Shown: piece by piece, positions 1 to 64,000 of the stretch
How positions within the stretch are numbered: position 1 is the first letter of the stretch
Layout: each line of letters opens with the position of its first letter
Source of the DNA: Phenylobacterium sp.
GTDB lineage: Bacteria; Pseudomonadota; Alphaproteobacteria; Caulobacterales; Caulobacteraceae
Direction of reading: 5' to 3'
NCBI RefSeq assembly: GCF_030693625.1
Contig: NZ_JAUYAF010000084.1
Span: forward strand, 39,521-103,520
DNA length: 64,000 nucleotides
The notes under the pieces: generated by a model
What the model was told of the DNA's origin: nothing
What the model saw: only the letters and a program-made list of their open reading frames with translations
The model's database searches: none
Position numbers and translations under genes: made by a program

Positions 1-770
1 CGGCCGAGGGTGTCACCGGCTTCCCCTGCTTCGTGAAGCCGGTGATGAGCTCGTCAGGCAAGGGTCAGTCCTATGTCGAGCGCCCTGACCAGATCGCGGC
101 GGCCTGGAAGTACGCCCTGGAGGGCGGCCGGGTGGAGCAGCCCCGGGTCATCGTCGAGGGCCGGGTGGACTTCGACTTCGAGATCACCCAGCTCACCGTC
201 CGCTACCGGGGGCCCGAGGGGACCATCGAGACCGCCTTCTGCGACCCCATCGGCCACCGGCAGGTGAAGGGCGACTATGTGGAGAGCTGGCAGCCCCAGT
301 CCATGAGCCCCGCCGCCCTCGCCCGCGCCCGCGAGATCGCCGAGGTTGTCACCGGATCGCTGGGCGGGCTTGGGCTGTTCGGGGTCGAGCTGTTCGTGAA
401 GGGCGACGAGGTGTGGTTCTCCGAGGTCAGCCCCCGGCCCCATGACACCGGCCTGGTGACCCTGGCCACCCAGGTGCAGAGCGAGTTCGCCCTGCACGCC
501 CGCGCCATCCTTGGCCTGCCCATCGACGTGACCCTACGCGAGCCGGGGGCCAGCGCGGTGATCTATGGCGGAGTGGAGGCCAAGGGCGTCGCCTTCGAAG
601 GCGTGGCCCACGCCCTGGAGGTTCCCGGCGCGGATCTGCGCCTGTTCGGCAAGCCCGAGGCCTTCGAGCGCCGCCGCATGGGTGTCGCCCTGGCCCGCGC
701 CAGCGACACCGATCTGGCGCGGACCAACGCCAAGCTGGCCGCCGACCGGGTCTCGGTGGTGCTAGGGTGA
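1..770 (+). CDS. purT: Formate-dependent GAR transformylase PurT, 3' part
   Basis: PurT makes formyl-GAR from GAR, formate and ATP in purine synthesis, without folate. The frame is open from position 3, so the 5' third lies outside the window; about 255 of the usual 390 residues are present. Visible are the ATP-grasp glycine-rich loop ([13 protein letters not shown]), the two metal-binding glutamate segments (FGVELFVK and [12 protein letters not shown]), and the C-terminal small domain with [15 protein letters not shown] at 33 is an internal Val, not a start. The stop is TGA at 768-770. Family identity is clear from the motifs; the start cannot be judged. Confidence 0.95.
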
Positions 771-964
771 GCCTCGGCTCTAAATCATATTATTGGGGCG
801 TATTTCCAAGCTTTCGGCCGACGATTCGACGATGACGTTGGGGAATCGGCGGCTCGGTACACTTTGCGACGAGACTTGATCGGTCCAGGGGTTGACTTAG
901 CGCCCCCCAGCCCGAAAAACCGGCCCCAAATCCAAGTAGAAGCTCATCTCTAGAGGAGATCTCC

Positions 965-1972
965 ATGACCGTCCGCGTCGCCATCAATGGGTTCGGCCGC
1001 ATCGGCAGGAACATCCTGCGCTCGATCGTCGAACATGGCCGCACGGACATCGAAGTCGTGGCGATCAATGACCTGGGGCCGGTGGAGACCAACGCCCACC
1101 TGCTGCGCTACGACAGCGTGCATGGCCGCTTCCCCGGCACGGTGACCGTGGACGGCGACACGATCGATCTGGGCCGCGGCAAGATCAAGGTCACCGCCAT
1201 CCGCAACCCGGCCGAGCTGCCGCACAAGGACCTGGGCATCGACATCGCGTTCGAGTGCACGGGCATCTTCACCACCAAGGAAAAGGCCGCGGCCCACCTG
1301 GCCGCCGGCGCCAAGCGCGTCCTGGTCTCGGCGCCCTGCACCGACGCCGACAAGACCATCGTCTATGGCGTCAACCACGACACCCTGACGGCTGAGGACC
1401 TGATCGTCTCCAACGCCTCGTGCACCACCAACTGCCTGGCGCCCGTCGCCCATGTGCTGCAGGAACTCTGCGGCATCGAACGTGGCTACATGACCACGAT
1501 CCACTCCTACACCGGCGACCAGCCGACCCTGGATACGATGCACTCCGACCTGTACCGCGGGCGCGCCGCGGCCATGTCGATGATCCCCACCTCCACCGGC
1601 GCCGCCAAGGCGCTCGGCCTGGTGATCCCGGCCCTGAAGGGCAAGCTGGACGGCTCCTCGATCCGCGTGCCCACCCCCAATGTCTCGGTGGTGGACCTGA
1701 CCTTCGTGCCCACCCGGTCGACCACGGTCGAGGCCATGAACACCGCCTTTGAAGCCGCCGCGGGCGGCGCCCTGAAGGGCGTGCTGGCGGTGACCAAGGA
1801 CCCGCTGGTCTCCATCGACTTCAACCACGCGCCGGCCTCGTCCACCGTGGCCCTGCCCCAGACCCAGATCGTCGACGGCGGCCTGTGCCGGGTGCTGAGC
1901 TGGTACGACAACGAGTGGGGCTTCTCGACCCGCATGAGCGACACCGCCATCGCCATGGCGAAACTGATCTAG
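965..1972 (+). CDS. gap: Glyceraldehyde-3-phosphate dehydrogenase
   Basis: Cytosolic type I GAPDH, 335 aa, normal length. It oxidises G3P to 1,3-bisphosphoglycerate with NAD. The N-terminal Rossmann motif [10 protein letters not shown] starts at residue 7, and the catalytic segment [12 protein letters not shown] has Cys at residue 153. The C-terminal WYDNEWGFS segment is present. An AGGAGA ribosome site lies about 7 nt before the ATG. The start opens the gap-pgk-fba run (10 nt to pgk), so gap, pgk and fba are probably co-transcribed. The 190-bp upstream region has a possible TTGACT element at 893 but no convincing -10. Confidence 0.97.
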
Positions 1973-1982
1973 GGATCAGACC

Positions 1983-3173
1983 GTGGCATTCGCGACCCTC
2001 GACGACGCCGACCTGAAGGGCCGACGCGCCCTGGTCCGTGTGGACTTCAACGTGCCGATGCACGACGGCGAGGTGTCCGACGACACCCGCCTTCGCGCCG
2101 CGGTCCCCACCATCGAGAAGCTGCGGGCCGGCGGAGCCAAGGTGATCCTGCTGGCCCACTTTGACCGGCCCAAGGGCAAGGTGGTTCCGGCCATGAGCCT
2201 GGAGCCCATCGCGCCCGCCCTGGCCAAGGTGCTGGGGGCGCCCGTGGCCTTCGGGCCCGACTGCGTGGGTCCGGCGGCGGCCTCCGCCATCGCGGCCACG
2301 AAGGACGGGGGCGTCCTGCTGCTGGAAAACGTCCGCTTCCATCCGGGCGAGGAAAAGAACGATCCGGCGTTCGCCCAGGCCCTGGCCGCCAACGGCGACC
2401 TCTATGTGAACGACGCCTTCTCGGCCGCCCACCGCGCGCACGCCTCCACGGAGGGCCTGGCCCGCCTGCTGCCGGCCTATGCGGGCGAGCAGATGCGCCT
2501 GGAGCTGACCGCCCTGGACAAGGCCCTGGGCCACCCGGAGCGGCCGGTAATGGGCATCGTCGGCGGCTCCAAGGTCTCCAGCAAGCTCGACCTGCTGCGC
2601 AACCTGGTGACCCGGCTGGACAAGCTGGCGATCGGCGGCGGCATGGCCAACACCTTTCTCTACGCCCAGGGCCACGACGTGGGCCTGTCCTATTGCGAGA
2701 AGGACCTGGCCGAGACCGCGCGCGACATCATCCGCCTGGCTGGCCAGAACAACTGCAAGCTCTTCCTGCCCGTGGACATCGTCGTCGCCGAGACCCTGGC
2801 GCCTGGCGCCGCGGCTCGCGTGCGCGGCCTGGGCGAGGTCGATGAGCACGAGCGGATCCTCGACGCCGGTCCCGAGACCGTGGAGCGCCTCTGCCGCGCC
2901 ATGGACAATTCCAAGACCCTGATCTGGAACGGTCCCCTGGGGGTCTTCGAAATCCCCCCCTTCGACCGGGGCACAGTGGCTGCGGCCCGGCATGCGGGCA
3001 TGCTGGCCAAGAGCGGCAAGCTTGTGGCGGTGGCCGGCGGGGGTGATACAGTCGCGGCTCTGCATGTCGCCGACTGCGCGGACGACTTTACTTTCGTCTC
3101 GACGGCGGGCGGCGCGTTTCTTGAATGGATGGAAGGCAAGGAGCTGCCCGGCGTGGCGGCTCTGGCCCAATAA
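1983..3173 (+). CDS. pgk: Phosphoglycerate kinase
   Basis: Phosphoglycerate kinase, 396 aa, normal bacterial length; it transfers phosphate from 1,3-bisphosphoglycerate to ADP. The N-terminal signature RVDFNVPM, the HFDRPKG segment, the [14 protein letters not shown] motif and the C-terminal GGGDTVAAL nucleotide loop are all visible. The start codon is GTG at 1983, only 10 nt after the gap stop, with a weak GGAT ribosome site. This is the second gene of the glycolytic run. Confidence 0.97.
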
Positions 3174-3204
3174 GACTAACGATTTTGATGGAGCGCGGGG
3201 ACAC

Positions 3205-4290
3205 ATGGCCCGGGTCACACTGAGACAACTGTTGGATCACGCCGCTGAGCAAGGCTACGGCGTGCCGGCCTTCAACATCAACAATATGGAACAGGCCCTG
3301 GCGATCATGGAGGCCGCGGAGGCCACCGACTCGCCGGTGATCATGCAGGCCTCGCGCGGCGCCCGGTCCTACGCCAACGACATCGTGCTCAAGCACCTGA
3401 TCGACGCCATGGCCGAGATGTACCCGCACATCCCGATCTGCATGCACCAGGACCACGGCAACAACGAAGCCACCTGCGCCACCGCGATCCAGTACGGCTT
3501 CACCTCGGTGATGATGGACGGCTCGCTGATGGCCGACGGCAAGTCGCCCGCCGACTACGACTACAACGTCAAGGTCACCCGCAACGTCGTGGACATGGCC
3601 CACTGGGTGGGCGCCTCGGTGGAGGGCGAGCTCGGGGTGCTGGGCAGCCTGGAAACCGGCATGGGCGAAAAGGAAGACGGCCACGGTTTCGAGGGCAAGC
3701 TGGGCCATGACCAGCTGCTGACCGACCCCGACCAGGCCGTGGCCTTCGTGAAGGCCACCGAGGTCGACGCGCTGGCCATCGCCATGGGCACCAGCCACGG
3801 CGCCTACAAGTTCACCCGCAAGCCGGACGGCGACGTCCTGGCCATGGGCGTGATCGAGGAAATCCACCGCCGCCTGCCCAACACCCACCTGGTGATGCAC
3901 GGCTCGTCCTCGGTGCCGCAGGACCTGCAGGACCTGATCAACCAGTACGGTGGCGAGATGCCCCAGACCTGGGGCGTGCCGGTGGAAGAGATCCAGCGCG
4001 GCATCAAGCACGGCGTGCGCAAGATCAACATCGACACCGACAACCGCATGGCCATCACCGCGGCGATCCGCCAGGTGTTCGTCGAGAAGCCCGGCGAGTT
4101 CGACCCGCGCAGCTACCTGAAGCCCGCCAAGGAAGCCATGCGCAAGGTCTGCGTCCAGCGCTTCGAGGAGTTCGGCGCGGCCGGCCACGCCTCCAGCATC
4201 AAGGCGATCCCGCTCTCGGCCATGGCCAAGCGCTACGCCTCGGGCGAGCTGGCCCCGAAGATCGGCGTCACCCGCCAGGCCGCCGAATAG
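3205..4290 (+). CDS. fba: Class II fructose-bisphosphate aldolase
   Basis: Zinc-dependent class II aldolase of the Calvin-cycle-like subtype, 361 aa; it cleaves or forms fructose-1,6-bisphosphate. The frame is open further upstream into pgk, but the protein begins at ATG 3205 ([13 protein letters not shown]), which matches the family N-terminus. HQDHGN carries the catalytic Asp and zinc-binding His; [12 protein letters not shown] and KINIDTDNR segments are also conserved. It lies 31 nt after pgk on the same strand, completing a gap-pgk-fba set. Its 3' end faces the GDPD gene with only 16 nt between them. Confidence 0.96.
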
Positions 4291-4306
4291 GAAGCCGGGC
4301 GGACCT

Positions 4307-5326
4307 CTACCCGCGCGCCTTAGCGGCCAGGCCCGGGAAGTCGCTGAACACCCCGTCGACTCCGGCGGCGTAGAGAGCGGCGAACACCGCGGCCACGACC
4401 CCATGGGCGGCCATGTCGGTCCCGCGGCGCAGCGTCTCGGGCAGGAAGCGGTTCTCGGCCCGCACGGTCCAGGGGTGCACCGCCAGGCCCAGAGCGTGGG
4501 CGTCGGCCACCAGGGTGGTGGCGGGGGCCAGGGCGCCGTCCACCGTCGGGATCACCAGGGACCAGTCGGGACCGACGCCGTCGGCATAGCTGGCGATGTC
4601 CTTCAGACCCGCCGCCGTCACCAGGTCCCCGGCGTCGCCGCCCACCAGCCGCACGCGGCGGGCGGACGACAGCCTGGCGAAGGTCTTGAGGGGCGCGGTC
4701 TCGAAACATTGGACGAAGACCGGGGCGGTCCTGGAGTTCAGCCCATTGGCCTTCAGCGCCTCGGCCAGGCGCGGCTCGATCTGCAGGCCGACACTGGCCA
4801 GATAGGTCGGATGCTTCATCTCGGGATAGACGCCGATCACCCGTCCCGCCCGCTGGCTCTCGGCCTTGGCCAGGTCGATCACCTCCTGGAAGGTGGGGAT
4901 GGCCTCGCGGCCGTCGAAGGCGGCGCTGGCGGGCCGCAGGGCGGGCAAGCGCTCGCGCGTCCGCAGGGTCTTCAGTTCGGAAAGCGTGAAGTCCTCGGCG
5001 AACCAGCCCTCGATGGTCTCGCCATCCACCACCTTGCTGGTCCTGCGGCCGGCGAACTCGGGCCGTGACGCCACGTCCGTCGTGCCGGCGATCTCGTTCT
5101 CGTGGCGCACCACCAGCACGCCGTCCTTGGTGAGCACCAGGTCCGGCTCGATGAAGTCGCAGCCCTGGTCCACAGCCAGGCGGTAGGCCGCGGGTGTGTG
5201 CTCAGGCCGTTCGCCGCTGGCGCCGCGATGGGCGATGACGATGGGCCGCCTGGGCGTGGCCGCCATCAGGGGCGTGGCGGCGAGCGAGGCGGTCGCGACG
5301 GCGAAGGTCCGGCGGGTCAGGGTCAT
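4307..5326 (-). CDS. glpQ: Secreted glycerophosphodiester phosphodiesterase
   Basis: GDPD-family enzyme of 339 aa, predicted to hydrolyse glycerophosphodiesters to glycerol-3-phosphate and an alcohol in the periplasm. The N-terminus has a twin-arginine-like signal (LTRRTFAVATAS, then AATPLMAA). The catalytic HRGASGERPEHT segment follows at about residue 33, with EPDLVLTKDG and RHE downstream, and the C-terminal GVFSDFP segment is kept. It is longer than minimal GDPDs and resembles periplasmic GlpQ. It is convergent with fba. Substrate is inferred from the family. Confidence 0.87.
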   Translation of the reverse strand: MTLTRRTFAVATASLAATPLMAATPRRPIVIAHRGASGERPEHTPAAYRLAVDQGCDFIEPDLVLTKDGVLVVRHENEIAGTTDVASRPEFAGRRTSKVVDGETIEGWFAEDFTLSELKTLRTRERLPALRPASAAFDGREAIPTFQEVIDLAKAESQRAGRVIGVYPEMKHPTYLASVGLQIEPRLAEALKANGLNSRTAPVFVQCFETAPLKTFARLSSARRVRLVGGDAGDLVTAAGLKDIASYADGVGPDWSLVIPTVDGALAPATTLVADAHALGLAVHPWTVRAENRFLPETLRRGTDMAAHGVVAAVFAALYAAGVDGVFSDFPGLAAKARG

Positions 5327-5360
5327 GGCTCCGATCTAGCCGGCGCCTGTGACGGTTGCG

Positions 5361-6155
5361 TCAAGCCGCCGCGGCGAGCCGCTGCCGGATCAGCGGATGC
5401 AGTTCGAGGTTGGCGGCGCAGATGCTGCCAGCGGTCAGTATGTCATCGCCGCCCTCGACGGTCGTCACCTTGCCGCCGGCTTCGCTCACCAGCAGCAGGC
5501 CCGCCGCCAGGTCCCAGGGCTTGAGGTCCCGCTCCCAGTAGCCGTCGAAGCGGCCCGCGGCCACAAAGGCCAGGTCCAGGGCCGCGGCCCCGAAGCGGCG
5601 GACCCCAGCGACGCGCTGGCTGATCTGGTGCAGTTCCTTGAGGAAGGTGGCGTGCTGGCCGTGACCCAGGAAGGGGATGCCGGTGGCCAGAACGCTCTCG
5701 GCCAGGTGCTGGCGGGCGGCGACGCGCAGGCGCTTGTCATTGACGAAGCAGCCCTTGCCCTTCTCGGCCCAGAACAGCTCGTTGGTGACCGGGTTGTAGG
5801 TCACGGCCGCGACGATCGCCCCCTCGCGCTGCAGGGCGATGTTGATGGCGAAATGGGGGATGGCGTGGAGGAAGTTGGTGGTGCCGTCCAGGGGGTCGAC
5901 GATCCAGGTGTGGGTCTTGTCGGTGCCCTCGATCAGGCCGCGTTCCTCGCCGAGGAAGCTGTAGCCGGGACGGGCCTTGGACAGCATCTCGAAGATGGTC
6001 TGCTCAGCCTTGAGGTCGGCGGCGGAGACGAAGTCGGCGGCGCCTTTCTTGGAGACCTGAAGCTCCAGCAGTTCGCCGAAGTCGCGGTTGAGGCCACGGG
6101 CCGCCTTGCGGGCGGCGTCGGACATGACCTTGAGGAGAGCGGTTTGGGTGGACAT
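5361..6155 (-). CDS. suhB: Inositol-1-monophosphatase family protein (SuhB-like)
   Basis: Mg-dependent sugar phosphatase, 264 aa. The open frame runs upstream into efp, but the protein starts at ATG 6155 ([11 protein letters not shown]). Metal and catalytic motifs are intact: EERG, WIVDPLDGTTNF and the C-terminal WDLAAGLLLVSEAGG. The ATG overlaps the efp stop (ATGA), so the pair is translationally coupled. Family members act as inositol monophosphatase and, in E. coli, as a factor in rRNA transcription; which applies here is not shown by the sequence. Confidence 0.92.
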   Translation of the reverse strand: MSTQTALLKVMSDAARKAARGLNRDFGELLELQVSKKGAADFVSAADLKAEQTIFEMLSKARPGYSFLGEERGLIEGTDKTHTWIVDPLDGTTNFLHAIPHFAINIALQREGAIVAAVTYNPVTNELFWAEKGKGCFVNDKRLRVAARQHLAESVLATGIPFLGHGQHATFLKELHQISQRVAGVRRFGAAALDLAFVAAGRFDGYWERDLKPWDLAAGLLLVSEAGGKVTTVEGGDDILTAGSICAANLELHPLIRQRLAAAA

Positions 6156-6724
6156 CAGTCGGCCCTGCGCAGGTATTCGCCGGTCTCGGTGGAGACCAGG
6201 ACGCGTTCGCCGGCCTCCATATAGGGCGGGATCAGGATGCGCATGCCGTTGTTCGCCTTGGCCGGCTTGTAGGAGGACGACGCGGTCTGGTTCTTCACCA
6301 CGGCGTCGGCCTCGACGATGACGAGCACCACCTGCTCGGGCAGGGCGATGCTGATGGGGCGTTCCTCGAACAGCTGCAGCTTGACCACCATGCCGTCCTG
6401 CAGGAAGCGGATCTGGTCGTCGCCGACAAAGTCCTTGGCCAGCTCGATCTGCTCGTAATTCTCCTGGTCCATGAAGACCAGCATGTCGCCCTGTTCGTAG
6501 AGGAAGGAATACTCCTTTTGGTCGAGGTGGACCTGCTCGACCGTGTCGGAGGTCCGGAAGCGTTCGTTCAGCTTGCGGCCGTCCTCGATGTTCTTCAGCT
6601 CGCACTGGGCGAAGGCGCCGCCCTTGCCGGGCTTCACGTGCACGACCTTCACGGCCACCCACAATCCCCCGTCATGCTGCAGGATATTCCCCGGCTTGAT
6701 CGAGACGGCGTTGATTTTGGACAT
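6155..6724 (-). CDS. efp: Elongation factor P
   Basis: Translation factor EF-P, 189 aa, normal length; it relieves ribosome stalling at polyproline stretches. The KOW-like N-terminal domain carries VKPGKGGAF with Lys34 at the tip, the residue modified by EpmA in some bacteria. Two OB domains follow and the C-terminal [18 protein letters not shown] segment is present. It overlaps suhB by the ATGA at 6153-6157. No epmA or epmB gene lies in this window. Confidence 0.95.
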
Positions 6725-6790
6725 GGGGTTCTTTGCGAAATTTGAGGCGCGGAACCTAGTGGGACCGGGGCTTCAAGGCAAGGTGAGGCC

Positions 6791-7438
6791 TCAGGCGCGC
6801 TCCGCCAGACCCAGGGCGATCTCTGCATTTATCGCCCTTACGGCGGCGGCGGGACCTTCAGGGTGAGCCCAGACCCCCGCGGAGACCGCCAGGAAGTCGG
6901 CGCCCGCGGCGGCCAGGCCGCGGGCGTTCTCCGCCGTGATCCCGCCGATGGCGACGCAGGGGGTCTCCATCACCTCCTGCCAGATGGACAGGATCTCCGG
7001 CTCGGCGCGGGTGGACGCGTCCTTGGTGGTGGTGGGGAAGAAGGCGCCGAAGGCCACATAGTCGGCCCCGGCCTCGGCGGCCTCCATGGCCAGGTGGCGG
7101 CTGTCGTGGCAGGTCACTCCGATCATGGCGTCCGGGCCCATGACCTTGCGCGCCTGGGCGAGCGGCATGTCGTCCTGGCCCACATGGACGCCGTCGCACT
7201 TCAGTCGGGCGGCCAGGACCGGATCGTCATTGAGGATCACGGCGGCGCCTCGCGACTGGATGATGGGGGCGAGCACGTCGACCGCGGCGGCCACTTCGGC
7301 TTCCGGCTGGTCCTTCAGCCGGATCTGCACCGCGGCGACATCGCCAGCGTCCATCGCGGCGGCCAGAGACCGGCCGAAGGTAGCCAGGTCATCGATGCGG
7401 GGCGGGGTGATCAGATAGAGGCGGCAGGACGGGGTCAT
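6791..7438 (-). CDS. thiE: Thiamine-phosphate synthase
   Basis: Thiamine phosphate synthase, 215 aa; it joins HMP pyrophosphate and thiazole phosphate. TIM-barrel motifs are visible: [15 protein letters not shown] (substrate and Mg site), [11 protein letters not shown] and CVAIGGI. I chose ATG 7438 ([11 protein letters not shown]) because the family starts right at the first beta strand; the frame is open 14 codons further up through a C/T-rich stretch. It sits downstream of the cytochrome bd operon on the same strand, without an obvious functional link. Confidence 0.9.
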
Positions 7439-7481
7439 GGGTTTTGCATACCCCTCCCTCCCCTTCATGGGGAGGGGCAAG

Positions 7482-7634
7482 CTAGTGGCTCGGCAGGACC
7501 GCCTTCATCGCATAGGCCACCACCGCCACCACCGTGGTGCTGGCCGCCGCGATGCCCGCGAACCAGGCCAGCCGTTTCCAGAGCGGCGGAAGCGGCGCCC
7601 CGGGCTCTGGCGGGGGTTCAATGATACCCGGCAT
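7482..7634 (-). CDS. DUF2474-type small membrane subunit of cytochrome bd
   Basis: A 50-aa protein starting at ATG 7634, overlapping the cydB 3' end by 17 bp. It has a proline-rich N-terminus, then [11 protein letters not shown] leading into one membrane segment (about residues 22-42). This fits the DUF2474 family, which is known as a tiny gene at the end of CioAB-type operons and is thought to play the part of CydX. Identity is inferred from operon position, size and the W-KRL-WF pattern. Confidence 0.75.
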
Positions 7635-8640
7635 CGGCGGTGACCTTGCCCCGGAAGACCCAGTAGACCCAAACCGAATAGGCCAGGATCGCCGGCAGCA
7701 CCAAGGCCGTGACCCAGAGCATGAAGGCCAGGGCGTTCTCCGCATTGGCCGCCTGGCGGAAGGTCATCCCGTAGGGGACGATGTTGGGGAAGAAGCCGGC
7801 CGCCAGCCCGGCGTAGCCTGACAGGAAGACCAGCAGGGCGCCGGCGAAGGGCCAGCCGTGCGAGCGCCGCCTCAGACCCACCGCCACGACGACCAGCCCC
7901 ACAAGGCCCAGCAGCGGGATCGGGGCCAGCGGCAGGAAGGCGGCGGGATCGAAAGTCTCCCCGGTGAAGCCCCAGCGCACGGCGATCCGCGGATGGACCA
8001 GCAGGGTGGCGAGGCTGACGGCGGCCAGCAGGACCGCCACCAGGGGGCCGGCGATCCAGGCCCAGCGGCGAGCCTTGCCGTGCAGCTCGGTCTCGGTGCG
8101 CCAGACCAGCCAGGTGGCGCCCAACAGAGCGTAGCCGGCCACGATCCCGGCCACCACCAGCACCGTATAGGGGGTCAGCCAGTCCCAGGGGCCCCCGGCG
8201 AAGGCCTCGTCCCGCAAGGTCACGCCCTGAATGAAGCCGCCCAGGACAAACCCTTGAGCCACCGCCGCGGTGATGGACCCTCCGGCGAAGGCCGCCGTCC
8301 AGAAGGCACGCCCCCGCACCCGTCCTCGCGCCCGGAATTCGAAGGCCACGCCGCGCATCACCAGCCCCAGCAGCATCAGCATGATCGGGCCGTAGAGGGC
8401 CGGCATGATCACCGCATAGGCCTTGGGGAAGGCCGCGAACAGGCCGCCGCCCCCCAGGACCAGCCAGGTCTCGTTGCCGTCCCAGACCGGGGCGATCGAG
8501 TCGATCATAACATCGCGCTCCGCCTCGGTGGCGAAGGGAAACAGGATGCCGACCCCCAAATCAAAGCCGTCCAGCATCACGTAGAACAGCACCGCCGTGG
8601 CGATAATGCCGGCCCAGATCAGCGGCAGGTCGAGGCTCAT
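7618..8640 (-). CDS. cydB: Cytochrome bd-type quinol oxidase subunit II
   Basis: Membrane subunit II, 340 aa, with about nine hydrophobic segments. The N-terminal LDGFDLGVG segment and DGNETWLVLGGGGLFAAFP are diagnostic for CydB/CioB. With CydA it forms a heme-bd quinol oxidase in the inner membrane that reduces oxygen with high affinity or under cyanide and sulfide. The ATG overlaps the cydA stop by 4 bp, and the 3' end overlaps the DUF2474 gene by 17 bp, so the three are tightly coupled. Confidence 0.95.
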   Translation of the reverse strand: MSLDLPLIWAGIIATAVLFYVMLDGFDLGVGILFPFATEAERDVMIDSIAPVWDGNETWLVLGGGGLFAAFPKAYAVIMPALYGPIMLMLLGLVMRGVAFEFRARGRVRGRAFWTAAFAGGSITAAVAQGFVLGGFIQGVTLRDEAFAGGPWDWLTPYTVLVVAGIVAGYALLGATWLVWRTETELHGKARRWAWIAGPLVAVLLAAVSLATLLVHPRIAVRWGFTGETFDPAAFLPLAPIPLLGLVGLVVVAVGLRRRSHGWPFAGALLVFLSGYAGLAAGFFPNIVPYGMTFRQAANAENALAFMLWVTALVLPAILAYSVWVYWVFRGKVTADAGYH

Positions 8641-10022
8641 CCCGGGTCCTCCGGCATGGCGGCGAGCGGCGTGCCCGGCGCCCGGTCTTCGTCCACCAGT
8701 TCATGCGATCCGGCCACCGGCCCCTCGGCGATCAGGCGCAGAATGTAGAGAACCCCGACGCTGAAGATGATGGCGTAGACGATCAGGAAGCCCAGCAGGG
8801 AGAGCGAGACCTGCCCCGCCAGCAGCGGCGAGGCGGCGTCCTCGGTTCGCAGCACCCCATAGATCACCCAGGGCTGCCGGCCGACCTCGGCCACCACCCA
8901 GCCCGCGATCACCGCCACGAAGCCCGCCGGCCCCATGGCGACGGCGGCCATCAGATAGGGCCGGGATCGCTCCGGCGCGGACTTCCAGCAAAGCCAGGCG
9001 CCCCAGAGGCCCAGGATGATCATCGCGATCCCCAGCCCCACCATCACCCGGAACGCCCAGAAGACCACGGCCACCGGCGGCCGGTCCCGCGGCTCGAAGG
9101 ACTTCAGGCCGCGGATCTCCGCATCGGCGCTGCCCCCGGTGATCAGGCTGCCCAGCTTGGGGATCGAGATTTCCCAGCGGTTGCCCGCGAGCTCCCGATC
9201 GGGCCAGGCGGCGATGTGGAAGGGCTGCTCGGTCCGGGTGTCCCAGAACGCCTCGATGGCCGCCAGCTTGGCCGGCTGCAACTGCTCCACGCTCTTGCCG
9301 GAGATATCCCCCACCAGCAGCTGCAGCGGCGCGACGATGGCGAACATGCCGATGGCCATCCGCAGGCTCATCCTCGATTCCGCCTCGTCGCCGGCCTTCA
9401 ACAGCCGCCAGGCCGAGGCCGCGCCGATGACCAGGGCCGTGGTGAGATAGGCCGCCAGGGTCATGTGGGCGAAGCGCGCCGGGAAGCTGGGGGAGAAGAC
9501 CACCTTGAACCAATCGGTGGCGATCAGGTCGCCATTGGGCAGGATGGAAAAGCCGGCGGGATGCTGCATCCAGCTGTTGGCCGAGATGATCCAGAAGGCC
9601 GAAATCAGCGTGCCGACGGCCACCAGCACCGTTGCCGTGAAGTGCAGGCCAGGCCCGACCTTCTTCCAGCCAAACAGCATAATCCCCAGGAAGCTCGCCT
9701 CCAAGAAGAAGGCGGTCAGCACCTCGAAGGCGAACAGCGGCCCGATCACCGGGGCCGAGACCCTGGAAAACACGCTCCAGTTGGCGCCCAGCTCGTAGCT
9801 CAGCACGACGCCGGTGACGACGCCCATGCCGAAGGAGATGGCGAAGATCTTCAGCCAGAAGAGATAGAGGGTTTTGAACACCTCGTTGCGGGTGCCCAGC
9901 CACAGTCCCTCGAGCACCGCCAGGTAACTGGCCAGTCCAATGGTGAAGCTTGGGAAGATGATGTGGAAGGCGATTGTGAAGGCGAACTGCAGCCGCGACA
10001 GCAATAGGGCGTCGACGTCCAT
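8637..10022 (-). CDS. cydA: Cytochrome bd-type quinol oxidase subunit I
   Basis: Subunit I, 461 aa, shorter than E. coli CydA (522), as expected for the short Q-loop CioA/cyanide-insensitive type. FTIAFHIIFPSF carries the His (residue 20) that binds a heme, RFAHMTLAA holds a second heme-ligand His, and the quinol-loop segment QLQPAKLAAIE is present. ATG at 10022 opens the cydAB-DUF2474 operon, divergent from bfd across about 208 bp. I see no clear FNR or FixK box in that space. Confidence 0.95.
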   Translation of the reverse strand: MDVDALLLSRLQFAFTIAFHIIFPSFTIGLASYLAVLEGLWLGTRNEVFKTLYLFWLKIFAISFGMGVVTGVVLSYELGANWSVFSRVSAPVIGPLFAFEVLTAFFLEASFLGIMLFGWKKVGPGLHFTATVLVAVGTLISAFWIISANSWMQHPAGFSILPNGDLIATDWFKVVFSPSFPARFAHMTLAAYLTTALVIGAASAWRLLKAGDEAESRMSLRMAIGMFAIVAPLQLLVGDISGKSVEQLQPAKLAAIEAFWDTRTEQPFHIAAWPDRELAGNRWEISIPKLGSLITGGSADAEIRGLKSFEPRDRPPVAVVFWAFRVMVGLGIAMIILGLWGAWLCWKSAPERSRPYLMAAVAMGPAGFVAVIAGWVVAEVGRQPWVIYGVLRTEDAASPLLAGQVSLSLLGFLIVYAIIFSVGVLYILRLIAEGPVAGSHELVDEDRAPGTPLAAMPEDPG

Positions 10023-10163
10023 GACGTTCAGGACCTTTTCAGCCTCCGATCACCGTCAGATGACCGGGACGGCACTCTCATCCCACCGAACGTGTGACGC
10101 CAAGCTCTCGCATGAGCGACAAAGGGTCGCGGGCCGTCCTGCAACCCACGCGCGCCGCATCAT

Positions 10164-10180
10164 TTGCAAATGAGTTGCAA
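10164..10180. promoter_or_regulatory. Fur-like box upstream of bfd
   Basis: The 17-mer TTGCAAATGAGTTGCAA has TTGCAA arms around a 5-nt centre, 51 bp before the bfd start. It differs at only one base from a second site at 43233-43249 before DUF2061-dps. The form fits alphaproteobacterial Fur boxes, and both targets are iron-storage genes. It could also act on divergent cydA. Regulator identity is inference. Confidence 0.6.
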
Positions 10181-10230
10181 CGGCGTTCGCATTTGCTACA
10201 TAGGACTCATTGGTCGGAGGGAAGTCCCCC

Positions 10231-10416
10231 TTGTACGTCTGTAACTGCAATGGCATCCGCGAGCGCGACGTGCGCGCCGCGATCGAAGGCGGCGCCCAGC
10301 GTCCAGCCGAAATCTTCCGCGCATGCGGGTCCAGGCCCCAGTGCGCCCGCTGCGTCTGCGACATGAAGAAGATGGTCGAGGAGCAGGGCGAGGCCCTGCG
10401 CTACGCGGCGGAATAG
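10231..10416 (+). CDS. bfd: Bacterioferritin-associated ferredoxin
   Basis: A 61-aa [2Fe-2S] protein that delivers electrons to bacterioferritin to release stored iron. Cys4, Cys6, Cys38 and Cys41 give the C-x-C / C-x2-C cluster pattern (YVCNCNG and PQCARC). I chose TTG at 10231, since family members start MYVC and a GGAGGG site lies about 9 nt before it; an in-frame TTG at 10210 is also possible. A Fur-like box lies upstream and bfr follows 111 bp downstream. Two further cysteines (32 and 43) are extra. Confidence 0.9.
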   Translation: MYVCNCNGIRERDVRAAIEGGAQRPAEIFRACGSRPQCARCVCDMKKMVEEQGEALRYAAE

Positions 10417-10421
10417 CCCTC

Positions 10422-10447
10422 TTCAGCCCTGCGACTGCGAGGCTGAA
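10422..10447 (+). terminator. Hairpin after bfd
   Basis: Inverted repeat TTCAGCC / GGCTGAA with a 12-nt loop starts 6 nt past the bfd stop. No T-run follows, so it is a weak candidate for a terminator or an attenuating or stabilising hairpin between bfd and bfr. Confidence 0.3.
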
Positions 10448-10527
10448 TCAAGTACAAACATAGGCTTTGACAGCATCCGCTCTGGGCGTGAGGTTGCGCG
10501 CCTGAACGGCGAAGGACGGAGGCTCAC

Positions 10528-11019
10528 ATGCAGGGCGACAAGGCGATCATCCAACTGCTCAACGCGGTCCTGACCAATGAGCTGACGGCGGTGAACCAGT
10601 ACTTCCTGCATGCGCGGATGTACCAGAACTGGGGCCTCGCGAAGCTGGGGGCCATCACCTACGAAGAATCGATCGGCGAGATGAAGCACGCCGACAAGCT
10701 GATCAAGCGCATCCTCTTCCTCGACGGCCTGCCCAATCTGCAGGACCTGCACAAGCTGAGGATCGGTGAGACCGTGCCGGAATGCATGACCTCCGATCTC
10801 GCCGTCGAGGTCAGCGGCCGGGCCGACCAGATCCGCGGCATCAAGCTGTGCGAGGAGTCCGCCGACTACGTCACCCGCCAGATCCTGCGCGAAATCCTCA
10901 CAGACACCGAGGAGCACATCGACTTCCTCGAGACCCAGCTCAGCCTGGTGCGCCAGCTTGGCGAGCAGAACTACCTGCAGAGCGCCATGGGCGAACTCTC
11001 GGGCGGCGAGGGCCACTAA
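10528..11019 (+). CDS. bfr: Bacterioferritin
   Basis: Heme-containing 24-mer iron store, 163 aa. Ferroxidase ligands Glu18, Glu51, His54, Glu94 and His130 and heme-ligand Met52 are present by direct count. Position 127, Glu in E. coli Bfr, is Thr here (segment DTEEH), and E. coli His46/Asp50 of the inner-surface iron site are Glu46/Gly50. So heme binding is expected but the diiron site is atypical. It lies just after bfd, its redox partner. The C-terminal GELSGGEGH tail is unusual. Confidence 0.93.
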   Translation: MQGDKAIIQLLNAVLTNELTAVNQYFLHARMYQNWGLAKLGAITYEESIGEMKHADKLIKRILFLDGLPNLQDLHKLRIGETVPECMTSDLAVEVSGRADQIRGIKLCEESADYVTRQILREILTDTEEHIDFLETQLSLVRQLGEQNYLQSAMGELSGGEGH

Positions 11020-11100
11020 GCGGCGCCGCCGGCCGGCCTGCAGGATCGACTCACGGACAATTGGAGCTAGGCTCGCCCCATAAGGCACCGGGGGGACGGC

Positions 11101-12741
11101 ATGGCTCAGGAAAAGACGCGCGGCGGCAACGGCATGGTGATCGCCGGGGCTTCGGTGGGCACCGTCTTCGAGTGGTATGACTTCTACCTCTACGGCTCGC
11201 TGGCGGGCTTCATCACCCTGCATTTCTTCTCGGGCGTGAACGAGACCACCGGCTACATCTTCGCCCTGCTGGCCTTCGCCGCCGGGTTCGCGGTCCGACC
11301 CTTCGGCGCCCTGGTGTTTGGTCGCCTGGGCGACCTCTGGGGCCGCAAGAACACCTTCCTGGTCACCATGCTGCTGATGGGGCTCTCGACCTTCGCGGTG
11401 GGCCTGCTGCCCGGCTATGACCAGATCGGGGTGGCGGCGCCGGTGCTGCTCATCATCATGCGCCTGATCCAGGGCCTGGCGCTCGGCGGCGAGTATGGCG
11501 GCGCGGCCACCTATGTCGCCGAGCATGCGCCGCCCGGAAAGCGCGGCCTCTACACGAGCTGGATCCAGACCACCGCGACCCTTGGCCTCTTCCTCAGCCT
11601 GGTGGTCATCCTGCTGGTGCGCACGCTGCTGGGAGAGGAGGTCTTCAGGGCCTGGGCCTGGCGCATTCCCTTCCTGGTCTCGGCCCTGCTGCTGGGGGTC
11701 TCCCTGTGGATCCGTCTGAAGCTCAATGAGAGTCCGGTCTTCCAGAAGATGATCGACGAAGGGACCACGTCGAAGAAGCCGCTCACCGAGTCCTTCGGCC
11801 AGTGGAGCAACCTGAAGCTGGTCCTCCTGGCCCTGGCCGGCCTCACCGCTGGCCAGGCGGTGGTCTGGTACACCGGCCAGTTCTACGCCCTGTTCTTCCT
11901 GGAGAAGACGCTCAAGCTGGATGGCGCCCTGGCCAACACCCTGGTGGCCTTCGCCCTGATCCTGGGGGTGCCCTTCTTCGTGGTGTTCGGCTGGCTGTCG
12001 GACAAGATCGGCCGCAAGCCGATCATCATGCTGGGCTGCCTGCTGGCGGCGCTGACCTATTTCCCGATCTTCAAGGCGCTGACCGCCGCGGCCAATCCGG
12101 CCCTGGCCGCCGCAACCGCCAGCAGCCCTGTGACGGTGATCGCTGACCCCGCCGGTTGCGCCTTCCAGTTCGACCCCGTCGGCAAGACCGCCTTCACCTC
12201 CTCCTGCGACGTGGCCAAGTCGGCCCTGGCGACGGCGGGCGTCTCCTACGCCAACCAGGCCGCGCCAGCCGGGACCCTGGCCGTGGTGAAGGTCGGCGAC
12301 GTCGAAGTTTCGAGCCTGGACGGCGCCAGCCTGTCCAAGACGGAGTTCACCGCCGCCAAGACCGCTTGGAGCAAGACCCTCGCGGCCGAGCTGTCCCGCG
12401 CCGGCTATCCCGCCAAGGCGGACTCGGCCTTGGTGAACAAGCCCGCCGTGGTGGGCCTGCTGTTCCTGCTGATGTTCTATGTGACGATGGTCTATGGGCC
12501 GATCGCCGCGGCCCTTGTGGAGATGTTCCCGGCGCGCATCCGCTACACTTCCATGTCCCTGCCCTATCACATCGGCAACGGCTGGTTCGGCGGCTTCCTA
12601 CCCACCACGGCCTTCGCCATGGTCGCGGCCACGGGCAACATCTACTACGGCCTCTGGTATCCCATCGTCATCGCCGCGGTGACGGTGGTGGTGGGCGTCT
12701 TCTTCGTGAAGGAGATGCGCGGAGCCAATATCGACGCCTGA
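11101..12741 (+). CDS. MFS transporter, metabolite:H+ symporter family, with large loop insert
   Basis: Inner-membrane transporter, 546 aa. The N-terminus GTVFEWYDFYLYGSLAG, RPFGALVFGRLGD, and RLIQGLALGGEYGGAATYVAEH are typical of the MHS (ProP/ShiA/KgtP) family of proton symporters for organic acids or osmolytes. About 110 residues (roughly 335-445) are inserted between late membrane segments, rich in Ala/Ser/Thr with two Cys (AGCAFQFD and TSSCDVAK), probably an extracytoplasmic domain closed by a disulfide. GGGG ribosome site 5 nt before ATG. Substrate unknown; neighbours give no clue. Confidence 0.88.
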   Translation: MAQEKTRGGNGMVIAGASVGTVFEWYDFYLYGSLAGFITLHFFSGVNETTGYIFALLAFAAGFAVRPFGALVFGRLGDLWGRKNTFLVTMLLMGLSTFAVGLLPGYDQIGVAAPVLLIIMRLIQGLALGGEYGGAATYVAEHAPPGKRGLYTSWIQTTATLGLFLSLVVILLVRTLLGEEVFRAWAWRIPFLVSALLLGVSLWIRLKLNESPVFQKMIDEGTTSKKPLTESFGQWSNLKLVLLALAGLTAGQAVVWYTGQFYALFFLEKTLKLDGALANTLVAFALILGVPFFVVFGWLSDKIGRKPIIMLGCLLAALTYFPIFKALTAAANPALAAATASSPVTVIADPAGCAFQFDPVGKTAFTSSCDVAKSALATAGVSYANQAAPAGTLAVVKVGDVEVSSLDGASLSKTEFTAAKTAWSKTLAAELSRAGYPAKADSALVNKPAVVGLLFLLMFYVTMVYGPIAAALVEMFPARIRYTSMSLPYHIGNGWFGGFLPTTAFAMVAATGNIYYGLWYPIVIAAVTVVVGVFFVKEMRGANIDA

Positions 12742-12761
12742 GGATATGCGGGGCGCCGAAC

Positions 12762-14612
12762 CTAGGCCGCCGCGTCTCCGAACTGCAGGGACGCCAGGCG
12801 CGCATACAGGCCGCTCTTGGTGATCAGCTCGTGGTGGCTGCCCTGTTCGACCACGCGGCCCTTGTCCATGACGATGATCCGGTCGGCCTTCAGCACAGTG
12901 GCCAAACGGTGAGCGATCACCAGGGTGGTGTGCCCCACCATGGCCTCCTCCAGGGCCTTCTGGACCAGGCGCTCGTTCTCGGCGTCCAGGGCGCTGGTGG
13001 CTTCGTCCAGCAACAGGATCGGGGTCTCACGGATCAGGGCCCGCGCGATGGCCAGGCGCTGGCGCTGACCGCCAGACAGGCTGCGGGCGCGCTCCCCGAG
13101 CGGGGTGTCGAATCCCTGAGGCAGGGCGTCGAGGAAATCGTCGGCCTGGGCCGCGCGGGCGGCGGCGCGCACGGCTTCGAGGTCGGCGTTGGCCCTGCCA
13201 AAGCGGATGTTATCCAGGGCTGAGCCGGAGAACAGGGGCGAGTCCTGGGCCACCAGGGCCATGCGGGCGCGGACCTCAGCCGGATCGGCCTCGCGAACGT
13301 CGACGCCGTCCACCTTCACCGTGCCGAATTGGGGATCATAGAAGCGCAGCAGCAGGCGGAAGACGGTGCTCTTGCCTGCGCCGGAGGGACCCACCAGGGC
13401 CACCCGCTCGCCTGGCGCCACCCGCAGGTCGAAGCCCTGCAAGGCCGGCAGGTCGGCGCGTCCGGGATAGGCGAAGGTGATGTTGGAGAACTCGATCTCA
13501 CCGCGGGCCGGAGCCGGCAGATGCTTGGGGACGGCGGGCGCAGCGATCCCCGGCTTGGCGGCCAGCAGGTCGGAGACCCGCTCCATGGCGCCGGCGGCCT
13601 TCTGGACGTCACCCCAGGTCTCGCCCAAGGCCCCGACCGAACCCGCCGCCATGACGGAAAGGAAGGCGAACTGGAACAGCGCGCCCCAGCTCATGTCGCC
13701 CCGCAGGCCCGCATGGACGCCGATCCAGAAGATGCCGACAACGCCTCCGAACACCAGGGTGATCACCGCGGCGATCATTCCGGCCCGCGCCGTCATGCGC
13801 CGCAGGGAGGTGGCGAAGGAGGCCTCTACGGCGGCGCCGAACACCTTGGCGCCGGCCGCCTCACGCCCGAAGGCCTGGACGGTCTCCAGCGCGTCCAGGG
13901 TTTCGCCGGCATGGCCCACGGCCTGGGCGAACTGGTCCTGGGTCGAGGCGGTCAGCTTGCGCACCCGACGACCGAACAGGAACAGAGGCGCGATGATCAG
14001 CGGGATCAGCAGCACCACCATGCCGGTCAGGTGCGGGCTGACGATGAGCATCAGGATCAGGGCGCCGATCAGCATCAGCAGGTTTCGCAGGGCCACCGAG
14101 ATGGAGGTGCTGATCAGGCTCTCGACGATCTGGATGTCGGTGGTCAGTCGCGACAGCACCTCGCCGGTGCGCATGTGCAGGAAGAAGGCGGGGTCGAGGG
14201 TCAGGATGTGGGCGTAGGCCGCCTTGCGCAGGTCGGCGACGATCCGCTCCCCCAGCTTGGTGACGAAGAAATAGCGCAGGGCCGAGGAGACGGCCAAGGC
14301 GACGGCCACCACCCCCATCAGCCAGAACCACTGGTCCACCGAGGCCCCGGTGGTGCGGGCCTCGGTCAGGTGGTCCACCAGCAGCCGCACGGCGCCAGAC
14401 AGGGCCAGGGTGGAGAGCGCGGCGGTGACCAGGAAGAGCCCGGCCAGGCCGACATCGCCCATATGGGCCCGCAGGAAGGGGTTGAGCGCGGCCAGCGGCT
14501 TGATATTGCGGCTCTTGGGGCGCCGTTCGGCGGCTTCGGAGATATCCTGGGCGAGAGACGCACCCGCGGTCGGTCGGCCCTCGACGGCCGGCCCAGACCC
14601 AAAATCACTCAT
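12762..14612 (-). CDS. ABC exporter, fused membrane and ATPase domains
   Basis: A 616-aa half-transporter: six membrane segments in residues about 50-330, then an ATPase domain with Walker A GPSGAGKST, signature LSGGQRQRLAIARAL, Walker B ILLLDEATSALD and the H-loop IAHRLAT. It resembles MsbA/multidrug or lipid exporters, acting as a dimer in the inner membrane. The long soluble N-terminus (about 45 residues) is common in this alphaproteobacterial subgroup. It is divergent from rpmE. Substrate cannot be read from the sequence. Confidence 0.9.
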   Translation of the reverse strand: MSDFGSGPAVEGRPTAGASLAQDISEAAERRPKSRNIKPLAALNPFLRAHMGDVGLAGLFLVTAALSTLALSGAVRLLVDHLTEARTTGASVDQWFWLMGVVAVALAVSSALRYFFVTKLGERIVADLRKAAYAHILTLDPAFFLHMRTGEVLSRLTTDIQIVESLISTSISVALRNLLMLIGALILMLIVSPHLTGMVVLLIPLIIAPLFLFGRRVRKLTASTQDQFAQAVGHAGETLDALETVQAFGREAAGAKVFGAAVEASFATSLRRMTARAGMIAAVITLVFGGVVGIFWIGVHAGLRGDMSWGALFQFAFLSVMAAGSVGALGETWGDVQKAAGAMERVSDLLAAKPGIAAPAVPKHLPAPARGEIEFSNITFAYPGRADLPALQGFDLRVAPGERVALVGPSGAGKSTVFRLLLRFYDPQFGTVKVDGVDVREADPAEVRARMALVAQDSPLFSGSALDNIRFGRANADLEAVRAAARAAQADDFLDALPQGFDTPLGERARSLSGGQRQRLAIARALIRETPILLLDEATSALDAENERLVQKALEEAMVGHTTLVIAHRLATVLKADRIIVMDKGRVVEQGSHHELITKSGLYARLASLQFGDAAA

Positions 14613-14731
14613 GAAAACCCGCGCCCTTGCTCTTGCCCCGCCTTTTCCTGTATAGGCGCGGCTCCGTTCGATCCGCCTAGCTGGCGGAGCGATTATTCTA
14701 TGGCCGCTCCTTTACGTCGGATGCCCGCGCG

Positions 14732-14956
14732 ATGAAACAAGACACCCACCCCGACTACCACTTCATCAATGTGGTGATGGTCGACGGCACCACCTACCAG
14801 ACGCGCTCCACCTACGGGAAAGAGGGCGCGACCCTGAATCTGGATATCGATCCGAAGACGCACCCGGCCTGGACCGGCGGCAACCAGCAGCTGCTGGACC
14901 GTGGCGGCCGCGTCTCGCGCTTCAACGCCAAGTTCGGCGCCTTCACCCGCAAGTAA
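14732..14956 (+). CDS. rpmE: Ribosomal protein L31
   Basis: L31 of 74 aa ([20 protein letters not shown]...), a component of the 50S subunit. It lacks the cysteines of the zinc-binding form, so it is the Cys-less alphaproteobacterial variety. An intrinsic terminator lies 42 nt after the stop. It stands between the ABC exporter and rcdA. Confidence 0.95.
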
Positions 14957-14997
14957 GCGCTGCGGCCCCCGTGGCCGCACGCGACTTTCGAGCACAA

Positions 14998-15030
14998 GAA
15001 AAACGCCGCGTGGATCACGCGGCGTTTTTT
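14998..15030 (+). terminator. Intrinsic terminator of rpmE
   Basis: Stem AAACGCCGCG / CGCGGCGTTT with a 7-nt loop, followed by a T-run (TTTTTT). A-rich sequence on the other side lets it work for rcdA on the minus strand too. Confidence 0.88.
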
Positions 15031-15064
15031 GCTGTCTGGATGTCGAGGCTTTGCCTCCGGGGGG

Positions 15065-15577
15065 TCAACCCCCGAAGGCGGTCCGCAGGCGGTCGAACTG
15101 GGACTGCACCGGGTTCGGGGTCTCGACGTCGGTGTCTTCGATATACATGCGGCGGTCCAGATGGCGGACGCGCTCATAGAGGCGCTCGGAGCGATCCAGC
15201 AGCAGCAGCAGGCCGCTGGGCAGGTCTTCGGCGGTGTCGTGGCCCGGACGGCAGACGTCCTCGGCTCCAAGCCGATAGCGCTCGTCGCAGGCGCCTTCCG
15301 GCGGCATGTCGCCCTCGCGCACGGCGCGCTGCACCAGCAGCCAGGAGGCCACCTGCATCAGCCGCGTAGTGAGGCGCATGCTCTCGCCGGCATAGGCGAG
15401 CGCCGCGTTGCGCGACAGCAGCTTGGATTCCTGGCGCCCGGAGCCGTCCAGATAGCCGGCGGTCTCCTCCACGAGGTCCATGCCCTCCTGGAAGGTCCGG
15501 TCAAAAAGCTCGGACCGCGCGAAGTCCTGGATCACGTCCGCGCGCCAGGCCCCCGCCGGCTGGTTTCCATCGCTCAT
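15065..15577 (-). CDS. rcdA: DUF1465 protein, RcdA-type ClpXP adaptor
   Basis: A 170-aa, largely helical protein of the DUF1465 family, to which Caulobacter RcdA belongs. RcdA works with CpdR and PopA to deliver CtrA and other substrates to ClpXP at the cell pole. Conserved-looking parts are FDRTFQEGMDLVEETAGYLDG, LTTRLMQVASWLLVQRAV and the acidic/aromatic C-terminus. ATG 15577 is preferred over GTG 15583 because a GGGGAC site is about 9 nt away. The link with DUF1192 upstream on the same strand supports the call. The role is from the family, not shown directly. Confidence 0.72.
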   Translation of the reverse strand: MSDGNQPAGAWRADVIQDFARSELFDRTFQEGMDLVEETAGYLDGSGRQESKLLSRNAALAYAGESMRLTTRLMQVASWLLVQRAVREGDMPPEGACDERYRLGAEDVCRPGHDTAEDLPSGLLLLLDRSERLYERVRHLDRRMYIEDTDVETPNPVQSQFDRLRTAFGG

Positions 15578-15714
15578 GACCACAAAGTCCCCGACTGAAA
15601 ATTCGTCCGCGCCCAGATGCGCTGTCTGGTCCTAGCTGGTGCAACCGCCGTGCCAAACCCGCTCCGTCTGCGACAGATACGCCCCCTTATGCCTAACCAG
15701 GCCCTAACCGCCCC

Positions 15715-15921
15715 CTAATCCGGGGGAGAACCGAATAGAGCGTCCGCCGCCTGCCGGGTCGCCTTCTTCTTCTCGATCTGCGCCTGGCAGCGGGCGATCT
15801 CCGCCTGCAGCATCTCAATACGCTCCTCGAGCTCGGCGACGCCGTAGAGCTCCAGGTCCTCGCGGACCGCTTCCGTCAGCCGTTGGCCACGGCCGATCCG
15901 AACCTCTGCGGGCTCCTCCAT
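15715..15921 (-). CDS. DUF1192 small coiled-coil protein
   Basis: A 68-aa acidic protein starting at ATG 15921, with a strong GGGAGG ribosome site. LYGVAELEERIEMLQAEIARCQAQIEKKK forms a short coiled coil ending in a basic stretch. This is the DUF1192 pattern, common in alphaproteobacteria beside DUF1465 genes. Function unknown; position 138 bp before rcdA on the same strand suggests co-expression. Confidence 0.8.
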   Translation of the reverse strand: MEEPAEVRIGRGQRLTEAVREDLELYGVAELEERIEMLQAEIARCQAQIEKKKATRQAADALFGSPPD

Positions 15922-16004
15922 GGAAGACCTCCCTTTGCCGGTTCCGTTTCTGCGCCTATCTGAACCCCCAACGACACCCATACGCAAGACCAGGGAGGCC
16001 ACAG

Positions 16005-16982
16005 ATGAGCCAGACGGACATGACCGCCATCGCCGTCGAGGGTGGCAAGGGCTCCGCCGCCGACATGAAGGCCGTGCAGCTGCCGCGTCCGGAGGCCGGC
16101 CCTGGGCAGATCCTGATCAAGGTGGCCCATGCCGGCGTCAACCGCCCTGACCTGATCCAGCGCATGGGCTTCTACCCCCCGCCCCCCGGTTCCCCCGACA
16201 CCATGGGCCTTGAGGTCTCCGGCGAGGTGGTCACCGGCGCGGGCCGCTGGAAGGCGGGTGATCAGGTCACCGCCCTGCTGGGCGGCGGCGGCTATGCGGA
16301 ATACGCCGTGGTGGACGCCCGCCATGCCCTGCCGATCCCCAAGGGGCTGTCCCTGCTGGAGGCCGCGGCCCTGCCGGAAACGGTCTTCACCGTCTTCGCC
16401 AACGTCTTCGAGCATGGGAGCCTGAAGGCCGGCGAGACCTTCCTGGTGCACGGCGCCACCTCGGGCATCGGCACCACGGCGATCCAGATGGCCAAGGCGG
16501 CCGGCGCCAAGGTGATCGCCACGGCGCGCGGCGCGGGCAAGGCCGCCGAGGCCAAGGCGCTCGGCGCCGACGTGGTGGTGGACACCACGGCCGAGGACTT
16601 CGCCGAGGTCGCCAAGCGTGAGGGCGGCGTCGACGTGATCCTCGACATGGTCGGCGGCGACTATTTCGCCAAGGGCCTGGACGCCCTGAAGACCGGCGGC
16701 CGGATCGTGTTCATCGCCAGCCTGGGCGGCGGCGAGGTGGCCCTGCCGATCGGCAAGTTGATGATGAAAAGGGCCACGGTGACCGGCTCGACCCTGCGGC
16801 CCCGCAGCCTGGACGAGAAGGCGCGATTGGCGGCGGCGGTGGAGGCCACAGTCTGGCCCTGGATCGAAGCCGGGAAGCTGCGTCCCCGGATCGACGCCAG
16901 CTTCCCCCTGGCGGAGGCGGGAAAGGCCCACGCGCACCTCGAGGGCGGGGCGCACGTGGGCAAGGTGATGTTGACGGCCTAA
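16005..16982 (+). CDS. NAD(P)H:quinone oxidoreductase (PIG3/QOR-type MDR)
   Basis: Medium-chain dehydrogenase without zinc sites, 325 aa. The GroES-like N-terminus holds AGVNRPDLIQRMGFYPPPPG, typical of the PIG3/TP53I3 subgroup, and the Rossmann domain has HGATSGIGTTAIQMAKAAGA. It likely reduces quinones by one electron using NADPH. The last 4 bp overlap the 3' end of the nitrate ATPase gene on the other strand. Substrate is inferred from family. Confidence 0.9.
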   Translation: MSQTDMTAIAVEGGKGSAADMKAVQLPRPEAGPGQILIKVAHAGVNRPDLIQRMGFYPPPPGSPDTMGLEVSGEVVTGAGRWKAGDQVTALLGGGGYAEYAVVDARHALPIPKGLSLLEAAALPETVFTVFANVFEHGSLKAGETFLVHGATSGIGTTAIQMAKAAGAKVIATARGAGKAAEAKALGADVVVDTTAEDFAEVAKREGGVDVILDMVGGDYFAKGLDALKTGGRIVFIASLGGGEVALPIGKLMMKRATVTGSTLRPRSLDEKARLAAAVEATVWPWIEAGKLRPRIDASFPLAEAGKAHAHLEGGAHVGKVMLTA

Positions 16983-17764
16983 GCTGCGCGGCGGGCGTAG
17001 AGGAACTCGATCACCGAGGCCCGGGCGCCGACATAGGTCGGGTTCCCGGCGACCGCGAGCCGGTCCCGCGGCCGGGCCAGGTCCACGCTGAGGATCTGGC
17101 CGACCCCGGCGCGGGGGCCGTTGGTCATCATCACGATGCGGTCCGAGAGCAGCACCGCCTCGTCGACATCGTGGGTGATCATCAGGACGGTGTTCTTCAG
17201 CGCCGTCTGAATCTCCATGACACTGTCCTGCAGATGGGCGCGGGTCAGGGCGTCCAGGGCGCCGAAGGGTTCGTCCAGCAGCAGCACCTTGGGCTGCATG
17301 GCCAGGGCCCGGGCGATGCCGACCCGCTGCTTCATGCCGCCGGAGATTTCCGAGGGGCGCTTGTCGCGGGCGGCGGTCATCTTGACCAGGTCCAGGTTGT
17401 GCAGGGTCCAGTCGCGGCGCTCGGCGGCGGACTTCTTGCCGGCGAACACCTTGTCCACCGCCAGGCGGACATTTTCCTGCACCGACAGCCAGGGCAGCAG
17501 GGAGTGGTTCTGAAACACCACCGCCCGCTCCGGCCCCGGCGCCTCCACAGCCTCGCGGTCGAGGATCACCGCGCCCGTGGTCACCGGGATCAGGCCCGCC
17601 ACCACATTGAGCAGCGTGGATTTCCCGCAGCCGGAGTGGCCGATGATGGAGACGAACTCCCCCTGGTCGACCTGCAGGTTGATGTCGCGCAGCACCTCCG
17701 AACGGCTCGCGCCCTTCTGGAAGGTGACGCCGACGGCTTCGATGGAGAGATAGGCCTTGGCCAT
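16979..17764 (-). CDS. ABC transporter ATPase, nitrate/sulfonate family
   Basis: A 261-aa ATPase with Walker [10 protein letters not shown], signature [15 protein letters not shown], Walker [13 protein letters not shown] and the switch His (MITHDVDEA). It resembles NrtD/SsuB/TauB. Last gene of the porin-binding protein-permease-ATPase operon, 12 nt after the permease. Together with the ANTAR-type leader upstream, the likely substrate is nitrate or nitrite. Confidence 0.92.
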
Positions 17765-17775
17765 GGTCAGGCTCC

Positions 17776-18651
17776 TTAGCTCAGCGCGTCGCCGCGCGAG
17801 ACGATGCGGCCGGCGAAGGCCACGATGCGGTCCAGGAAGAAGCCGGTGAGACCGACCCAGGCCAGGGCCACGACGATGTCGGAGATCCGCGACGCATTGT
17901 ACTGGTCCCAGATGAAGAAGCCGACGCCGACGCCGCCCAGCAGCATCTCCGAGGCGACGATGGCCAGCCAGCTCATGCCCACGCCGATGCGCAGGCCGGT
18001 GAAGATGTAAGGGGTGGTGGCCGGCAGCAGGATCTTGAAGAAGTACTCCACCGGAGACAATCGCAGCACCCGGGCGACGTTGACGTAATCGTCGGGAATG
18101 TTCCGCACGCCGACGGCCGTGTTGATGATGATCGGCCAGATCGAGGTCACGAAGATCACGAACAGGGCCGAGGGGTTGGCCTCGTGGAAGGCGGCCAGCG
18201 AGATCGGCAGCCAGGCCAGGGGCGGCACTGTCCGCAACACCTGGAAGATTGGATCCAGACCCCGGTGCGCCCAGCGGTTGGCGCCGATCAGCACCCCCAG
18301 CAGCACCCCGCAGACGGCCGAGATGGAGAAGCCCAGGGCCACCCGCTGCAGGCTGGTGGCGATATGCCAGAAGAGGCCCTTGTCCACCCCGCCGCGGTCA
18401 TAGAACGGGTCGACAATCAGCTCGCGGGATTCCAGCCAGATGCGCGAGGGCGAGGGCAGGCCGTCATAGGAGTCGCCGCACGCCAGCTGCCAGACGGTCA
18501 TGATGATCAGCAGGGTGAAGGCCGGCGGCAGGACGGCCGCCGCCGTCGCCGAGGCCCGCCGCGTCAGCCCGGCGAAGGGCTGGGGTGGCGGGTCGGGAAG
18601 GTCCACGGCGACCGGTTGGCTGGCGGTGAATTCAGGCTTGGGGAAACTCAT
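17776..18651 (-). CDS. ABC transporter permease, nitrate type
   Basis: A 291-aa inner-membrane permease. The frame is open into the upstream gene; ATG 18651 (MSFPKPEFTAS) gives the usual length. Six hydrophobic segments and the EAA-type loop are present (VARVLRLSPVEYFFKILLP). DPIFQVLRTVPPLAWLPISL is typical of NrtB/SsuC/TauC permeases. It lies 11 nt after the binding-protein gene. Confidence 0.91.
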   Translation of the reverse strand: MSFPKPEFTASQPVAVDLPDPPPQPFAGLTRRASATAAAVLPPAFTLLIIMTVWQLACGDSYDGLPSPSRIWLESRELIVDPFYDRGGVDKGLFWHIATSLQRVALGFSISAVCGVLLGVLIGANRWAHRGLDPIFQVLRTVPPLAWLPISLAAFHEANPSALFVIFVTSIWPIIINTAVGVRNIPDDYVNVARVLRLSPVEYFFKILLPATTPYIFTGLRIGVGMSWLAIVASEMLLGGVGVGFFIWDQYNASRISDIVVALAWVGLTGFFLDRIVAFAGRIVSRGDALS

Positions 18652-18662
18652 CGGCGCGCGCC

Positions 18663-19943
18663 CTAGACCAGTTTCTTGATGGGCTGGCTGGCGAGGTAGG
18701 CGGCCGGGTTGGCGGGGTCGAAGACCTTGCCGTCGAAGAAGCGCTCCACGCCGCGGCTGTCGCCGGCCGGGGCCGGTTGGCCGATTGCGGCAGCCGCCGC
18801 TCGCCAGATGTCGGAGCGGTTGACCTTGTTCACCAGGGCCTTGGTGTTGGTGGCCCTGGGCAGGACGCCCCAGCGCACGTTCTCGGTGGCGAACCACAGA
18901 TCGTGGGACTTGAAGGGGAAGCTGGCGTTGTCGGCCCAGAACTTCATGGTGTGGGGCGACTTGGCGACCTTGCGTCCGTCGCCATAGTCGATGGTCCCTT
19001 GCAGGCGCGGCAGGATGTCGCCCATGGGCACGTTGATATACTGCCGCCCCGAGACGATGGAGCACATGGCCGGGCGGTTGCTCATCTTGTCGCACCAGAG
19101 CTGGGCCTCCAGCACCGCGGCGGTGAGCGCCTTGGCGGCGCGCGGATAGCGGTCCACCCAGTCGGCGCGCATGCCGAGCGCCTTCTCGGGGTGGTTCATC
19201 CAGATCTCGCTGGTGGTGGTGGCGGTGTAGCCGATCCTCTGGTTCACGGTCTGGGCGTTCCAGGGTTCACCGACGCAGAAGGCGTCCTGGGTGCCGGCCT
19301 TCAGGTTGGCCACCATCTGCGGGGGCGGGATGACGATGGTGGAGACGTCGGTCTCGGGATTGATGCCGGCCGCCGCCAGCCAGTAACGGATCCACAGGTC
19401 GTGGGTCCCGCCCCGGAAGGTCATGGCGATCTTGGCCGGGTTCTTGGCCGCCTTGAGCTGGGCGAACTTGGCCTTGGCGCCGCTGGCGTCGAGGCCGACC
19501 TTCACAGCCTTGAGGTCGTTGCCCACGGAGATGGCCTGACCGTTGGTGTTCAACCGGGCCAGGATGTACATCGGCAGCGGCTTGCCCCCGGTCTGGACCC
19601 CCAGGGTGAACTGCAGGGGCATGGGCGACAGGATGTGCGCCCCGTCGATGCCGCCGCCGCCCGATCCCAGCACCAGGTTGTCGCGAGTGGCGGCCCAGGA
19701 GGCCTGTTTCACCACCTCCACATCCGGCAGGCCGTGCTTGGCGAACAGGCCGCGCTCCTTGGCGATGATCAGGGGCGAGGCGTCGGTCAGCGCGATGAAG
19801 CCCATCCGCGCCTTGGCCACCTCGGGGCCCGCGCCCGCGGCGAAGGCGCCGGAGGGCAAGGCGGCCTTAGCGGCCGCCAGGGTGGCGGCCGTGGCGAAGA
19901 TGGCGTTGCGGCGGGTCAGGCCAGCGTCGGTCTTGTCGGTCAT
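18663..19943 (-). CDS. Tat-exported nitrate-type ABC substrate-binding protein
   Basis: A 426-aa NrtA/CmpA-family binding protein. Start at ATG 19943 (MTDKTDAGLTRRNAIFATAA) gives a clear twin-arginine signal. Mature domain motifs: GFIALTDASPLIIAKERGLF near the N-terminus, NLVLGSGGGGIDGAHILSPMP, and AFCVGEPWNAQTV in the binding cleft. The length and these motifs point to nitrate, nitrite or bicarbonate rather than sulfonates. It follows the porin by 13 nt. The open frame upstream to 20054 overlaps the porin and is not used. Confidence 0.9.
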   Translation of the reverse strand: MTDKTDAGLTRRNAIFATAATLAAAKAALPSGAFAAGAGPEVAKARMGFIALTDASPLIIAKERGLFAKHGLPDVEVVKQASWAATRDNLVLGSGGGGIDGAHILSPMPLQFTLGVQTGGKPLPMYILARLNTNGQAISVGNDLKAVKVGLDASGAKAKFAQLKAAKNPAKIAMTFRGGTHDLWIRYWLAAAGINPETDVSTIVIPPPQMVANLKAGTQDAFCVGEPWNAQTVNQRIGYTATTTSEIWMNHPEKALGMRADWVDRYPRAAKALTAAVLEAQLWCDKMSNRPAMCSIVSGRQYINVPMGDILPRLQGTIDYGDGRKVAKSPHTMKFWADNASFPFKSHDLWFATENVRWGVLPRATNTKALVNKVNRSDIWRAAAAAIGQPAPAGDSRGVERFFDGKVFDPANPAAYLASQPIKKLV

Positions 19944-19956
19944 GATCAGGGTCCGC

Positions 19957-21324
19957 CTAGAGCTTGTATTCGAGGGTGAGCCAGGCCTTGGAGCGCGAGG
20001 CCGGGGGCGCGAGGGTTCCGACGGGCACGGTGGCCTCGCGCCGGAAGTCGGCATATTTCAGCGCGATCGACAGCTTGGCGGTGATGGCCGCTGTGAGCTG
20101 CACATCCCACTCCGACCCCAGGTCCGCCCCGGTCCGCTGACCGTCGAAGTCGTGGTAGCGGACCAGCAGGTCGGTGTTGAACAGCCAGGTCCGCCGGAAG
20201 CGCGGCTTGACGTTGAAGCTGATGTTCTTGTCGTCGATCCCGTCGGCGAAGCTCTTGTTGCCGCCGGGCGAGACGAAGGCGTCCGACCAGCCCTGGAAGG
20301 CGTGCACGGTGGCCAGCGGCGTGGTGAAGCCCCGCACCCCGTCGCCCTCGAGGGACTCATAGGCCAGCTTGAGGGTGTAGATGTCGAAGGTCCCGGCGAC
20401 ATCGGCGGCCACATAGTCGAGGTCGAAGGCCGCGGTATTGCCGCGATACTCGCTCTGCACGGCATAGGTGGCGTTGTAGGCCACCTGGTAGAGCCCGAGC
20501 CAAGCCTTGCCCGAGGCCTTCCCCCCCTTGGTGACGGACGAATTGATCGCCGAGTTTCCGAAATCCAGCGCGTAGACGAAGCCCTGCAGGCGCAGGGCCT
20601 CGGACGGCGACCAGGTGACGTTCAACAGGTGGCTGTCGCTATCCCAGTCGCGCAGCTCGCCGAGGATGCGGTTGATGTGGGTGACGTAGGCGTAGGTCCC
20701 CTTCACCCGCCCCAGGGCGAAGTCGGCCCGCACGCTGTCGAAGGTCTGCTCGTCCTGCCGCCAGCCGACATTGCCGACGAAGCGCTGGTCGTCCAGCAGG
20801 ATGCGCTGACGGCCGGCCGTGATCTGCAGGGCCCCGTTCGGGGTCCAGGTGAGGTGGGCGCGGTTCAGCTCAGTGACGTCGGGATCGTTGATGATCGGAT
20901 AGCGGGCCTTGTCCGCGCCGTTGAGCGGCGGGGTCGCGGCGCCCGGCACATTGACCGCGAAGTGTTCGGGGCCGATCTGCCGGACGTCCTCGAACTCGAT
21001 CAGGCCCTTGAAGCCCTTGAAGTCGGCGGTCTCCCAGCCGAGGCGGGTGCGGACCGTGAAGGCCTGGCCGTCCTCACGCAGCATCGCGGTCCGGGTCTGA
21101 TCGACCCCCTCGTAGCGGGCGCGGACCTCCAGCAGCAGTCGGCCGGCGGCGATCTGGTCGCTCAGGGTCGGTTCGGGCGCGGGCGGCGGCGCGGGCTCCA
21201 GGGGGACCTCGGCCTCAGGCTCGAGGGCCGCAGCCGGATCGACTTCCTGAGCCTGGGCCAGCCCCGCCCAGAGAAGGGCTGCGACACCTGATCCCAGGGC
21301 GAGCCGTGTCTTGGTTCTTTTCAT
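19957..21324 (-). CDS. Outer-membrane porin (alginate-export-like), nitrate operon
   Basis: A 455-aa beta-barrel protein. ATG 21324 begins a Sec signal (MKRTKTRLALGSGVAALLWAGLAQAQ), then a Pro/Ala-rich linker. The mature part has many alternating strands and an arginine-rich start (LLLEVRARYEGVDQTR). It resembles the alginate-export/porin family that sits beside nitrate ABC operons in Caulobacterales. The C-terminus LTLEYKL is a typical final barrel strand. It is the first gene of the operon and lies directly after the ANTAR-type leader. Confidence 0.82.
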   Translation of the reverse strand: MKRTKTRLALGSGVAALLWAGLAQAQEVDPAAALEPEAEVPLEPAPPPAPEPTLSDQIAAGRLLLEVRARYEGVDQTRTAMLREDGQAFTVRTRLGWETADFKGFKGLIEFEDVRQIGPEHFAVNVPGAATPPLNGADKARYPIINDPDVTELNRAHLTWTPNGALQITAGRQRILLDDQRFVGNVGWRQDEQTFDSVRADFALGRVKGTYAYVTHINRILGELRDWDSDSHLLNVTWSPSEALRLQGFVYALDFGNSAINSSVTKGGKASGKAWLGLYQVAYNATYAVQSEYRGNTAAFDLDYVAADVAGTFDIYTLKLAYESLEGDGVRGFTTPLATVHAFQGWSDAFVSPGGNKSFADGIDDKNISFNVKPRFRRTWLFNTDLLVRYHDFDGQRTGADLGSEWDVQLTAAITAKLSIALKYADFRREATVPVGTLAPPASRSKAWLTLEYKL

Positions 21325-21343
21325 GCCTGCATCCCCCGCGGCC

Positions 21344-21386
21344 AAAAAAAAACGCCCGGCGAAGCCGCGGCGCGGCCTCTCCGGAC
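21344..21386 (-). terminator. Leader terminator of the nitrate operon
   Basis: In the sense strand GTCCGG pairs with CCGGGC, enclosing an inner GCCGC/GCGGC hairpin, followed by nine T. It ends 20 nt before the porin ATG, so it would stop transcription before the operon. Its 5' arm (GTCC at 21383-21386) is also the 3' arm of hairpin P2, making the two structures mutually exclusive. Confidence 0.82.
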
Positions 21387-21459
21387 GTCGTTGTCCCTTC
21401 CATCCGACGATCGTCGCCGGCGGCCCTGTCGGGCCTGCGCGGAACCTCGTTGCCCCGCG
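21383..21459 (-). promoter_or_regulatory. ANTAR-type two-hairpin antitermination leader
   Basis: Two hairpins with hexaloops. P1 (21438-21459) is an 8-bp stem CGCGGGGC / GTTCCGCG with loop AACGAG. P2 (21383-21396) is GGAC / GTCC with loop AACGAC. Both loops have A at position 1 and G at position 4, the signature of RNAs bound by ANTAR proteins such as NasR and NasT. P2 overlaps the terminator's 5' arm, so ANTAR binding would prevent termination. No ANTAR gene is in this window. The promoter is presumably near or above 21500. Confidence 0.75.
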
Positions 21460-21511
21460 TGTCGCCCCTAGGGAGAGGCCGGCCGCGCGGCGCGGCAATG
21501 GGAAACCGGCG

Positions 21512-21527
21512 CTATCTGAGACGATAG
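21512..21527. repeat. Short inverted repeat upstream of the nitrate leader
   Basis: CTATC / GATAG arms around a 6-nt centre, about 50 bp upstream of P1. It could be an operator or a leader hairpin. The rest of 21325-21749 outside the leader holds no gene I can support. Confidence 0.3.
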
Positions 21528-21749
21528 ACGCCAAGCGACGCCATATTGCACAGCAGCAAAGCAGCCACAGGCGCCCCGCTGCTCGGAATTCGCGCGTTTT
21601 AACACTTGGTCGCGACGGAAAACCCCGTCCTGACGGGACTTCAGGGCCGCGTCATGCCGCCTGACGTGAGGAGAGCGACCCTCCCGCACCGACCACGGGG
21701 GATCGCGAAGAGGGTGGTTCGCCGCATTTTTCGCTGCACTCGCGAAGGA

Positions 21750-22628
21750 TCAGCCCTGCTGGGCGTCCTCGGCTTCCGCCGTCTCGAAGGCCGCGCGGCG
21801 CGCCTCCATCTGGGCCATCCGCTCGGCGCGCATGGCCGGGTCCCAGGCGTTGCGGGGCCCCACATGCATGCCACCGTCCACCAGCATGGAGACTCCGGTG
21901 ACGAAGGCGCTCTCCTGGCTGGCGAAGAACAGGCAGGCGTTGGCGATGTCTTCCGGCAGGCCCGGCTTGGCGATGGGCTGAGCGTCGGGGGCGGTCTGGG
22001 CCATGCCCTGCTTGATCATGGTGGCCATGCCGACCGGCATCATGGCGCTGGGGGTGAAGATGTTGGTGAGGATCAGGCCCGGGCAGATGGCGTTCACCCG
22101 CACCCCGTCACGGGCCAGCTCGGCGGCCGCCACCTTGGTGAGGTGGATGACGCCCGCCTTGGCCACGGAATAGGCGATCGGTCCGGCGCCGGCCTGGGTT
22201 CCCGCGATCGAGGCGGTATTGACGATCGCACCACCGCCGCGGGCCTTCATGTGCGGCAGGGCGTAGCGCATGCCCAGCGCCACCGAGCGCAGCAGCAGGT
22301 TCTGGCTGAGGTCCCAGGCCTCGCCGGTCATATCCTCCAGCCGGGCGGGGGAGCCCCCGGCCCCGGCGTTGTTGAACAGGATGTCCAGCCCGCCGAAGGT
22401 TTCGGCGCAGGCGGCCATCAGGCCTTCGATCTGGCTTTCCTGCATGACGTCGCAATGCCGATAGGCGACCTGGCCCTCAAACCGGGCCTCCAGAGCCGCG
22501 CCGGCGGTGTCGTCGATGTCGCCCACCATGACCCTGGCGCCCTCGCGCACGAAGAGCTCCACCGTGCCGAGGCCGATGCCGGAGCAGCCGCCGGTGATGA
22601 CGGCGATCTTGTTCTTCAGGCGGTCCAT
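21750..22628 (-). CDS. Short-chain dehydrogenase/reductase
   Basis: A 292-aa classical SDR from ATG 22628 with a GAGGAAA ribosome site. TGGCSGIGLG is the NAD(P) loop, NNAG follows, and AYSVAKAG holds the catalytic Tyr and Lys. The C-terminus extends about 35 residues past the usual end (Ala/Glu/Arg-rich, MRAERMAQMEARRAAFETAEAEDAQ). Substrate unknown. It is divergent from the GPH transporters across an unusually long 651-bp gap. Confidence 0.88.
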   Translation of the reverse strand: MDRLKNKIAVITGGCSGIGLGTVELFVREGARVMVGDIDDTAGAALEARFEGQVAYRHCDVMQESQIEGLMAACAETFGGLDILFNNAGAGGSPARLEDMTGEAWDLSQNLLLRSVALGMRYALPHMKARGGGAIVNTASIAGTQAGAGPIAYSVAKAGVIHLTKVAAAELARDGVRVNAICPGLILTNIFTPSAMMPVGMATMIKQGMAQTAPDAQPIAKPGLPEDIANACLFFASQESAFVTGVSMLVDGGMHVGPRNAWDPAMRAERMAQMEARRAAFETAEAEDAQQG

Positions 22629-23279
22629 ATGCGTTTCCTCACCGGCCCCACAGGGTGATCCTCGCGGCGGAGAATGGGCCTCGCCCAACCTCGGCGCAAA
22701 CCTGCTCTTCCAAACCGGCTCATCTAGAAACCATAGGGCCGCCAACACCATCAAGATTCAGGTGGTCACCCCGGGAAGAGGGAGCAGTGCCTCGGGGCGG
22801 CGCCGGTGACCGTTTCGGCTTTCCCCTTGGGGAGGCGCGACCTGAATTGGGGCGGGCGCAGCCCAGAACATCACCAACGTCCGGTACCAACGCCCTGGTC
22901 CCGCCAGGGACGCACGGGCTGGAGTTGGAGGACCGCTGGCAGGACGCGCCGGCGTTTCTCTCGCGGCGCCGCCGCCATTCTCGATATTCGAACGGCGGCC
23001 GGAGGGAACAGGTCGCGAACGCCGCCAGGAGGGCGCGCGCCTGCTCCAAACCCCTGGCTGGCAAGGACTTGCATTGTGTCAGAACTGTAAGATCAAAGCC
23101 GTTGACGCCATGGCGGGCCTCCCGCACGGTTGACCTCAAAGACATAATCAGAATGCCGCGCATCTACGACGCGGCGGGAGGAAGACGGTGGATCGCGGCC
23201 CCGCCGCGCCGATGATGCGCGGATCTTCGACGACGTCTTCGGCCCCTCCCCTCCCCCTCGCCCCTCTCCGGAGCCCTAT
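22629..23279. other. Long intergenic region with no supported gene
   Basis: 651 bp between a minus-strand SDR and the first GPH transporter. Frames through it give low-complexity Arg/Pro-rich products without recognisable motifs. It is probably where the two divergent promoters lie; a direct reading shows no clear operator palindrome. Confidence 0.5.
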
Positions 23280-24764
23280 ATGAGCGCAACCTTCGCCGTG
23301 GGGGCGCGCCCCCCGGTCGGATTGAGCACAAAGTTGCTGTACGGCCTTGGCTCTGTGGCCAACGCCATCAAGGCGCGGGGTCTCTCAACCTTCCTGTTGA
23401 TCTTCTACAATCAGGTGGTGGGCCTACCGCCACAGATGGTCTCCACGGCGATCTTCATCGCCCTGATCTTCGACGCCTTCTGCGACCCTCTGGTGGGCCA
23501 GATATCCGACAATTTCCGGTCGCCCTGGGGCCGCCGCCACCCCTTCATGTATGCGGCCGCCCTACCGGTGAGTGTGGCCTTCTTCCTGATCTGGAACCCG
23601 CCCTCAGGCTGGAGTCAGGGCGAGCTGTTCGCCTACATGCTGGTCTGCTTGCTGGTGATCCGGCTGTTCGACACCTTCTTCGAACTGCCGTCCTCAGCTC
23701 TCGCACCGGAACTGTCGGAGGACTACAACGGGCGCACGACCCTGATCGCCCTGCGCGGCATGTTCGGGGTCTTCGGCGGCCTGGGCATGACCCTGCTGGT
23801 CTACCAGGTGTTCATGAAGGAGAACCCGGATGGCACCGGCGGCATCACTGAACGCGCCGGCTATTTCGGCTATTCGCTGTTCGCCTCCATCGTCATCTTC
23901 TGCGTCATTCTGATCTCCACCACGGGCACCTTCAGACAGATCCCCTATCTGCGGCAGCCGCCGGTCCGCAAGATTGGGGCTGGGCAGATGGCTCGGGAGA
24001 TCGCCAGCACCCTCAACAATCGCTCCTTCCTGGTGGCGACGGCGGCCGGGATGTTCATCGCCATCGCCTTTGGGCTGAAGAACGCCCTGGATATCTATTT
24101 CGCCCTCTACTTCTTCCTTCTTACCCAGACCCAGCTTTCGATCCTGACCGCGGTCGGGGTGATCGCCAGTCTCATGGGCGTGGCGCTCGCGCCGCGCGCC
24201 GGCGCCTGGCTGGGCAAGAAGCACGCCGCCATCCTGATGTTCATCGGCGCCCTGACCACAAGCGTGATGCCGCTGACCCTGTCCCTGATGCACCTGGCGC
24301 CCGCGCCAGGATCTGAGAACATGTTCCGCTTTCTGACGGTCGAGATGTTCTTCAGCACCACCATGGCGACAATCACCGGGGTGCTGTTGTCCTCGATGAT
24401 CGCCGACGTGGTGGAGGATTCGGAGGTCAAGACGGGTCGCCGCTCAGAGGGCCTGCTGTTCTCCGCCGACAACCTGTTCAAGAAGATCGTCTCGGGCATG
24501 GGGGTGCTGATCTCGGGCAGCCTGCTGGCCTACGTCAACTTCCCGACAAACGCCAAGCGCGGGGAAGTCGATCCGGCGATCCTCCGGGAGCTTGCCATGA
24601 TCTACCTGCCGACGGCGGTCCTGATGTTCGCCGTCGCGATCCTTTGCCTGTTCGCCTTCAAGATCGACAAGGCCGCCCATGAGTCCAATCTGGAGAAACT
24701 GAAGGACGCCGCTGTCCTTGCCGCCCAGTCCGGAGCCGAGGGTCGGATAGCCCCAGGAAGCTGA
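23280..24764 (+). CDS. GPH-family sugar:cation symporter 1
   Basis: A 494-aa, 12-segment inner-membrane transporter of the glycoside-pentoside-hexuronide (GPH/MelB-XylP) family. Landmarks: DAFCDPLVGQISDNF (cation-site Asp residues), WGRRHPFMYAAALP, ELPSSALAPELSEDYNGRT, and MIADVVEDSEVKTGRRSEGLLFS in the second half. First of three tandem relatives on the plus strand. Substrate not readable; the family uses Na+ or H+ with sugars, and bacterial members beside SDR genes may move other compounds. Confidence 0.88.
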   Translation: MSATFAVGARPPVGLSTKLLYGLGSVANAIKARGLSTFLLIFYNQVVGLPPQMVSTAIFIALIFDAFCDPLVGQISDNFRSPWGRRHPFMYAAALPVSVAFFLIWNPPSGWSQGELFAYMLVCLLVIRLFDTFFELPSSALAPELSEDYNGRTTLIALRGMFGVFGGLGMTLLVYQVFMKENPDGTGGITERAGYFGYSLFASIVIFCVILISTTGTFRQIPYLRQPPVRKIGAGQMAREIASTLNNRSFLVATAAGMFIAIAFGLKNALDIYFALYFFLLTQTQLSILTAVGVIASLMGVALAPRAGAWLGKKHAAILMFIGALTTSVMPLTLSLMHLAPAPGSENMFRFLTVEMFFSTTMATITGVLLSSMIADVVEDSEVKTGRRSEGLLFSADNLFKKIVSGMGVLISGSLLAYVNFPTNAKRGEVDPAILRELAMIYLPTAVLMFAVAILCLFAFKIDKAAHESNLEKLKDAAVLAAQSGAEGRIAPGS

Positions 24765-24837
24765 ATCCAGAGCCGGACATCCAAGCCGGGCAAATCACCT
24801 TGCGGCAGGACCCGCGCCCTCAGCCCAAGAGTCGCCC

Positions 24838-26331
24838 TTGTCTCAAGACCAACCGCAGGCGCCGAGCGCGCCGAGGCTCAACCTCTCGACCAAGCTCTCC
24901 TACGGGGTCGGCTCCATCGCCGTCGGGGTCTCCGTGCTGGGCCTGTCGGCCACCCTGCTGCAGCCCTATCTGAACCGGGTCATCGGCCTGCCCGCCCTCT
25001 GGGTCGGGACGGCGATCATGCTGACCCTGATGCTGGACGCGGTCATCGACCCGGCCATCGGCCAGTGGTCGGACAAGCTGCGCACCCGCTGGGGCCGTCG
25101 GCACCCGTTGATGTATGCCTCGGCGCCCCTGATCGCGGTGGCCTGCATCGCCTTCTGGAACTCGCCGTCCGACTGGCCTGTGACCACCACGGGCATCTTC
25201 GTGATCGGGATGCTGGTGTTGCTGCGGCTCTGCGTCAGCCTCTATGAGATCCCGTCCTCGGCCTTGGCGCCCGAACTCACCAGCGACTACCACCAGCGCA
25301 CCAGCCTGTTCAGCTACCGGTTCTTCTTCGGGGTCGTAGGCGGCCTGGGGATGAACGTGGTGCTTTACCAGGTCTTCCTGTCGCCGGCGGCGGGGGGCAT
25401 CCTGAACAAGGCCGGGTACGCCAATTTCGGCATCCTGGCGGCCGGCGTGATGGCGGTCTCCATCCTGGTCTCGGCCATGGGGACGCACCGGCACATCAAG
25501 GACCTGTACCAGCCCCCGGTCCGCAAGGTTCCGCTCCGCCAGGTGGCCAAGGAAATCGTCGGCACCATCGGCAACCGCTCGCTGATCGTGGTGATGATCT
25601 CCGGGCTCTGCTCGGGGGTCTCCACCGGCCTGTCGGGGGCGCTCAGCCAGTATTTCTACATCGAGCTCTGGGGCGTCAGCGCCGCCTCGATCTCCTACAT
25701 CTCCATGGCCGGCGTCCTGGCCTCGGTGTCCGGCGTCATCGTGGCCGGTCCCACCTCGAAGAGGCTGGGCAAGAAACGGGCGATGCTGATCCTCTTCACC
25801 TGCTCAGTCCTGACCTCGGCCATACCTCTGTCGCTGAAACTCCTGAACCTCGCGCCCACCGACAGCGCCATGGTCCTGACCCTGTTGCTGGTGGACTATT
25901 TCATCGCCACGACCCTGGCGATCGCCGGCTTCATCATCATCTCCTCGATGATCGCCGACGTGGTGGAGGACGCCGCGGTGAAGACCGGGGTGCGGTCGGA
26001 GGGCCTGCTGCTGGCCGCCAACGGCTTGCTGCCCAAGTTCACCGGCGGCATCGGCGTGTTCCTGTCAGGCGTCCTGCTGACCCTGGTGGCCTTCCCCACC
26101 CATGCGGCGGCGGGCACGGTGGACCCGGAGATCATGCGCCGACTGGCGCTGATCTTCCTGCCCATCAACACCGGCATGAGCCTGCTCTCGATCCTCGTCC
26201 TGCTGCCCTACAAGATCGATGAGGATCTGCACGCCAGCAATGTCGCCACCCTGGAGGAGGCCGCCGCCGTGGCCGAGCGGGTCCGCGTCGCCGAGGCTCG
26301 CCCCGTGGTCGACGGCGCCGGCGGCGCCTGA
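24838..26331 (+). CDS. GPH-family sugar:cation symporter 2
   Basis: A 497-aa relative of its neighbours. Start is TTG at 24838 (MSQDQPQAPSAPRLNLSTKLSYGVGS), since no ATG or GTG occurs before the conserved first membrane segment. Motifs: DAVIDPAIGQWSDKL, WGRRHPLMYASAP, EIPSSALAPELTSDYHQRT and MIADVVEDAAVKTGVRSEGLLLA. It is the most divergent of the three in the first membrane segments. 73 nt separate it from gene 1. Confidence 0.86.
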   Translation: MSQDQPQAPSAPRLNLSTKLSYGVGSIAVGVSVLGLSATLLQPYLNRVIGLPALWVGTAIMLTLMLDAVIDPAIGQWSDKLRTRWGRRHPLMYASAPLIAVACIAFWNSPSDWPVTTTGIFVIGMLVLLRLCVSLYEIPSSALAPELTSDYHQRTSLFSYRFFFGVVGGLGMNVVLYQVFLSPAAGGILNKAGYANFGILAAGVMAVSILVSAMGTHRHIKDLYQPPVRKVPLRQVAKEIVGTIGNRSLIVVMISGLCSGVSTGLSGALSQYFYIELWGVSAASISYISMAGVLASVSGVIVAGPTSKRLGKKRAMLILFTCSVLTSAIPLSLKLLNLAPTDSAMVLTLLLVDYFIATTLAIAGFIIISSMIADVVEDAAVKTGVRSEGLLLAANGLLPKFTGGIGVFLSGVLLTLVAFPTHAAAGTVDPEIMRRLALIFLPINTGMSLLSILVLLPYKIDEDLHASNVATLEEAAAVAERVRVAEARPVVDGAGGA

Positions 26332-26394
26332 CGCAAGACGGCGGGGAGGCGGCGAGCTAAGGTCTCAAGAACAATACAAGTTCGGGGGGACGAC

Positions 26395-27882
26395 GTGAGC
26401 CAGGCCGCATCAGACGCTCAAACCGGTCGCCGGTTGAGTATGCCCACCAAGCTGTTCTACGGCTTCGGATCCGTGGCCTTCGGGGTCAAGGACAACGGCT
26501 TCTCGTACTTTCTGCTGATCTTCTACAATCAGGTCATGGGCCTGCCGGCTGAGACGGTGGGCCTGGCGATCATGATCGCCCTCATCGTCGACGCCTTCCT
26601 CGATCCGATCGTCGGCCAGGCCTCGGACAACTACCGCTCCAAGTGGGGCCGCCGGCACCCGTTCATGTACGCCGCCGCCCTGCCGGTGGCGGTCTCCTAC
26701 CTGCTGCTGTGGAACCCGCCCAAGGCGCTCGATCACCAGGGGCTGTTCTTCTACCTGATCGGCACGGCCATCCTGATCCGCAGCTTCATCACCTGCTACG
26801 AGATCCCTTCCTCGGCCCTCGCCGCCGAGCTGACCACGGGCTACGACGAGCGCACCAAGCTGCTCAGCTACCGCTTCCTGTTCGGCTGGATCGGCGGGCT
26901 GGCGATGTATTTCGCGGCCCTGAAGATCTTCCTGACCCCCGACGCCACCCACAAGGTCGGCCAGCTCAATGTCGAGGGATACGCCCACTACGGCCTGGCC
27001 GCGGCCCTGCTGATGCTGTTGGCCATCCTGGTGTCGGCGCTGGGCACCCACAGCCAGATCCCGTTTCTGCGCGACGCGCCGCACCGCAAGCTCAGCCTGC
27101 CGACCCTGGCCCGCGAGATGGTGGGCACGCTTTCCCATCGTTCGTTCCTGCGCATTCTGACCGCCAACCTGTTCGGGGCCATGGCGAGCGGGCTGACCCT
27201 GTCCATCAGCCTCTATTTCACGACCTTCTTCTGGGAGTTCAGCTCGGCGCAGATCGCGCTCTTCACCTTCGCCAGCCTGACGGCCGCTGTGTTCGCCTTC
27301 GCCACCGCCCCGATGTTCTCGCAGAGGTTCGGCAAGAAGCGCTCGGCCATGACCCTGCTGCTGATCGGTGTCGCGGTGGGGGTGAGCCCCATCATCCTGC
27401 GCCTGATGGGCCTGTTCCCCGAGAACGGCAGCGCCCTGCTCTTCCCGCTGATCTTCCTGCAGAACGTGATCTCCACCGGGGCCACCATCACCTCCAACAT
27501 CCTCACCTCCTCAATGATCGCCGACGTGGTGGAGGACTCAGAACTGCAGACCGGCCGCCGGTCGGAGGGACTATTCTTCGCGGCTTCGGCCTTCGTGGCC
27601 AAGGCCGTCACCGGGATCGGCATCTTCACCTCGGCCATGCTGCTGAAGGCCGCGGCTTTCCCGCAGGGCGCCAGGCCGGGCGAGGTGGACCCCGCCGTCA
27701 TCGCCCGCCTGGGGATGATCTATGTGCCGGTGCTGGTGGTGCTCTACGGCCTGTGCGTGATCTTCATGGCCGGTTACCGCATCACCCGCGAGAGCCATGC
27801 GGAGTCGCTGCGCAAGCTGGCGGCGGCGGCGGACCTGGTGAATGAGGGCGAACCGGCTGGCGGGACCGACAAGCTCAGCTAG
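26395..27882 (+). CDS. GPH-family sugar:cation symporter 3
   Basis: A 495-aa third copy, starting at GTG 26395 behind a strong GGGGGGA site. Motifs: DAFLDPIVGQASDNY, WGRRHPFMYAAALPV, EIPSSALAAELTTGYDERT and MIADVVEDSELQTGRRSEGLFFA. By motif it is nearer gene 1 than gene 2. The 3' end faces the double-TetR gene 63 bp away. Confidence 0.87.
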   Translation: MSQAASDAQTGRRLSMPTKLFYGFGSVAFGVKDNGFSYFLLIFYNQVMGLPAETVGLAIMIALIVDAFLDPIVGQASDNYRSKWGRRHPFMYAAALPVAVSYLLLWNPPKALDHQGLFFYLIGTAILIRSFITCYEIPSSALAAELTTGYDERTKLLSYRFLFGWIGGLAMYFAALKIFLTPDATHKVGQLNVEGYAHYGLAAALLMLLAILVSALGTHSQIPFLRDAPHRKLSLPTLAREMVGTLSHRSFLRILTANLFGAMASGLTLSISLYFTTFFWEFSSAQIALFTFASLTAAVFAFATAPMFSQRFGKKRSAMTLLLIGVAVGVSPIILRLMGLFPENGSALLFPLIFLQNVISTGATITSNILTSSMIADVVEDSELQTGRRSEGLFFAASAFVAKAVTGIGIFTSAMLLKAAAFPQGARPGEVDPAVIARLGMIYVPVLVVLYGLCVIFMAGYRITRESHAESLRKLAAAADLVNEGEPAGGTDKLS

Positions 27883-27945
27883 GGGCCTTTGCTGGTCGCG
27901 TGACGGGCGCCGGAACCGGCGGCCCCTTCCGGCTGTCACGCTCAG

Positions 27946-29175
27946 CTACCGGGCGAAGATTCCCATCAGCATGGGCCTCGCGAAGACCGAGGGGGCGGCC
28001 TTCTGGGTCACGCCCGGCACCCAGAAGCCGAGCTCGGCGCCGGCGTTCAGGGTGGCGTTCAGCATCTGGGCGGCGATGAAGGGATCCACCGGCCGGATCG
28101 AGCCCTCGGCGATGCCGTCGGAGATCATCGAGGCGAAGCGGTCGGAGACCCGGTTGGAGTGGGCCACCTGCTCATCGCGCATGGCCTCGGGCAGGGCCGA
28201 GAGCGCCGAGGTGCGCAGCAGCGGTCCGTATTCGGAGAGCTGGTACTCGGCCAGCGCCGCCGCCGCGCTGGAGAGCTTGCTCCACTGATCGCCGGGCAGG
28301 CTCATGGCCAGGCGCTGCACCCGGCGCATCACCTCGAAGGTGCGGTCGAAACAGGCCACCACCAGGTCGTCCTTGGCCTCGTGGTGATGGTAGAAACTGC
28401 CCTTGGTGACGTTCAGCTCCGCGGAGATCTTGTCCACCGAGGCGCCCTTGTAGCCCCGGCTGTTGATCAGCCGGGTCGCGGCCAGCAGGAAGATCTCGCG
28501 GCCCAGCTCTGCGCCGTCGGAAGCCGCCAGCTCGGCGAGGGGCGCCGGGGCCGGGGCCCATTCCGCGCCCTCCACGGCCAGGCCGCCGGTGAGGATGTCG
28601 AACATCCGGTCGCAGATACGGTCGTAGTCCTCGGGGTCGTACTTCGGCAGCCAGGCGCCGGCCCAGAACAGCTGCTCCAGCAACATGTGGGTCCGCGCCG
28701 TCCGGCGGCCCCGGCCCAGCCAGGCCAGGTCTGGGGTGTCGAACAGGCTCCGCACCTTGCGGAACAGCTTCATGAAGGCGTCGAACACCTCGGTGCGGCG
28801 CGGATTGTTGAGGGCCCGGATATCCGACAGCTCCGGCAGCGGCGGGGCGGCGCCGATGGCGCCCTGGCGCACCCGCTCCAGATAGAGCTCCAGCAGCCTC
28901 CGCAGGCGCTCGGTGGGGGTCTTCTCCGCCAGGGCGGTGTCGGCGGCCTGGGTCAGCCAGTCGATGCCGCGCATCAGGCAGGCGGCGGCGAGGTCGTCCT
29001 TGCGCTTGAAGTAGTAGGTGACGCTGGTGGTGGACAGGCCGACGGCGGCGGCGGCCACGCCCAGGGTCAGGCCCTTCACCCCTTGGGTGTTGAGGATGAC
29101 CGTGGAGGCGTCGAGGATGGCGTCGCGCTTCTTCTCGAAGCGGTCCGTCGACCGGGCGACGTTGCGTTCCGCCAT
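27946..29175 (-). CDS. Double-TetR transcriptional regulator
   Basis: A 409-aa protein made of two complete TetR units. The first helix-turn-helix lies at about residues 17-62 (AAVGLSTTSVTYYFKRKDDL) and the second at about 226-272 (AELNVTKGSFYHHHEAKDDL); each is followed by a TetR ligand/dimer domain. ATG 29175 follows GGAGGGGAG. Such tandem TetR proteins may fold as an intramolecular dimer. Convergent with the GPH genes, whose regulation it may control. Confidence 0.88.
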   Translation of the reverse strand: MAERNVARSTDRFEKKRDAILDASTVILNTQGVKGLTLGVAAAAVGLSTTSVTYYFKRKDDLAAACLMRGIDWLTQAADTALAEKTPTERLRRLLELYLERVRQGAIGAAPPLPELSDIRALNNPRRTEVFDAFMKLFRKVRSLFDTPDLAWLGRGRRTARTHMLLEQLFWAGAWLPKYDPEDYDRICDRMFDILTGGLAVEGAEWAPAPAPLAELAASDGAELGREIFLLAATRLINSRGYKGASVDKISAELNVTKGSFYHHHEAKDDLVVACFDRTFEVMRRVQRLAMSLPGDQWSKLSSAAAALAEYQLSEYGPLLRTSALSALPEAMRDEQVAHSNRVSDRFASMISDGIAEGSIRPVDPFIAAQMLNATLNAGAELGFWVPGVTQKAAPSVFARPMLMGIFAR

Positions 29176-29313
29176 CTCCCCTCCACCCCCGCGCGGCAAA
29201 TCCTGGCCGGTCCGCGACCATCCCTCTGTATCGGACGGGCGATCGCTGCGCCAAGCGGCAAGTTTCCCTGCACGTCACCCGGCGAAACGCAGGCGTGGAA
29301 GGGCGGCGGGACC

Positions 29314-29670
29314 TTACTTCTGAACCCACTCGCCAGCTGGCGTCTGGTAGTAGTCTCCCGGGCGCAGCTTGAGCTGGACAACGCCCTGGTAGGCGGCGGC
29401 GCCGGCGGCTTCAGGCGTGACACCGTTCTTGGCGGCGGCGCCGCGATAGAGCTGGGCGCGGCCGGCGTTGATCTCGCCCACCGCGGCCTCGACGGCGGGT
29501 TCGCCACCGCCGCCCTTCACGAAGCCCAGATAGCCGTCGTTCTGCTCGCCCACGATCCCGGCGGCCTTGGCGGCGTCCACCGTGGCCTTGGCGGTGGCGG
29601 CGAGGGCCGGTCCGGCCACGAGGGTCCCGACCACGGCGGCGACGGGGATGAGATAGGTTTGGAAGGTCAT
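29314..29670 (-). CDS. YdbL-like DUF1318 periplasmic protein
   Basis: A 118-aa protein with a Sec signal (TYLIPVAAVVGTLVAGPALA) and a C-terminal DUF1318-type pattern: DAAKAAGIVGEQNDGYLGFV, INAGRAQLYRGAAAKNGVT, YQTPAGEWVQK. In E. coli YdbL acts with YdbH and YnbE. I prefer the second ATG at 29670 (AAGGGG about 8 nt away); an ATG two codons up at 29676 is possible. It is the third gene of the cluster in transcription order ydbH-ynbE-ydbL. Confidence 0.8.
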   Translation of the reverse strand: MTFQTYLIPVAAVVGTLVAGPALAATAKATVDAAKAAGIVGEQNDGYLGFVKGGGGEPAVEAAVGEINAGRAQLYRGAAAKNGVTPEAAGAAAYQGVVQLKLRPGDYYQTPAGEWVQK

Positions 29671-29682
29671 GGTCATGGCCCC

Positions 29683-29862
29683 TTAGAACAGGTCCGGATT
29701 CTGCTTGATCAGCGCCTTGACGTCGTCGTCCAGCCGCAGGCGGACGTCGGCGTCGAGCTTGGCGTAGATGGTGATCGGCTTCACATCCACATGGACGGTG
29801 GCGCAGGCGCCGAAGCCGACGGCGGCGACCGCGAGAGCGGCGAGGGATCGGGCGGGGATCAT
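29683..29862 (-). CDS. YnbE-like small lipoprotein
   Basis: A 59-aa lipoprotein from ATG 29862. VAAVGFGAC is a lipobox of slightly weak type with Cys at residue 19. The mature part (VDVKPITIYAKLDADVRLRLDDD) matches the YnbE pattern of alternating strand residues. In E. coli, YnbE stacks by beta-strand addition onto YdbH to complete a bridge to the outer membrane. 11 nt after the ydbH stop, 6 nt before ydbL. Confidence 0.75.
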   Translation of the reverse strand: MIPARSLAALAVAAVGFGACATVHVDVKPITIYAKLDADVRLRLDDDVKALIKQNPDLF

Positions 29863-29872
29863 TGGGCGCACC

Positions 29873-32800
29873 TCATGGGATGGGTTTCGCAGGGCTGGGC
29901 TGAACGGCGTCTGAACCGCGAAGCTTCTGATACTCGGCGAAGTCGCCCAGCAGTTGATCAAGGTTGAGGGAGGAGTCCAGGGTCAGGTCGACCTTGGTCC
30001 CCGACGGCAGGGGCAGCTTCCGGGTGAGGAAGCTGCGGGTGATGATCTCCTGCGGGGTCAGCCTGATCTCCTGGTGGGTCGGCGGGGCGTTCTCGCCCTT
30101 GATGTGGAACAGGATGCCGAGCCGCCCCTGGGGCAGGCTGTTGATGGAGGCGTCCAGGCTCTGGAAGGCCAGGTTCTCCATGGCCTGATAGGCGAAGTCG
30201 GTGAAGGTGTCGGTGGTGGGCGGCGGGGTCTTTTCCCCCAGCGGCCCGGCGACCACCGCGCCCTCGGCCGCGACCCCGGTAAGCGCCTCGCGGCGGATGG
30301 ACAGGCGGCCGGGACTGATGGCGCGCAGCTGCCCGCCCGCGACGCGGACCCCCTCGGGGGTGACCGTGAAGGGGATGGTCCCGCTGGCCCTGGCGGTGAG
30401 ATCCACCCGATCGGCGAAGGGCGAGGCCTCCACGAAGTCCGACAATTGGACGTTGGTGAAATCCACGACGCCCTTCCACGACTGGCCGCCGGCGAAGGGC
30501 AGGCTGAAGGGCTGCAGACGCACCGTGCCGCCGCCCACGGCCAGGTCGAGACCGGCCACATTCACGGCCTCGCCGGCGATGCCGAAAGTGACCTCGGCGT
30601 CGGTGAGCCCGGACAGGGCTTCGATCCGCTGCGCCTTCAGGGTCTGGCCCGGCGCGGCGGTGAGCGGCGCGAGACTGGTGAAGGTGATCTGGCCCGCCAG
30701 GCCGCTGACCTGGCCCGCCGGACTGCGGAAATCGAGGCCCGGGATGTCGAGCACCCCGCCGCTGGTGGCGCCGGCCTTGGTCCAGGCGACCTGGCCCTGG
30801 AAGCGGACCTGACCCATGGCCGGCGAGGCCACCAGGGCGGCGCGGGGCGAGAGGGCGGCGGGCTGCAGTCCATCCTCGGCGAAGGTGAGGGTTCCGGTGT
30901 CGAAGGTCAGGGCGCCGCCACCGACCGCCCCGTCGTGGCGCAGGACGCCCCGGCCGAGCGGGCGCCCGGCTGGGTCGGTGACACCGATGTCAGCGGTCCA
31001 GACCTCGCCGTTGACGCGGGCCTGGGCGGTGGCGCGGACCGGGTTGAAGCGGCGATCTGAACTGGTGTCGGCCACCGTCCCCGCGCTGAGCGCCAGGGCG
31101 CCGGTGAGGCGGCCGTTGACGGCGCCCAGGTCGAGGCCGCCCGCGCCCTGGCTGACCGCCGCCTGAAGGAAGGGAACCGTCGCCGACAGGGCCTGGGCCC
31201 CGGCGCGGATCCGCCAGTCGCCCTTGGTCAGGGTGAACAGGCGCGCGCCGGTCGGGCAGAGTTGGGCCGCGATCGCCTCCACGTCGTTGGCGCCCAGGTC
31301 CAGGCGGCCGGAGACCGCGGCGCAACGGTCGGCGGCGAAGGCGATGGCGCCATGGGCGACCCGCAGCTCGCCCTCAGCCTGGATCATACCGTCACGAACC
31401 GGCCCGATGCCGGTCTTCGCCTTGATCCGGGTCTGGGCGGTCAGGCCGCCGGGCGTGAGGCGATAGCGATCCACGGCCAGGTCAGCCTGGGGCAGACCGC
31501 CGCCGACCACGGCCAGGTGCAGGGCGCCGCCGCCGCCCGCATAGATGGGACCAGAGCCCTGCGCCCGGATCGTGGCGAGGCCGCCCGCCGTGGGGCGCAC
31601 GGTCAGGGGCGAGGTGAGGGCCAGCCTCAGGCCGCCATCGCCGGCCGTGACGGAGAGACCACGGGTCTCGGCGTCGAAGCTGCGGGCGGCGCGCTTCAGC
31701 GCGGCGATCTCGGGCGCGTCATTGGCGCTCGCCCCGCCCAGACCCGACCAGTCGCCGTGCGTCGCCACCGTGCCGGCCAGGGCCAGGTCGCCCCCCTGGG
31801 CGGCCAGCGCCGCCGAGCCCCGCAGGGCGCCCGATAGCCGGGTCAGGGTGAGCTTGTCGTGGGTCAGGCCCTCGGCGTTGACCCGGGTGGCCAGGCTGGC
31901 GGCCACCCGGTCGCCGCCATGCCGGGTCCAGTTGAGGCCTCCGACATTGGCGGTCATCCGCAGGCCGCGCACCTGGGCGCCGGCGAGGTCGGCGCGGGCC
32001 GCCCCCAGGACGGCGGTCCCGTCCCCGGTGACCGCCAGGGTGTCGATCCAGCCAGTGGACTGGCCGTTGAAAGTCGCCTCCAGACTGGCGTCCCGCAGCC
32101 GGGTCTCGCCATAGGTCAGGGACCGGGCGTTGATCGTCAGGCTCTGGGTCAGGGCGCCGTCGCCGCGCTTGCGCTTGAGGTCGGGATAGGCGGTGCGGGC
32201 GGTCAGGCGGACCCTGGCCTCCTGGGCGGTGATCTGGCCGAGCTTCAGGTCGCGGACCGTGGTCTCCAGGACCGAGGCCACCTGGTCGCCCACGGTCACC
32301 AGGTGCAGTTCGCCGGGGCCCAGCCGCACCGAGCGGTCGGGGCCCTCCAGCTCGGCGGGGGCGAAGGCGGCGTCCAGGCGCAGCAGGCGGCCGTGGTCCA
32401 GCCGGGCGCTGGCCCGGGCCAGAAGGGGGCCATGGTCGGTGTCCAGACGCAGGCAGGCGTCCTCCACCACGATCCTCGGCTGGCGGGCGTCGGGGCGCGG
32501 CGGGCGTTTGCGCAGGGTGTCGATGAGGGGGTCCAGGGCCCCCAGGGTCAGCCGCCCGTCCTTCCAGCGGCCCTTGATGACCGGGCGGACCAGGCGAACC
32601 GAGGTCACCGTGGCGCCGAAGGGCTTGCCCGCCCACCAGCCGGTGAGACCGTAGCGGACCTCGGCCACCTGGGCCGTCAGGTCGGGGTTGGCAGCGGGGC
32701 CGATACGCAGGGTGCCGGTAAAGCCGCCGGGGCCGAAGGTGGAGAAGCTGACCTGGCTTTCCACCCCGTGCGAGCGCAGCCAGCCGGTGAGCGCCTCGCG

Positions 32801-32944
32801 GGCGATGGCGCGGCGGCCGGCATAGGCGGCGGCCACGACCAGCAGCACCGCGATGGTGGCGAGGATCAGGACGGTGCGCCAGGTGCGCCGGGAGGGGGAT
32901 TCAGGCTCGGACAAGGGGCGCCGTTGCTGCCGCGGGAGGTTCAC
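29873..32944 (-). CDS. YdbH-like AsmA-family intermembrane bridge protein
   Basis: A 1023-aa protein with one N-terminal membrane segment (residues about 24-43) and a very long repetitive beta-rich periplasmic part of the AsmA/TamB/YdbH type. The C-terminal 'dicarboxylate transport'-named YdbH domain is recognisable (EIRLTPQEIITRSFLTRKLPLP). In E. coli YdbH, TamB and YhdP together carry phospholipids across the periplasm. With YnbE and YdbL downstream this is a complete YdbH-YnbE-YdbL set. It starts behind an AT-rich stretch that may hold its promoter. Confidence 0.84.
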   Translation of the reverse strand: MNLPRQQRRPLSEPESPSRRTWRTVLILATIAVLLVVAAAYAGRRAIAREALTGWLRSHGVESQVSFSTFGPGGFTGTLRIGPAANPDLTAQVAEVRYGLTGWWAGKPFGATVTSVRLVRPVIKGRWKDGRLTLGALDPLIDTLRKRPPRPDARQPRIVVEDACLRLDTDHGPLLARASARLDHGRLLRLDAAFAPAELEGPDRSVRLGPGELHLVTVGDQVASVLETTVRDLKLGQITAQEARVRLTARTAYPDLKRKRGDGALTQSLTINARSLTYGETRLRDASLEATFNGQSTGWIDTLAVTGDGTAVLGAARADLAGAQVRGLRMTANVGGLNWTRHGGDRVAASLATRVNAEGLTHDKLTLTRLSGALRGSAALAAQGGDLALAGTVATHGDWSGLGGASANDAPEIAALKRAARSFDAETRGLSVTAGDGGLRLALTSPLTVRPTAGGLATIRAQGSGPIYAGGGGALHLAVVGGGLPQADLAVDRYRLTPGGLTAQTRIKAKTGIGPVRDGMIQAEGELRVAHGAIAFAADRCAAVSGRLDLGANDVEAIAAQLCPTGARLFTLTKGDWRIRAGAQALSATVPFLQAAVSQGAGGLDLGAVNGRLTGALALSAGTVADTSSDRRFNPVRATAQARVNGEVWTADIGVTDPAGRPLGRGVLRHDGAVGGGALTFDTGTLTFAEDGLQPAALSPRAALVASPAMGQVRFQGQVAWTKAGATSGGVLDIPGLDFRSPAGQVSGLAGQITFTSLAPLTAAPGQTLKAQRIEALSGLTDAEVTFGIAGEAVNVAGLDLAVGGGTVRLQPFSLPFAGGQSWKGVVDFTNVQLSDFVEASPFADRVDLTARASGTIPFTVTPEGVRVAGGQLRAISPGRLSIRREALTGVAAEGAVVAGPLGEKTPPPTTDTFTDFAYQAMENLAFQSLDASINSLPQGRLGILFHIKGENAPPTHQEIRLTPQEIITRSFLTRKLPLPSGTKVDLTLDSSLNLDQLLGDFAEYQKLRGSDAVQPSPAKPIP

Positions 32945-33028
32945 CTTCTAGCGCAAAAGCGGCGCGAGCGGAGCCGTTCCACGCACATGTTGGCCGCCGT
33001 GGAGGGACCAAACCGGCATTTGACGACG

Positions 33029-33061
33029 CACTCCCGGCAGGTTGGCGGCCCGCCGGGAGTG
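33029..33061. repeat. 10-bp inverted repeat between SDR and ydbH
   Basis: CACTCCCGGC / GCCGGGAGTG arms with a 13-nt loop. It lies past the 3' end of the SDR gene and upstream of ydbH. Without a T-run it could be a terminator-like hairpin for the SDR or an operator for ydbH. Confidence 0.5.
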
Positions 33062-33101
33062 ATTTCACTTTAACATATTGATCTATATAAACTATTGTCG
33101 C

Positions 33102-33878
33102 CTAGAGGCCGCCGAGGCTGGCCAGGGCGACGCCGCCGTCAACGGCGATCGTTTCGCCCACCACGTAGTCGCCAGCGCGGCTCGCCAGGTAGATGGCGGC
33201 GGCGGCCATGTCCTCGTCGCGGCCAATGCGGCGCGAGGGGATGCGCTTGGCGATCTGGTCGCCCTGATCGCGGGCCACGCGGTTCATCTCCGAGGCGAAG
33301 GCGCCGGGCGCGATGCCGGTGACGTTGATCGAGTCCTCGATCAGGGTCGCGGCCATCCGGCGCGTCAGGTAGATCAGGCCCGACTTGGAGGCGTGGTAGG
33401 AATAGGTTTCCTGCGGATTGAGGCGGATGCCGTCGATCGAGCAGATGTTGATCACCTTGGCCGGCTGCTCGTGGCTGGCGGCGGCCTTGAGCGCGCCGTG
33501 CAGCGCCTGGGTCAGGAAGAAGGGCGACTTCAGGTTCAGGTTCATCACCTTGTCCCAGCCGCTCTCCGGGAACTCGTCGAAGGGCGCGCCCCAGGCGGCG
33601 CCGGCGTTGTTCACCAGGATGTCCAGCTTGGGTTCATGCTCGGCGAAGCGCTTGGCCAGCGCCTGGCAGCCCTCCACCGTGGAGACGTCCTGCGGCAGGG
33701 AGATGCAGTTCTCGCCCAGCTCGGCGGCGGTCTCGTCGCAGGCGCCGGGCTTGCGCGAGGAGATGTAGACCTTGGCGCCCTGCTCGATGAAGCCGGCGGC
33801 GATCATCTTGCCGATCCCGCGCGAGCCGCCGGTGACGAGGGCCACGCGGCCCTTCAATGAGAACAGATCCAGAGCCAT
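33102..33878 (-). CDS. Short-chain dehydrogenase (3-oxoacyl-reductase-like)
   Basis: A 258-aa classical SDR. TGGSRGIGK is the NAD(P) loop, NNAGAAWGAPFDEFPESGWDKVMNLNLKSPF is conserved, the catalytic set is ICSIDG, YSYHASKSG. It resembles RhlG/FabG-type reductases. Divergent from the beta-oxidation fadB-like gene, with a palindrome between them, so a role in acyl metabolism is plausible but unproven. Confidence 0.87.
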   Translation of the reverse strand: MALDLFSLKGRVALVTGGSRGIGKMIAAGFIEQGAKVYISSRKPGACDETAAELGENCISLPQDVSTVEGCQALAKRFAEHEPKLDILVNNAGAAWGAPFDEFPESGWDKVMNLNLKSPFFLTQALHGALKAAASHEQPAKVINICSIDGIRLNPQETYSYHASKSGLIYLTRRMAATLIEDSINVTGIAPGAFASEMNRVARDQGDQIAKRIPSRRIGRDEDMAAAAIYLASRAGDYVVGETIAVDGGVALASLGGL

Positions 33879-33982
33879 CAGGCGCTTCCCTTTTTGATCG
33901 TTGAAGCTTGGTCTTAGACCCGGGTTTCCGTCACGAAAACCCTACGCACATTTGACTCGCGCGCCGCGCGACGGGCCTGTAA

Positions 33983-33992
33983 CAAACGTTTG
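33983..33992. promoter_or_regulatory. CAAACGTTTG palindrome upstream of fadB-like gene
   Basis: Perfect 10-bp palindrome between the SDR and fadB-like genes, about 60 bp before the latter. It fits the CAAAC/GTTTG half-sites bound by PsrA/FadP-type TetR repressors of fatty-acid degradation genes. Regulator not in the window. Confidence 0.45.
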
Positions 33993-34051
33993 AATCTCTC
34001 CAGCCGCCCAGCCTAGAGGCGGCCCTGAAACGCCAGACCGAGGATGCGCCC

Positions 34052-36133
<2,082 letters not shown>

Positions 36134-36159
36134 ATGCGGGCGGTCTGGCCAGCGGCGTC

Positions 36160-36320
36160 CCTTCTCCCCTTGCGGGAGAAGGTGGCCCTGCGGAGCAGGG
36201 TCGGATGAGGGGTCGCACCGCCTCATCCGCCTCGGTCGCGGCGACCAGACCTGAGACCGCCGCGCGACCCCTCATCCGTCGGGCTGCTCGCCCGACACCT
36301 TCTCCCGCAAGGGGAGAAGG
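36160..36320. repeat. 161-bp palindromic intergenic element
   Basis: Left arm 36160-36216 and right arm 36264-36320 are largely complementary, with matching ends (CCTTCTCCCC at left and GGGGAGAAGG at right). Between fadB-like and thiolase. It looks like a mobile or repeated intergenic palindrome of the kind common in Caulobacterales. Confidence 0.75.
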
Positions 36321-36373
36321 AGACCTTGAGCCAGCCCTTTCAAACCCTTCTCCCAAACCAAGGACCTCTCTTC

Positions 36374-37576
36374 ATGCGTGAAGCTGTCATCGTCTCCACC
36401 GCCCGCACGCCGATCGGCAAGGCCTATCGCGGCGCGTTCAACAACACCTCCGGCGCCGAACTGGGCGGCCACGTGATCGCCGAGGCGGTCAAGCGCGCCG
36501 GCATCGATCCGGCCACCGTCGACGACGTGGTGATGGGCGCGGCCCTGCAGCAGGGCTCCACCGGCAACAACATCGCCAGGCAAGCTGCGCTCCGCGCGGG
36601 CCTGCCCAACACCGTCTCGGGCATGACCCTGGATCGCCAGTGCTCCTCGGGCCTGATGGGCATCGCCACGGCCGCCAAGTACATCATCAACGACGGCGCC
36701 AATGTCGCGGTCGGCGGCGGGCTGGAGAGCATCAGCCTGGTTCAGAACGATAAGATGAACCGCTACCGCACCAGCGATAAGTGGCTGAACGAGCACGTTC
36801 CGGAAATCCACACCTCGATGATCGAGACCGCCGAGATCGTGGCCGAGCGCTACAACGTCTCGCGCGAAGCGCAGGATGAGTACGCCTACCAGTCCCAGCA
36901 GCGCACCGCCCAGGCCCAGGCCGACGGCCGGTTCGACGCCGAGATCGCGCCGCTGACCTCGATCATGATGGTGCAGAACAAGGAGACCGGCGAGTTCTCC
37001 GAAAAGGAAGTCCGCCTGACCCAGGACGAAGGCAACCGCCCGCAGACCACGCTGGCCGACCTGCAGAAGCTGGCCCCGGTGTTCAAGGGCGGCCAGATCA
37101 TCAAGGAAGGCAAGTACGTCACCGCCGGCAACGCCAGCCAGCTGTCGGACGGCGCCGCCGCCGTGGTGCTGATGGAGCGGAAGGAAGCCGAGCGTCTGGG
37201 CCTGACCCCGCTGGGCGCCTATCGCGGCATGGCCGTCGCCGGCTGCGGCCCGGAAGAAATGGGCATCGGCCCGGTCTTCGCGATCCCCAAGCTGCTGGAA
37301 CGTAACGGCCTGACCATCGACGACATCGACATGTGGGAGCTGAACGAGGCGTTCGGCAGCCAGGTCGTCTATTGCCGTGACAAGCTCGGCATCGACCCCG
37401 CCAAGTACAACATCAGCGGCGGCGCCATCTCCATCGGCCACCCCTACGGCATGACCGGCGCGCGCGCGACCGGCCACATCCTGCACGAGGGCAAGCGCCG
37501 CGGTTACAAGTATGGCGTGGTGACCATGTGCGTCGGCGGCGGCATGGGCGCGGCGGGGCTGTTCGAGATCTTCTAA
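36374..37576 (+). CDS. Acetyl-CoA C-acyltransferase (thiolase)
   Basis: A 400-aa thiolase that cleaves 3-ketoacyl-CoA with CoA. ATG 36374 ([20 protein letters not shown]) is the normal N-terminus; the frame is open a little further up. Catalytic Cys90 (LDRQCSSG) is present, with the second half [16 protein letters not shown] and [13 protein letters not shown] motifs. Third functional part of the beta-oxidation pair with the fadB-like gene; a palindrome separates the two. Confidence 0.95.
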
Positions 37577-37601
37577 GACCTCGACCCGCTTTGAACTGAC
37601 G

Positions 37602-37630
37602 AAGGGCCGTCCGCGAGGGCGGCCCTTTTT
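37602..37630 (+). terminator. Intrinsic terminator of thiolase gene
   Basis: AAGGGCCGTCC / GGGCGGCCCTT hairpin with a GCGA loop, followed by TTTTT, 25 nt past the thiolase stop. Confidence 0.88.
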
Positions 37631-37679
37631 CGTGGGCGCTTCCTCCGCGCGGTGCGCGGGCGAGGTTGAAGAAGATCGA

Positions 37680-37871
37680 CCACGAACCTCACGAACGACA
37701 CGAACAAGAGTGTCATCCCGGACAGCGCGCAGCGCTCGTCCGGGACCCAGACGCGCCGGGCGTGCAGGATAGACCGGTTCGTATGGGTCCCGGTCTTCCG
37801 CTACGCGGAAACCGGGATGACATGGGAGGGATGAGCCGCCGTCTTGTTCGTGTCGTTCGTGAGGTTCGTGG
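37680..37871. repeat. Nested palindromic element with 30-bp arms
   Basis: A perfect 30-bp inverted repeat (37680-37709 and 37842-37871), beginning CCACGAACCTCACGAACGAC and mirrored at the right. Inside lies another pair, TGTCATCCCGG (37711-37721) and CCGGGATGACA (37812-37822). The element fills most of the 371-bp gap before the SGNH gene, which otherwise holds nothing I can support. Its outer arm core recurs at 40989-41023. Confidence 0.85.
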
Positions 37872-37947
37872 TTCATTCCTGGGGCGGCTCGTCCCTCCCA
37901 AAGATCGACGGATGTCCTAGAGTCCGTCCAACAATCAGGAGCGATCC

Positions 37948-39009
37948 ATGCAAGCCATCCCCCTGTCCACCATCGAAACCTTGCTGGACGGCCAGATCGA
38001 TATCCGCAGGCGTCCGGGGTCGATCCAGCCGATGCGGCTGCCGGTGGCGGAACTGCCCTTCTATGACGCCTTCACCCAGTGGGTGGCGTCCTGCGCGACC
38101 GGGTGCCGGCTAAGGTTCCGCACCGACAGCACGACAGTAAAACTGACCGCCACCCAGCACCTCCTGGCTCTGCCCAACGATGGCGAGCGGCGGGGCGCCT
38201 ACGACCTCTATGTCGAGGGTGAGTTCTTCGCGCGGACCTGGGGCGTGGGCGGGGCGGAGATGGACCCGCAGGGCGGGCTGACCGGGGACGCGGCCCTGAC
38301 GCTGGCCTTCGAGGGCATGCCGGCGGGAGACAAGACCGTGGAGCTGTGGCTGCCCCAGGCGGCGACGGTGGCCATCACCGGCCTGGAGCTGGAGGCTGGC
38401 GCGAGCCTGAAGGCGGTCCCGGACGGGCGGCCGCGCGTGCTGTTTCACGGCAGCTCCATCAGCCACGGCATGGAGGCCGAGGGCGCCACCGCCAACTGGC
38501 CCGCCGTGGCCAGCCGACTGGCGAACCTCGATCATCTCAACCTGGGCTGGGCTGGGTCCTGCCTGCTCAGCGGCCTGGCGGCGCGGATCATCCGTGACCA
38601 GCGGGCCGACGCCATCGTCCTGAAGCTGGGGATCAACGTCCACACCGACGGCCAGCTGAAGGAGCGCAACTTCCTCGACGCGGCGCATTCGATGATCTCC
38701 ATCATCCGCGAGAAACACTCGACGACGCCGATGCTGATCGTCTCGCCGATCTGGTCGCCGCCGCGGGAGACAGCCGGTGACGGGCCGAGCCTGCAGCGGA
38801 TGCGCCAGTTGCTGCAGATGGTGGTCGACGCGCGGATCAAGACCGGGGATGGGGCTATCGGCTATCTCGACGGCCTGGAGCTGTTCGGCCCCGCCGACGC
38901 GGCCCTGCTGCCCGACGACCTGCACCCGAACACCGAGGGCTACCGGCTGATGGGCGAGCGCTTCCACCGGCTGGTGCTGAGCGGAGAGAATGGGCTGGTG
39001 AGGGCCTAG
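37948..39009 (+). CDS. Two-domain SGNH/GDSL hydrolase
   Basis: A 353-aa protein with an N-terminal beta-sandwich-like part (about residues 1-160) and a C-terminal SGNH hydrolase part. Ser170 (HGSSISHG) is the nucleophile; GWAGS, KLGINV and DDLHPNTEG supply oxyanion and Asp/His residues. No signal peptide, so cytoplasmic. The layout resembles SsfX3-type or carbohydrate esterase SGNH proteins. Substrate unknown. Confidence 0.78.
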   Translation: MQAIPLSTIETLLDGQIDIRRRPGSIQPMRLPVAELPFYDAFTQWVASCATGCRLRFRTDSTTVKLTATQHLLALPNDGERRGAYDLYVEGEFFARTWGVGGAEMDPQGGLTGDAALTLAFEGMPAGDKTVELWLPQAATVAITGLELEAGASLKAVPDGRPRVLFHGSSISHGMEAEGATANWPAVASRLANLDHLNLGWAGSCLLSGLAARIIRDQRADAIVLKLGINVHTDGQLKERNFLDAAHSMISIIREKHSTTPMLIVSPIWSPPRETAGDGPSLQRMRQLLQMVVDARIKTGDGAIGYLDGLELFGPADAALLPDDLHPNTEGYRLMGERFHRLVLSGENGLVRA

Positions 39010-39020
39010 CGCTCCCAACT

Positions 39021-39052
39021 CCGCTCATCCCGGCCTTGGCCGGGAAGAGCGG
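39021..39052. terminator. Bidirectional hairpin between convergent genes
   Basis: CCGCTC / GAGCGG outer stem and CCCGGCC / GGCCGGG inner stem with a TT loop, between the convergent SGNH and lactone-oxidase-like genes. Its sequence is like the arms of the repeat at 54557-54664, so it may be a half element serving as terminator. Confidence 0.5.
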
Positions 39053-39056
39053 GTTA

Positions 39057-40451
39057 TCACGCCCCGAACAGCTCCCGCAGGTAGGGGTTCAGCATCCTGC
39101 CCTCTGGGTCCAGACGGCGGCGGACCGCCTGGAAGGCCTCCCAGTCCGGATAGAGTTTCGAAAGCTGCGGCGCCGTGAGGCTGTGGAGCTTGCCCCAGTG
39201 GGGGCGGCCGCCGTGCGCCAGGAAGATCGGCTGAATCAGGTCGAACAGGAACCGGTAGTCGTCCTTGTAGTAGCAGTGGACGGCCACCGAGCCGCGCGGC
39301 CCGCCATTGAAGGGCGAGAGCCAGGCGTCGTCGGCGGCGATGCGGCGCAGCTCGATGGGGAAGAAGACGTCCTTGCGGTGCGTCTCGATGGCCGCCATTA
39401 CCGCCTTCAGCGCCGCCATCTGGCTCTCCGGCGGCAGATGGAACTCCATCTCGTTGAAGCGCACCGGGCGCTCGGTGGAGAGCAGCTTCCAGCCCTCGCC
39501 CACGGCTTCCTCCGGCTTGGTGGACCCCAGCAGGGCCTTGGCCGCGGCCTTGCGCAGGGGGGTGGAGAAGCCCAGCAGGTTGCGCAGCTGCTTGAGGGCC
39601 TCGAGGAAGGCGTCGTCGCTGGAGGGGGCCGGCGGGGTGGCCGGCAGGTCGGTCTCGTCGTGGGTGATGTTGGCCGCCAGGTCGGTGAAGGGGACGGCGT
39701 AGAACTCGTAGTTCCGGTGCCGGGCCCAGCGGTCCTCACACCTTGCGATGGTGTCGGCGAGCGGCTCGATCCAGACGTGGCGGTGCAGGCGCCGATTGGC
39801 CGAGGTTTTCAGCCGCACCTGGGTGATGACGCCAAGGCCGCCCATCGAGACCCGCGCGGCATTGAAGACCTCGGCGTTGCGGGTCGCATCGCAGTCCAGG
39901 ATCTCGCCCGAGACCGTGGCCAACCGCAGGGCGGTGATGTCGCCGTGCAGGGCCTTGAGGGTGGTTCCCGTCCCGTGGGTGCCGGTGCCGATGGCGCCGC
40001 CCAGGGACTGCTTGTTGATGTCAGGCAGGTTGGGCATGGCCCGGCCCTTGGCGGCCAAAGCCGGGCCCAGGGCGCCGAGCCGAATGCCGGTCCAGACCAC
40101 CGCCTCTTCGCCCTCCCAGCGCTCGATGCCCGCCATCTGGTCCAGGGTCATCAGCGTCCCGGAGGTGGGGACCAGGGCGGTGAAGGAGTGGCCGGCGCCC
40201 ACCGGGCGGATGGGGGCGGAGGCGGTCTTGAGCGCCTGCGCCAGCTCTGCCTCGGTTTTCGGTGCGCTGCGCAGGCTGGGATAGGCGCTCTGGGTTCCCG
40301 ACCAGTTGCGCCAGAGCATCTTGCCTTGCGGATCGACGCTGGGCGGGGCGACGGGTTCGGGCTTCTCACGGACGGCCAGGGCGACGCCGCCGCCGCCCAC
40401 CACCACAATGCCGGCGGCGCCGGCCAGCAGGGCCTTGCGACGACTGATCAT
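39057..40451 (-). CDS. FAD-linked aldonolactone oxidase/dehydrogenase-like protein
   Basis: A 464-aa flavoprotein of the L-gulono-/D-arabinono-lactone oxidase family. The N-terminal SRRKALLAGAAGIVVVGGGG looks like a Tat signal or membrane anchor. FAD domain motifs: PVGAGHSF and GGAIGTGTHGTG. The C-terminal ALO domain ends with GRPHWGKLHSL. ATG 40451 overlaps the cytochrome c stop by 4 bp. It probably oxidises an aldonolactone or related polyol in the periplasm, passing electrons to the partner cytochrome. Confidence 0.84.
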   Translation of the reverse strand: MISRRKALLAGAAGIVVVGGGGVALAVREKPEPVAPPSVDPQGKMLWRNWSGTQSAYPSLRSAPKTEAELAQALKTASAPIRPVGAGHSFTALVPTSGTLMTLDQMAGIERWEGEEAVVWTGIRLGALGPALAAKGRAMPNLPDINKQSLGGAIGTGTHGTGTTLKALHGDITALRLATVSGEILDCDATRNAEVFNAARVSMGGLGVITQVRLKTSANRRLHRHVWIEPLADTIARCEDRWARHRNYEFYAVPFTDLAANITHDETDLPATPPAPSSDDAFLEALKQLRNLLGFSTPLRKAAAKALLGSTKPEEAVGEGWKLLSTERPVRFNEMEFHLPPESQMAALKAVMAAIETHRKDVFFPIELRRIAADDAWLSPFNGGPRGSVAVHCYYKDDYRFLFDLIQPIFLAHGGRPHWGKLHSLTAPQLSKLYPDWEAFQAVRRRLDPEGRMLNPYLRELFGA

Positions 40452-40795
40452 GACGGCTCTTCCTCACGGTCGGCGATGAAGCGGATGAGGGCCTTGAAGT
40501 CCTGCGGCGTGCAGGCGGCGCACTGGCCGCCGGCCGGCATGGCCCGGTAGCCCTGGACCACGTGATCCAGCAGCACGGCCTCCCCCTGATGCCAGCGCGG
40601 GACCCAGGCGCGGGCGTCGTGGGTCAGGGGCGCCCCGGCGGCCGGGTTCACATGGCAGGCCTTGCAGGAGCTCTCATAGAGCTGGGCCAGGCGGGGGTCG
40701 GCGGGGGCCAGGCTGGCATAGTCAGCGGGCGGCCCGGCGGGCTTGGCGCAGGCGGCGAGGCTCAGCAGCGCGGCGAGCGGCAACAGGTGTCTCAA
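40448..40795 (-). CDS. Lipoprotein cytochrome c, partner of the flavoprotein
   Basis: A 115-aa single-heme cytochrome c with a lipobox (LSLAAC, Cys at residue 16). SCKACH is the heme site, Met in AMPAGGQCAAC is the likely axial ligand, and the CAAC pair resembles cytochrome c5-type disulfides. The 4-bp overlap with the flavoprotein gene shows tight coupling. It is first in the two-gene unit. Confidence 0.86.
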   Translation of the reverse strand: MRHLLPLAALLSLAACAKPAGPPADYASLAPADPRLAQLYESSCKACHVNPAAGAPLTHDARAWVPRWHQGEAVLLDHVVQGYRAMPAGGQCAACTPQDFKALIRFIADREEEPS

Positions 40796-40839
40796 GCGTC
40801 CTCCCCCGGGGCGCAGCGGCCCTCTTGTCGAGGGTGAGC

Positions 40840-40955
40840 CTAGAGCATGTCAGGCGCAAGTGGACACCGGTTCGCCGCCCGGACATGCTCTAGATTCAAG
40901 AAGATAGACCCTTTTTATCCGATCAGGTTGTTTCAACCTGATCCGGAAAGGGTCT
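40840..40955. repeat. Two-palindrome intergenic element
   Basis: First palindrome: CTAGAGCATGTC (40840-40851) with GACATGCTCTAG (40882-40893). Second: AGACCCTTT (40906-40914) with AAAGGGTCT (40947-40955), enclosing GATCAGGTTG / CAACCTGATC. Both match palindromes common in alphaproteobacterial intergenic sequence. Confidence 0.78.
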
Positions 40956-40988
40956 AGCCGGGGTTCAGGGAAGATTGGAACCGCGAAC

Positions 40989-41023
40989 CTCACGAACGAC
41001 ACGTCGGCCGTGTCGTTCGTGAG
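40989..41023. repeat. Hairpin sharing the 37680 arm sequence
   Basis: CTCACGAACGACACG / CGTGTCGTTCGTGAG with a short centre. The arm is part of the 37680/37842 arm, so it is a solo copy of the same repeat family. It lies at the 3' end of the alpha/beta hydrolase and may serve as its terminator. Confidence 0.75.
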
Positions 41024-41039
41024 CTGAACATTTCGGCGG

Positions 41040-41816
41040 TCAGCCGAGCCGACCGATAGCCTCGACCACCTGGGCGGTCTTCTCGAGGATGACCATGTGG
41101 CCGGCCTCGGGGATGGAGACCAGCTCGGCGCCCGCGATGCCCTTCTTGAAGCCGTGGGCGTAGAAGGGCGGGATCATGCGGTCGGAGTCGCCCCAGACCA
41201 CGACGGTCCTGGCCTTGATCCGGTACATGCGCTGCGACAGGCCGCGCTCCGGGATCGGGAACAGGATGCGGCCGGCCATGCCCAGCTGGCGAGCGTTGGT
41301 CACCAGATAGGTCTGCAGGAAGTTGGGGTCCTCGACATTGCGCCCCGCCGTGAGGATCGCCGCGCCGGCCGCCGCATCGTGGAACAGGTACTGCGGCATC
41401 TCGTAGGGCATCAGGGAGAACATGTCGGCCACCGGATGGTCGTCGTTCCAGAGACCCGCCGGACAGATGAGCGCCAGGCGGCTGACGTCATTGGGCTGGG
41501 TGGCCGCCATCTCCGCGGCGATCATGCCGCCCATGGAGTGGCCCACCAGGATCGGGTCCTTCAGGCCGAGCGCCTCGACCACGTCCCAGCTGTGCTGGGT
41601 GAAATCCAGCATGTCGCGGATCTCGCCGCATTCCTCGCTGTCGCCGTAGCCGGGGATCAGCGGGGCGTAGACATGGTGCTTCTCAGCCAGCGCCTTCAGG
41701 AACGGGTCGTCGGCCGTGATCCCGCCCGCGCCGTGCAGGAAGACAAGGTCAGGCCCGGAGCCGCCTTCGAGATAGCGGACCGGCACGTGCTGGGTGGAGA
41801 CGGTTTTCAGTTCCAT
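41040..41816 (-). CDS. Alpha/beta hydrolase (ring-cleavage-product hydrolase-like)
   Basis: A 258-aa cytosolic hydrolase starting at ATG 41816 behind GGAGAGG. FLHGAGG, VGHSMGG (nucleophile Ser), GDSDRM (Asp) and EAGHMV (His) make a full catalytic triad. It resembles meta-cleavage-product and other C-C or ester hydrolases. It follows the luciferase-like monooxygenase gene by 14 nt, so the pair probably acts in one catabolic path. Confidence 0.86.
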   Translation of the reverse strand: MELKTVSTQHVPVRYLEGGSGPDLVFLHGAGGITADDPFLKALAEKHHVYAPLIPGYGDSEECGEIRDMLDFTQHSWDVVEALGLKDPILVGHSMGGMIAAEMAATQPNDVSRLALICPAGLWNDDHPVADMFSLMPYEMPQYLFHDAAAGAAILTAGRNVEDPNFLQTYLVTNARQLGMAGRILFPIPERGLSQRMYRIKARTVVVWGDSDRMIPPFYAHGFKKGIAGAELVSIPEAGHMVILEKTAQVVEAIGRLG

Positions 41817-41830
41817 GATCACCTCTCCCT

Positions 41831-43102
41831 TCACGCGTAGGTCTTGGCGAGTTCGGCGCTGGTGGGCGCCTCCTTGCGCAAGCTGCCGGAGGTGACGCGC
41901 TGGGCCAGCGGGCTGGTCCAGAAGCGGTTGTCGTGGTCCCAGTCGGGGAACATGTTCCGCAGCTTGGGCATCACCTTCTCGGCGAACAGCTTGGTGGAGT
42001 ACATGCACTTGTCGGCGGGCATGTTCCCCACGTGCATCAGGCAGAAGATGTTGCCGACGTTCAGCCCCTTGATCAGCTCCTCCATCCGTTGACGGACGGT
42101 TTCCGGCGAACCGGCGATCACGTGGCCCTGCTCGGTCAGTTCCTTCCAGGTCAGCTGGGTGTAGCCGCCGCGCGGCGGGGCGTACTGACTGAGCGCGCCG
42201 GTCTGGATGGTCTTGATGGTCCGGTAGCCCGGCGCGTCGGCGAAGCCCGGATAGACGTGGAGGCAGCGATTGTAGAAGTAGCTGACATGCTCGGCATAGA
42301 GCCGCTCGGCCTCTTCGTCGGTATCCGCCACCAGGATGGTCTGGGCGAAACCGGCCCGGTAGGGGCTCTTGTCCACGCCGCGCTCGTCCACCCGGCGCCA
42401 GTAGCCGTCCATCAGGGCCTGGGCCCGCAGATAGCCTGAGAAGCTGAGGTAGGAGTAGGAATAGGTGTTGTCGATGCAGAAGTCGTAGGTCTCCACCGAG
42501 CCGCCGCCGGGGATGTGGACCGGCGGGTGGGGGGCGTCCTGGATCGGGCGCGGCCAGATGTTGACGTGCCGCAGCTTGTTGTAGCGGCCGTTCCAGGCGA
42601 AGGGCTCGCGGGTGGTCCAGGCCTTGATGATCAGGTCATGGGCCTCCTGGTACTTCTCGCGCGTCAGCGACGGGATCTGGCCGTAGCAGTAGTTGGTGTC
42701 CATCGAGGTCCCCACCGGGAACCCCGCCACCAGCCGCCCACCCGAGATGCAGTCCAGCATGGCGAACTCCTCGGCCACGCGGATCGGCGGATTGTAGAGG
42801 GCGATGGAGTTGCCCAGGACGACGATGGCCGCGTCCTTGGTGCGGCGCGCCAGACCGGCGGCGATGATGTTGGGGCTGGGCATGATGCCGTAGCCGTTCT
42901 GGTGGTGCTCGTTCACCCCGACGCCGTCGAACCCGAGGGTGTCGGCGTATTCCAGCAGGTCCATATAGGTGTTGTAGACCTCGTGGCTCTTGGCCGGATC
43001 GAACAGCTTCTGGTCGATATCGACCCAGACCGACCGGTTCTTCTCCCGGAAATCGTCCGGCAGATAGGGCCACGGCATCAGGTTGAACCAGGTGAACTTC
43101 AT
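41831..43102 (-). CDS. Luciferase-like flavin-dependent monooxygenase
   Basis: A 423-aa F420/FMN-type luciferase-like monooxygenase. ATG 43102 (MKFTWFNLMPWPYLP) behind GGAGGAG is the start; the frame is open further up. VGVNEHHQNGYGIMPSPN, ISGGRLVAGFPVGTSMDTNY and GSPETVRQRMEELI are family landmarks. Likely a two-component enzyme fed with FMNH2 by a reductase elsewhere. First gene of a two-gene unit with the hydrolase. Confidence 0.88.
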   Translation of the reverse strand: MKFTWFNLMPWPYLPDDFREKNRSVWVDIDQKLFDPAKSHEVYNTYMDLLEYADTLGFDGVGVNEHHQNGYGIMPSPNIIAAGLARRTKDAAIVVLGNSIALYNPPIRVAEEFAMLDCISGGRLVAGFPVGTSMDTNYCYGQIPSLTREKYQEAHDLIIKAWTTREPFAWNGRYNKLRHVNIWPRPIQDAPHPPVHIPGGGSVETYDFCIDNTYSYSYLSFSGYLRAQALMDGYWRRVDERGVDKSPYRAGFAQTILVADTDEEAERLYAEHVSYFYNRCLHVYPGFADAPGYRTIKTIQTGALSQYAPPRGGYTQLTWKELTEQGHVIAGSPETVRQRMEELIKGLNVGNIFCLMHVGNMPADKCMYSTKLFAEKVMPKLRNMFPDWDHDNRFWTSPLAQRVTSGSLRKEAPTSAELAKTYA

Positions 43103-43232
43103 CAGGGTCTCCTCCCGCCGCCTCTGTCGGGCGGTCATGTGAACGACGATAACCCCATGACGCCCGGCGCCTAGTCCTCTCTGAGACCGAAAAATCGCCC
43201 ACCCCCTTCCCATGGCCCCGCGCAAACCTATA

Positions 43233-43249
43233 TTGCAACTCATTCGCAA
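43233..43249. promoter_or_regulatory. Fur-like box upstream of DUF2061-dps
   Basis: TTGCAACTCATTCGCAA; its reverse complement TTGCGAATGAGTTGCAA matches the bfd site at 10164-10180 at 16 of 17 positions. It lies 16 bp before the DUF2061 ATG, overlapping the likely promoter. Its match and its iron-related target support Fur-type control. Confidence 0.65.
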
Positions 43250-43264
43250 TAGCGCTTGATCCGG

Positions 43265-43465
43265 ATGCTGGCCAAGAAGACCCTGACCTACAGCCTGACC
43301 CACCTGGTGGTGGCGGTGACCGTCGCCTTCGCCCTGACGCGCGACTGGCGCGCGGCCTTGGCCATCGGCCTGGTTGAGCCCATCTTCCAGACCGCCGCCT
43401 TCGTGATCCACGAACGGCTGTGGGCGCGGGCCATCGCCCGCGACCCCGCCCCGCTCGCTGGCTGA
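43265..43465 (+). CDS. DUF2061 small membrane protein
   Basis: A 66-aa protein with two hydrophobic segments and the DUF2061 C-terminal pattern (AIGLVEPIFQTAAFVIHERLWARA). ATG 43265 is my choice; TTG at 43256 is also in frame. Function unknown. It is 21 nt before dps, sharing its Fur-like box, so a role in iron or oxidative stress is suggested. Confidence 0.78.
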   Translation: MLAKKTLTYSLTHLVVAVTVAFALTRDWRAALAIGLVEPIFQTAAFVIHERLWARAIARDPAPLAG

Positions 43466-43486
43466 CCCTGAACGAGGAACACCCCG

Positions 43487-43957
43487 ATGCCCAAGACCTC
43501 CGGCCCCGATCCCAAGGCCCGCAAGGCCGCCGCCGAAGCCCTGTCCAAGCTGCTGGCCGACAGCTATGCGGTTTATCTGAAGACCCACGGCTATCACTGG
43601 AACGTGCGGGGCGCGAATTTCCAGGCCCTGCACAGCCTGTTCATGGCCCAGTACACCGAGATGTGGACCGCCATCGACGAGGTCGCCGAGCGCATCCGCG
43701 CCCTGGGCGAGCTGGCGCCTCAGGGCTATGGCGCCTTCGGCAATCTCAGCGCCATCAAGGACGGTGACCCCAGCCTGGCGGCCAACGCCATGCTCACCGA
43801 CCTGATCGCCAGCCACGAGACCCTAATCGCCACGGCCTACGGCGCCCTGGAGGCCGCCCAGGCGGCGGGCGACGAGGTGTCGGCCGGCCTGCTCACTGAC
43901 CGGCTGACGGCCCACGAGAAGCACGCCTGGATGCTGCGCGCCTCCCTGGAAGACTAG
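43487..43957 (+). CDS. dps: Dps-family DNA-protection/iron-storage protein
   Basis: A 156-aa Dps, 12-mer that oxidises Fe(II) with peroxide and shields DNA. Dinuclear-site residues are intact: His37 (YHWNVRG), His49, Asp64 and Glu68. A short basic N-terminal tail (MPKTSGPDPKARKAA) could bind DNA. Second gene after DUF2061; its stop overlaps the SGNH gene on the other strand by 3-4 bp. Confidence 0.94.
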   Translation: MPKTSGPDPKARKAAAEALSKLLADSYAVYLKTHGYHWNVRGANFQALHSLFMAQYTEMWTAIDEVAERIRALGELAPQGYGAFGNLSAIKDGDPSLAANAMLTDLIASHETLIATAYGALEAAQAAGDEVSAGLLTDRLTAHEKHAWMLRASLED

Positions 43958-44643
43958 GCCGGGCAGGGGCGGCCGGTGGCCGCCTCGTGCTCCACCACTG
44001 GGCGAATGACCTGGGTCCAGAGGACGTAGCCGGCGGGCGTCATGTGCAGGCCGTCGGCGACGAAGATGTCCTTCGGCGCGCCGGCCTCCAGCATGGCGGG
44101 GACCACGTCGACATAGTCGAGGTCAGGGCGCTGGTCGGCGAGCGCCTTGATGGCGGCGTTGGCCTGGCTCTGGCTGGCGAACTGGTCCCAGCGCGCCTTC
44201 GAGGGCTTCAGCCCGATGAAGTAGACCTTGGTGGCGCCCAGGGTCTTGTCCTTGCGGTCCAGGAAGGCCTGGAAGTCGTCCACCACCTGTTCGGGGGTGC
44301 GGCCGGCGTTGAGGTCGTTCTCCCCGGCGTAGAAGAAGATGGCGCGGGGCCGGTAGGGGGTGACGACCTGGTCGAAATAGAGGGTGACGTCGGCGATTTG
44401 CGAGCCCCCAAAGCCGCGGTTGGTGACCGGATGGGGGGCCATGTCCTGGTCCAGGCTCTTCCAGAAGCGGACGCTGGAGGAGCCCGTGAACAGGAAGCCG
44501 CAGGGCTTGGGCGGGGTCGCCTTGTCCAGTTCGGCGAAGCGGGCGATCTCGGGCGAGAACCGCGTTTCCGGCGCGGGGGCGGCGGCGGTGAGCGACAGCA
44601 AGGCGAGCGCCATGAGCGCGCGGCGTGTGAACGACCTGGACAT
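43954..44643 (-). CDS. Secreted SGNH/GDSL hydrolase
   Basis: A 229-aa secreted esterase-like protein. Tat-like or Sec signal (FTRRALMALALLSLTAAA). Nucleophile segment FTGSSSVRFW, NRGFGGSQ, AGENDLNAG and the C-terminal ADGLHMTPAGY carry the SGNH blocks, including Asn and Asp/His. Tail to tail with dps. Substrate unknown. Confidence 0.85.
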   Translation of the reverse strand: MSRSFTRRALMALALLSLTAAAPAPETRFSPEIARFAELDKATPPKPCGFLFTGSSSVRFWKSLDQDMAPHPVTNRGFGGSQIADVTLYFDQVVTPYRPRAIFFYAGENDLNAGRTPEQVVDDFQAFLDRKDKTLGATKVYFIGLKPSKARWDQFASQSQANAAIKALADQRPDLDYVDVVPAMLEAGAPKDIFVADGLHMTPAGYVLWTQVIRPVVEHEAATGRPCPA

Positions 44644-44670
44644 CGGCGAACTCCCTAATTTCGGGAGAGA

Positions 44671-45462
44671 CTACTGAGCGGGCTGGGCCAGCGCCAGCAG
44701 GCGCTCGGTACGCCTGGCCCAGCAGCAGGTGTGCTTCTCACGCCAGACAAGGACGGTTCCGCCAAGCCGGCGCGCGGCGGCCTCGCCCAGGGCCGGCGGC
44801 ACGACCTGATCGAAACGGCCGAGCACGTGGACCTGCACGACCCCGGGGGCGATGACGGCGGCGGCGGGATCAAGGGAGCCGCTCAGCGGGCTCGCCCCGT
44901 GCCAGTCGGCCCAGGCCGCGAGGTCCAGCGGGGCGGCCAGGGTGACGAGGACGGCGACATCGGTGCGCCGGGCGGCCACCAGGGCGGCCATGGTCCCACC
45001 GCCGGACCAGCCCACCAGCCGCAGGCGCGTGGCGCCGGAGCGGCGCTTCAGGTCATCGATGGCGAGGCTGGAGGCGGCGATCGCGCTCTGCGAATAGCGC
45101 CCGGTCGTCCAGTCGGACGGCGTGCAGGCCGGGTCCTTCACATACTGACAGGGACGTCCCAGCCAGGCCACCGGCCCCTGCGGCCAGGCCTGGGCGATGC
45201 GAAACCCCAGGGGGTCCCTGGGCGTCGGGTCGACGGACGGCTGGCCCTTGCGGTCATGGGCGTTTCCGTCGCCCTCGATCACCACGGTGAGCAGGTCGCC
45301 CGTGGGTGAAGCATCCTTCGAGGCGGCGGCGAGGATGCGGGTCCCCGCAACCACCTCGAAGGACGTCCAACCCCTGCCGGCGGGGCTGGCGCCGGCAGGG
45401 GCCGTCAGCAGGGAGACCAGCGCCAGGCCGAGGGCCGGAACAGACGCCAGTCTCCACCGCAT
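44671..45462 (-). CDS. Secreted alpha/beta hydrolase
   Basis: A 263-aa secreted protein with a Sec signal (LASVPALGLALVSLLTAPAGASP). VIEGDGNAHDRKGQ, the nucleophile segment VGWSGGG and the Asp region LGRFDQVVP are visible, but the late His is less clear (EKHTCCW). Several Cys may form disulfides. 27 nt upstream of the SGNH gene in the same direction. Possibly an esterase; substrate unknown. Confidence 0.75.
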   Translation of the reverse strand: MRWRLASVPALGLALVSLLTAPAGASPAGRGWTSFEVVAGTRILAAASKDASPTGDLLTVVIEGDGNAHDRKGQPSVDPTPRDPLGFRIAQAWPQGPVAWLGRPCQYVKDPACTPSDWTTGRYSQSAIAASSLAIDDLKRRSGATRLRLVGWSGGGTMAALVAARRTDVAVLVTLAAPLDLAAWADWHGASPLSGSLDPAAAVIAPGVVQVHVLGRFDQVVPPALGEAAARRLGGTVLVWREKHTCCWARRTERLLALAQPAQ

Positions 45463-45484
45463 CAGGCTCTCTCCTCAGAGTCCT

Positions 45485-46936
45485 TTAGAAGGCCCGGCGC
45501 AGGGTGAAGCCGAAGCTGGTCTCCCCCTCGTTCTTCTTGCCGACCAGGGTCTGGATGTTGAAGGCCAGGGCCAGGTCGTCGGAGAGCGGGGCCGCGAAGC
45601 CCGCGCCGATGTAGCCGTATTCCTTGTCCACGCCGGCCGGACCATCGGTCTGGCTGTTGAAGCTGGCGCTGACATAGGGAAGCCAGTTGGAGCCGGTGTA
45701 GATCAGCGCCGTGCCGGCCTGGGCGATGGTCAGGTCGGTGGAGTTTCCGGCGATCGGGCGGCCGGCGTTGTCGAGATAGGCGTCGGTGTCGGAGGTCGAG
45801 GCGATGACCCCCAGGCTGGGGGTCAGGACCCAGTCGGCGCCGAGGTCGACCGTCGTGCCGATGCTGACCGAACCGAACAGCTGGTTGCGGTCGGTCTCAC
45901 CGAAGGTGCGCAGGGCGCCGGCCGTGCGGCCGTATTCGACCTCGTCGTTGGAGTAGCCCACCGTGCCGGTGATCTGGAAGGCGGGGCCTGCCGACCAGGA
46001 GGCGTAGCCGCCGACCGTCCAACCCTTGGTCTGGTAGTCGACGGCCGTGCCGTCCAGCTGCATGGAGCCGTAGCCCACATAGGCGCCGAGCACGGTGCTG
46101 TCGAAGATCACGTCGCCCCCGATGGCGGCCGAACCGCCCCAACCGTCCTGGGCCGAGCCCGGGCGACTGTCGTCGACATAGGACCCCGAGGCGTTAACCC
46201 ACAGGCCGGTCTGCGGCTCGAAGGCGCCGGCGTTCAGGCCCTTGTAGACGCGCCCGTTGCGGGTCTGAGGACCGAGGCTGGAAGTCAGGCCGGCCAGGGA
46301 CAGGCCCTGCAGGCGCTGGGCGACGAAGTTCTGCATGCTGGTGGCGTTCACCCGCGTGCCCACCAGCGCCAGGAACAGCTGGTCGGCCTCGGCCTGGGTG
46401 ATCAGAGCCTTTTCCGGCAGGGTCACGGTGATGATCGTGCCGTTGGGAGTCACGACGGTGGTTGTCCCCGGAGTCGTCGACGTGATGGGGGTCGTCGGCG
46501 TGGTGGGGGTGGTCGGAGTCGTCGTGGGCGTGGGAGTCGGCGTCGGCGCGGGCGGGGTGGGGGTGGTCGGCGTCGTCGGGGTGGTGGTCGGGGCCTGACC
46601 GAAGGCGACCGCGCAGGCGCCCGACCCGGTGACCGCCTGGGTCACGGTGTTGACCACGCAGTTGAAGGACTCGGTGGTCCCGCCGGTGGCGATGGTGCCG
46701 GTGTAGGAGATGCTGGTCGCGCTGGGCACCACCCTGGTGAACTTCACCGTGGCCGGGTTGGCCGCATAGGGGCCGCCCGAGATGCTGATGGTGATGTTGT
46801 TCAGGCCCGCGATCGTGGTGACGATGGTGGTGCCGTCAGGCAGGGTGATGGTGCTGCCGGCCTGGGCGGAGGCCGAGCCGGCCCCGAAGCCGAGGGCTAG
46901 CAGGAAGGCCGCGAAGGCGGCCGCGAGAAAGCGCAT
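45485..46936 (-). CDS. Autotransporter-type outer-membrane protein with Thr/Pro linker
   Basis: A 483-aa protein from ATG 46936. Sec signal (residues 1-24), a small passenger (about 25-115) with two Cys (93 and 108), a Thr/Pro-repeat linker (about 116-160), a short helix, then a beta-barrel (about 225-483) ending in Phe. The barrel has alternating strands such as TVGYSNDEVEYGRT. It would expose the small domain on the cell surface. Passenger function unknown. Confidence 0.82.
   Translation of the reverse strand: MRFLAAAFAAFLLALGFGAGSASAQAGSTITLPDGTTIVTTIAGLNNITISISGGPYAANPATVKFTRVVPSATSISYTGTIATGGTTESFNCVVNTVTQAVTGSGACAVAFGQAPTTTPTTPTTPTPPAPTPTPTPTTTPTTPTTPTTPITSTTPGTTTVVTPNGTIITVTLPEKALITQAEADQLFLALVGTRVNATSMQNFVAQRLQGLSLAGLTSSLGPQTRNGRVYKGLNAGAFEPQTGLWVNASGSYVDDSRPGSAQDGWGGSAAIGGDVIFDSTVLGAYVGYGSMQLDGTAVDYQTKGWTVGGYASWSAGPAFQITGTVGYSNDEVEYGRTAGALRTFGETDRNQLFGSVSIGTTVDLGADWVLTPSLGVIASTSDTDAYLDNAGRPIAGNSTDLTIAQAGTALIYTGSNWLPYVSASFNSQTDGPAGVDKEYGYIGAGFAAPLSDDLALAFNIQTLVGKKNEGETSFGFTLRRAF
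46457..46591 (-). repeat. Thr/Pro-coding low-complexity repeat
   Basis: Imperfect ACC-ACC-CCG-type codon repeats in the autotransporter gene, encoding about 45 residues of Thr/Pro. It makes an extended spacer and is prone to length change by slippage. Confidence 0.75.
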
Positions 46937-47069
46937 GTGGAGTATCCCCAAACTGGTGTGACTTACCGTCACGTCCCCTCGACCACGGGTAGCAGGGGGC
47001 CGCATGATCCATCCGGACTATGCGGCTCGGTTTGTCTTGGGACTGTCTTCTCGGGGTCTCAGGACCAGG

Positions 47070-48770
47070 TCAGGTCCGCGCCAGCCAGGCCAGGGCCTCG
47101 GCCCAATGCTTGTGGGCCAGGAACCGGCCGATGCCTGGGAAGACCCGCACCGTCTCCACATGGTCTCTGAGCCAGGCCTGGACCTCCTCCACCCCGTTCA
47201 TGGGATCCTGGTCGCCGTGCCAGAGCGTGACGGGGGAGGCGAGGTCGGAGAGGTCGGGCCCTCCGGGCCTGGCCGCACAGCGGATGGAGTCGGCGGCGCC
47301 CCGGGCGCTGACCGCCACCGACTCGCGCGTGTAGTCGATGATGAAGTCCAGCAGCTCGGGGTGAGCCTTCAGGTAGGCGGCGTCCCCAGGGGCTGAGGCC
47401 GCGGCGCGGGCGTAGCGCTCGAACTGCGCCCGACTGAGGCTGAGGCGCATCATCTCGAAGATCATGTCCGACAGCCAAGGGTTGCGGTAGATGCGCCGCC
47501 AGAACAGGGTCAGCGTATGGCCGCGGTCGCGCTCCCGCTCCGCCTGCAGTCCGGGCGGACGCCCCGAGGCCAGCAGGATGCGGGAGACCGAATCCCCCAG
47601 CTGCACCGCCGCCTCCATGGCGTAGGCCGCCCCGTCGGTATTGGTGGTGATTTGCAGGCCGTCGATCCCCAGATGCCGGATGAGGGCCACGGAGTCGGCC
47701 GCGACATTGGCGAAGCTGAAATCGGGATGCGGGTCCGAGCGTCCTGATCCCGCCCGTTCGGTGGCGATGAGCCGCAGGCCCATGTCGCGGGCCAGGGCGT
47801 TGGTCCCACGCGGCAGCAGGCTGGAGGACAGGTCTTGAGTGATCACCAGCACCGGACGTCCGGCTGGGTCGCCATAGTCGCGCCAGCCCAGGCGGCGGCC
47901 GTCGGTGAGCTTGAAGAGCTGGACCGGCGGCGCGGTGTCGGCCGCCGCCCGCTCGGTGGCGATGATGGCCCCGCCGACCCGGCGGGCCCCGGCCCCCGGA
48001 TCCTCGAAGGCCTGGGCCAGGGCGCCCAGCTGGGTCAGGGCGCGCACCAGTTCGCTCTGCCGGTTCAGGCCCATCTTCTCGAACACCGCGCGCAGCTGGT
48101 TGCGAACGGTGTTGAGGCTGACCGCCATGTCGTCAGCGGCCTCCTTGAGACTGAGGCCGTCCTTCAGCCGGGCGGCCAGGCGCGTCTCGGCCGGGGTCAG
48201 GCCGAAGCTCTCGCGGACGCTGGCCCAGAGGCGATCGGTGGTCTCCAGCGCCGGAAAGACGATGGCGATGTCGCCCTCCCCGCGTGGCGAGGGTTGGGGC
48301 AGTGTGGCGGCCAAACTCAGGGGCAGGGCCGCGGCCGGAGTGACATAGGCGAAGTGCGGCCCCTCATCCTCCTCGTCGAGAAACTTGACGATCACCTGGC
48401 GGCCTCGGGTTTCGCGCAGGCGCTTGCGGGCCTGGGTCAGGGCCTCGTGGTTGGAGGGATTGAGGAAGGAGAGGCCGCGGGCCTCGATCCGCCCCAGCCG
48501 GTGCTGGAACAGGCTCTCGCCGGCAGGGTTGCAGGCCACGGCCCCGCCGGCGCCGGAGACCACGATGACGCCGACATCGGCCCGCTCCCCGCCGCCCGCC
48601 GCGGCGCGGGCCAGGCTGGTCATGCCCTCCGTGACCGGGGGCGCTGCGCCGTCCTGGGCTGGTACGTCCAGGGCCTCGATCACCTCTTCCCAGCGCTCGG
48701 GGTCAGCGGCGACGGCGTACATCGTCTCGATCACGAGGGAGATGTTGGCCTTGGACTGGGCGGCGGACAT
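47070..48770 (-). CDS. LuxR-type regulator fused to degenerate alpha/beta hydrolase
   Basis: A 566-aa protein. Residues about 65-175 resemble a PAS-like sensor; a LuxR helix-turn-helix lies at about 188-245 (LTPAETRLAARLKDGLSLKEAA...), in the middle; residues about 285-566 are an alpha/beta hydrolase. The nucleophile segment reads TTNTDG with Thr378 at the usual Ser, and the late His position is Arg549 (PGIGRF), while Asp522 remains. It is thus probably a ligand sensor, not an enzyme. A short SPRGEG segment near residue 160 looks like a repeat-derived insert. It lies 133 bp downstream of the autotransporter gene's 5' end and is transcribed the same way. Confidence 0.85.
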   Translation of the reverse strand: MSAAQSKANISLVIETMYAVAADPERWEEVIEALDVPAQDGAAPPVTEGMTSLARAAAGGGERADVGVIVVSGAGGAVACNPAGESLFQHRLGRIEARGLSFLNPSNHEALTQARKRLRETRGRQVIVKFLDEEDEGPHFAYVTPAAALPLSLAATLPQPSPRGEGDIAIVFPALETTDRLWASVRESFGLTPAETRLAARLKDGLSLKEAADDMAVSLNTVRNQLRAVFEKMGLNRQSELVRALTQLGALAQAFEDPGAGARRVGGAIIATERAAADTAPPVQLFKLTDGRRLGWRDYGDPAGRPVLVITQDLSSSLLPRGTNALARDMGLRLIATERAGSGRSDPHPDFSFANVAADSVALIRHLGIDGLQITTNTDGAAYAMEAAVQLGDSVSRILLASGRPPGLQAERERDRGHTLTLFWRRIYRNPWLSDMIFEMMRLSLSRAQFERYARAAASAPGDAAYLKAHPELLDFIIDYTRESVAVSARGAADSIRCAARPGGPDLSDLASPVTLWHGDQDPMNGVEEVQAWLRDHVETVRVFPGIGRFLAHKHWAEALAWLART

Positions 48771-49336
48771 TCGGACCTTTGGGGGGATGGGACCGGGAAG
48801 ATCAGCTTACACGGCGCGGGTCGATGTCGAGCGCCTTTCCTCCCGGCCGCGCAGGCGAGGAAAAGTAAGGTGATCGAGGCCACCTTCGCGCCTGTCGCCG
48901 CGATGAGGTCGGAGGGCGCCAGCTGCGCCTGCAGGCCGCGCTGGCCGCCGTTGACGAAAACCCGGTCGTGGCCGAGCGCGGCTTCGTCCACGACCGTGGG
49001 AACGGCGCGCTTCTGGCCGAAGGGGCTGACCCCGCCGACCCGGTAGCCGGTGAGCCGCTCGGCGTCGGCGGGTTTCATCATGGCGGCGGTCTTGCCGCCG
49101 AACACCGCGGCCAGTTTCTTCATCGAAACCTCCTGGTCGGAGGCCAGCACCGCGCAGACCGGCTTGCCGTCCACCTGGGCCATCAGGGTCTTCAGCACCC
49201 GGGCCGGATCGGCGCCCAGGCTCTCGGCGGCCTGCAGCCCCACGCGGCCCGCGTCCGGATCGTAGTCATAGGTGTGCAGGGTGAAGGCGACGCCGGCCTT
49301 GCCGAGCGCCAGGGTCGCGGGAGTGGTCTTGGCCAT
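48731..49336 (-). CDS. ybaK: YbaK-type aminoacyl-tRNA deacylase with C-terminal extension
   Basis: A 201-aa protein; residues 1-157 match Cys-tRNA(Pro)/Cys deacylase YbaK, which removes misloaded Cys from tRNAPro. ATG 49336 (MAKTTPATLALGKAGV) is the normal start. VLKTLMAQVDGKPV, MKKLAAVFGGK, and GGVSPFGQKR are intact. The last 44 residues are Pro/Ser/Arg-rich, unlike the family, and run 40 bp into the LuxR gene's 5' end. The domain should be functional; the tail may be read-through of a lost stop. Confidence 0.88.
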   Translation of the reverse strand: MAKTTPATLALGKAGVAFTLHTYDYDPDAGRVGLQAAESLGADPARVLKTLMAQVDGKPVCAVLASDQEVSMKKLAAVFGGKTAAMMKPADAERLTGYRVGGVSPFGQKRAVPTVVDEAALGHDRVFVNGGQRGLQAQLAPSDLIAATGAKVASITLLFLACAAGRKGARHRPAPCKLIFPVPSPQRSECPPPSPRPTSPS

Positions 49337-49387
49337 GGCGCGCAAGCTAGCTGGACGGGGCGGGCTTGAGAATGCGAGACGAGGAGC

Positions 49388-49996
49388 ATGCGCATCCTCC
49401 TGCCCGCCCTGTTGCTGCTCGCCACGCCGGTCGCCGCGCGACCCTGGGCGGCCGCCCCCGGCGACTTCGAGAACGCGGTGGCTCAGGTGAAGCGGCTGGA
49501 CGCCGAGCTGTTGAGCCGCGACAGCGCCACGGCCACGCTGCAGCTCTGGTGCGACACCCATGGCTCCGGCGGGGGCGCCAGGATCGTCGCGCGGCGGCCC
49601 GCCGTGGATCCCAAGCCCGCGGGCGAGGCGGAGCGCCGCGACCTGGGGGTGGGGCCGGATGAACCTGTCGCCTATCGCCGGGTGGACCTGGCCTGCGGCG
49701 ACAAGGTGCTGTCGCGGGCCGACAACTGGTACCTGCCGGGCAGGCTGACGCCTGAGATGAACACCGTGCTGAACACGACCCAGACCCCCTTTGGCGTGGT
49801 GGTGAGACCCCTGGGCTTCCGCCGGCGCACCCTGTCCTCGGCCCTGTTGATTCAGTCGAACCCCGCGTCCGGCGCGAAGCCGGCCATTCCGCCCGAAGTC
49901 CTGCAGCATCGCGCGGTGCTCTCCACGCCAGACGGCGCGCCCTTCAGCCTGGTGGTGGAGACCTATAGCGACCAGGTCCTGGTCGCCCGGCCCTGA
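49388..49996 (+). CDS. Secreted chorismate-lyase-like protein
   Basis: A 202-aa protein with a Sec signal (LLPALLLLATPVAA). The mature part has a pattern seen in chorismate lyase/UTRA-fold proteins: RRVDLACGDKVLSRADNWYL, TPFGVVVRPLGFRRRT, HRAVLSTPDGAPFSLVVETY. The likeness is weak and fold-level, and a periplasmic location would be odd for UbiC. Function unknown. Confidence 0.5.
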   Translation: MRILLPALLLLATPVAARPWAAAPGDFENAVAQVKRLDAELLSRDSATATLQLWCDTHGSGGGARIVARRPAVDPKPAGEAERRDLGVGPDEPVAYRRVDLACGDKVLSRADNWYLPGRLTPEMNTVLNTTQTPFGVVVRPLGFRRRTLSSALLIQSNPASGAKPAIPPEVLQHRAVLSTPDGAPFSLVVETYSDQVLVARP

Positions 49997-50055
49997 GCCT
50001 TCCAAGGCCACGCTTGTTGGCCTAGGGTGGTGGTCCACAACGCGGAGTGGCGACC

Positions 50056-50748
50056 ATGAAGACGGTGGTTTTGAGTGTTCTCGCGGCAGCGATCCTGGCG
50101 GGTGGGGCGCCGGCCCTGGCCCAGGTCTCGATCCCCAACACCGAGAAGCTGAACGTCCAACCCAAGCGGGTTAAGGGCCTGCTGCTGGGCTTCGGCTATG
50201 AAATGGGGGAATACTCCGGCCAGGTGAAGGCCGTGAGCAAGCAGACCCGGGCGCTGGGCATGTTCTCCAGCGACTACGCCAAGACCAGCTTCACCGTCGC
50301 CTCGCCGCGCCTGACGACTCCGATGACCGTGAGCTGCGAGGGCGGGCAGAACCGGTTCGGCTTCAGCTGGATCGACTTCAAGCGCAACGACCTGGCCTAT
50401 GTCTGCAACTTCGCGGGCGGGCCGCCGGACGCCTCCTTCGCCCTGGTGTTGAGCGACGGCAAGTTCATGGAGAAGCTGCACCAGCCGCAGCGGGCCGCGG
50501 AGATCCGCTATGGCGGCGTCACCCTGCGCGCCAAGACCAAGAAGCTGGCCGGCTCCATGCCGCTGGCCTCCACCAGCTCGCTTTCCTACGTGATCCTGAA
50601 GGGTGACCAGGAGGTGGGCGCGGTGTCCCGCACCACGCTCAAGGGGACGGTCTATCTGCCGGTCCAGGGCTCGCCCGATCGCGACGCGGCGGCCGCCATG
50701 GCGCTGGCCCTGTTCTTCTTCAACGATCCCGGCACGCAGTCGCGCTGA
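50056..50748 (+). CDS. Unknown secreted protein
   Basis: A 230-aa protein with a Sec signal (VLSVLAAAILAGGAPALAQ). I do not recognise it. It has two Cys (about 95 and 116) that could pair, a beta-rich middle and a C-terminal hydrophobic stretch (AAAAMALALFFF). ATG 50056 is preferred over GTG 50047 (GGAG about 9 nt away). 59 bp after the chorismate-lyase-like gene, same strand. Confidence 0.7.
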   Translation: MKTVVLSVLAAAILAGGAPALAQVSIPNTEKLNVQPKRVKGLLLGFGYEMGEYSGQVKAVSKQTRALGMFSSDYAKTSFTVASPRLTTPMTVSCEGGQNRFGFSWIDFKRNDLAYVCNFAGGPPDASFALVLSDGKFMEKLHQPQRAAEIRYGGVTLRAKTKKLAGSMPLASTSSLSYVILKGDQEVGAVSRTTLKGTVYLPVQGSPDRDAAAAMALALFFFNDPGTQSR

Positions 50749-50795
50749 CCAAGGTGGAGCGGGATGCGGGCAGGTTCCCACTCTTCCTCATCCCG

Positions 50796-53549
50796 CTAGC
50801 GCTCAATCATCTCGCGGATCTTGGCGGCGAGCTGGTCGAGGGCGAAGGGCTTGGTGATCATCTCCATCTCGGGGTCGAGGAAGCCCGAGCGGACGGCGGC
50901 GTTCTCGGCGTAGCCCGTGACGAACAGCACCTTCAGGCCGGGACGATGCTGGCGGCCGATCTCGGCCACCTGGCGTCCGTTCAGGCCGGGCAGGCCGACA
51001 TCGGAGACCATCAGGTCGATCCGCTGGTCGGACTCCAGGATAGGCAGGGCAGCCGGCCCATCGTGGGCCTCGATGGCGGCGTAGCCGAGCTCCGACAGCA
51101 CCTCCACCACCAGCAGGCGCACGGCGGGGTCATCCTCCACCACCAGCACGGTCTCGCCGGTGAAGCGCGGGAGGTAGAGTCGCACCGTCGAGCCCTGGCC
51201 CACCTCGCTGTAGATGCGGGCGTGGCCGCCAGACTGCCGGGCGAAGCCGTAGATCATCGACAGGCCCAGCCCGGTGCCCTGGCCGATGGGCTTGGTGGTG
51301 AAGAAGGGATCGAAGGCCTTGGCGATCACCTCGGGCGTCATGCCGACACCGGTGTCGGTGACCGACAGCACCGTATAGTCGCCGGGCTTCAGGTCCTCGT
51401 GGCGCGAGGTGTAGCTGAGGTCGAGGTGGGTGTTGGCGGTCTCGATGGTGAGCTTGCCGCCGCCGGGCATGGCGTCGCGGGCGTTGATGGCCAGGTTGAG
51501 AACCGCGTTCTCCAGCTGCCCTGAATCCCCGAAGGCCGGCCAGGCGTCGGGGGCCAGCGCGATGGCCAGCTCCACCTGTTCGCCCAGGGTCCGCCGCAGC
51601 AGGTCGCCCATGGAGTCCACCAGGCCGTTGACGTCGACGGCCTTGGGATCCAGCGACTGGCGCCGCGCGAAGGCAAGCAGGCGGTGGGTGAGGGCCGCGG
51701 CGCGGCCGGCCGAGGTGGTGGCGGCCTCCATGAACCGGCCGAGGTCGGACAGGCGGCCGTCGTCGATACGCCTCTGGATCAGGTCCAGGGAGCCGATGAT
51801 GCCGGTGAGCAGATTGTTGAAGTCATGGGCGATGCCACCGGTGAGCTGGCCGACGGCCTCCATCTTCTGGGCCTGGCGCAGCGCCTCCTCGGTCTCGCGC
51901 AGGCGGGCCTGGGCCTCCTTGTCGGCGGTGATGTCGCGGGCCAGGCAATAGATCAGCCCCTCGTCGGCGACCGCGGTCCAGGACAGCCAGCGATAGCCGC
52001 CGTCCCTGTGCAGGAAGCGGTTCTCAAAGCGCTGGGTCGGCTGGCCGTCGGCGATGTTGGCCCGCTCGACCCGGGTCCGCTCGCGGTCCTCGGGATGCTG
52101 CAGCCACTCGGTGGTGCGGCCGGCGAGGTCGACCTCCGACCATCCAAGGATCGTGATCCAGGCGGGGTTGGCGCTGAGCACCAGGCCCGCACTGTCGGTG
52201 ACCAGCAGCAGGTCGCGGCTGACGTTCCAGATGCGGTCGCGCTCGCGGGTGCGGGTCTCGACCTCCTCCTCCAGGGCCTGCTGGTGGCTGGCCTGGACCT
52301 CGCGGGCCTCGACGATCTCCTCCACCTCGGCGGCGGCCCCGACCCAGCGGGTGATGGCGCCGGCTTCGTCGCGCACCGGCAGCCCGCGCACCAGGAACCA
52401 GCGGTAGGTCGCGTCATGGCGGCGCAGGCGGAACTCGATATTGTAGGGATCGCCGGTGGCGACGCAGGTGGTCCAGACACCGGCCACCCGCTGCAGATCA
52501 TCGGGATGGATGGCGTTCAGCCAGCCATCGGCCACGGTCTGCTCGAGGCTGAGACCCGAATAGGCCAGCCACTGCTGGGTCGCATAGTTGAGGGCGCCGG
52601 TGGGAAGGGCGCTCCAGGCGAACCCCGGCATGGTCTCGGTCAGGGTGCGGAACTGCTCCTCGCTCTCGCGCAGGGCGGCCTCGGCGAGCTTCATGTCGGT
52701 TATGTCGAAGCTGACGCCGATATAGCGGGGCGGACGGTCGGCCTCGGCCGGCAGCACCTCCCCACGCCGGCCCAGCCAACGGACCTCGCCGGTGTCAGGA
52801 CGGGTGATGCGATACTCGGAATATTCCAGGGGATTGCCGCCGCCCACCAGGCGCGCGGGGCCGGTGACCCCCCGGTCGCTGGCGTCCACGAGGCTGACCA
52901 GCAGGTCCTGGGTGACCTCGACCTCGGGGCCAAAACCCCAGATCCGGCGGTATTCATCGGAGACGTCGAGGCGGCCGGTCTCGGGATACCACTCGAAGGC
53001 GCCCACCCGGCCGGCCCGCTGGGCGATCTGCAGGCGCTCGTCGGCGCGCACCCGCTCGGTGATGTCGAAGACAATGGCCAGGACGCCCGCCGGCTCACCG
53101 CTCTCATCCAGCACCGGGCTGTAGTCGAGGTCGAGGAAGACCTCCTCCGGCGCCCCGTGGCGGTGGAGGATCAGGCTGGTCTTGCGATAGGCGAGCGTGC
53201 CCCCGGCCAGGCCGACCTTCATGACATTGGCGTTGAAGTCGGCGACCTCGGGCCAGCCCTCCAGCACCCTGGAGCCCAGCAGGGCCGGATGGCGGCCACC
53301 GGCGAAGACCGAATAGCCGTCGTTGTAGATCATCACCCCTTCAGGGCCCCACAGCATGACGATGGGCACCGGGGACTGCAGCAGGATGTCGGTGGCGGTC
53401 TTCAGGCTCTGCGGCCAGGTCGCAATAGGGCCCAGGCTGGTGGCGCCCCAGTCGAAGGCGCGGATCAGGGCGCCGGTCTCGCCGCCGCCCCTTGGCCACT
53501 CCGTCCCGGGAAGATCGCGCGAACTCACGCGCGGCGCCTGCTCAGCCAC
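50796..53549 (-). CDS. PAS hybrid sensor histidine kinase/response regulator
   Basis: A 917-aa soluble sensor with several PAS domains in residues about 20-520, a HisKA-type box with His575 (GGIAHDFNNLLTG), HATPase motifs NLAINARDAMPGGG, DTGVGM and GTGLGLSMIYGF, and a C-terminal receiver with Asp850 (MVSDVGLPG). GTG 53549 is the start. No membrane segment, so it senses a cytosolic cue such as redox, light or a ligand. No output partner beside it; the next gene is RNase HI. Confidence 0.9.
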   Translation of the reverse strand: MAEQAPRVSSRDLPGTEWPRGGGETGALIRAFDWGATSLGPIATWPQSLKTATDILLQSPVPIVMLWGPEGVMIYNDGYSVFAGGRHPALLGSRVLEGWPEVADFNANVMKVGLAGGTLAYRKTSLILHRHGAPEEVFLDLDYSPVLDESGEPAGVLAIVFDITERVRADERLQIAQRAGRVGAFEWYPETGRLDVSDEYRRIWGFGPEVEVTQDLLVSLVDASDRGVTGPARLVGGGNPLEYSEYRITRPDTGEVRWLGRRGEVLPAEADRPPRYIGVSFDITDMKLAEAALRESEEQFRTLTETMPGFAWSALPTGALNYATQQWLAYSGLSLEQTVADGWLNAIHPDDLQRVAGVWTTCVATGDPYNIEFRLRRHDATYRWFLVRGLPVRDEAGAITRWVGAAAEVEEIVEAREVQASHQQALEEEVETRTRERDRIWNVSRDLLLVTDSAGLVLSANPAWITILGWSEVDLAGRTTEWLQHPEDRERTRVERANIADGQPTQRFENRFLHRDGGYRWLSWTAVADEGLIYCLARDITADKEAQARLRETEEALRQAQKMEAVGQLTGGIAHDFNNLLTGIIGSLDLIQRRIDDGRLSDLGRFMEAATTSAGRAAALTHRLLAFARRQSLDPKAVDVNGLVDSMGDLLRRTLGEQVELAIALAPDAWPAFGDSGQLENAVLNLAINARDAMPGGGKLTIETANTHLDLSYTSRHEDLKPGDYTVLSVTDTGVGMTPEVIAKAFDPFFTTKPIGQGTGLGLSMIYGFARQSGGHARIYSEVGQGSTVRLYLPRFTGETVLVVEDDPAVRLLVVEVLSELGYAAIEAHDGPAALPILESDQRIDLMVSDVGLPGLNGRQVAEIGRQHRPGLKVLFVTGYAENAAVRSGFLDPEMEMITKPFALDQLAAKIREMIER

Positions 53550-53601
53550 AATGGAAGTCCCCCTGAAGGCTCCTGAACGCCCAAGCTCGGCCTTGGCTGC
53601 G

Positions 53602-54105
53602 TCAGGCGGTTGGGAATTTCGCCATATTGGGCTTGGGAATCGCCCAGGTGAAGGCCCCTGACGCCTTGCACTTCTCGCGGGCGAAATCCGACCAGGCGGC
53701 GACGAAACCCTCGGGTCGCTTGTCAGAGGGCGTGGGGCTCACCCGGACGAAGGTGACCGGGCGCGCCTGGGTGATGGCGGCGATCTGCCGCCAGAGGTCC
53801 TGCTCGGGCACCGGGTCGCCCTTGGCGTCGGTCCAGCCGCCGGTCCGCCAGGCCCCGATCTGTCCCGCGCCGACCATCAGGACGGCGCTGTCGGAGTGCA
53901 GGGTGAGCGGCGTCGGCGCGGGGATGTCGGCGAGGTCCGACAGGGCGCGGAGCACGGCGGTCAGCTCCATGCGCGGCGTCGTCGCCTGGCGCTCGCCGCC
54001 GGCCACGCCCCGGGCCTCGCCGTTCCAGAGGCGGACATAGGCCCAGCCGCCGAAGCCCCGGCTGTCGGTGCAGACGCCGTCGGTCCAGATAAGCAAAGGG
54101 TTCAT
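53602..54105 (-). CDS. rnhA: Ribonuclease HI family protein
   Basis: A 167-aa RNase H-fold protein starting at ATG 54105 (MNPLLIWTDGVC). TDGVC (Asp), RMELTAVLRAL (Glu), LHSDSAVL (Asp) and AWSDFA (late Asp) are present. It would cut RNA in RNA-DNA hybrids. The C-terminal tail (EKCKASGAFTWAIPKPNMAKF) is unusual, and the segment near the late Asp differs from E. coli RnhA, so it may be a divergent paralogue. Confidence 0.82.
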   Translation of the reverse strand: MNPLLIWTDGVCTDSRGFGGWAYVRLWNGEARGVAGGERQATTPRMELTAVLRALSDLADIPAPTPLTLHSDSAVLMVGAGQIGAWRTGGWTDAKGDPVPEQDLWRQIAAITQARPVTFVRVSPTPSDKRPEGFVAAWSDFAREKCKASGAFTWAIPKPNMAKFPTA

Positions 54106-54186
54106 GAGGAGCCTCTTCGGCGAGACGGCGGGCCCTCGCAAGCCCTAAGCCTTGCGGCGCCCGCGCAAAGGGCTCATCTCCCTGCC

Positions 54187-54549
54187 ATGTTGAAAGAAGA
54201 AATCGGCGATCGCGCCAGTGAGATCATCTGGCGCGGCCGCCAGTGGATCGTCACCAATTTCGGCCTCGAGACCCTGGGAGACCCCTTCCCCTACGAGGTG
54301 GCCGCCACCCGCCTGACCGAAGGCTGGCAGGGCGCCGACGAGAGCCTGCTGGCCTGGCCCATGGAGCTGGCGGCCAAGACCTGGGTCGACTACCGCGACT
54401 TCGTCACCGCCTATCTGGTGGCGCTGGGAGTGCACCAGGAGGCCTATTCCCCGGTCGACGTGGCCACCATCAAGGCCTCGCTCAACGAGGGCCGCGCCAT
54501 GTGGGAAGCCACCAAGGCCGAGATGCTCGGCGAGTTCGACGACGACTGA
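54187..54549 (+). CDS. Conserved-looking acidic protein of unknown function
   Basis: A 120-aa acidic protein from ATG 54187, divergent from RNase HI. No family recognised; it has Trp-rich helices (EIIWRGRQWIVTNFGLETLG, AMWEATKAEMLGEF) and an acidic C-terminus. The frame extends upstream but the coding bias starts here. A palindromic repeat lies just after it. Confidence 0.65.
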   Translation: MLKEEIGDRASEIIWRGRQWIVTNFGLETLGDPFPYEVAATRLTEGWQGADESLLAWPMELAAKTWVDYRDFVTAYLVALGVHQEAYSPVDVATIKASLNEGRAMWEATKAEMLGEFDDD

Positions 54550-54556
54550 AATTCAT

Positions 54557-54664
54557 CCGCTCACCCTGGCGAAGGCCGGGGCCCAGATCCAGCGCCTGAC
54601 TTCAGGATCCCATCCGAGGCCATGACCTACGTCCTGGGTCCCGGCCTCCGCCGGAATGAGCGGG
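54557..54664. repeat. Palindromic intergenic element
   Basis: Left arm from CCGCTCA (54557) through GGCCGGGGCCCAG and right arm CTGGGTCCCGGC...GAGCGGG (to 54664), imperfect inverted copies. It sits between two convergent genes and may act as terminator. The arms resemble 39021-39052. Confidence 0.78.
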
Positions 54665-54665
54665 T

Positions 54666-56909
54666 TTAAGCCGAGAGCGCCTCGGGCCCCTCGCCCTCGC
54701 CGGCCACCAGGCGGGCGATCTCGGCCAGGAGTTGCAGGGGCGAGAAGGGCTTGGGCACGAAGCCGTTCATGCCGGCTTCGTGGTAGCGCTGCTGGTGGTG
54801 GGTCATGACGTCGGCGGTCAGGGCGATCACCGGGGTCTGGGCCGCCGAGCCGCCGAGCGCCCGGATGCGGCGGGTGGCCTCCAGGCCGTCAATGCCCGGC
54901 ATGTTCACGTCCATCAGGATCAGGTCATAGTCGTCGGCGATCACGGCCTCGACGGCCGCCTCGCCGCAGTCGGCCTCGCGGGCCTCGGCGCCCAGGGCCT
55001 CCAGGGATTTCACCCCCACCAGGCGGTTGACGCGATTGTCGTCAACGACCAGCACCCGCAGGCCTTCCAGCGGCGCGTCGCCGAAGGCGTTCACGGCGGT
55101 GGAGGGCGGCGCCTCGGCGACCGGGGCCGCGACCTCGAACCAGAAGGTGGAGCCCTCGCCCTCGACGCTGTCGAAGTCCATGTCGCCGCCCATCATGCGG
55201 GCCAGGTTGCGGGAGATGGCCAGGCCCAGACCGGTGCCGCCGAACCGGCGCGTGGTGCCGACATCGGCCTGCTGGAAGCGGTCGAACAGCGAGGCGCGGG
55301 CCGAGGCGGGAATACCGATGCCGGTGTCCTGGACCTCACAGCGCAGGCGGCGCGGGTCTCCGTCCACATAGGTCAGGCGCACCGTGACCCCGCCCTCCCC
55401 GGTGAACTTCACGGCGTTGCCGATGACGTTGAACAGGCACTGGCGCAGGCGGACCGGATCGATGGCGGCGTAACCCAGCCCTTCGGCGGCGACGTGCAGG
55501 TACACGCCCTTGTCCTCAGCCTGGGGCCGGATCAGGGCCGCGACGCTGTCGGCCAGGGCGGCCAGGTCGACGGGGACCGGCGCCAGGTCGAGCTTGCCGG
55601 CCTCCATCTTGCTGAAGTCCAGCACGTCGTTGATCAGCTGGGCCAGCATCTGGCTGCAGGCCACCGCTTCCTGCAGCATGCCGGCGCCTTCCGGCGTCAA
55701 CGGCTCGCGTTCCAGCAGGTGCAGGATGCCCACCACCCCGTTCATCGGGGTGCGGATCTCATGGCTGACCGAGGCCAGGAAGTCGGACTTGGCGGCGGTG
55801 GCGGCCTCGGCCACCTGGGTCGCCTCGGCCAGGGCGAGTTCCTGGCGCTTCTGGTCGTCGATATCGATCATCAGGCCAACGCAGCGGATCGGGTCGCCAC
55901 CGGTGTCATGCTCGACCTCCAGGTAGAACCGGACCCAGATCGGGCCAGCGCTGCGCATCAGGCGCACGTCCACCGGGGCGATCTGGTCCTGGCGCTCGGC
56001 GCGGGCGTTGAGGTCGCGGGCCCTGGCCCGATCGTCGGGGTGGAACATACCGAAGGGATTAGCCTTCGCTCCACTCAACAGATCCTGACCCACCAGGGCG
56101 CGCAGTTCCGGGGAAAGCCAGAAGGACCGTTTGGCGTAGTCGAATTCGAAGACCCCGGCATTGGCGGCGTTCAGGGCCAGTTTGAGCCGCTGGGTGCTGG
56201 CCGTGGCCTCGTCGCGGGCTTGCGCCTGGGGGGAGATGTTCTGGCTGATGCCGTACATCTCGTAGCGGCCGCTCGGGGTCTGCTTGCCGGCGCGATAGAG
56301 CACCCGCAGATGCTTCCAGCCGCCGTCGGGGGTGCGATAGCGCATCTCCGTCTCGGCCTGGCCGCCCAAGCGGGTCACGCGTTCGCGAATCTCACTGTCC
56401 TTGGCCTGGTCGTCCCTGTGCTGGATCTGCTGAAGGACTTCCGTGGGCACGCCCTCCACGAATTCCTCCCACCCAAACGCGAGTTCGCTGGAGAAGAAGT
56501 AGAGGTCCCGGTCAGGGTCATAGAGCCAGGTCCCCACCTCGGCGTCGGACATCAGCGGGTCGCGCACGACGGACCCGGCCCTGGCGGCGTCCAGCATCCT
56601 GTGCTCGGCGGTGACGTCTATCAGCAACACCAGGCCACCCGCGCTAGGGTCGGCGCGCACCCAGCGGGGCTCGCCATAGGGCTCAAGCCGGTAGGCGTTG
56701 GCGGTGGGGCGGGTTTCGGGGGCCGCGGCGTCCAGCAGGGCGCCCAGGTGACGGCCGATCAAGTCGTCCGCCGGCGCGCCCAGCAGTCGAGCGAAGTCGC
56801 GATTGGCGGCGGCGATCTGTCCGCCGGCATCCAGCAGCGCGGCGGCCACAGGGAGGCCATCCAGCATCGCATGGAGCGCTGAGGGGGCGGCAAGGTCAGA
56901 ATCTGACAT
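54666..56909 (-). CDS. PAS hybrid histidine kinase with receiver
   Basis: A 747-aa soluble hybrid kinase: PAS domains (about 1-340), HisKA with His383 ([12 protein letters not shown]), HATPase motifs [17 protein letters not shown] and [14 protein letters not shown], and a C-terminal receiver with Asp667 ([10 protein letters not shown]) and Lys in VPKPF. It has no membrane segment. It resembles BarA/ArcB-type kinases lacking an Hpt domain, so phosphate must pass to a separate Hpt protein. Confidence 0.9.
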
Positions 56910-57314
56910 TGGGCCAGCCTGTCAAATCAGAGTTAACGACCCGTTCGCGCGTCGCTCCCGCCCCGCTGCGTTTCGCCGCTGGCTTTACTCTTTCGCCATC
57001 CGACGCGCGTAGCAGGCGTCCCGGGCGCCCGCGACGCCGCCACCGAGACGTTAAAGTCGACGCTAGCCGAGATTATCGCCCGGCCCCAATCCCAAGCCGC
57101 CTAAAAATTCGCCGGCTCACTTGAATATCTGGAGGGGGCCGGCCTGCCGATATTGTCTATTTGCGCGGCGACATCTGGCGAGAGACTCATTTTGTCGGAC
57201 GCATGACAAGATATGTGAGATAATTTACTTACCGTCGGGAAATACGTTTGGCTCTGGCGGCAGAGAGACTCGGGCCCACGCCCATGCTCCCGCCGCGCGC
57301 GAAGGAGCTATTGT
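56910..57314. other. Intergenic region without a supported gene
   Basis: 405 bp between divergent kinase genes. It includes an AT-rich part (about 57180-57250) that is likely promoter DNA for the HisKA_2 kinase. The open frames here have no recognisable features. Confidence 0.5.
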
Positions 57315-58391
57315 TTGCCTGATCGCCCCGACTCCAGTCTCAGCCTCGCCCTGGCGGTGGTCGCGTCGTCCGACTCGCCCCTGCTGCTGTTGGACGGCGA
57401 CCTGCGGGTGATCGCGGTCAGCACCTCCTTCCTGCGGGCCTTCGGAATCGACCGGGATCGTGCGGTGGGCCAGCCGGTCACCGCCCTGGGCGACGGCGAG
57501 TGGGCCGTGCCGCAACTCATCTCCCTGCTGACCGCCACCCTGTCGGGCGCGGTGATCGAGTCCTACGAGATGGATCTGCGGGGCCCCGGCGGCGCCCGCG
57601 CCCTGGTGCTGCACGCCCAGAACCTGGACTATGGGGACGCCGACAATCCCCGCCTGCTGCTGAGCGTGAGCGATGTCACAGAGGCCAGGCTCACCGCCCA
57701 GCACGACGCCGAGAGCCTGAAGCACAAGGACAACCAGCTGCGCGAGAAGGCGATCCTGCTGCGCGAGGTGCAGCATCAGGTCGCCAACAGCCTGCAGATC
57801 ATCGCCAGCGTGCTGCTGCAGAGCGCCCGAAAAGTGCAGTCGGACGAGACACGCACCCATCTGAAGGACGCCCATAACCGGGTCATGTCCATCGCCATGG
57901 TCCAGCAGCAACTCGCCACCGCCAGCCTCGAGGCCGTGGTCCTGCGACCCTACCTCATCCAGCTCTGCCAGAGCCTGGCGGCCTCAATGATCCGCGACCC
58001 GCACCAGCTCTCGGTGTCGGTGACCTGCGACGACAGCGTCATCGACGCCAATGTCTCGGTCAGCCTGGGCCTGATCGTCACTGAGCTGGTGATCAACGCT
58101 CTGAAGCACGGCTTCCCGGGCCACCGGCACGGCAGGATCCTGGTGAACTACGAGTCGGAGGGCGAGGCCTGGACGCTGTCGGTGCGCGACAAGGGCGTAG
58201 GCATGCCCAAGAACGCCGAGGCCTCCAAGCCCGGCCTGGGCACCAGCATCGTCGAGGCCCTGGCCAACCAGCTCTGCGCCGGGGTACGGATCACCGACGC
58301 CCATCCCGGCACGGTGATCGCGATCATCTGCTCCGGCCTTACCCCCCTCGACGCCGCGCCGCGGCCCGAGCCGACGACACAAGCGCTCTGA
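57315..58391 (+). CDS. PAS/HisKA_2 sensor histidine kinase
   Basis: A 358-aa soluble kinase starting at TTG 57315 behind AAGGAG (7 nt). A PAS domain (about 10-125) is followed by a HisKA_2 box with His154 (LREVQHQVANSLQIIASVLL) and a HATPase domain (SLGLIVTELVINALKHGF, DKGVGMPKN, GLGTSIVEALANQL). HisKA_2/HWE kinases of this kind often signal to PhyR in the alphaproteobacterial general stress response. No PhyR, NepR or EcfG is in the window. Confidence 0.88.
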   Translation: MPDRPDSSLSLALAVVASSDSPLLLLDGDLRVIAVSTSFLRAFGIDRDRAVGQPVTALGDGEWAVPQLISLLTATLSGAVIESYEMDLRGPGGARALVLHAQNLDYGDADNPRLLLSVSDVTEARLTAQHDAESLKHKDNQLREKAILLREVQHQVANSLQIIASVLLQSARKVQSDETRTHLKDAHNRVMSIAMVQQQLATASLEAVVLRPYLIQLCQSLAASMIRDPHQLSVSVTCDDSVIDANVSVSLGLIVTELVINALKHGFPGHRHGRILVNYESEGEAWTLSVRDKGVGMPKNAEASKPGLGTSIVEALANQLCAGVRITDAHPGTVIAIICSGLTPLDAAPRPEPTTQAL

Positions 58392-58409
58392 GCGCCCAAA
58401 GGACACACC

Positions 58410-58547
58410 ATGAAGGTCTATCCCAGCACCCGCCCCGCCGACCAGGGCGCCCCCGCCGGCCTCAACGATCCCCGCTCAACGGGCCGTGCCTCCGAGACCA
58501 AGCCGCAGGCCAAGACCCCCATGCAGCCCCACGGCCAGCGCCGCTGA
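58410..58547 (+). CDS. Small Pro-rich basic protein, unknown
   Basis: A 45-aa frame (MKVYPSTRPADQGAPAGLND...) starting 19 nt after the kinase stop, behind AAAGGAC. Composition is Pro/Ala/Gln-rich and disordered-looking with a basic end (QPHGQRR). It is plausible as a co-transcribed small gene, but there is no family match to confirm it. Confidence 0.45.
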   Translation: MKVYPSTRPADQGAPAGLNDPRSTGRASETKPQAKTPMQPHGQRR

Positions 58548-58666
58548 CCGGCGCCCACGCGGTGGGCGCCGCGCCACGGCCGGCGGACTGACAACGAAGG
58601 TTTACATTCAGCGGCCCGCGAACCTGTTATCCCGCATCCGGTAAGGCGCGGGGGCGGGCCAGGACC

Positions 58667-59327
58667 ATGAAGACGATCGCGGTGCTGTCCCATAAGGGTG
58701 GGTCAGGAAAGACGACGGTGCGGTGAACCTGACCATCGCCTGGCGAGTGTTGGGCGGGCGCACCACCTGGCCGACGCCGATCCGGCCCGCTGCGCCTCCG
58801 ACAGCCTGCGAAAACGATCCGACCACAGCTCGCTGGTGGTGGAGACCTCCGCGGCCAAGCGCGATGCGCTCGCCTATGTCAGGGGCAAGGGCGGCTGCGA
58901 CGTGCTGATCATCGACACCCCCGGCGACCCCGACAACGGCATGATCGAGCCCGTGAAGGTGGCCGACCTCTGCATCGCCGTCTCGCGCCCGACCTATCTG
59001 GACGTGGCCGCCACCCTGCGGACCGTCGAGCTGGTGCGGCGGCTGGGACGCCAGGGGGTGGTGCTGTTCAACCAGCGCCCGCCCCGCCGCAACGGGGTGG
59101 AGTCCGCCGTGGTCAGCGGCGCCATGGACATCCTGAGGCGCGGCGGGCTGGAGGTCTGTCCGCTGGCGTTGCAGACCCAGGCCGCCTACCAGCGGCCCAT
59201 CGCCCAGGGGCAGGGGGTGGGCGAGTACGAGCCCGGCGGGAAGGCCGACGCCGAGATCGCGGGCCTGCAGGCCTATGTTCAGGCCAGGACCGAGAGCGAG
59301 GACCGCGAGCGGGCGGCCAACGACTAG
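58667..59327 (+). pseudogene. ParA-like ATPase with two frameshifts
   Basis: The 5' frame from ATG 58667 reads MKTIAVLSHKGGSGKTTVR then stops; the Walker A ATPase loop is intact. The sequence continues one base off as VNLTIAWRVLGGRTT, then one base off again as LADADPARCASDSLR and on to the end. Both shifts equal single-base losses. The rest keeps CDVLIIDTPGDPD (Walker B) and the C-terminal part to 59327. It would be a ~220-aa ParA/MinD-like protein when repaired. It is either a pseudogene or two sequencing errors (the second in a C-run). Confidence 0.75.
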
Positions 59328-59416
59328 GACCGGGCGATCTCCTGCCGGCTCGGGACGATTTCTCGTCCGCCGCCCCGCGCGTCAGGCTAGGGTCGAGATT
59401 CCGGAGGACGATGACC

Positions 59417-59584
59417 ATGGCTGACCAAGACCCGCCCGCCGAAACCCCGATCCAGCGCGCCCTGCGCCTGAAGAAGGAGGCCCTCGACGCCAAGCCGAAG
59501 GATCCCCGCGGGGGCCGCTTCCAGCGCGAGCGCGCGGCCGCCGCCAGGTCGTCGTCGAAGTCCAAGCCCTGGATGGCGCGCTAG
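59417..59584 (+). CDS. Small basic protein of a common alphaproteobacterial type
   Basis: A 55-aa protein from ATG 59417 (GGAGG 9 nt away; ATG 59411 is also in frame). The pattern IQRALRLKKEALDAKPKDPRGGRFQRERAA...SKSKPWMAR fits a family of small basic proteins often found in alphaproteobacteria. Function unknown; it may bind nucleic acid. Confidence 0.68.
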   Translation: MADQDPPAETPIQRALRLKKEALDAKPKDPRGGRFQRERAAAARSSSKSKPWMAR

Positions 59585-59605
59585 AAGTTAGAGCCTCTGA
59601 CGTCC

Positions 59606-59800
59606 CTAGGCGTCGTCCCCGGCTTCCACCACGCCGCGCAGGTGGGCGAGGAATTCATCGCGTTCGGGCTGGGTGAAGGCCTGGCCCAGTTCCTGGGTGG
59701 CCTCGGCCAGGCTGTACTTGCCGTCGCTGAAACGCAGCAGGACGCTCTCGATATAGCGGTCGAGGAGGACGCGGTCGGGGCCGGTGAGATTATGGGTCAT
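59606..59800 (-). CDS. Small acidic helical protein, unknown
   Basis: A 64-aa protein from ATG 59800 (MTHNLTGPDRVLLDRYIES...). It is helical and acidic. The frame is open upstream but this Met has the better start. No family recognised. It lies between a small plus-strand gene and the DUF6454-like gene, on the same strand as the latter. Confidence 0.6.
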   Translation of the reverse strand: MTHNLTGPDRVLLDRYIESVLLRFSDGKYSLAEATQELGQAFTQPERDEFLAHLRGVVEAGDDA

Positions 59801-59844
59801 GCCGCCACCCTGCGCCCGCGCTCGCCCACGCGCCATGCGCTGGA

Positions 59845-60762
59845 TCAATTGGCCGGGGTCAGCGCCTCGTAGGCGAAGAGGGTGGAGCGGTCGTCGTCGG
59901 GCATGAACCAGGCCCTGACACCGGTGGCCGTGGCCTCCACATAGGTCGGGTTCTGGGTCATGGGCCGCCCGGACGGCGACCAGAGCAGAACCGGCGCCTG
60001 CCAGACAGGGCGGTGATCCTTGACGATCTCCAGCCCACCGAGGGTCAGGCCGCCCCCCTTGGGCGAGCGATAGTCGGCCAGGCCAGAGCACAGCATCGCC
60101 CCGCCGCCCAGGCCATGGCAGTCCTGGTAGTCGATGTAGCTGGAAGGGTTGCGCGCCACCTTGGGCGTCCCGGCCCTGCCGCCGGGGGTCAGCTTCCAGG
60201 TATAGAACCGCCGCCCGCCCCAGGAGACGCCCTGCAGCAGGCGGGTCCTGCGGTCATAGCTCACCGCCCCGATATGGTCGGCGACCCGCAGCACCTCCGT
60301 GGCCTTCAGGGTCTGCGGATCGACGCGGTAGACGATGGCGGCGCTGTCGGGGCGGTACTGCGCCACGCTGACCCACAGGCTCTCGCCATCGAAATCGATG
60401 CCGCCCGGATGATAGGCGTCCCCCTCCCCCAGCACGACCTGGCCCAGCAGGCCGCCGTCGGCCGACATGCGGAACAGGTGGCCGACGCCGGCGCCGGGGC
60501 TGCGCCCCCCGGTCGCGCCGGCCAGGCGGGCGGGATACTGCTTCACCTCGACGGAGGAGACGAAGAACTCGCCGCCGATCTTCACCATCCCCTGGGGATG
60601 GAAGGTGGGGAACTGGACAGGGACGGCGGCGGTCTGGGTCCAGGCCGTGGCCCGGTTCAGCTGGATCAGGCGATCGGCCAGGGTCGGCGCGGGGGCGGCC
60701 CCCAGCAGGCCGATAATGGCGGGAAGCAGCAGGCCGAGCCGCCGCAGGGCGCCCGGCCTCAT
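59845..60762 (-). CDS. Secreted beta-rich protein (DUF6454-like)
   Basis: A 305-aa protein with a signal (LRRLGLLLPAIIGLLGAAPAPTLA). Beta-rich with repeated segments: FPTFHPQGMVKIGGEFFVSS, GGIDFDGESLWVSVAQY, SYIDYQDCHGLGGGAMLCSGL. It resembles a beta-propeller, possibly the DUF6454 family. The ATG overlaps the serine-hydrolase stop by 4 bp, so the two are coupled; perhaps substrate binding or sensing. Confidence 0.7.
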   Translation of the reverse strand: MRPGALRRLGLLLPAIIGLLGAAPAPTLADRLIQLNRATAWTQTAAVPVQFPTFHPQGMVKIGGEFFVSSVEVKQYPARLAGATGGRSPGAGVGHLFRMSADGGLLGQVVLGEGDAYHPGGIDFDGESLWVSVAQYRPDSAAIVYRVDPQTLKATEVLRVADHIGAVSYDRRTRLLQGVSWGGRRFYTWKLTPGGRAGTPKVARNPSSYIDYQDCHGLGGGAMLCSGLADYRSPKGGGLTLGGLEIVKDHRPVWQAPVLLWSPSGRPMTQNPTYVEATATGVRAWFMPDDDRSTLFAYEALTPAN

Positions 60763-62033
60763 CCGCCGCGCCTGCGCAGCCGCCAGCCGAGGACCCCGGC
60801 GCCCAGCAGGATCACGCCCCAGCCGACGGCCAGGATGATCAGGGTCTGCTTGACCTCCATCAGCACCGTCAGGGCGTCGACATGGCCCGTGCGCCAGAAC
60901 ACCCATTCACCGGCCAGCCGGGTCGCCAGCAGATCATCGCCGGTCTCCAGCACAACCACCCCGTCGCCGCTGGCCGGATCAAAGCGCGCGGCGGTGTTGA
61001 TAGCCGGGAAGTTGTTGCCGTCATGACCGACGATGAAGTCGCCGGCGTTGTTGGGCGCGTAGAGCACCAGGCCCAGGCCCCAGATGTCGGCCCCGTACTG
61101 TGCGGCGTGGGGGCGGCGCATCTCGGCAAGCGTCGCGGGCCGGAGCACGCCCCGGCCTGCCGGAGCGCCATCCGGGCCCGGTCGCTGGGCGGCGATGAGG
61201 CGGGTCAGGTCGGCGGTGGAGGTGTAGAGCGAGGCCGCGCCGGTGGCCGTGAACCGGTAGTGGATCGCCTTGGTCCCGCCCGGGCCATAGATCTCGGCGA
61301 CATTGGCGGGCCAGGGCTCGGGCAGCAGGAAGGTGGACCGGGTCATGCCGAGAGGGTCCAGCACCGCGCGCCGCATATAGGCGGCGAAGGGCTCGCCGGT
61401 GACGTCCTCGATCAGCAGCTGCAACAGGGTGTAGCCGCCGCCGGAATATTTCCACCCGGCGCCCGGCTGGAGCCCCACCTTGACCGCGCCCTCGGCGTGC
61501 GGCGAGGCGTCGGCGGCCCGCGTGAGGGACTCCACAAGGGGCTGGACCGGCTGGCCGGGGGCGAAGCCTCCATAGCCCAGGCCATCGGTGAGGCCCGCCG
61601 TGTGGCTGAGCAGGCGGCGCACCGTCACCTGGCGATTGTCGAATTCGCTCGCGGGCAGCTTCCAGCGCTTGAGATAGGTGTCCACCGGGGCGTCCAGATC
61701 GATGTGGCCGGCGTCCACCAGGGTCATGACCCCGAGCGCGGTGATCCATTTGCTGAGCGAGGCCACCTGGAAGAGGGTGTCGCGGTCCACGGGCGCGCCC
61801 TTGGAGGCGAAACGCTCGTGCACGGGCCGGCCCTGCTCGATCAGCGTGAAGGCCAGGTTGCCGGTGGACTCCGCGGCGATCATCCGGTCGGCCGCCGCGG
61901 CGAAGGCGGCGGTGTCACCCTGCGGCGCCAGGGGCCGCCGCCACCATCCCTCCAGGGTCCCCGCCCCGACGAGCGCCGTCCAGACCGCCAGCACCCCAAG
62001 AGTGGCGACTCCAAGCAGGATCCAACGGCGCAT
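60759..62033 (-). CDS. Serine hydrolase, beta-lactamase/PBP4-like esterase
   Basis: A 424-aa class C beta-lactamase-fold protein from ATG 62033 behind GGAGGAGG. Ser92-x-x-Lys95 (ASLSKW) is the active site, Tyr196 lies in KYSGGG, and HDGNN is the third motif. An N-terminal membrane segment and a C-terminal one (LIILAVGWGVILLGAGVLGW) anchor it. Likely an esterase or D-amino-peptidase. Coupled by 4-bp overlap to the beta-rich gene downstream. Confidence 0.86.
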   Translation of the reverse strand: MRRWILLGVATLGVLAVWTALVGAGTLEGWWRRPLAPQGDTAAFAAAADRMIAAESTGNLAFTLIEQGRPVHERFASKGAPVDRDTLFQVASLSKWITALGVMTLVDAGHIDLDAPVDTYLKRWKLPASEFDNRQVTVRRLLSHTAGLTDGLGYGGFAPGQPVQPLVESLTRAADASPHAEGAVKVGLQPGAGWKYSGGGYTLLQLLIEDVTGEPFAAYMRRAVLDPLGMTRSTFLLPEPWPANVAEIYGPGGTKAIHYRFTATGAASLYTSTADLTRLIAAQRPGPDGAPAGRGVLRPATLAEMRRPHAAQYGADIWGLGLVLYAPNNAGDFIVGHDGNNFPAINTAARFDPASGDGVVVLETGDDLLATRLAGEWVFWRTGHVDALTVLMEVKQTLIILAVGWGVILLGAGVLGWRLRRRGG

Positions 62034-62107
62034 CGGCGTGACCTCCTCCAAGCTTGACCCTTGTTATCCGAGTTGGGCCGCTGCGTCAGGAGGGTTGGGC
62101 TTGGGCG

Positions 62108-62509
62108 CTAAGCCGCGACACGGTCCTTGCCGCCCAGCCCTTCGATAATCGGGCAGTCAGGGCGCTTGTCGCCGTGGCAGCTGCGCACCAGGACCCGCAG
62201 CGTGTCGCGGAGTTCGGTCAGCTCGGCGAGCTTGCGGTCGATCTCTGTCAGCTTGGCCTTGGCGATCGCCTTCACGCTCGCGCTCTCGCGATCCTTGTCG
62301 CTGTAGAGCGACAGGAGCTGGCGGCATTCCTCGACCGAAAAGCCGAGGCTGCGTGAGCGCTGGAGGAAGCGCAGGCGATGCACGTCAGACATCGAATAGT
62401 CCCGATAGCCATTGCCCGCACGGTCGGCCTGCAGCAGGCCGATGTCCTCGTAATAGCGGATCGTCTTGGCCGACAGGCCCGATTTTTCCGCTGCGTTTCC
62501 AATGTTCAT
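62108..62509 (-). CDS. cueR: CueR-type copper-responsive MerR regulator
   Basis: A 133-aa MerR protein: HTH (AAEKSGLSAKTIRYYEDIGLL), a dimer coiled coil, and the metal loop with Cys111 and Cys119 (SCHGDKRPDCPII), the CueR Cu(I)/Ag(I)/Au(I) signature. It lies just after copA, with its own 19-bp-spaced MerR-type promoter. It should activate copA and copper genes when Cu(I) binds. Confidence 0.9.
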   Translation of the reverse strand: MNIGNAAEKSGLSAKTIRYYEDIGLLQADRAGNGYRDYSMSDVHRLRFLQRSRSLGFSVEECRQLLSLYSDKDRESASVKAIAKAKLTEIDRKLAELTELRDTLRVLVRSCHGDKRPDCPIIEGLGGKDRVAA

Positions 62510-62535
62510 GAGGCGATTTCCATCTGACTTCGGTC

Positions 62536-62566
62536 AGCATAAAGGTTCTAGCTAGGGGAAGGTCAA
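62536..62566 (-). promoter_or_regulatory. MerR/CueR-type promoter before cueR
   Basis: On the minus strand, -35 TTGACC and -10 TATGCT are separated by 19 nt (TTCCCCTAGCTAGAACCTT), the over-long spacer that MerR proteins correct by untwisting DNA. The spacer has partial dyad symmetry and resembles known CueR operators. It drives cueR, whose ATG lies 27 nt past the -10. Confidence 0.8.
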
Positions 62567-62582
62567 GGGCGAGCCGAGGGGA

Positions 62583-64000
62583 TTAGCCGCCGGCGGCCAC
62601 GACGGGCGCGGCGGCGGCGCGCACCGGCGCCTTGAAGCGCTTCAGCCGCATGGCGTTGCCCAGCACAAAGACACTCGAGAGGGCCATGGCGCCGGCCGCC
62701 AGCATCGGTGACAGCAGCGTGCCGCTGATGGGATAGAGGACGCCCGCAGCCACCGGAATCAGGCTGGCGTTGTAGGCGAAGGCCCAGAACAGGTTTTGGC
62801 GGATGTTGGCGATGGTCGCCTTCGACAGGGCGATCGCGTTGCTCACCCCCAGCAAGTCGCCGGACATCAGCACCACGTCAGCACTCTCGATGGCCACGTC
62901 CGTGCCGGTGCCGATGGCGACGCCGACATCGGCCTCCGCCAGGGCCGGAGCATCGTTGATGCCGTCGCCGACGAAGGTCACGGCGCGGCCGCCGGCGCGC
63001 AGGCGCTTGATGGCCTCGACCTTGCCGTCCGGCAGCACCTCGGCGACCACCTCGTCGATGCCGAGTTGGGCGGCGATGGCCTCCGCCGTGCGGCGGTTGT
63101 CGCCGGTGATCATCGCCACCTTGAGGCCCATATCATGCAGGGCGCGGATGGCCTGAGCCGTGGTCGGCTTGATCGGGTCAGAGACGGCGATCACGGCGGC
63201 CAGCTGGCCGTCTATGGCGGCATAGAGCGGGGTCTTGGCCATCTCGCCCATGCGGACAGCGGTCTCTGCGAACGGCCGCACGTCGATACCCAGCTGAGCC
63301 ATGTGGCGGTCTGCGCCGACAGCGATGCGATGGCCGCGGACCATGGCGTTGACGCCATAGCCGGGCACGGCATCGAAGGCGCTGACCTCGTGGAGGGCGA
63401 GCCCTTCGGCCTGGGCCGCGGCGACGATGGCCCCCGCCACAGGGTGTTCGGACTGTCCCTCGACGGCGGCGACCAGCGATAGGACTTCAGCGCGCTCAAA
63501 GCCTTCAACGACTTCCAGATCGGTCATCACCGGCTTGCCGGCCGTGAGCGTGCCGGTCTTGTCCAGCGCAACCACCTGGACAGACTTCAGCGACTGCAGC
63601 GCTCCGCCGTTACGGAACAGAACCCCCAGTTCGGCGGCCCGGCCGGTGCCGACCATGATCGAAGTCGGCGTGGCGAGCCCCATGGCGCACGGGCAGGCGA
63701 TGATCAGCACCGCCACCGCATTGACCAGTGCGAAGGCGACGCCCGGCTGCGGCCCGAAGACCAGCCAGACGACGAAGGTCAGAACAGCCGCGACCATGAC
63801 CGCCGGCACAAACCAGGCGGTGACCCTGTCGACCAGGGCCTGGATCGGCAGCTTGGAGCCCTGCGCGGTCTCAACCATGCGGATGATCTGGGCGAGCAGC
63901 GTGTCCGCCCCGACCTTGGTGGCGCGATAGGTGAAGCTGCCGGTCTTGTTGATCGTGCCCCCGATCACCTCGGCCCCCGCCGCCTTCATGACCGGGATCG
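62583..64000 (-). CDS. copA: Copper-translocating P1B-type ATPase CopA, 3' part
   Basis: About 472 residues in the window; the start lies past 64000. It exports Cu(I) from the cytoplasm. Motifs: [10 protein letters not shown] in the membrane ion path, [11 protein letters not shown] (phosphorylated Asp), [21 protein letters not shown] and [11 protein letters not shown]. [17 protein letters not shown] end with Ala/Pro tail. ATG 63989 is internal ([10 protein letters not shown] lies just after). It is followed by cueR on the same strand. Confidence 0.94.

Follow-up and report, generated by a model that had tools for sequence, protein, structure and literature searches.

The closest described systems are the leaders of the eut genes and of nasF, which are controlled by EutV and NasR, respectively, and the NasST systems of Paracoccus and Bradyrhizobium. 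In E. faecalis, the eut linkers are 5–12 nt long, and induction fell drastically when one of them was changed to 3 or 14 nt (PMC3369931). Antitermination was abolished in vitro by the addition of 20 nt to the linker, and it was proposed that a dimer engages a single hexaloop at a time, first that of the recruitment hairpin and then that of the antiterminator hairpin (PMC8934654). Linkers of 2–25 nt were used in a curation of actinobacterial leaders (PMC8164766), while the original search definition of the dual-hexaloop RNA called the linker 'variable'. The NasS and NasT proteins of Paracoccus come apart in the presence of nitrate, and the nasA leader is bound by NasT (PMC3795266). In Caulobacter, NtrC has been located at the promoters of nasT and narK (PMC10274813).

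Here, a 64,000-nt stretch of Phenylobacterium sp. DNA (hereafter, the window) was analyzed, in which a two-hairpin ANTAR leader with the complete logic of NasR/NasT-type regulation had been proposed upstream of a porin gene. The results described below make it very probable that, at this leader, NasT mediates transcription antitermination of a porin-nrtABC operon for nitrate uptake.

Leader layout and the interval between P1 and P2

The leader is located upstream of the porin gene on the minus strand, and its elements were arranged in the order P1, H2, H3, P2, terminator, and porin ATG (Table 1). Both the P1 hexaloop, AACGAG, and the P2 hexaloop, AACGAC, have A1 and G4 and are closed by a C:G pair; with stems of at least 3 bp, both hairpins are of the dual-hexaloop kind. 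The 5' arm of the terminator reuses GACGTCC, namely, the end of the P2 loop and the 3' arm of P2, and 19 nt separate the T9 run from the porin ATG (21324). P2 and the terminator are mutually exclusive by sequence and in the predicted fold, the energies being -56.6 kcal/mol with P2 forced and -65.3 kcal/mol with the terminator. In these predicted folds, forcing P2 costs 8.7 kcal/mol, which protein binding would need to offset or pre-empt during transcription. The two A1/G4 hairpins and the shared 3' arm named in the original prediction were seen in the sequence, and their coordinates and energies were computed. The proposed two-hairpin logic held for P1, P2, and the terminator, and it missed the two spacer hairpins, H2 and H3, and a linker longer than the published range.

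Table 1. Positions of the leader elements and operon genes in the window
Feature	Position	Strand	Description
P1	21459-21438	minus	8 bp, -12.0 kcal/mol; CGCGGGGC[AACGAG]GTTCCGCG
H2, first spacer hairpin	21435-21422	minus	5 bp, tetraloop GACA
H3, second spacer hairpin	21420-21404	minus	7 bp; without a hexaloop in the window
P2, antiterminator hairpin	21396-21383	minus	GGAC[AACGAC]GTCC, 4 bp, -4.0 kcal/mol
Intrinsic terminator	21389-21344	minus	stem from 21389, -30.7 kcal/mol; T9 at 21352-21344
Porin gene, first in operon	19957..21324	minus	Alginate_exp, PF13372, E 1.2e-8
nrtA-like nitrate-binding protein gene	18663..19943	minus	NMT1_2, PF13379
nrtB permease gene	17776..18663	minus	TIGR01183, above NCBIfam cut-off
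nrtC-like ATPase gene	16979..17764	minus	TIGR01184, above NCBIfam cut-off

Folding of 21340-21470 gave a z-score of -3.61, and none of 200 shuffles was as stable. When both strands of the window were scanned strictly for P1, P2, and an overlapping terminator, the leader was the sole site; the same scan gave one weaker, imperfect site in the 39 kb around nasST (L003), and 40 Markov surrogates of the window yielded no site. The pattern of P2 plus a T-run occurred at one place only in the entire genome of 4.12 Mb, as four overlapping rows, and its reversed-pattern control gave one match. The Rfam hit that had been suggested as a check was not obtained: nothing reached the gathering thresholds in the window, and no family reached the gathering score for the leader alone, for which the best match was to a microRNA model and lay on the opposite, plus strand (E 0.052). 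Rfam may hold no ANTAR family.

Of 78 distinct A1/G4-plus-terminator sites, 62 had a further A1/G4 hexaloop upstream (2.4 expected), and 10 had two (0.02 expected). The number 78 exceeds the true number of independent leaders because the scan joined P1 or H3 hairpins to a distant terminator in some cases, as in the second rows for L007, L010, L011, L037, and L099. Linkers were measured at 61 of these sites, leaving out 16 without a C:G-closed upstream hexaloop and one at an edge. The short linker of the dual-hexaloop definition was lacking in the window leader, where P1 and P2 are 41 nt apart and H2 and H3 leave approximately 10 unpaired nt in the predicted fold. Similarly, the linker was 40–54 nt in most of the measured Caulobacter and Phenylobacterium leaders, and a first spacer hairpin like H2 folds in Caulobacter and in most of the Phenylobacterium leaders tabulated. 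The interval folds as one or two hairpins, with a mean z of -2.66 against mononucleotide shuffles and z < -1.5 in 43 of 47 leaders. A small unpaired remainder was also considered as a sign of selected spacing, which the shuffles did not support: for the 35 linkers longer than 25 nt, the shuffled sequences left even fewer unpaired nt (mean 8.0) than the real ones (median 10). Therefore, the remainder of approximately 10 nt is not independent evidence for a folded spacer. A better argument comes from the Phenylobacterium leader L041, although it is one example only and was assembled from a metagenome: H2 and H3 are missing, and a P1 and a P2 of the same kind are separated by a linker of 8 nt. 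Eight Methylobacterium leaders have linkers of 7–9 nt. For the window leader, a folded spacer is the favored reading.

The second spacer hairpin varied among relatives. In Asticcacaulis- and Reyranella-type relatives, H3 carries an A1/G4 hexaloop of its own, which gives three NasT-type loops. This loop was found in 13 of 13 Asticcacaulis-group rows (L019-L027, L029, L031, L033, and L050) despite a changing stem, which in L024, L025, L026, and L029 has only 3 contiguous pairs, and it was also present in L037, L058, L065, L099, L101, L131, and L138. H3 is mostly G1/G4 in Caulobacter, and its hexaloop is mostly lost in the Phenylobacterium group of the window. In the 16 non-Asticcacaulis Caulobacteraceae rows with an H3 hexaloop register (including L037, L131, and L138; the minimum-energy loop is smaller in L131, L030, L018, and L138), G4 was present in 15, and the base at position 1 was G in 11 rows, against 3 rows with A and 2 with C. 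The H3 loop of L012 has 7 nt, and L013 and L028 are outside the H3 loop table.

These loops bear on another reading of the spacer, in which H3 is the natural partner of P2 and P1 is an extra recruitment site; the window lineage would then have lost the middle loop of a three-hexaloop array and would use the outer pair. This reading rivals the spacer part only, not control by NasT, and we regard it as a serious competitor, although its chance is somewhat below even. It gains from the constancy of the Asticcacaulis-group H3 loop over varying stems, from the excess of sites with two upstream hexaloops, and from ten loci in which the nearest A1/G4 hexaloop is only 2–12 nt from P2 (L058, L065, L099, L101, L037, L131, L138, L027, L023, and L033). 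However, H3 has neither an A1/G4 nor a G1/G4 hexaloop in the window and in five Phenylobacterium-group leaders (L034, L042, L043, L044, and L014), the Caulobacter loops are mostly G1/G4, the P1 loop varies less than that of H3 across 17 aligned leaders, and L041 dropped H3 while keeping P1 and P2.

The operon and the nasST genes

Judging by its gene content, the operon of porin and nrtABC is of the nitrate type, with the nitrate/nitrite uptake or reduction genes that characterize NasST targets. The NrtA-like protein was compared with solved structures, and it matched NrtA (2g29, E 2.8e-162) more closely than bicarbonate-binding CmpA (2i48, E 1.3e-111); its nearest relative in named genomes is from a Phenylobacterium MAG (97% identical). 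Together with the NCBIfam assignments of NrtB and NrtC, this agrees with the earlier claim of nitrate or nitrite import. NrtA and CmpA are close relatives, so the transporter might carry another anion, such as bicarbonate or cyanate, and merely be co-regulated with nitrate use under a NasT leader. This is highly improbable given the far higher NrtA score, the NrtB and NrtC nitrate models above cut-off, and the order nrtC then narK in L037 and L049. An outer-membrane porin and an ABC importer would thereby be tied to nitrate control in one genome.

Further observations were made on these genes and their surroundings. A tandem porin pair was seen in G056, G064, G071, and G086, with the leader between the copies and the upstream copy 59–60% identical to the window porin. 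On the plus strand of the window, 23280-27882 contains three consecutive ORFs resembling paralogous MFS_2/GPH-type symporters (the first scanned, the others judged by eye). A 417-aa ORF at 27946-29199 of the window resembles, by eye, a head-to-tail fusion of two TetR-type regulators.

A NasT of 192 aa is the single ANTAR match in the genome. The nasT and nasS ORFs overlap on contig C38 (PF03861 and PF13379), and they are followed by genes for a NarK-family transporter, nirB, a NasC-like molybdopterin reductase, and a uroporphyrinogen methyltransferase. Accordingly, the ANTAR gene that had been looked for is present, and the NasR/NasT-type assignment can be narrowed to NasT with NasS, not NasR. 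NasT aligns with chains of Rv1626 (1s8n), EutV (6wsh), and NasR (4akk). When this NasT is aligned with Rv1626 and EutV, it has Ala in place of the 'MD' motif Asp, presumably the phospho-acceptor, in keeping with control by NasS.

Conservation and gene order in relatives

Relatives of the porin were found in 41 of 119 family genomes. The leader was present at 29 of the 30 best-scoring porin loci among the relatives from these 41 genomes, the exception being L032, so the A1/G4 loops are kept in related species as the original prediction required; in L013, the P2 loop is GATGAC, without A1. No such leader was seen at the two distant porins inspected, namely, the second copy in the same genome (L173) and one in G006 (L174). 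In the alignment of 17 leaders (alignment A1), C8, A9, A10, G12, and G15 of P1 and all eight stem bases of P2 were invariant. Two-sided changes occurred in at least one sequence at 13 of the 26 predicted pairs of P1, H2, and the terminator, and two-sided compensatory changes were found at 3 of the 8 pairs of P1.

Unlike Rfam, a model built from this alignment (R1), with the window leader in its training set, gave leader hits in 19 of the 118 genomes of the family. ANTAR genes were found in 37 of the 118, with a single match each, and they were present in 17 of the 19 genomes with R1 leaders vs 20 of the 99 others (Fisher p 1.3e-8, which is only indicative as the genomes are related). Those 20 comprise 13 of the Asticcacaulis group (genus g14), whose divergent leaders are scored poorly by R1, and 7 outside it (G006, G028, G031, G035, G059, G074, and G098). 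In the 99% complete genome G018, leader-porin-nrtABC was found at L180 (G018:C27) and no NasT was found; L180 is either an orphan leader or the result of an assembly gap. G053 (80% complete) likewise has a leader without an ANTAR gene.

The gene order also connects the leader with nasST. In 12 genomes, the leader or porin is directly preceded by nasT on the same strand: G008, G019, G039, G043, and G081, and, in the Asticcacaulis group, G014, G060, G068, G075, G085, G094, and G114. From tblastn and leader positions, the order is nasT-nasS-leader-porin in L170, L037, and L045 and nasS-leader-porin-nrtA in L016 and L049. In the Reyranella-type loci L058, L065, and L101, tblastn gave the order nasT-leader-nasS-nrtABC, and in L099 the contig begins just before the leader. 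These four loci were ruled out as porin operons because tblastn puts nasS between the leader and nrtA. A plain terminator with coincidental hexaloops and other or no regulation, which the leader of G018 without an ANTAR gene would suit, is extremely unlikely in view of the very low chance expectation from the surrogates and hexaloop counts, the A1/G4 loops kept while stems vary, and the co-occurrence and gene order with nasST.

Other features were recorded at these loci. A sigma-54-like site, TGGCA(C/T)-N5-(T/C)TG, was matched upstream of the leader, as a pattern match without a control set, in 18 of 20 non-Caulobacteraceae loci (L053-L112 plus L058, L065, L099, and L101; absent in L052 and L059). 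Two leaders each were found in G008, G019, and G050, the second directly before narK, and G053 has the narK leader only. In all 17 aligned Caulobacter/Phenylobacterium-type narK loci (L002 of the same genome, L140-L155, and L158), a hairpin with the hexaloop AACGGC is located approximately 90–100 nt before the start; in the genome of the window, the loop is AACGAC (L002 12966-12953, minus strand). A second hairpin follows it; its loop is TCGGAT or TCCGAT in Caulobacter and this genome, and a G1/G4 loop such as GATGAA was found in six other loci. No T-run was found near these 17 narK leaders. By its sequence, the narK leader is a possible NasT target without a T-run terminator.

Proposed control and comparison with described systems

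NasT binding, the response to nitrate, and antitermination are proposed for this leader by analogy with the characterized NasT, NasR, and EutV systems. Without nitrate, NasS would hold NasT, the terminator would form, and RNA polymerase would stop ahead of the porin gene. When nitrate or nitrite is present, NasT would be set free and recruited at P1; it would then bind and stabilize the weak P2, the 3' arm of P2 would become unavailable to the terminator, and the operon would be read. H2 and H3 would shrink the 41-nt interval to approximately 10 unpaired nt, such that P1 and P2 could still act as a pair.

More generally, alphaproteobacterial NasT leaders may be modular, a proposal that we consider as likely to be right as wrong. 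In place of the strict short linker, one or two hairpins would form a folded spacer over which the recruitment hexaloop could work; in several lineages, the spacer hairpin itself would offer NasT a third hexaloop (of the A1/G4 type, or G1/G4 in Caulobacter), and the narK leader, which has a single A1/G4 hexaloop and lacks a T-run terminator, would be another variant. If this is true, ANTAR antitermination would need a revised spacing rule and a revised number of sites. For an ANTAR dimer that engages one hexaloop at a time, the current model of how two hairpins are used leans on a strict short linker. The leaders described here break the linear rule both through folded spacers and through a third loop. 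The natural series of leaders with 0, 1, or 2 spacer hairpins, with or without the third hexaloop, makes the two-hairpin question directly testable.

In the open-licence literature, as far as its titles go, none was found on this leader or on a three-hexaloop leader, although some of the leaders described here may appear in the tables supplementing PMC3369931. According to PMC3369931, PMC7496416, and PMC8934654, the EutV eut and NasR nasF leaders likewise have two A1/G4 hexaloops with a C:G closing pair, a second hairpin overlapping the terminator, nitrogen genes downstream, and an ANTAR gene in the genome. Similarly, according to PMC3795266, PMC5424462, and PMC6759348, the NasST systems of Paracoccus and Bradyrhizobium have a nasT-nasS pair, nitrate-related targets, and a hairpin leader, the Paracoccus nasA leader being described with two hairpins, HI and HII. 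Unlike these NasST systems, the window system has a porin-nrtABC target on another contig than nasST and extra spacer hairpins; unlike the EutV and NasR leaders, it has a P1-P2 linker of 41 nt filled by two hairpins. As this linker is outside the published range, the leader is set apart as a variant within the ANTAR leader family. It probably belongs to the known ANTAR/NasT family, and the extra hairpins between its two loops are not anticipated by the published spacing rule.
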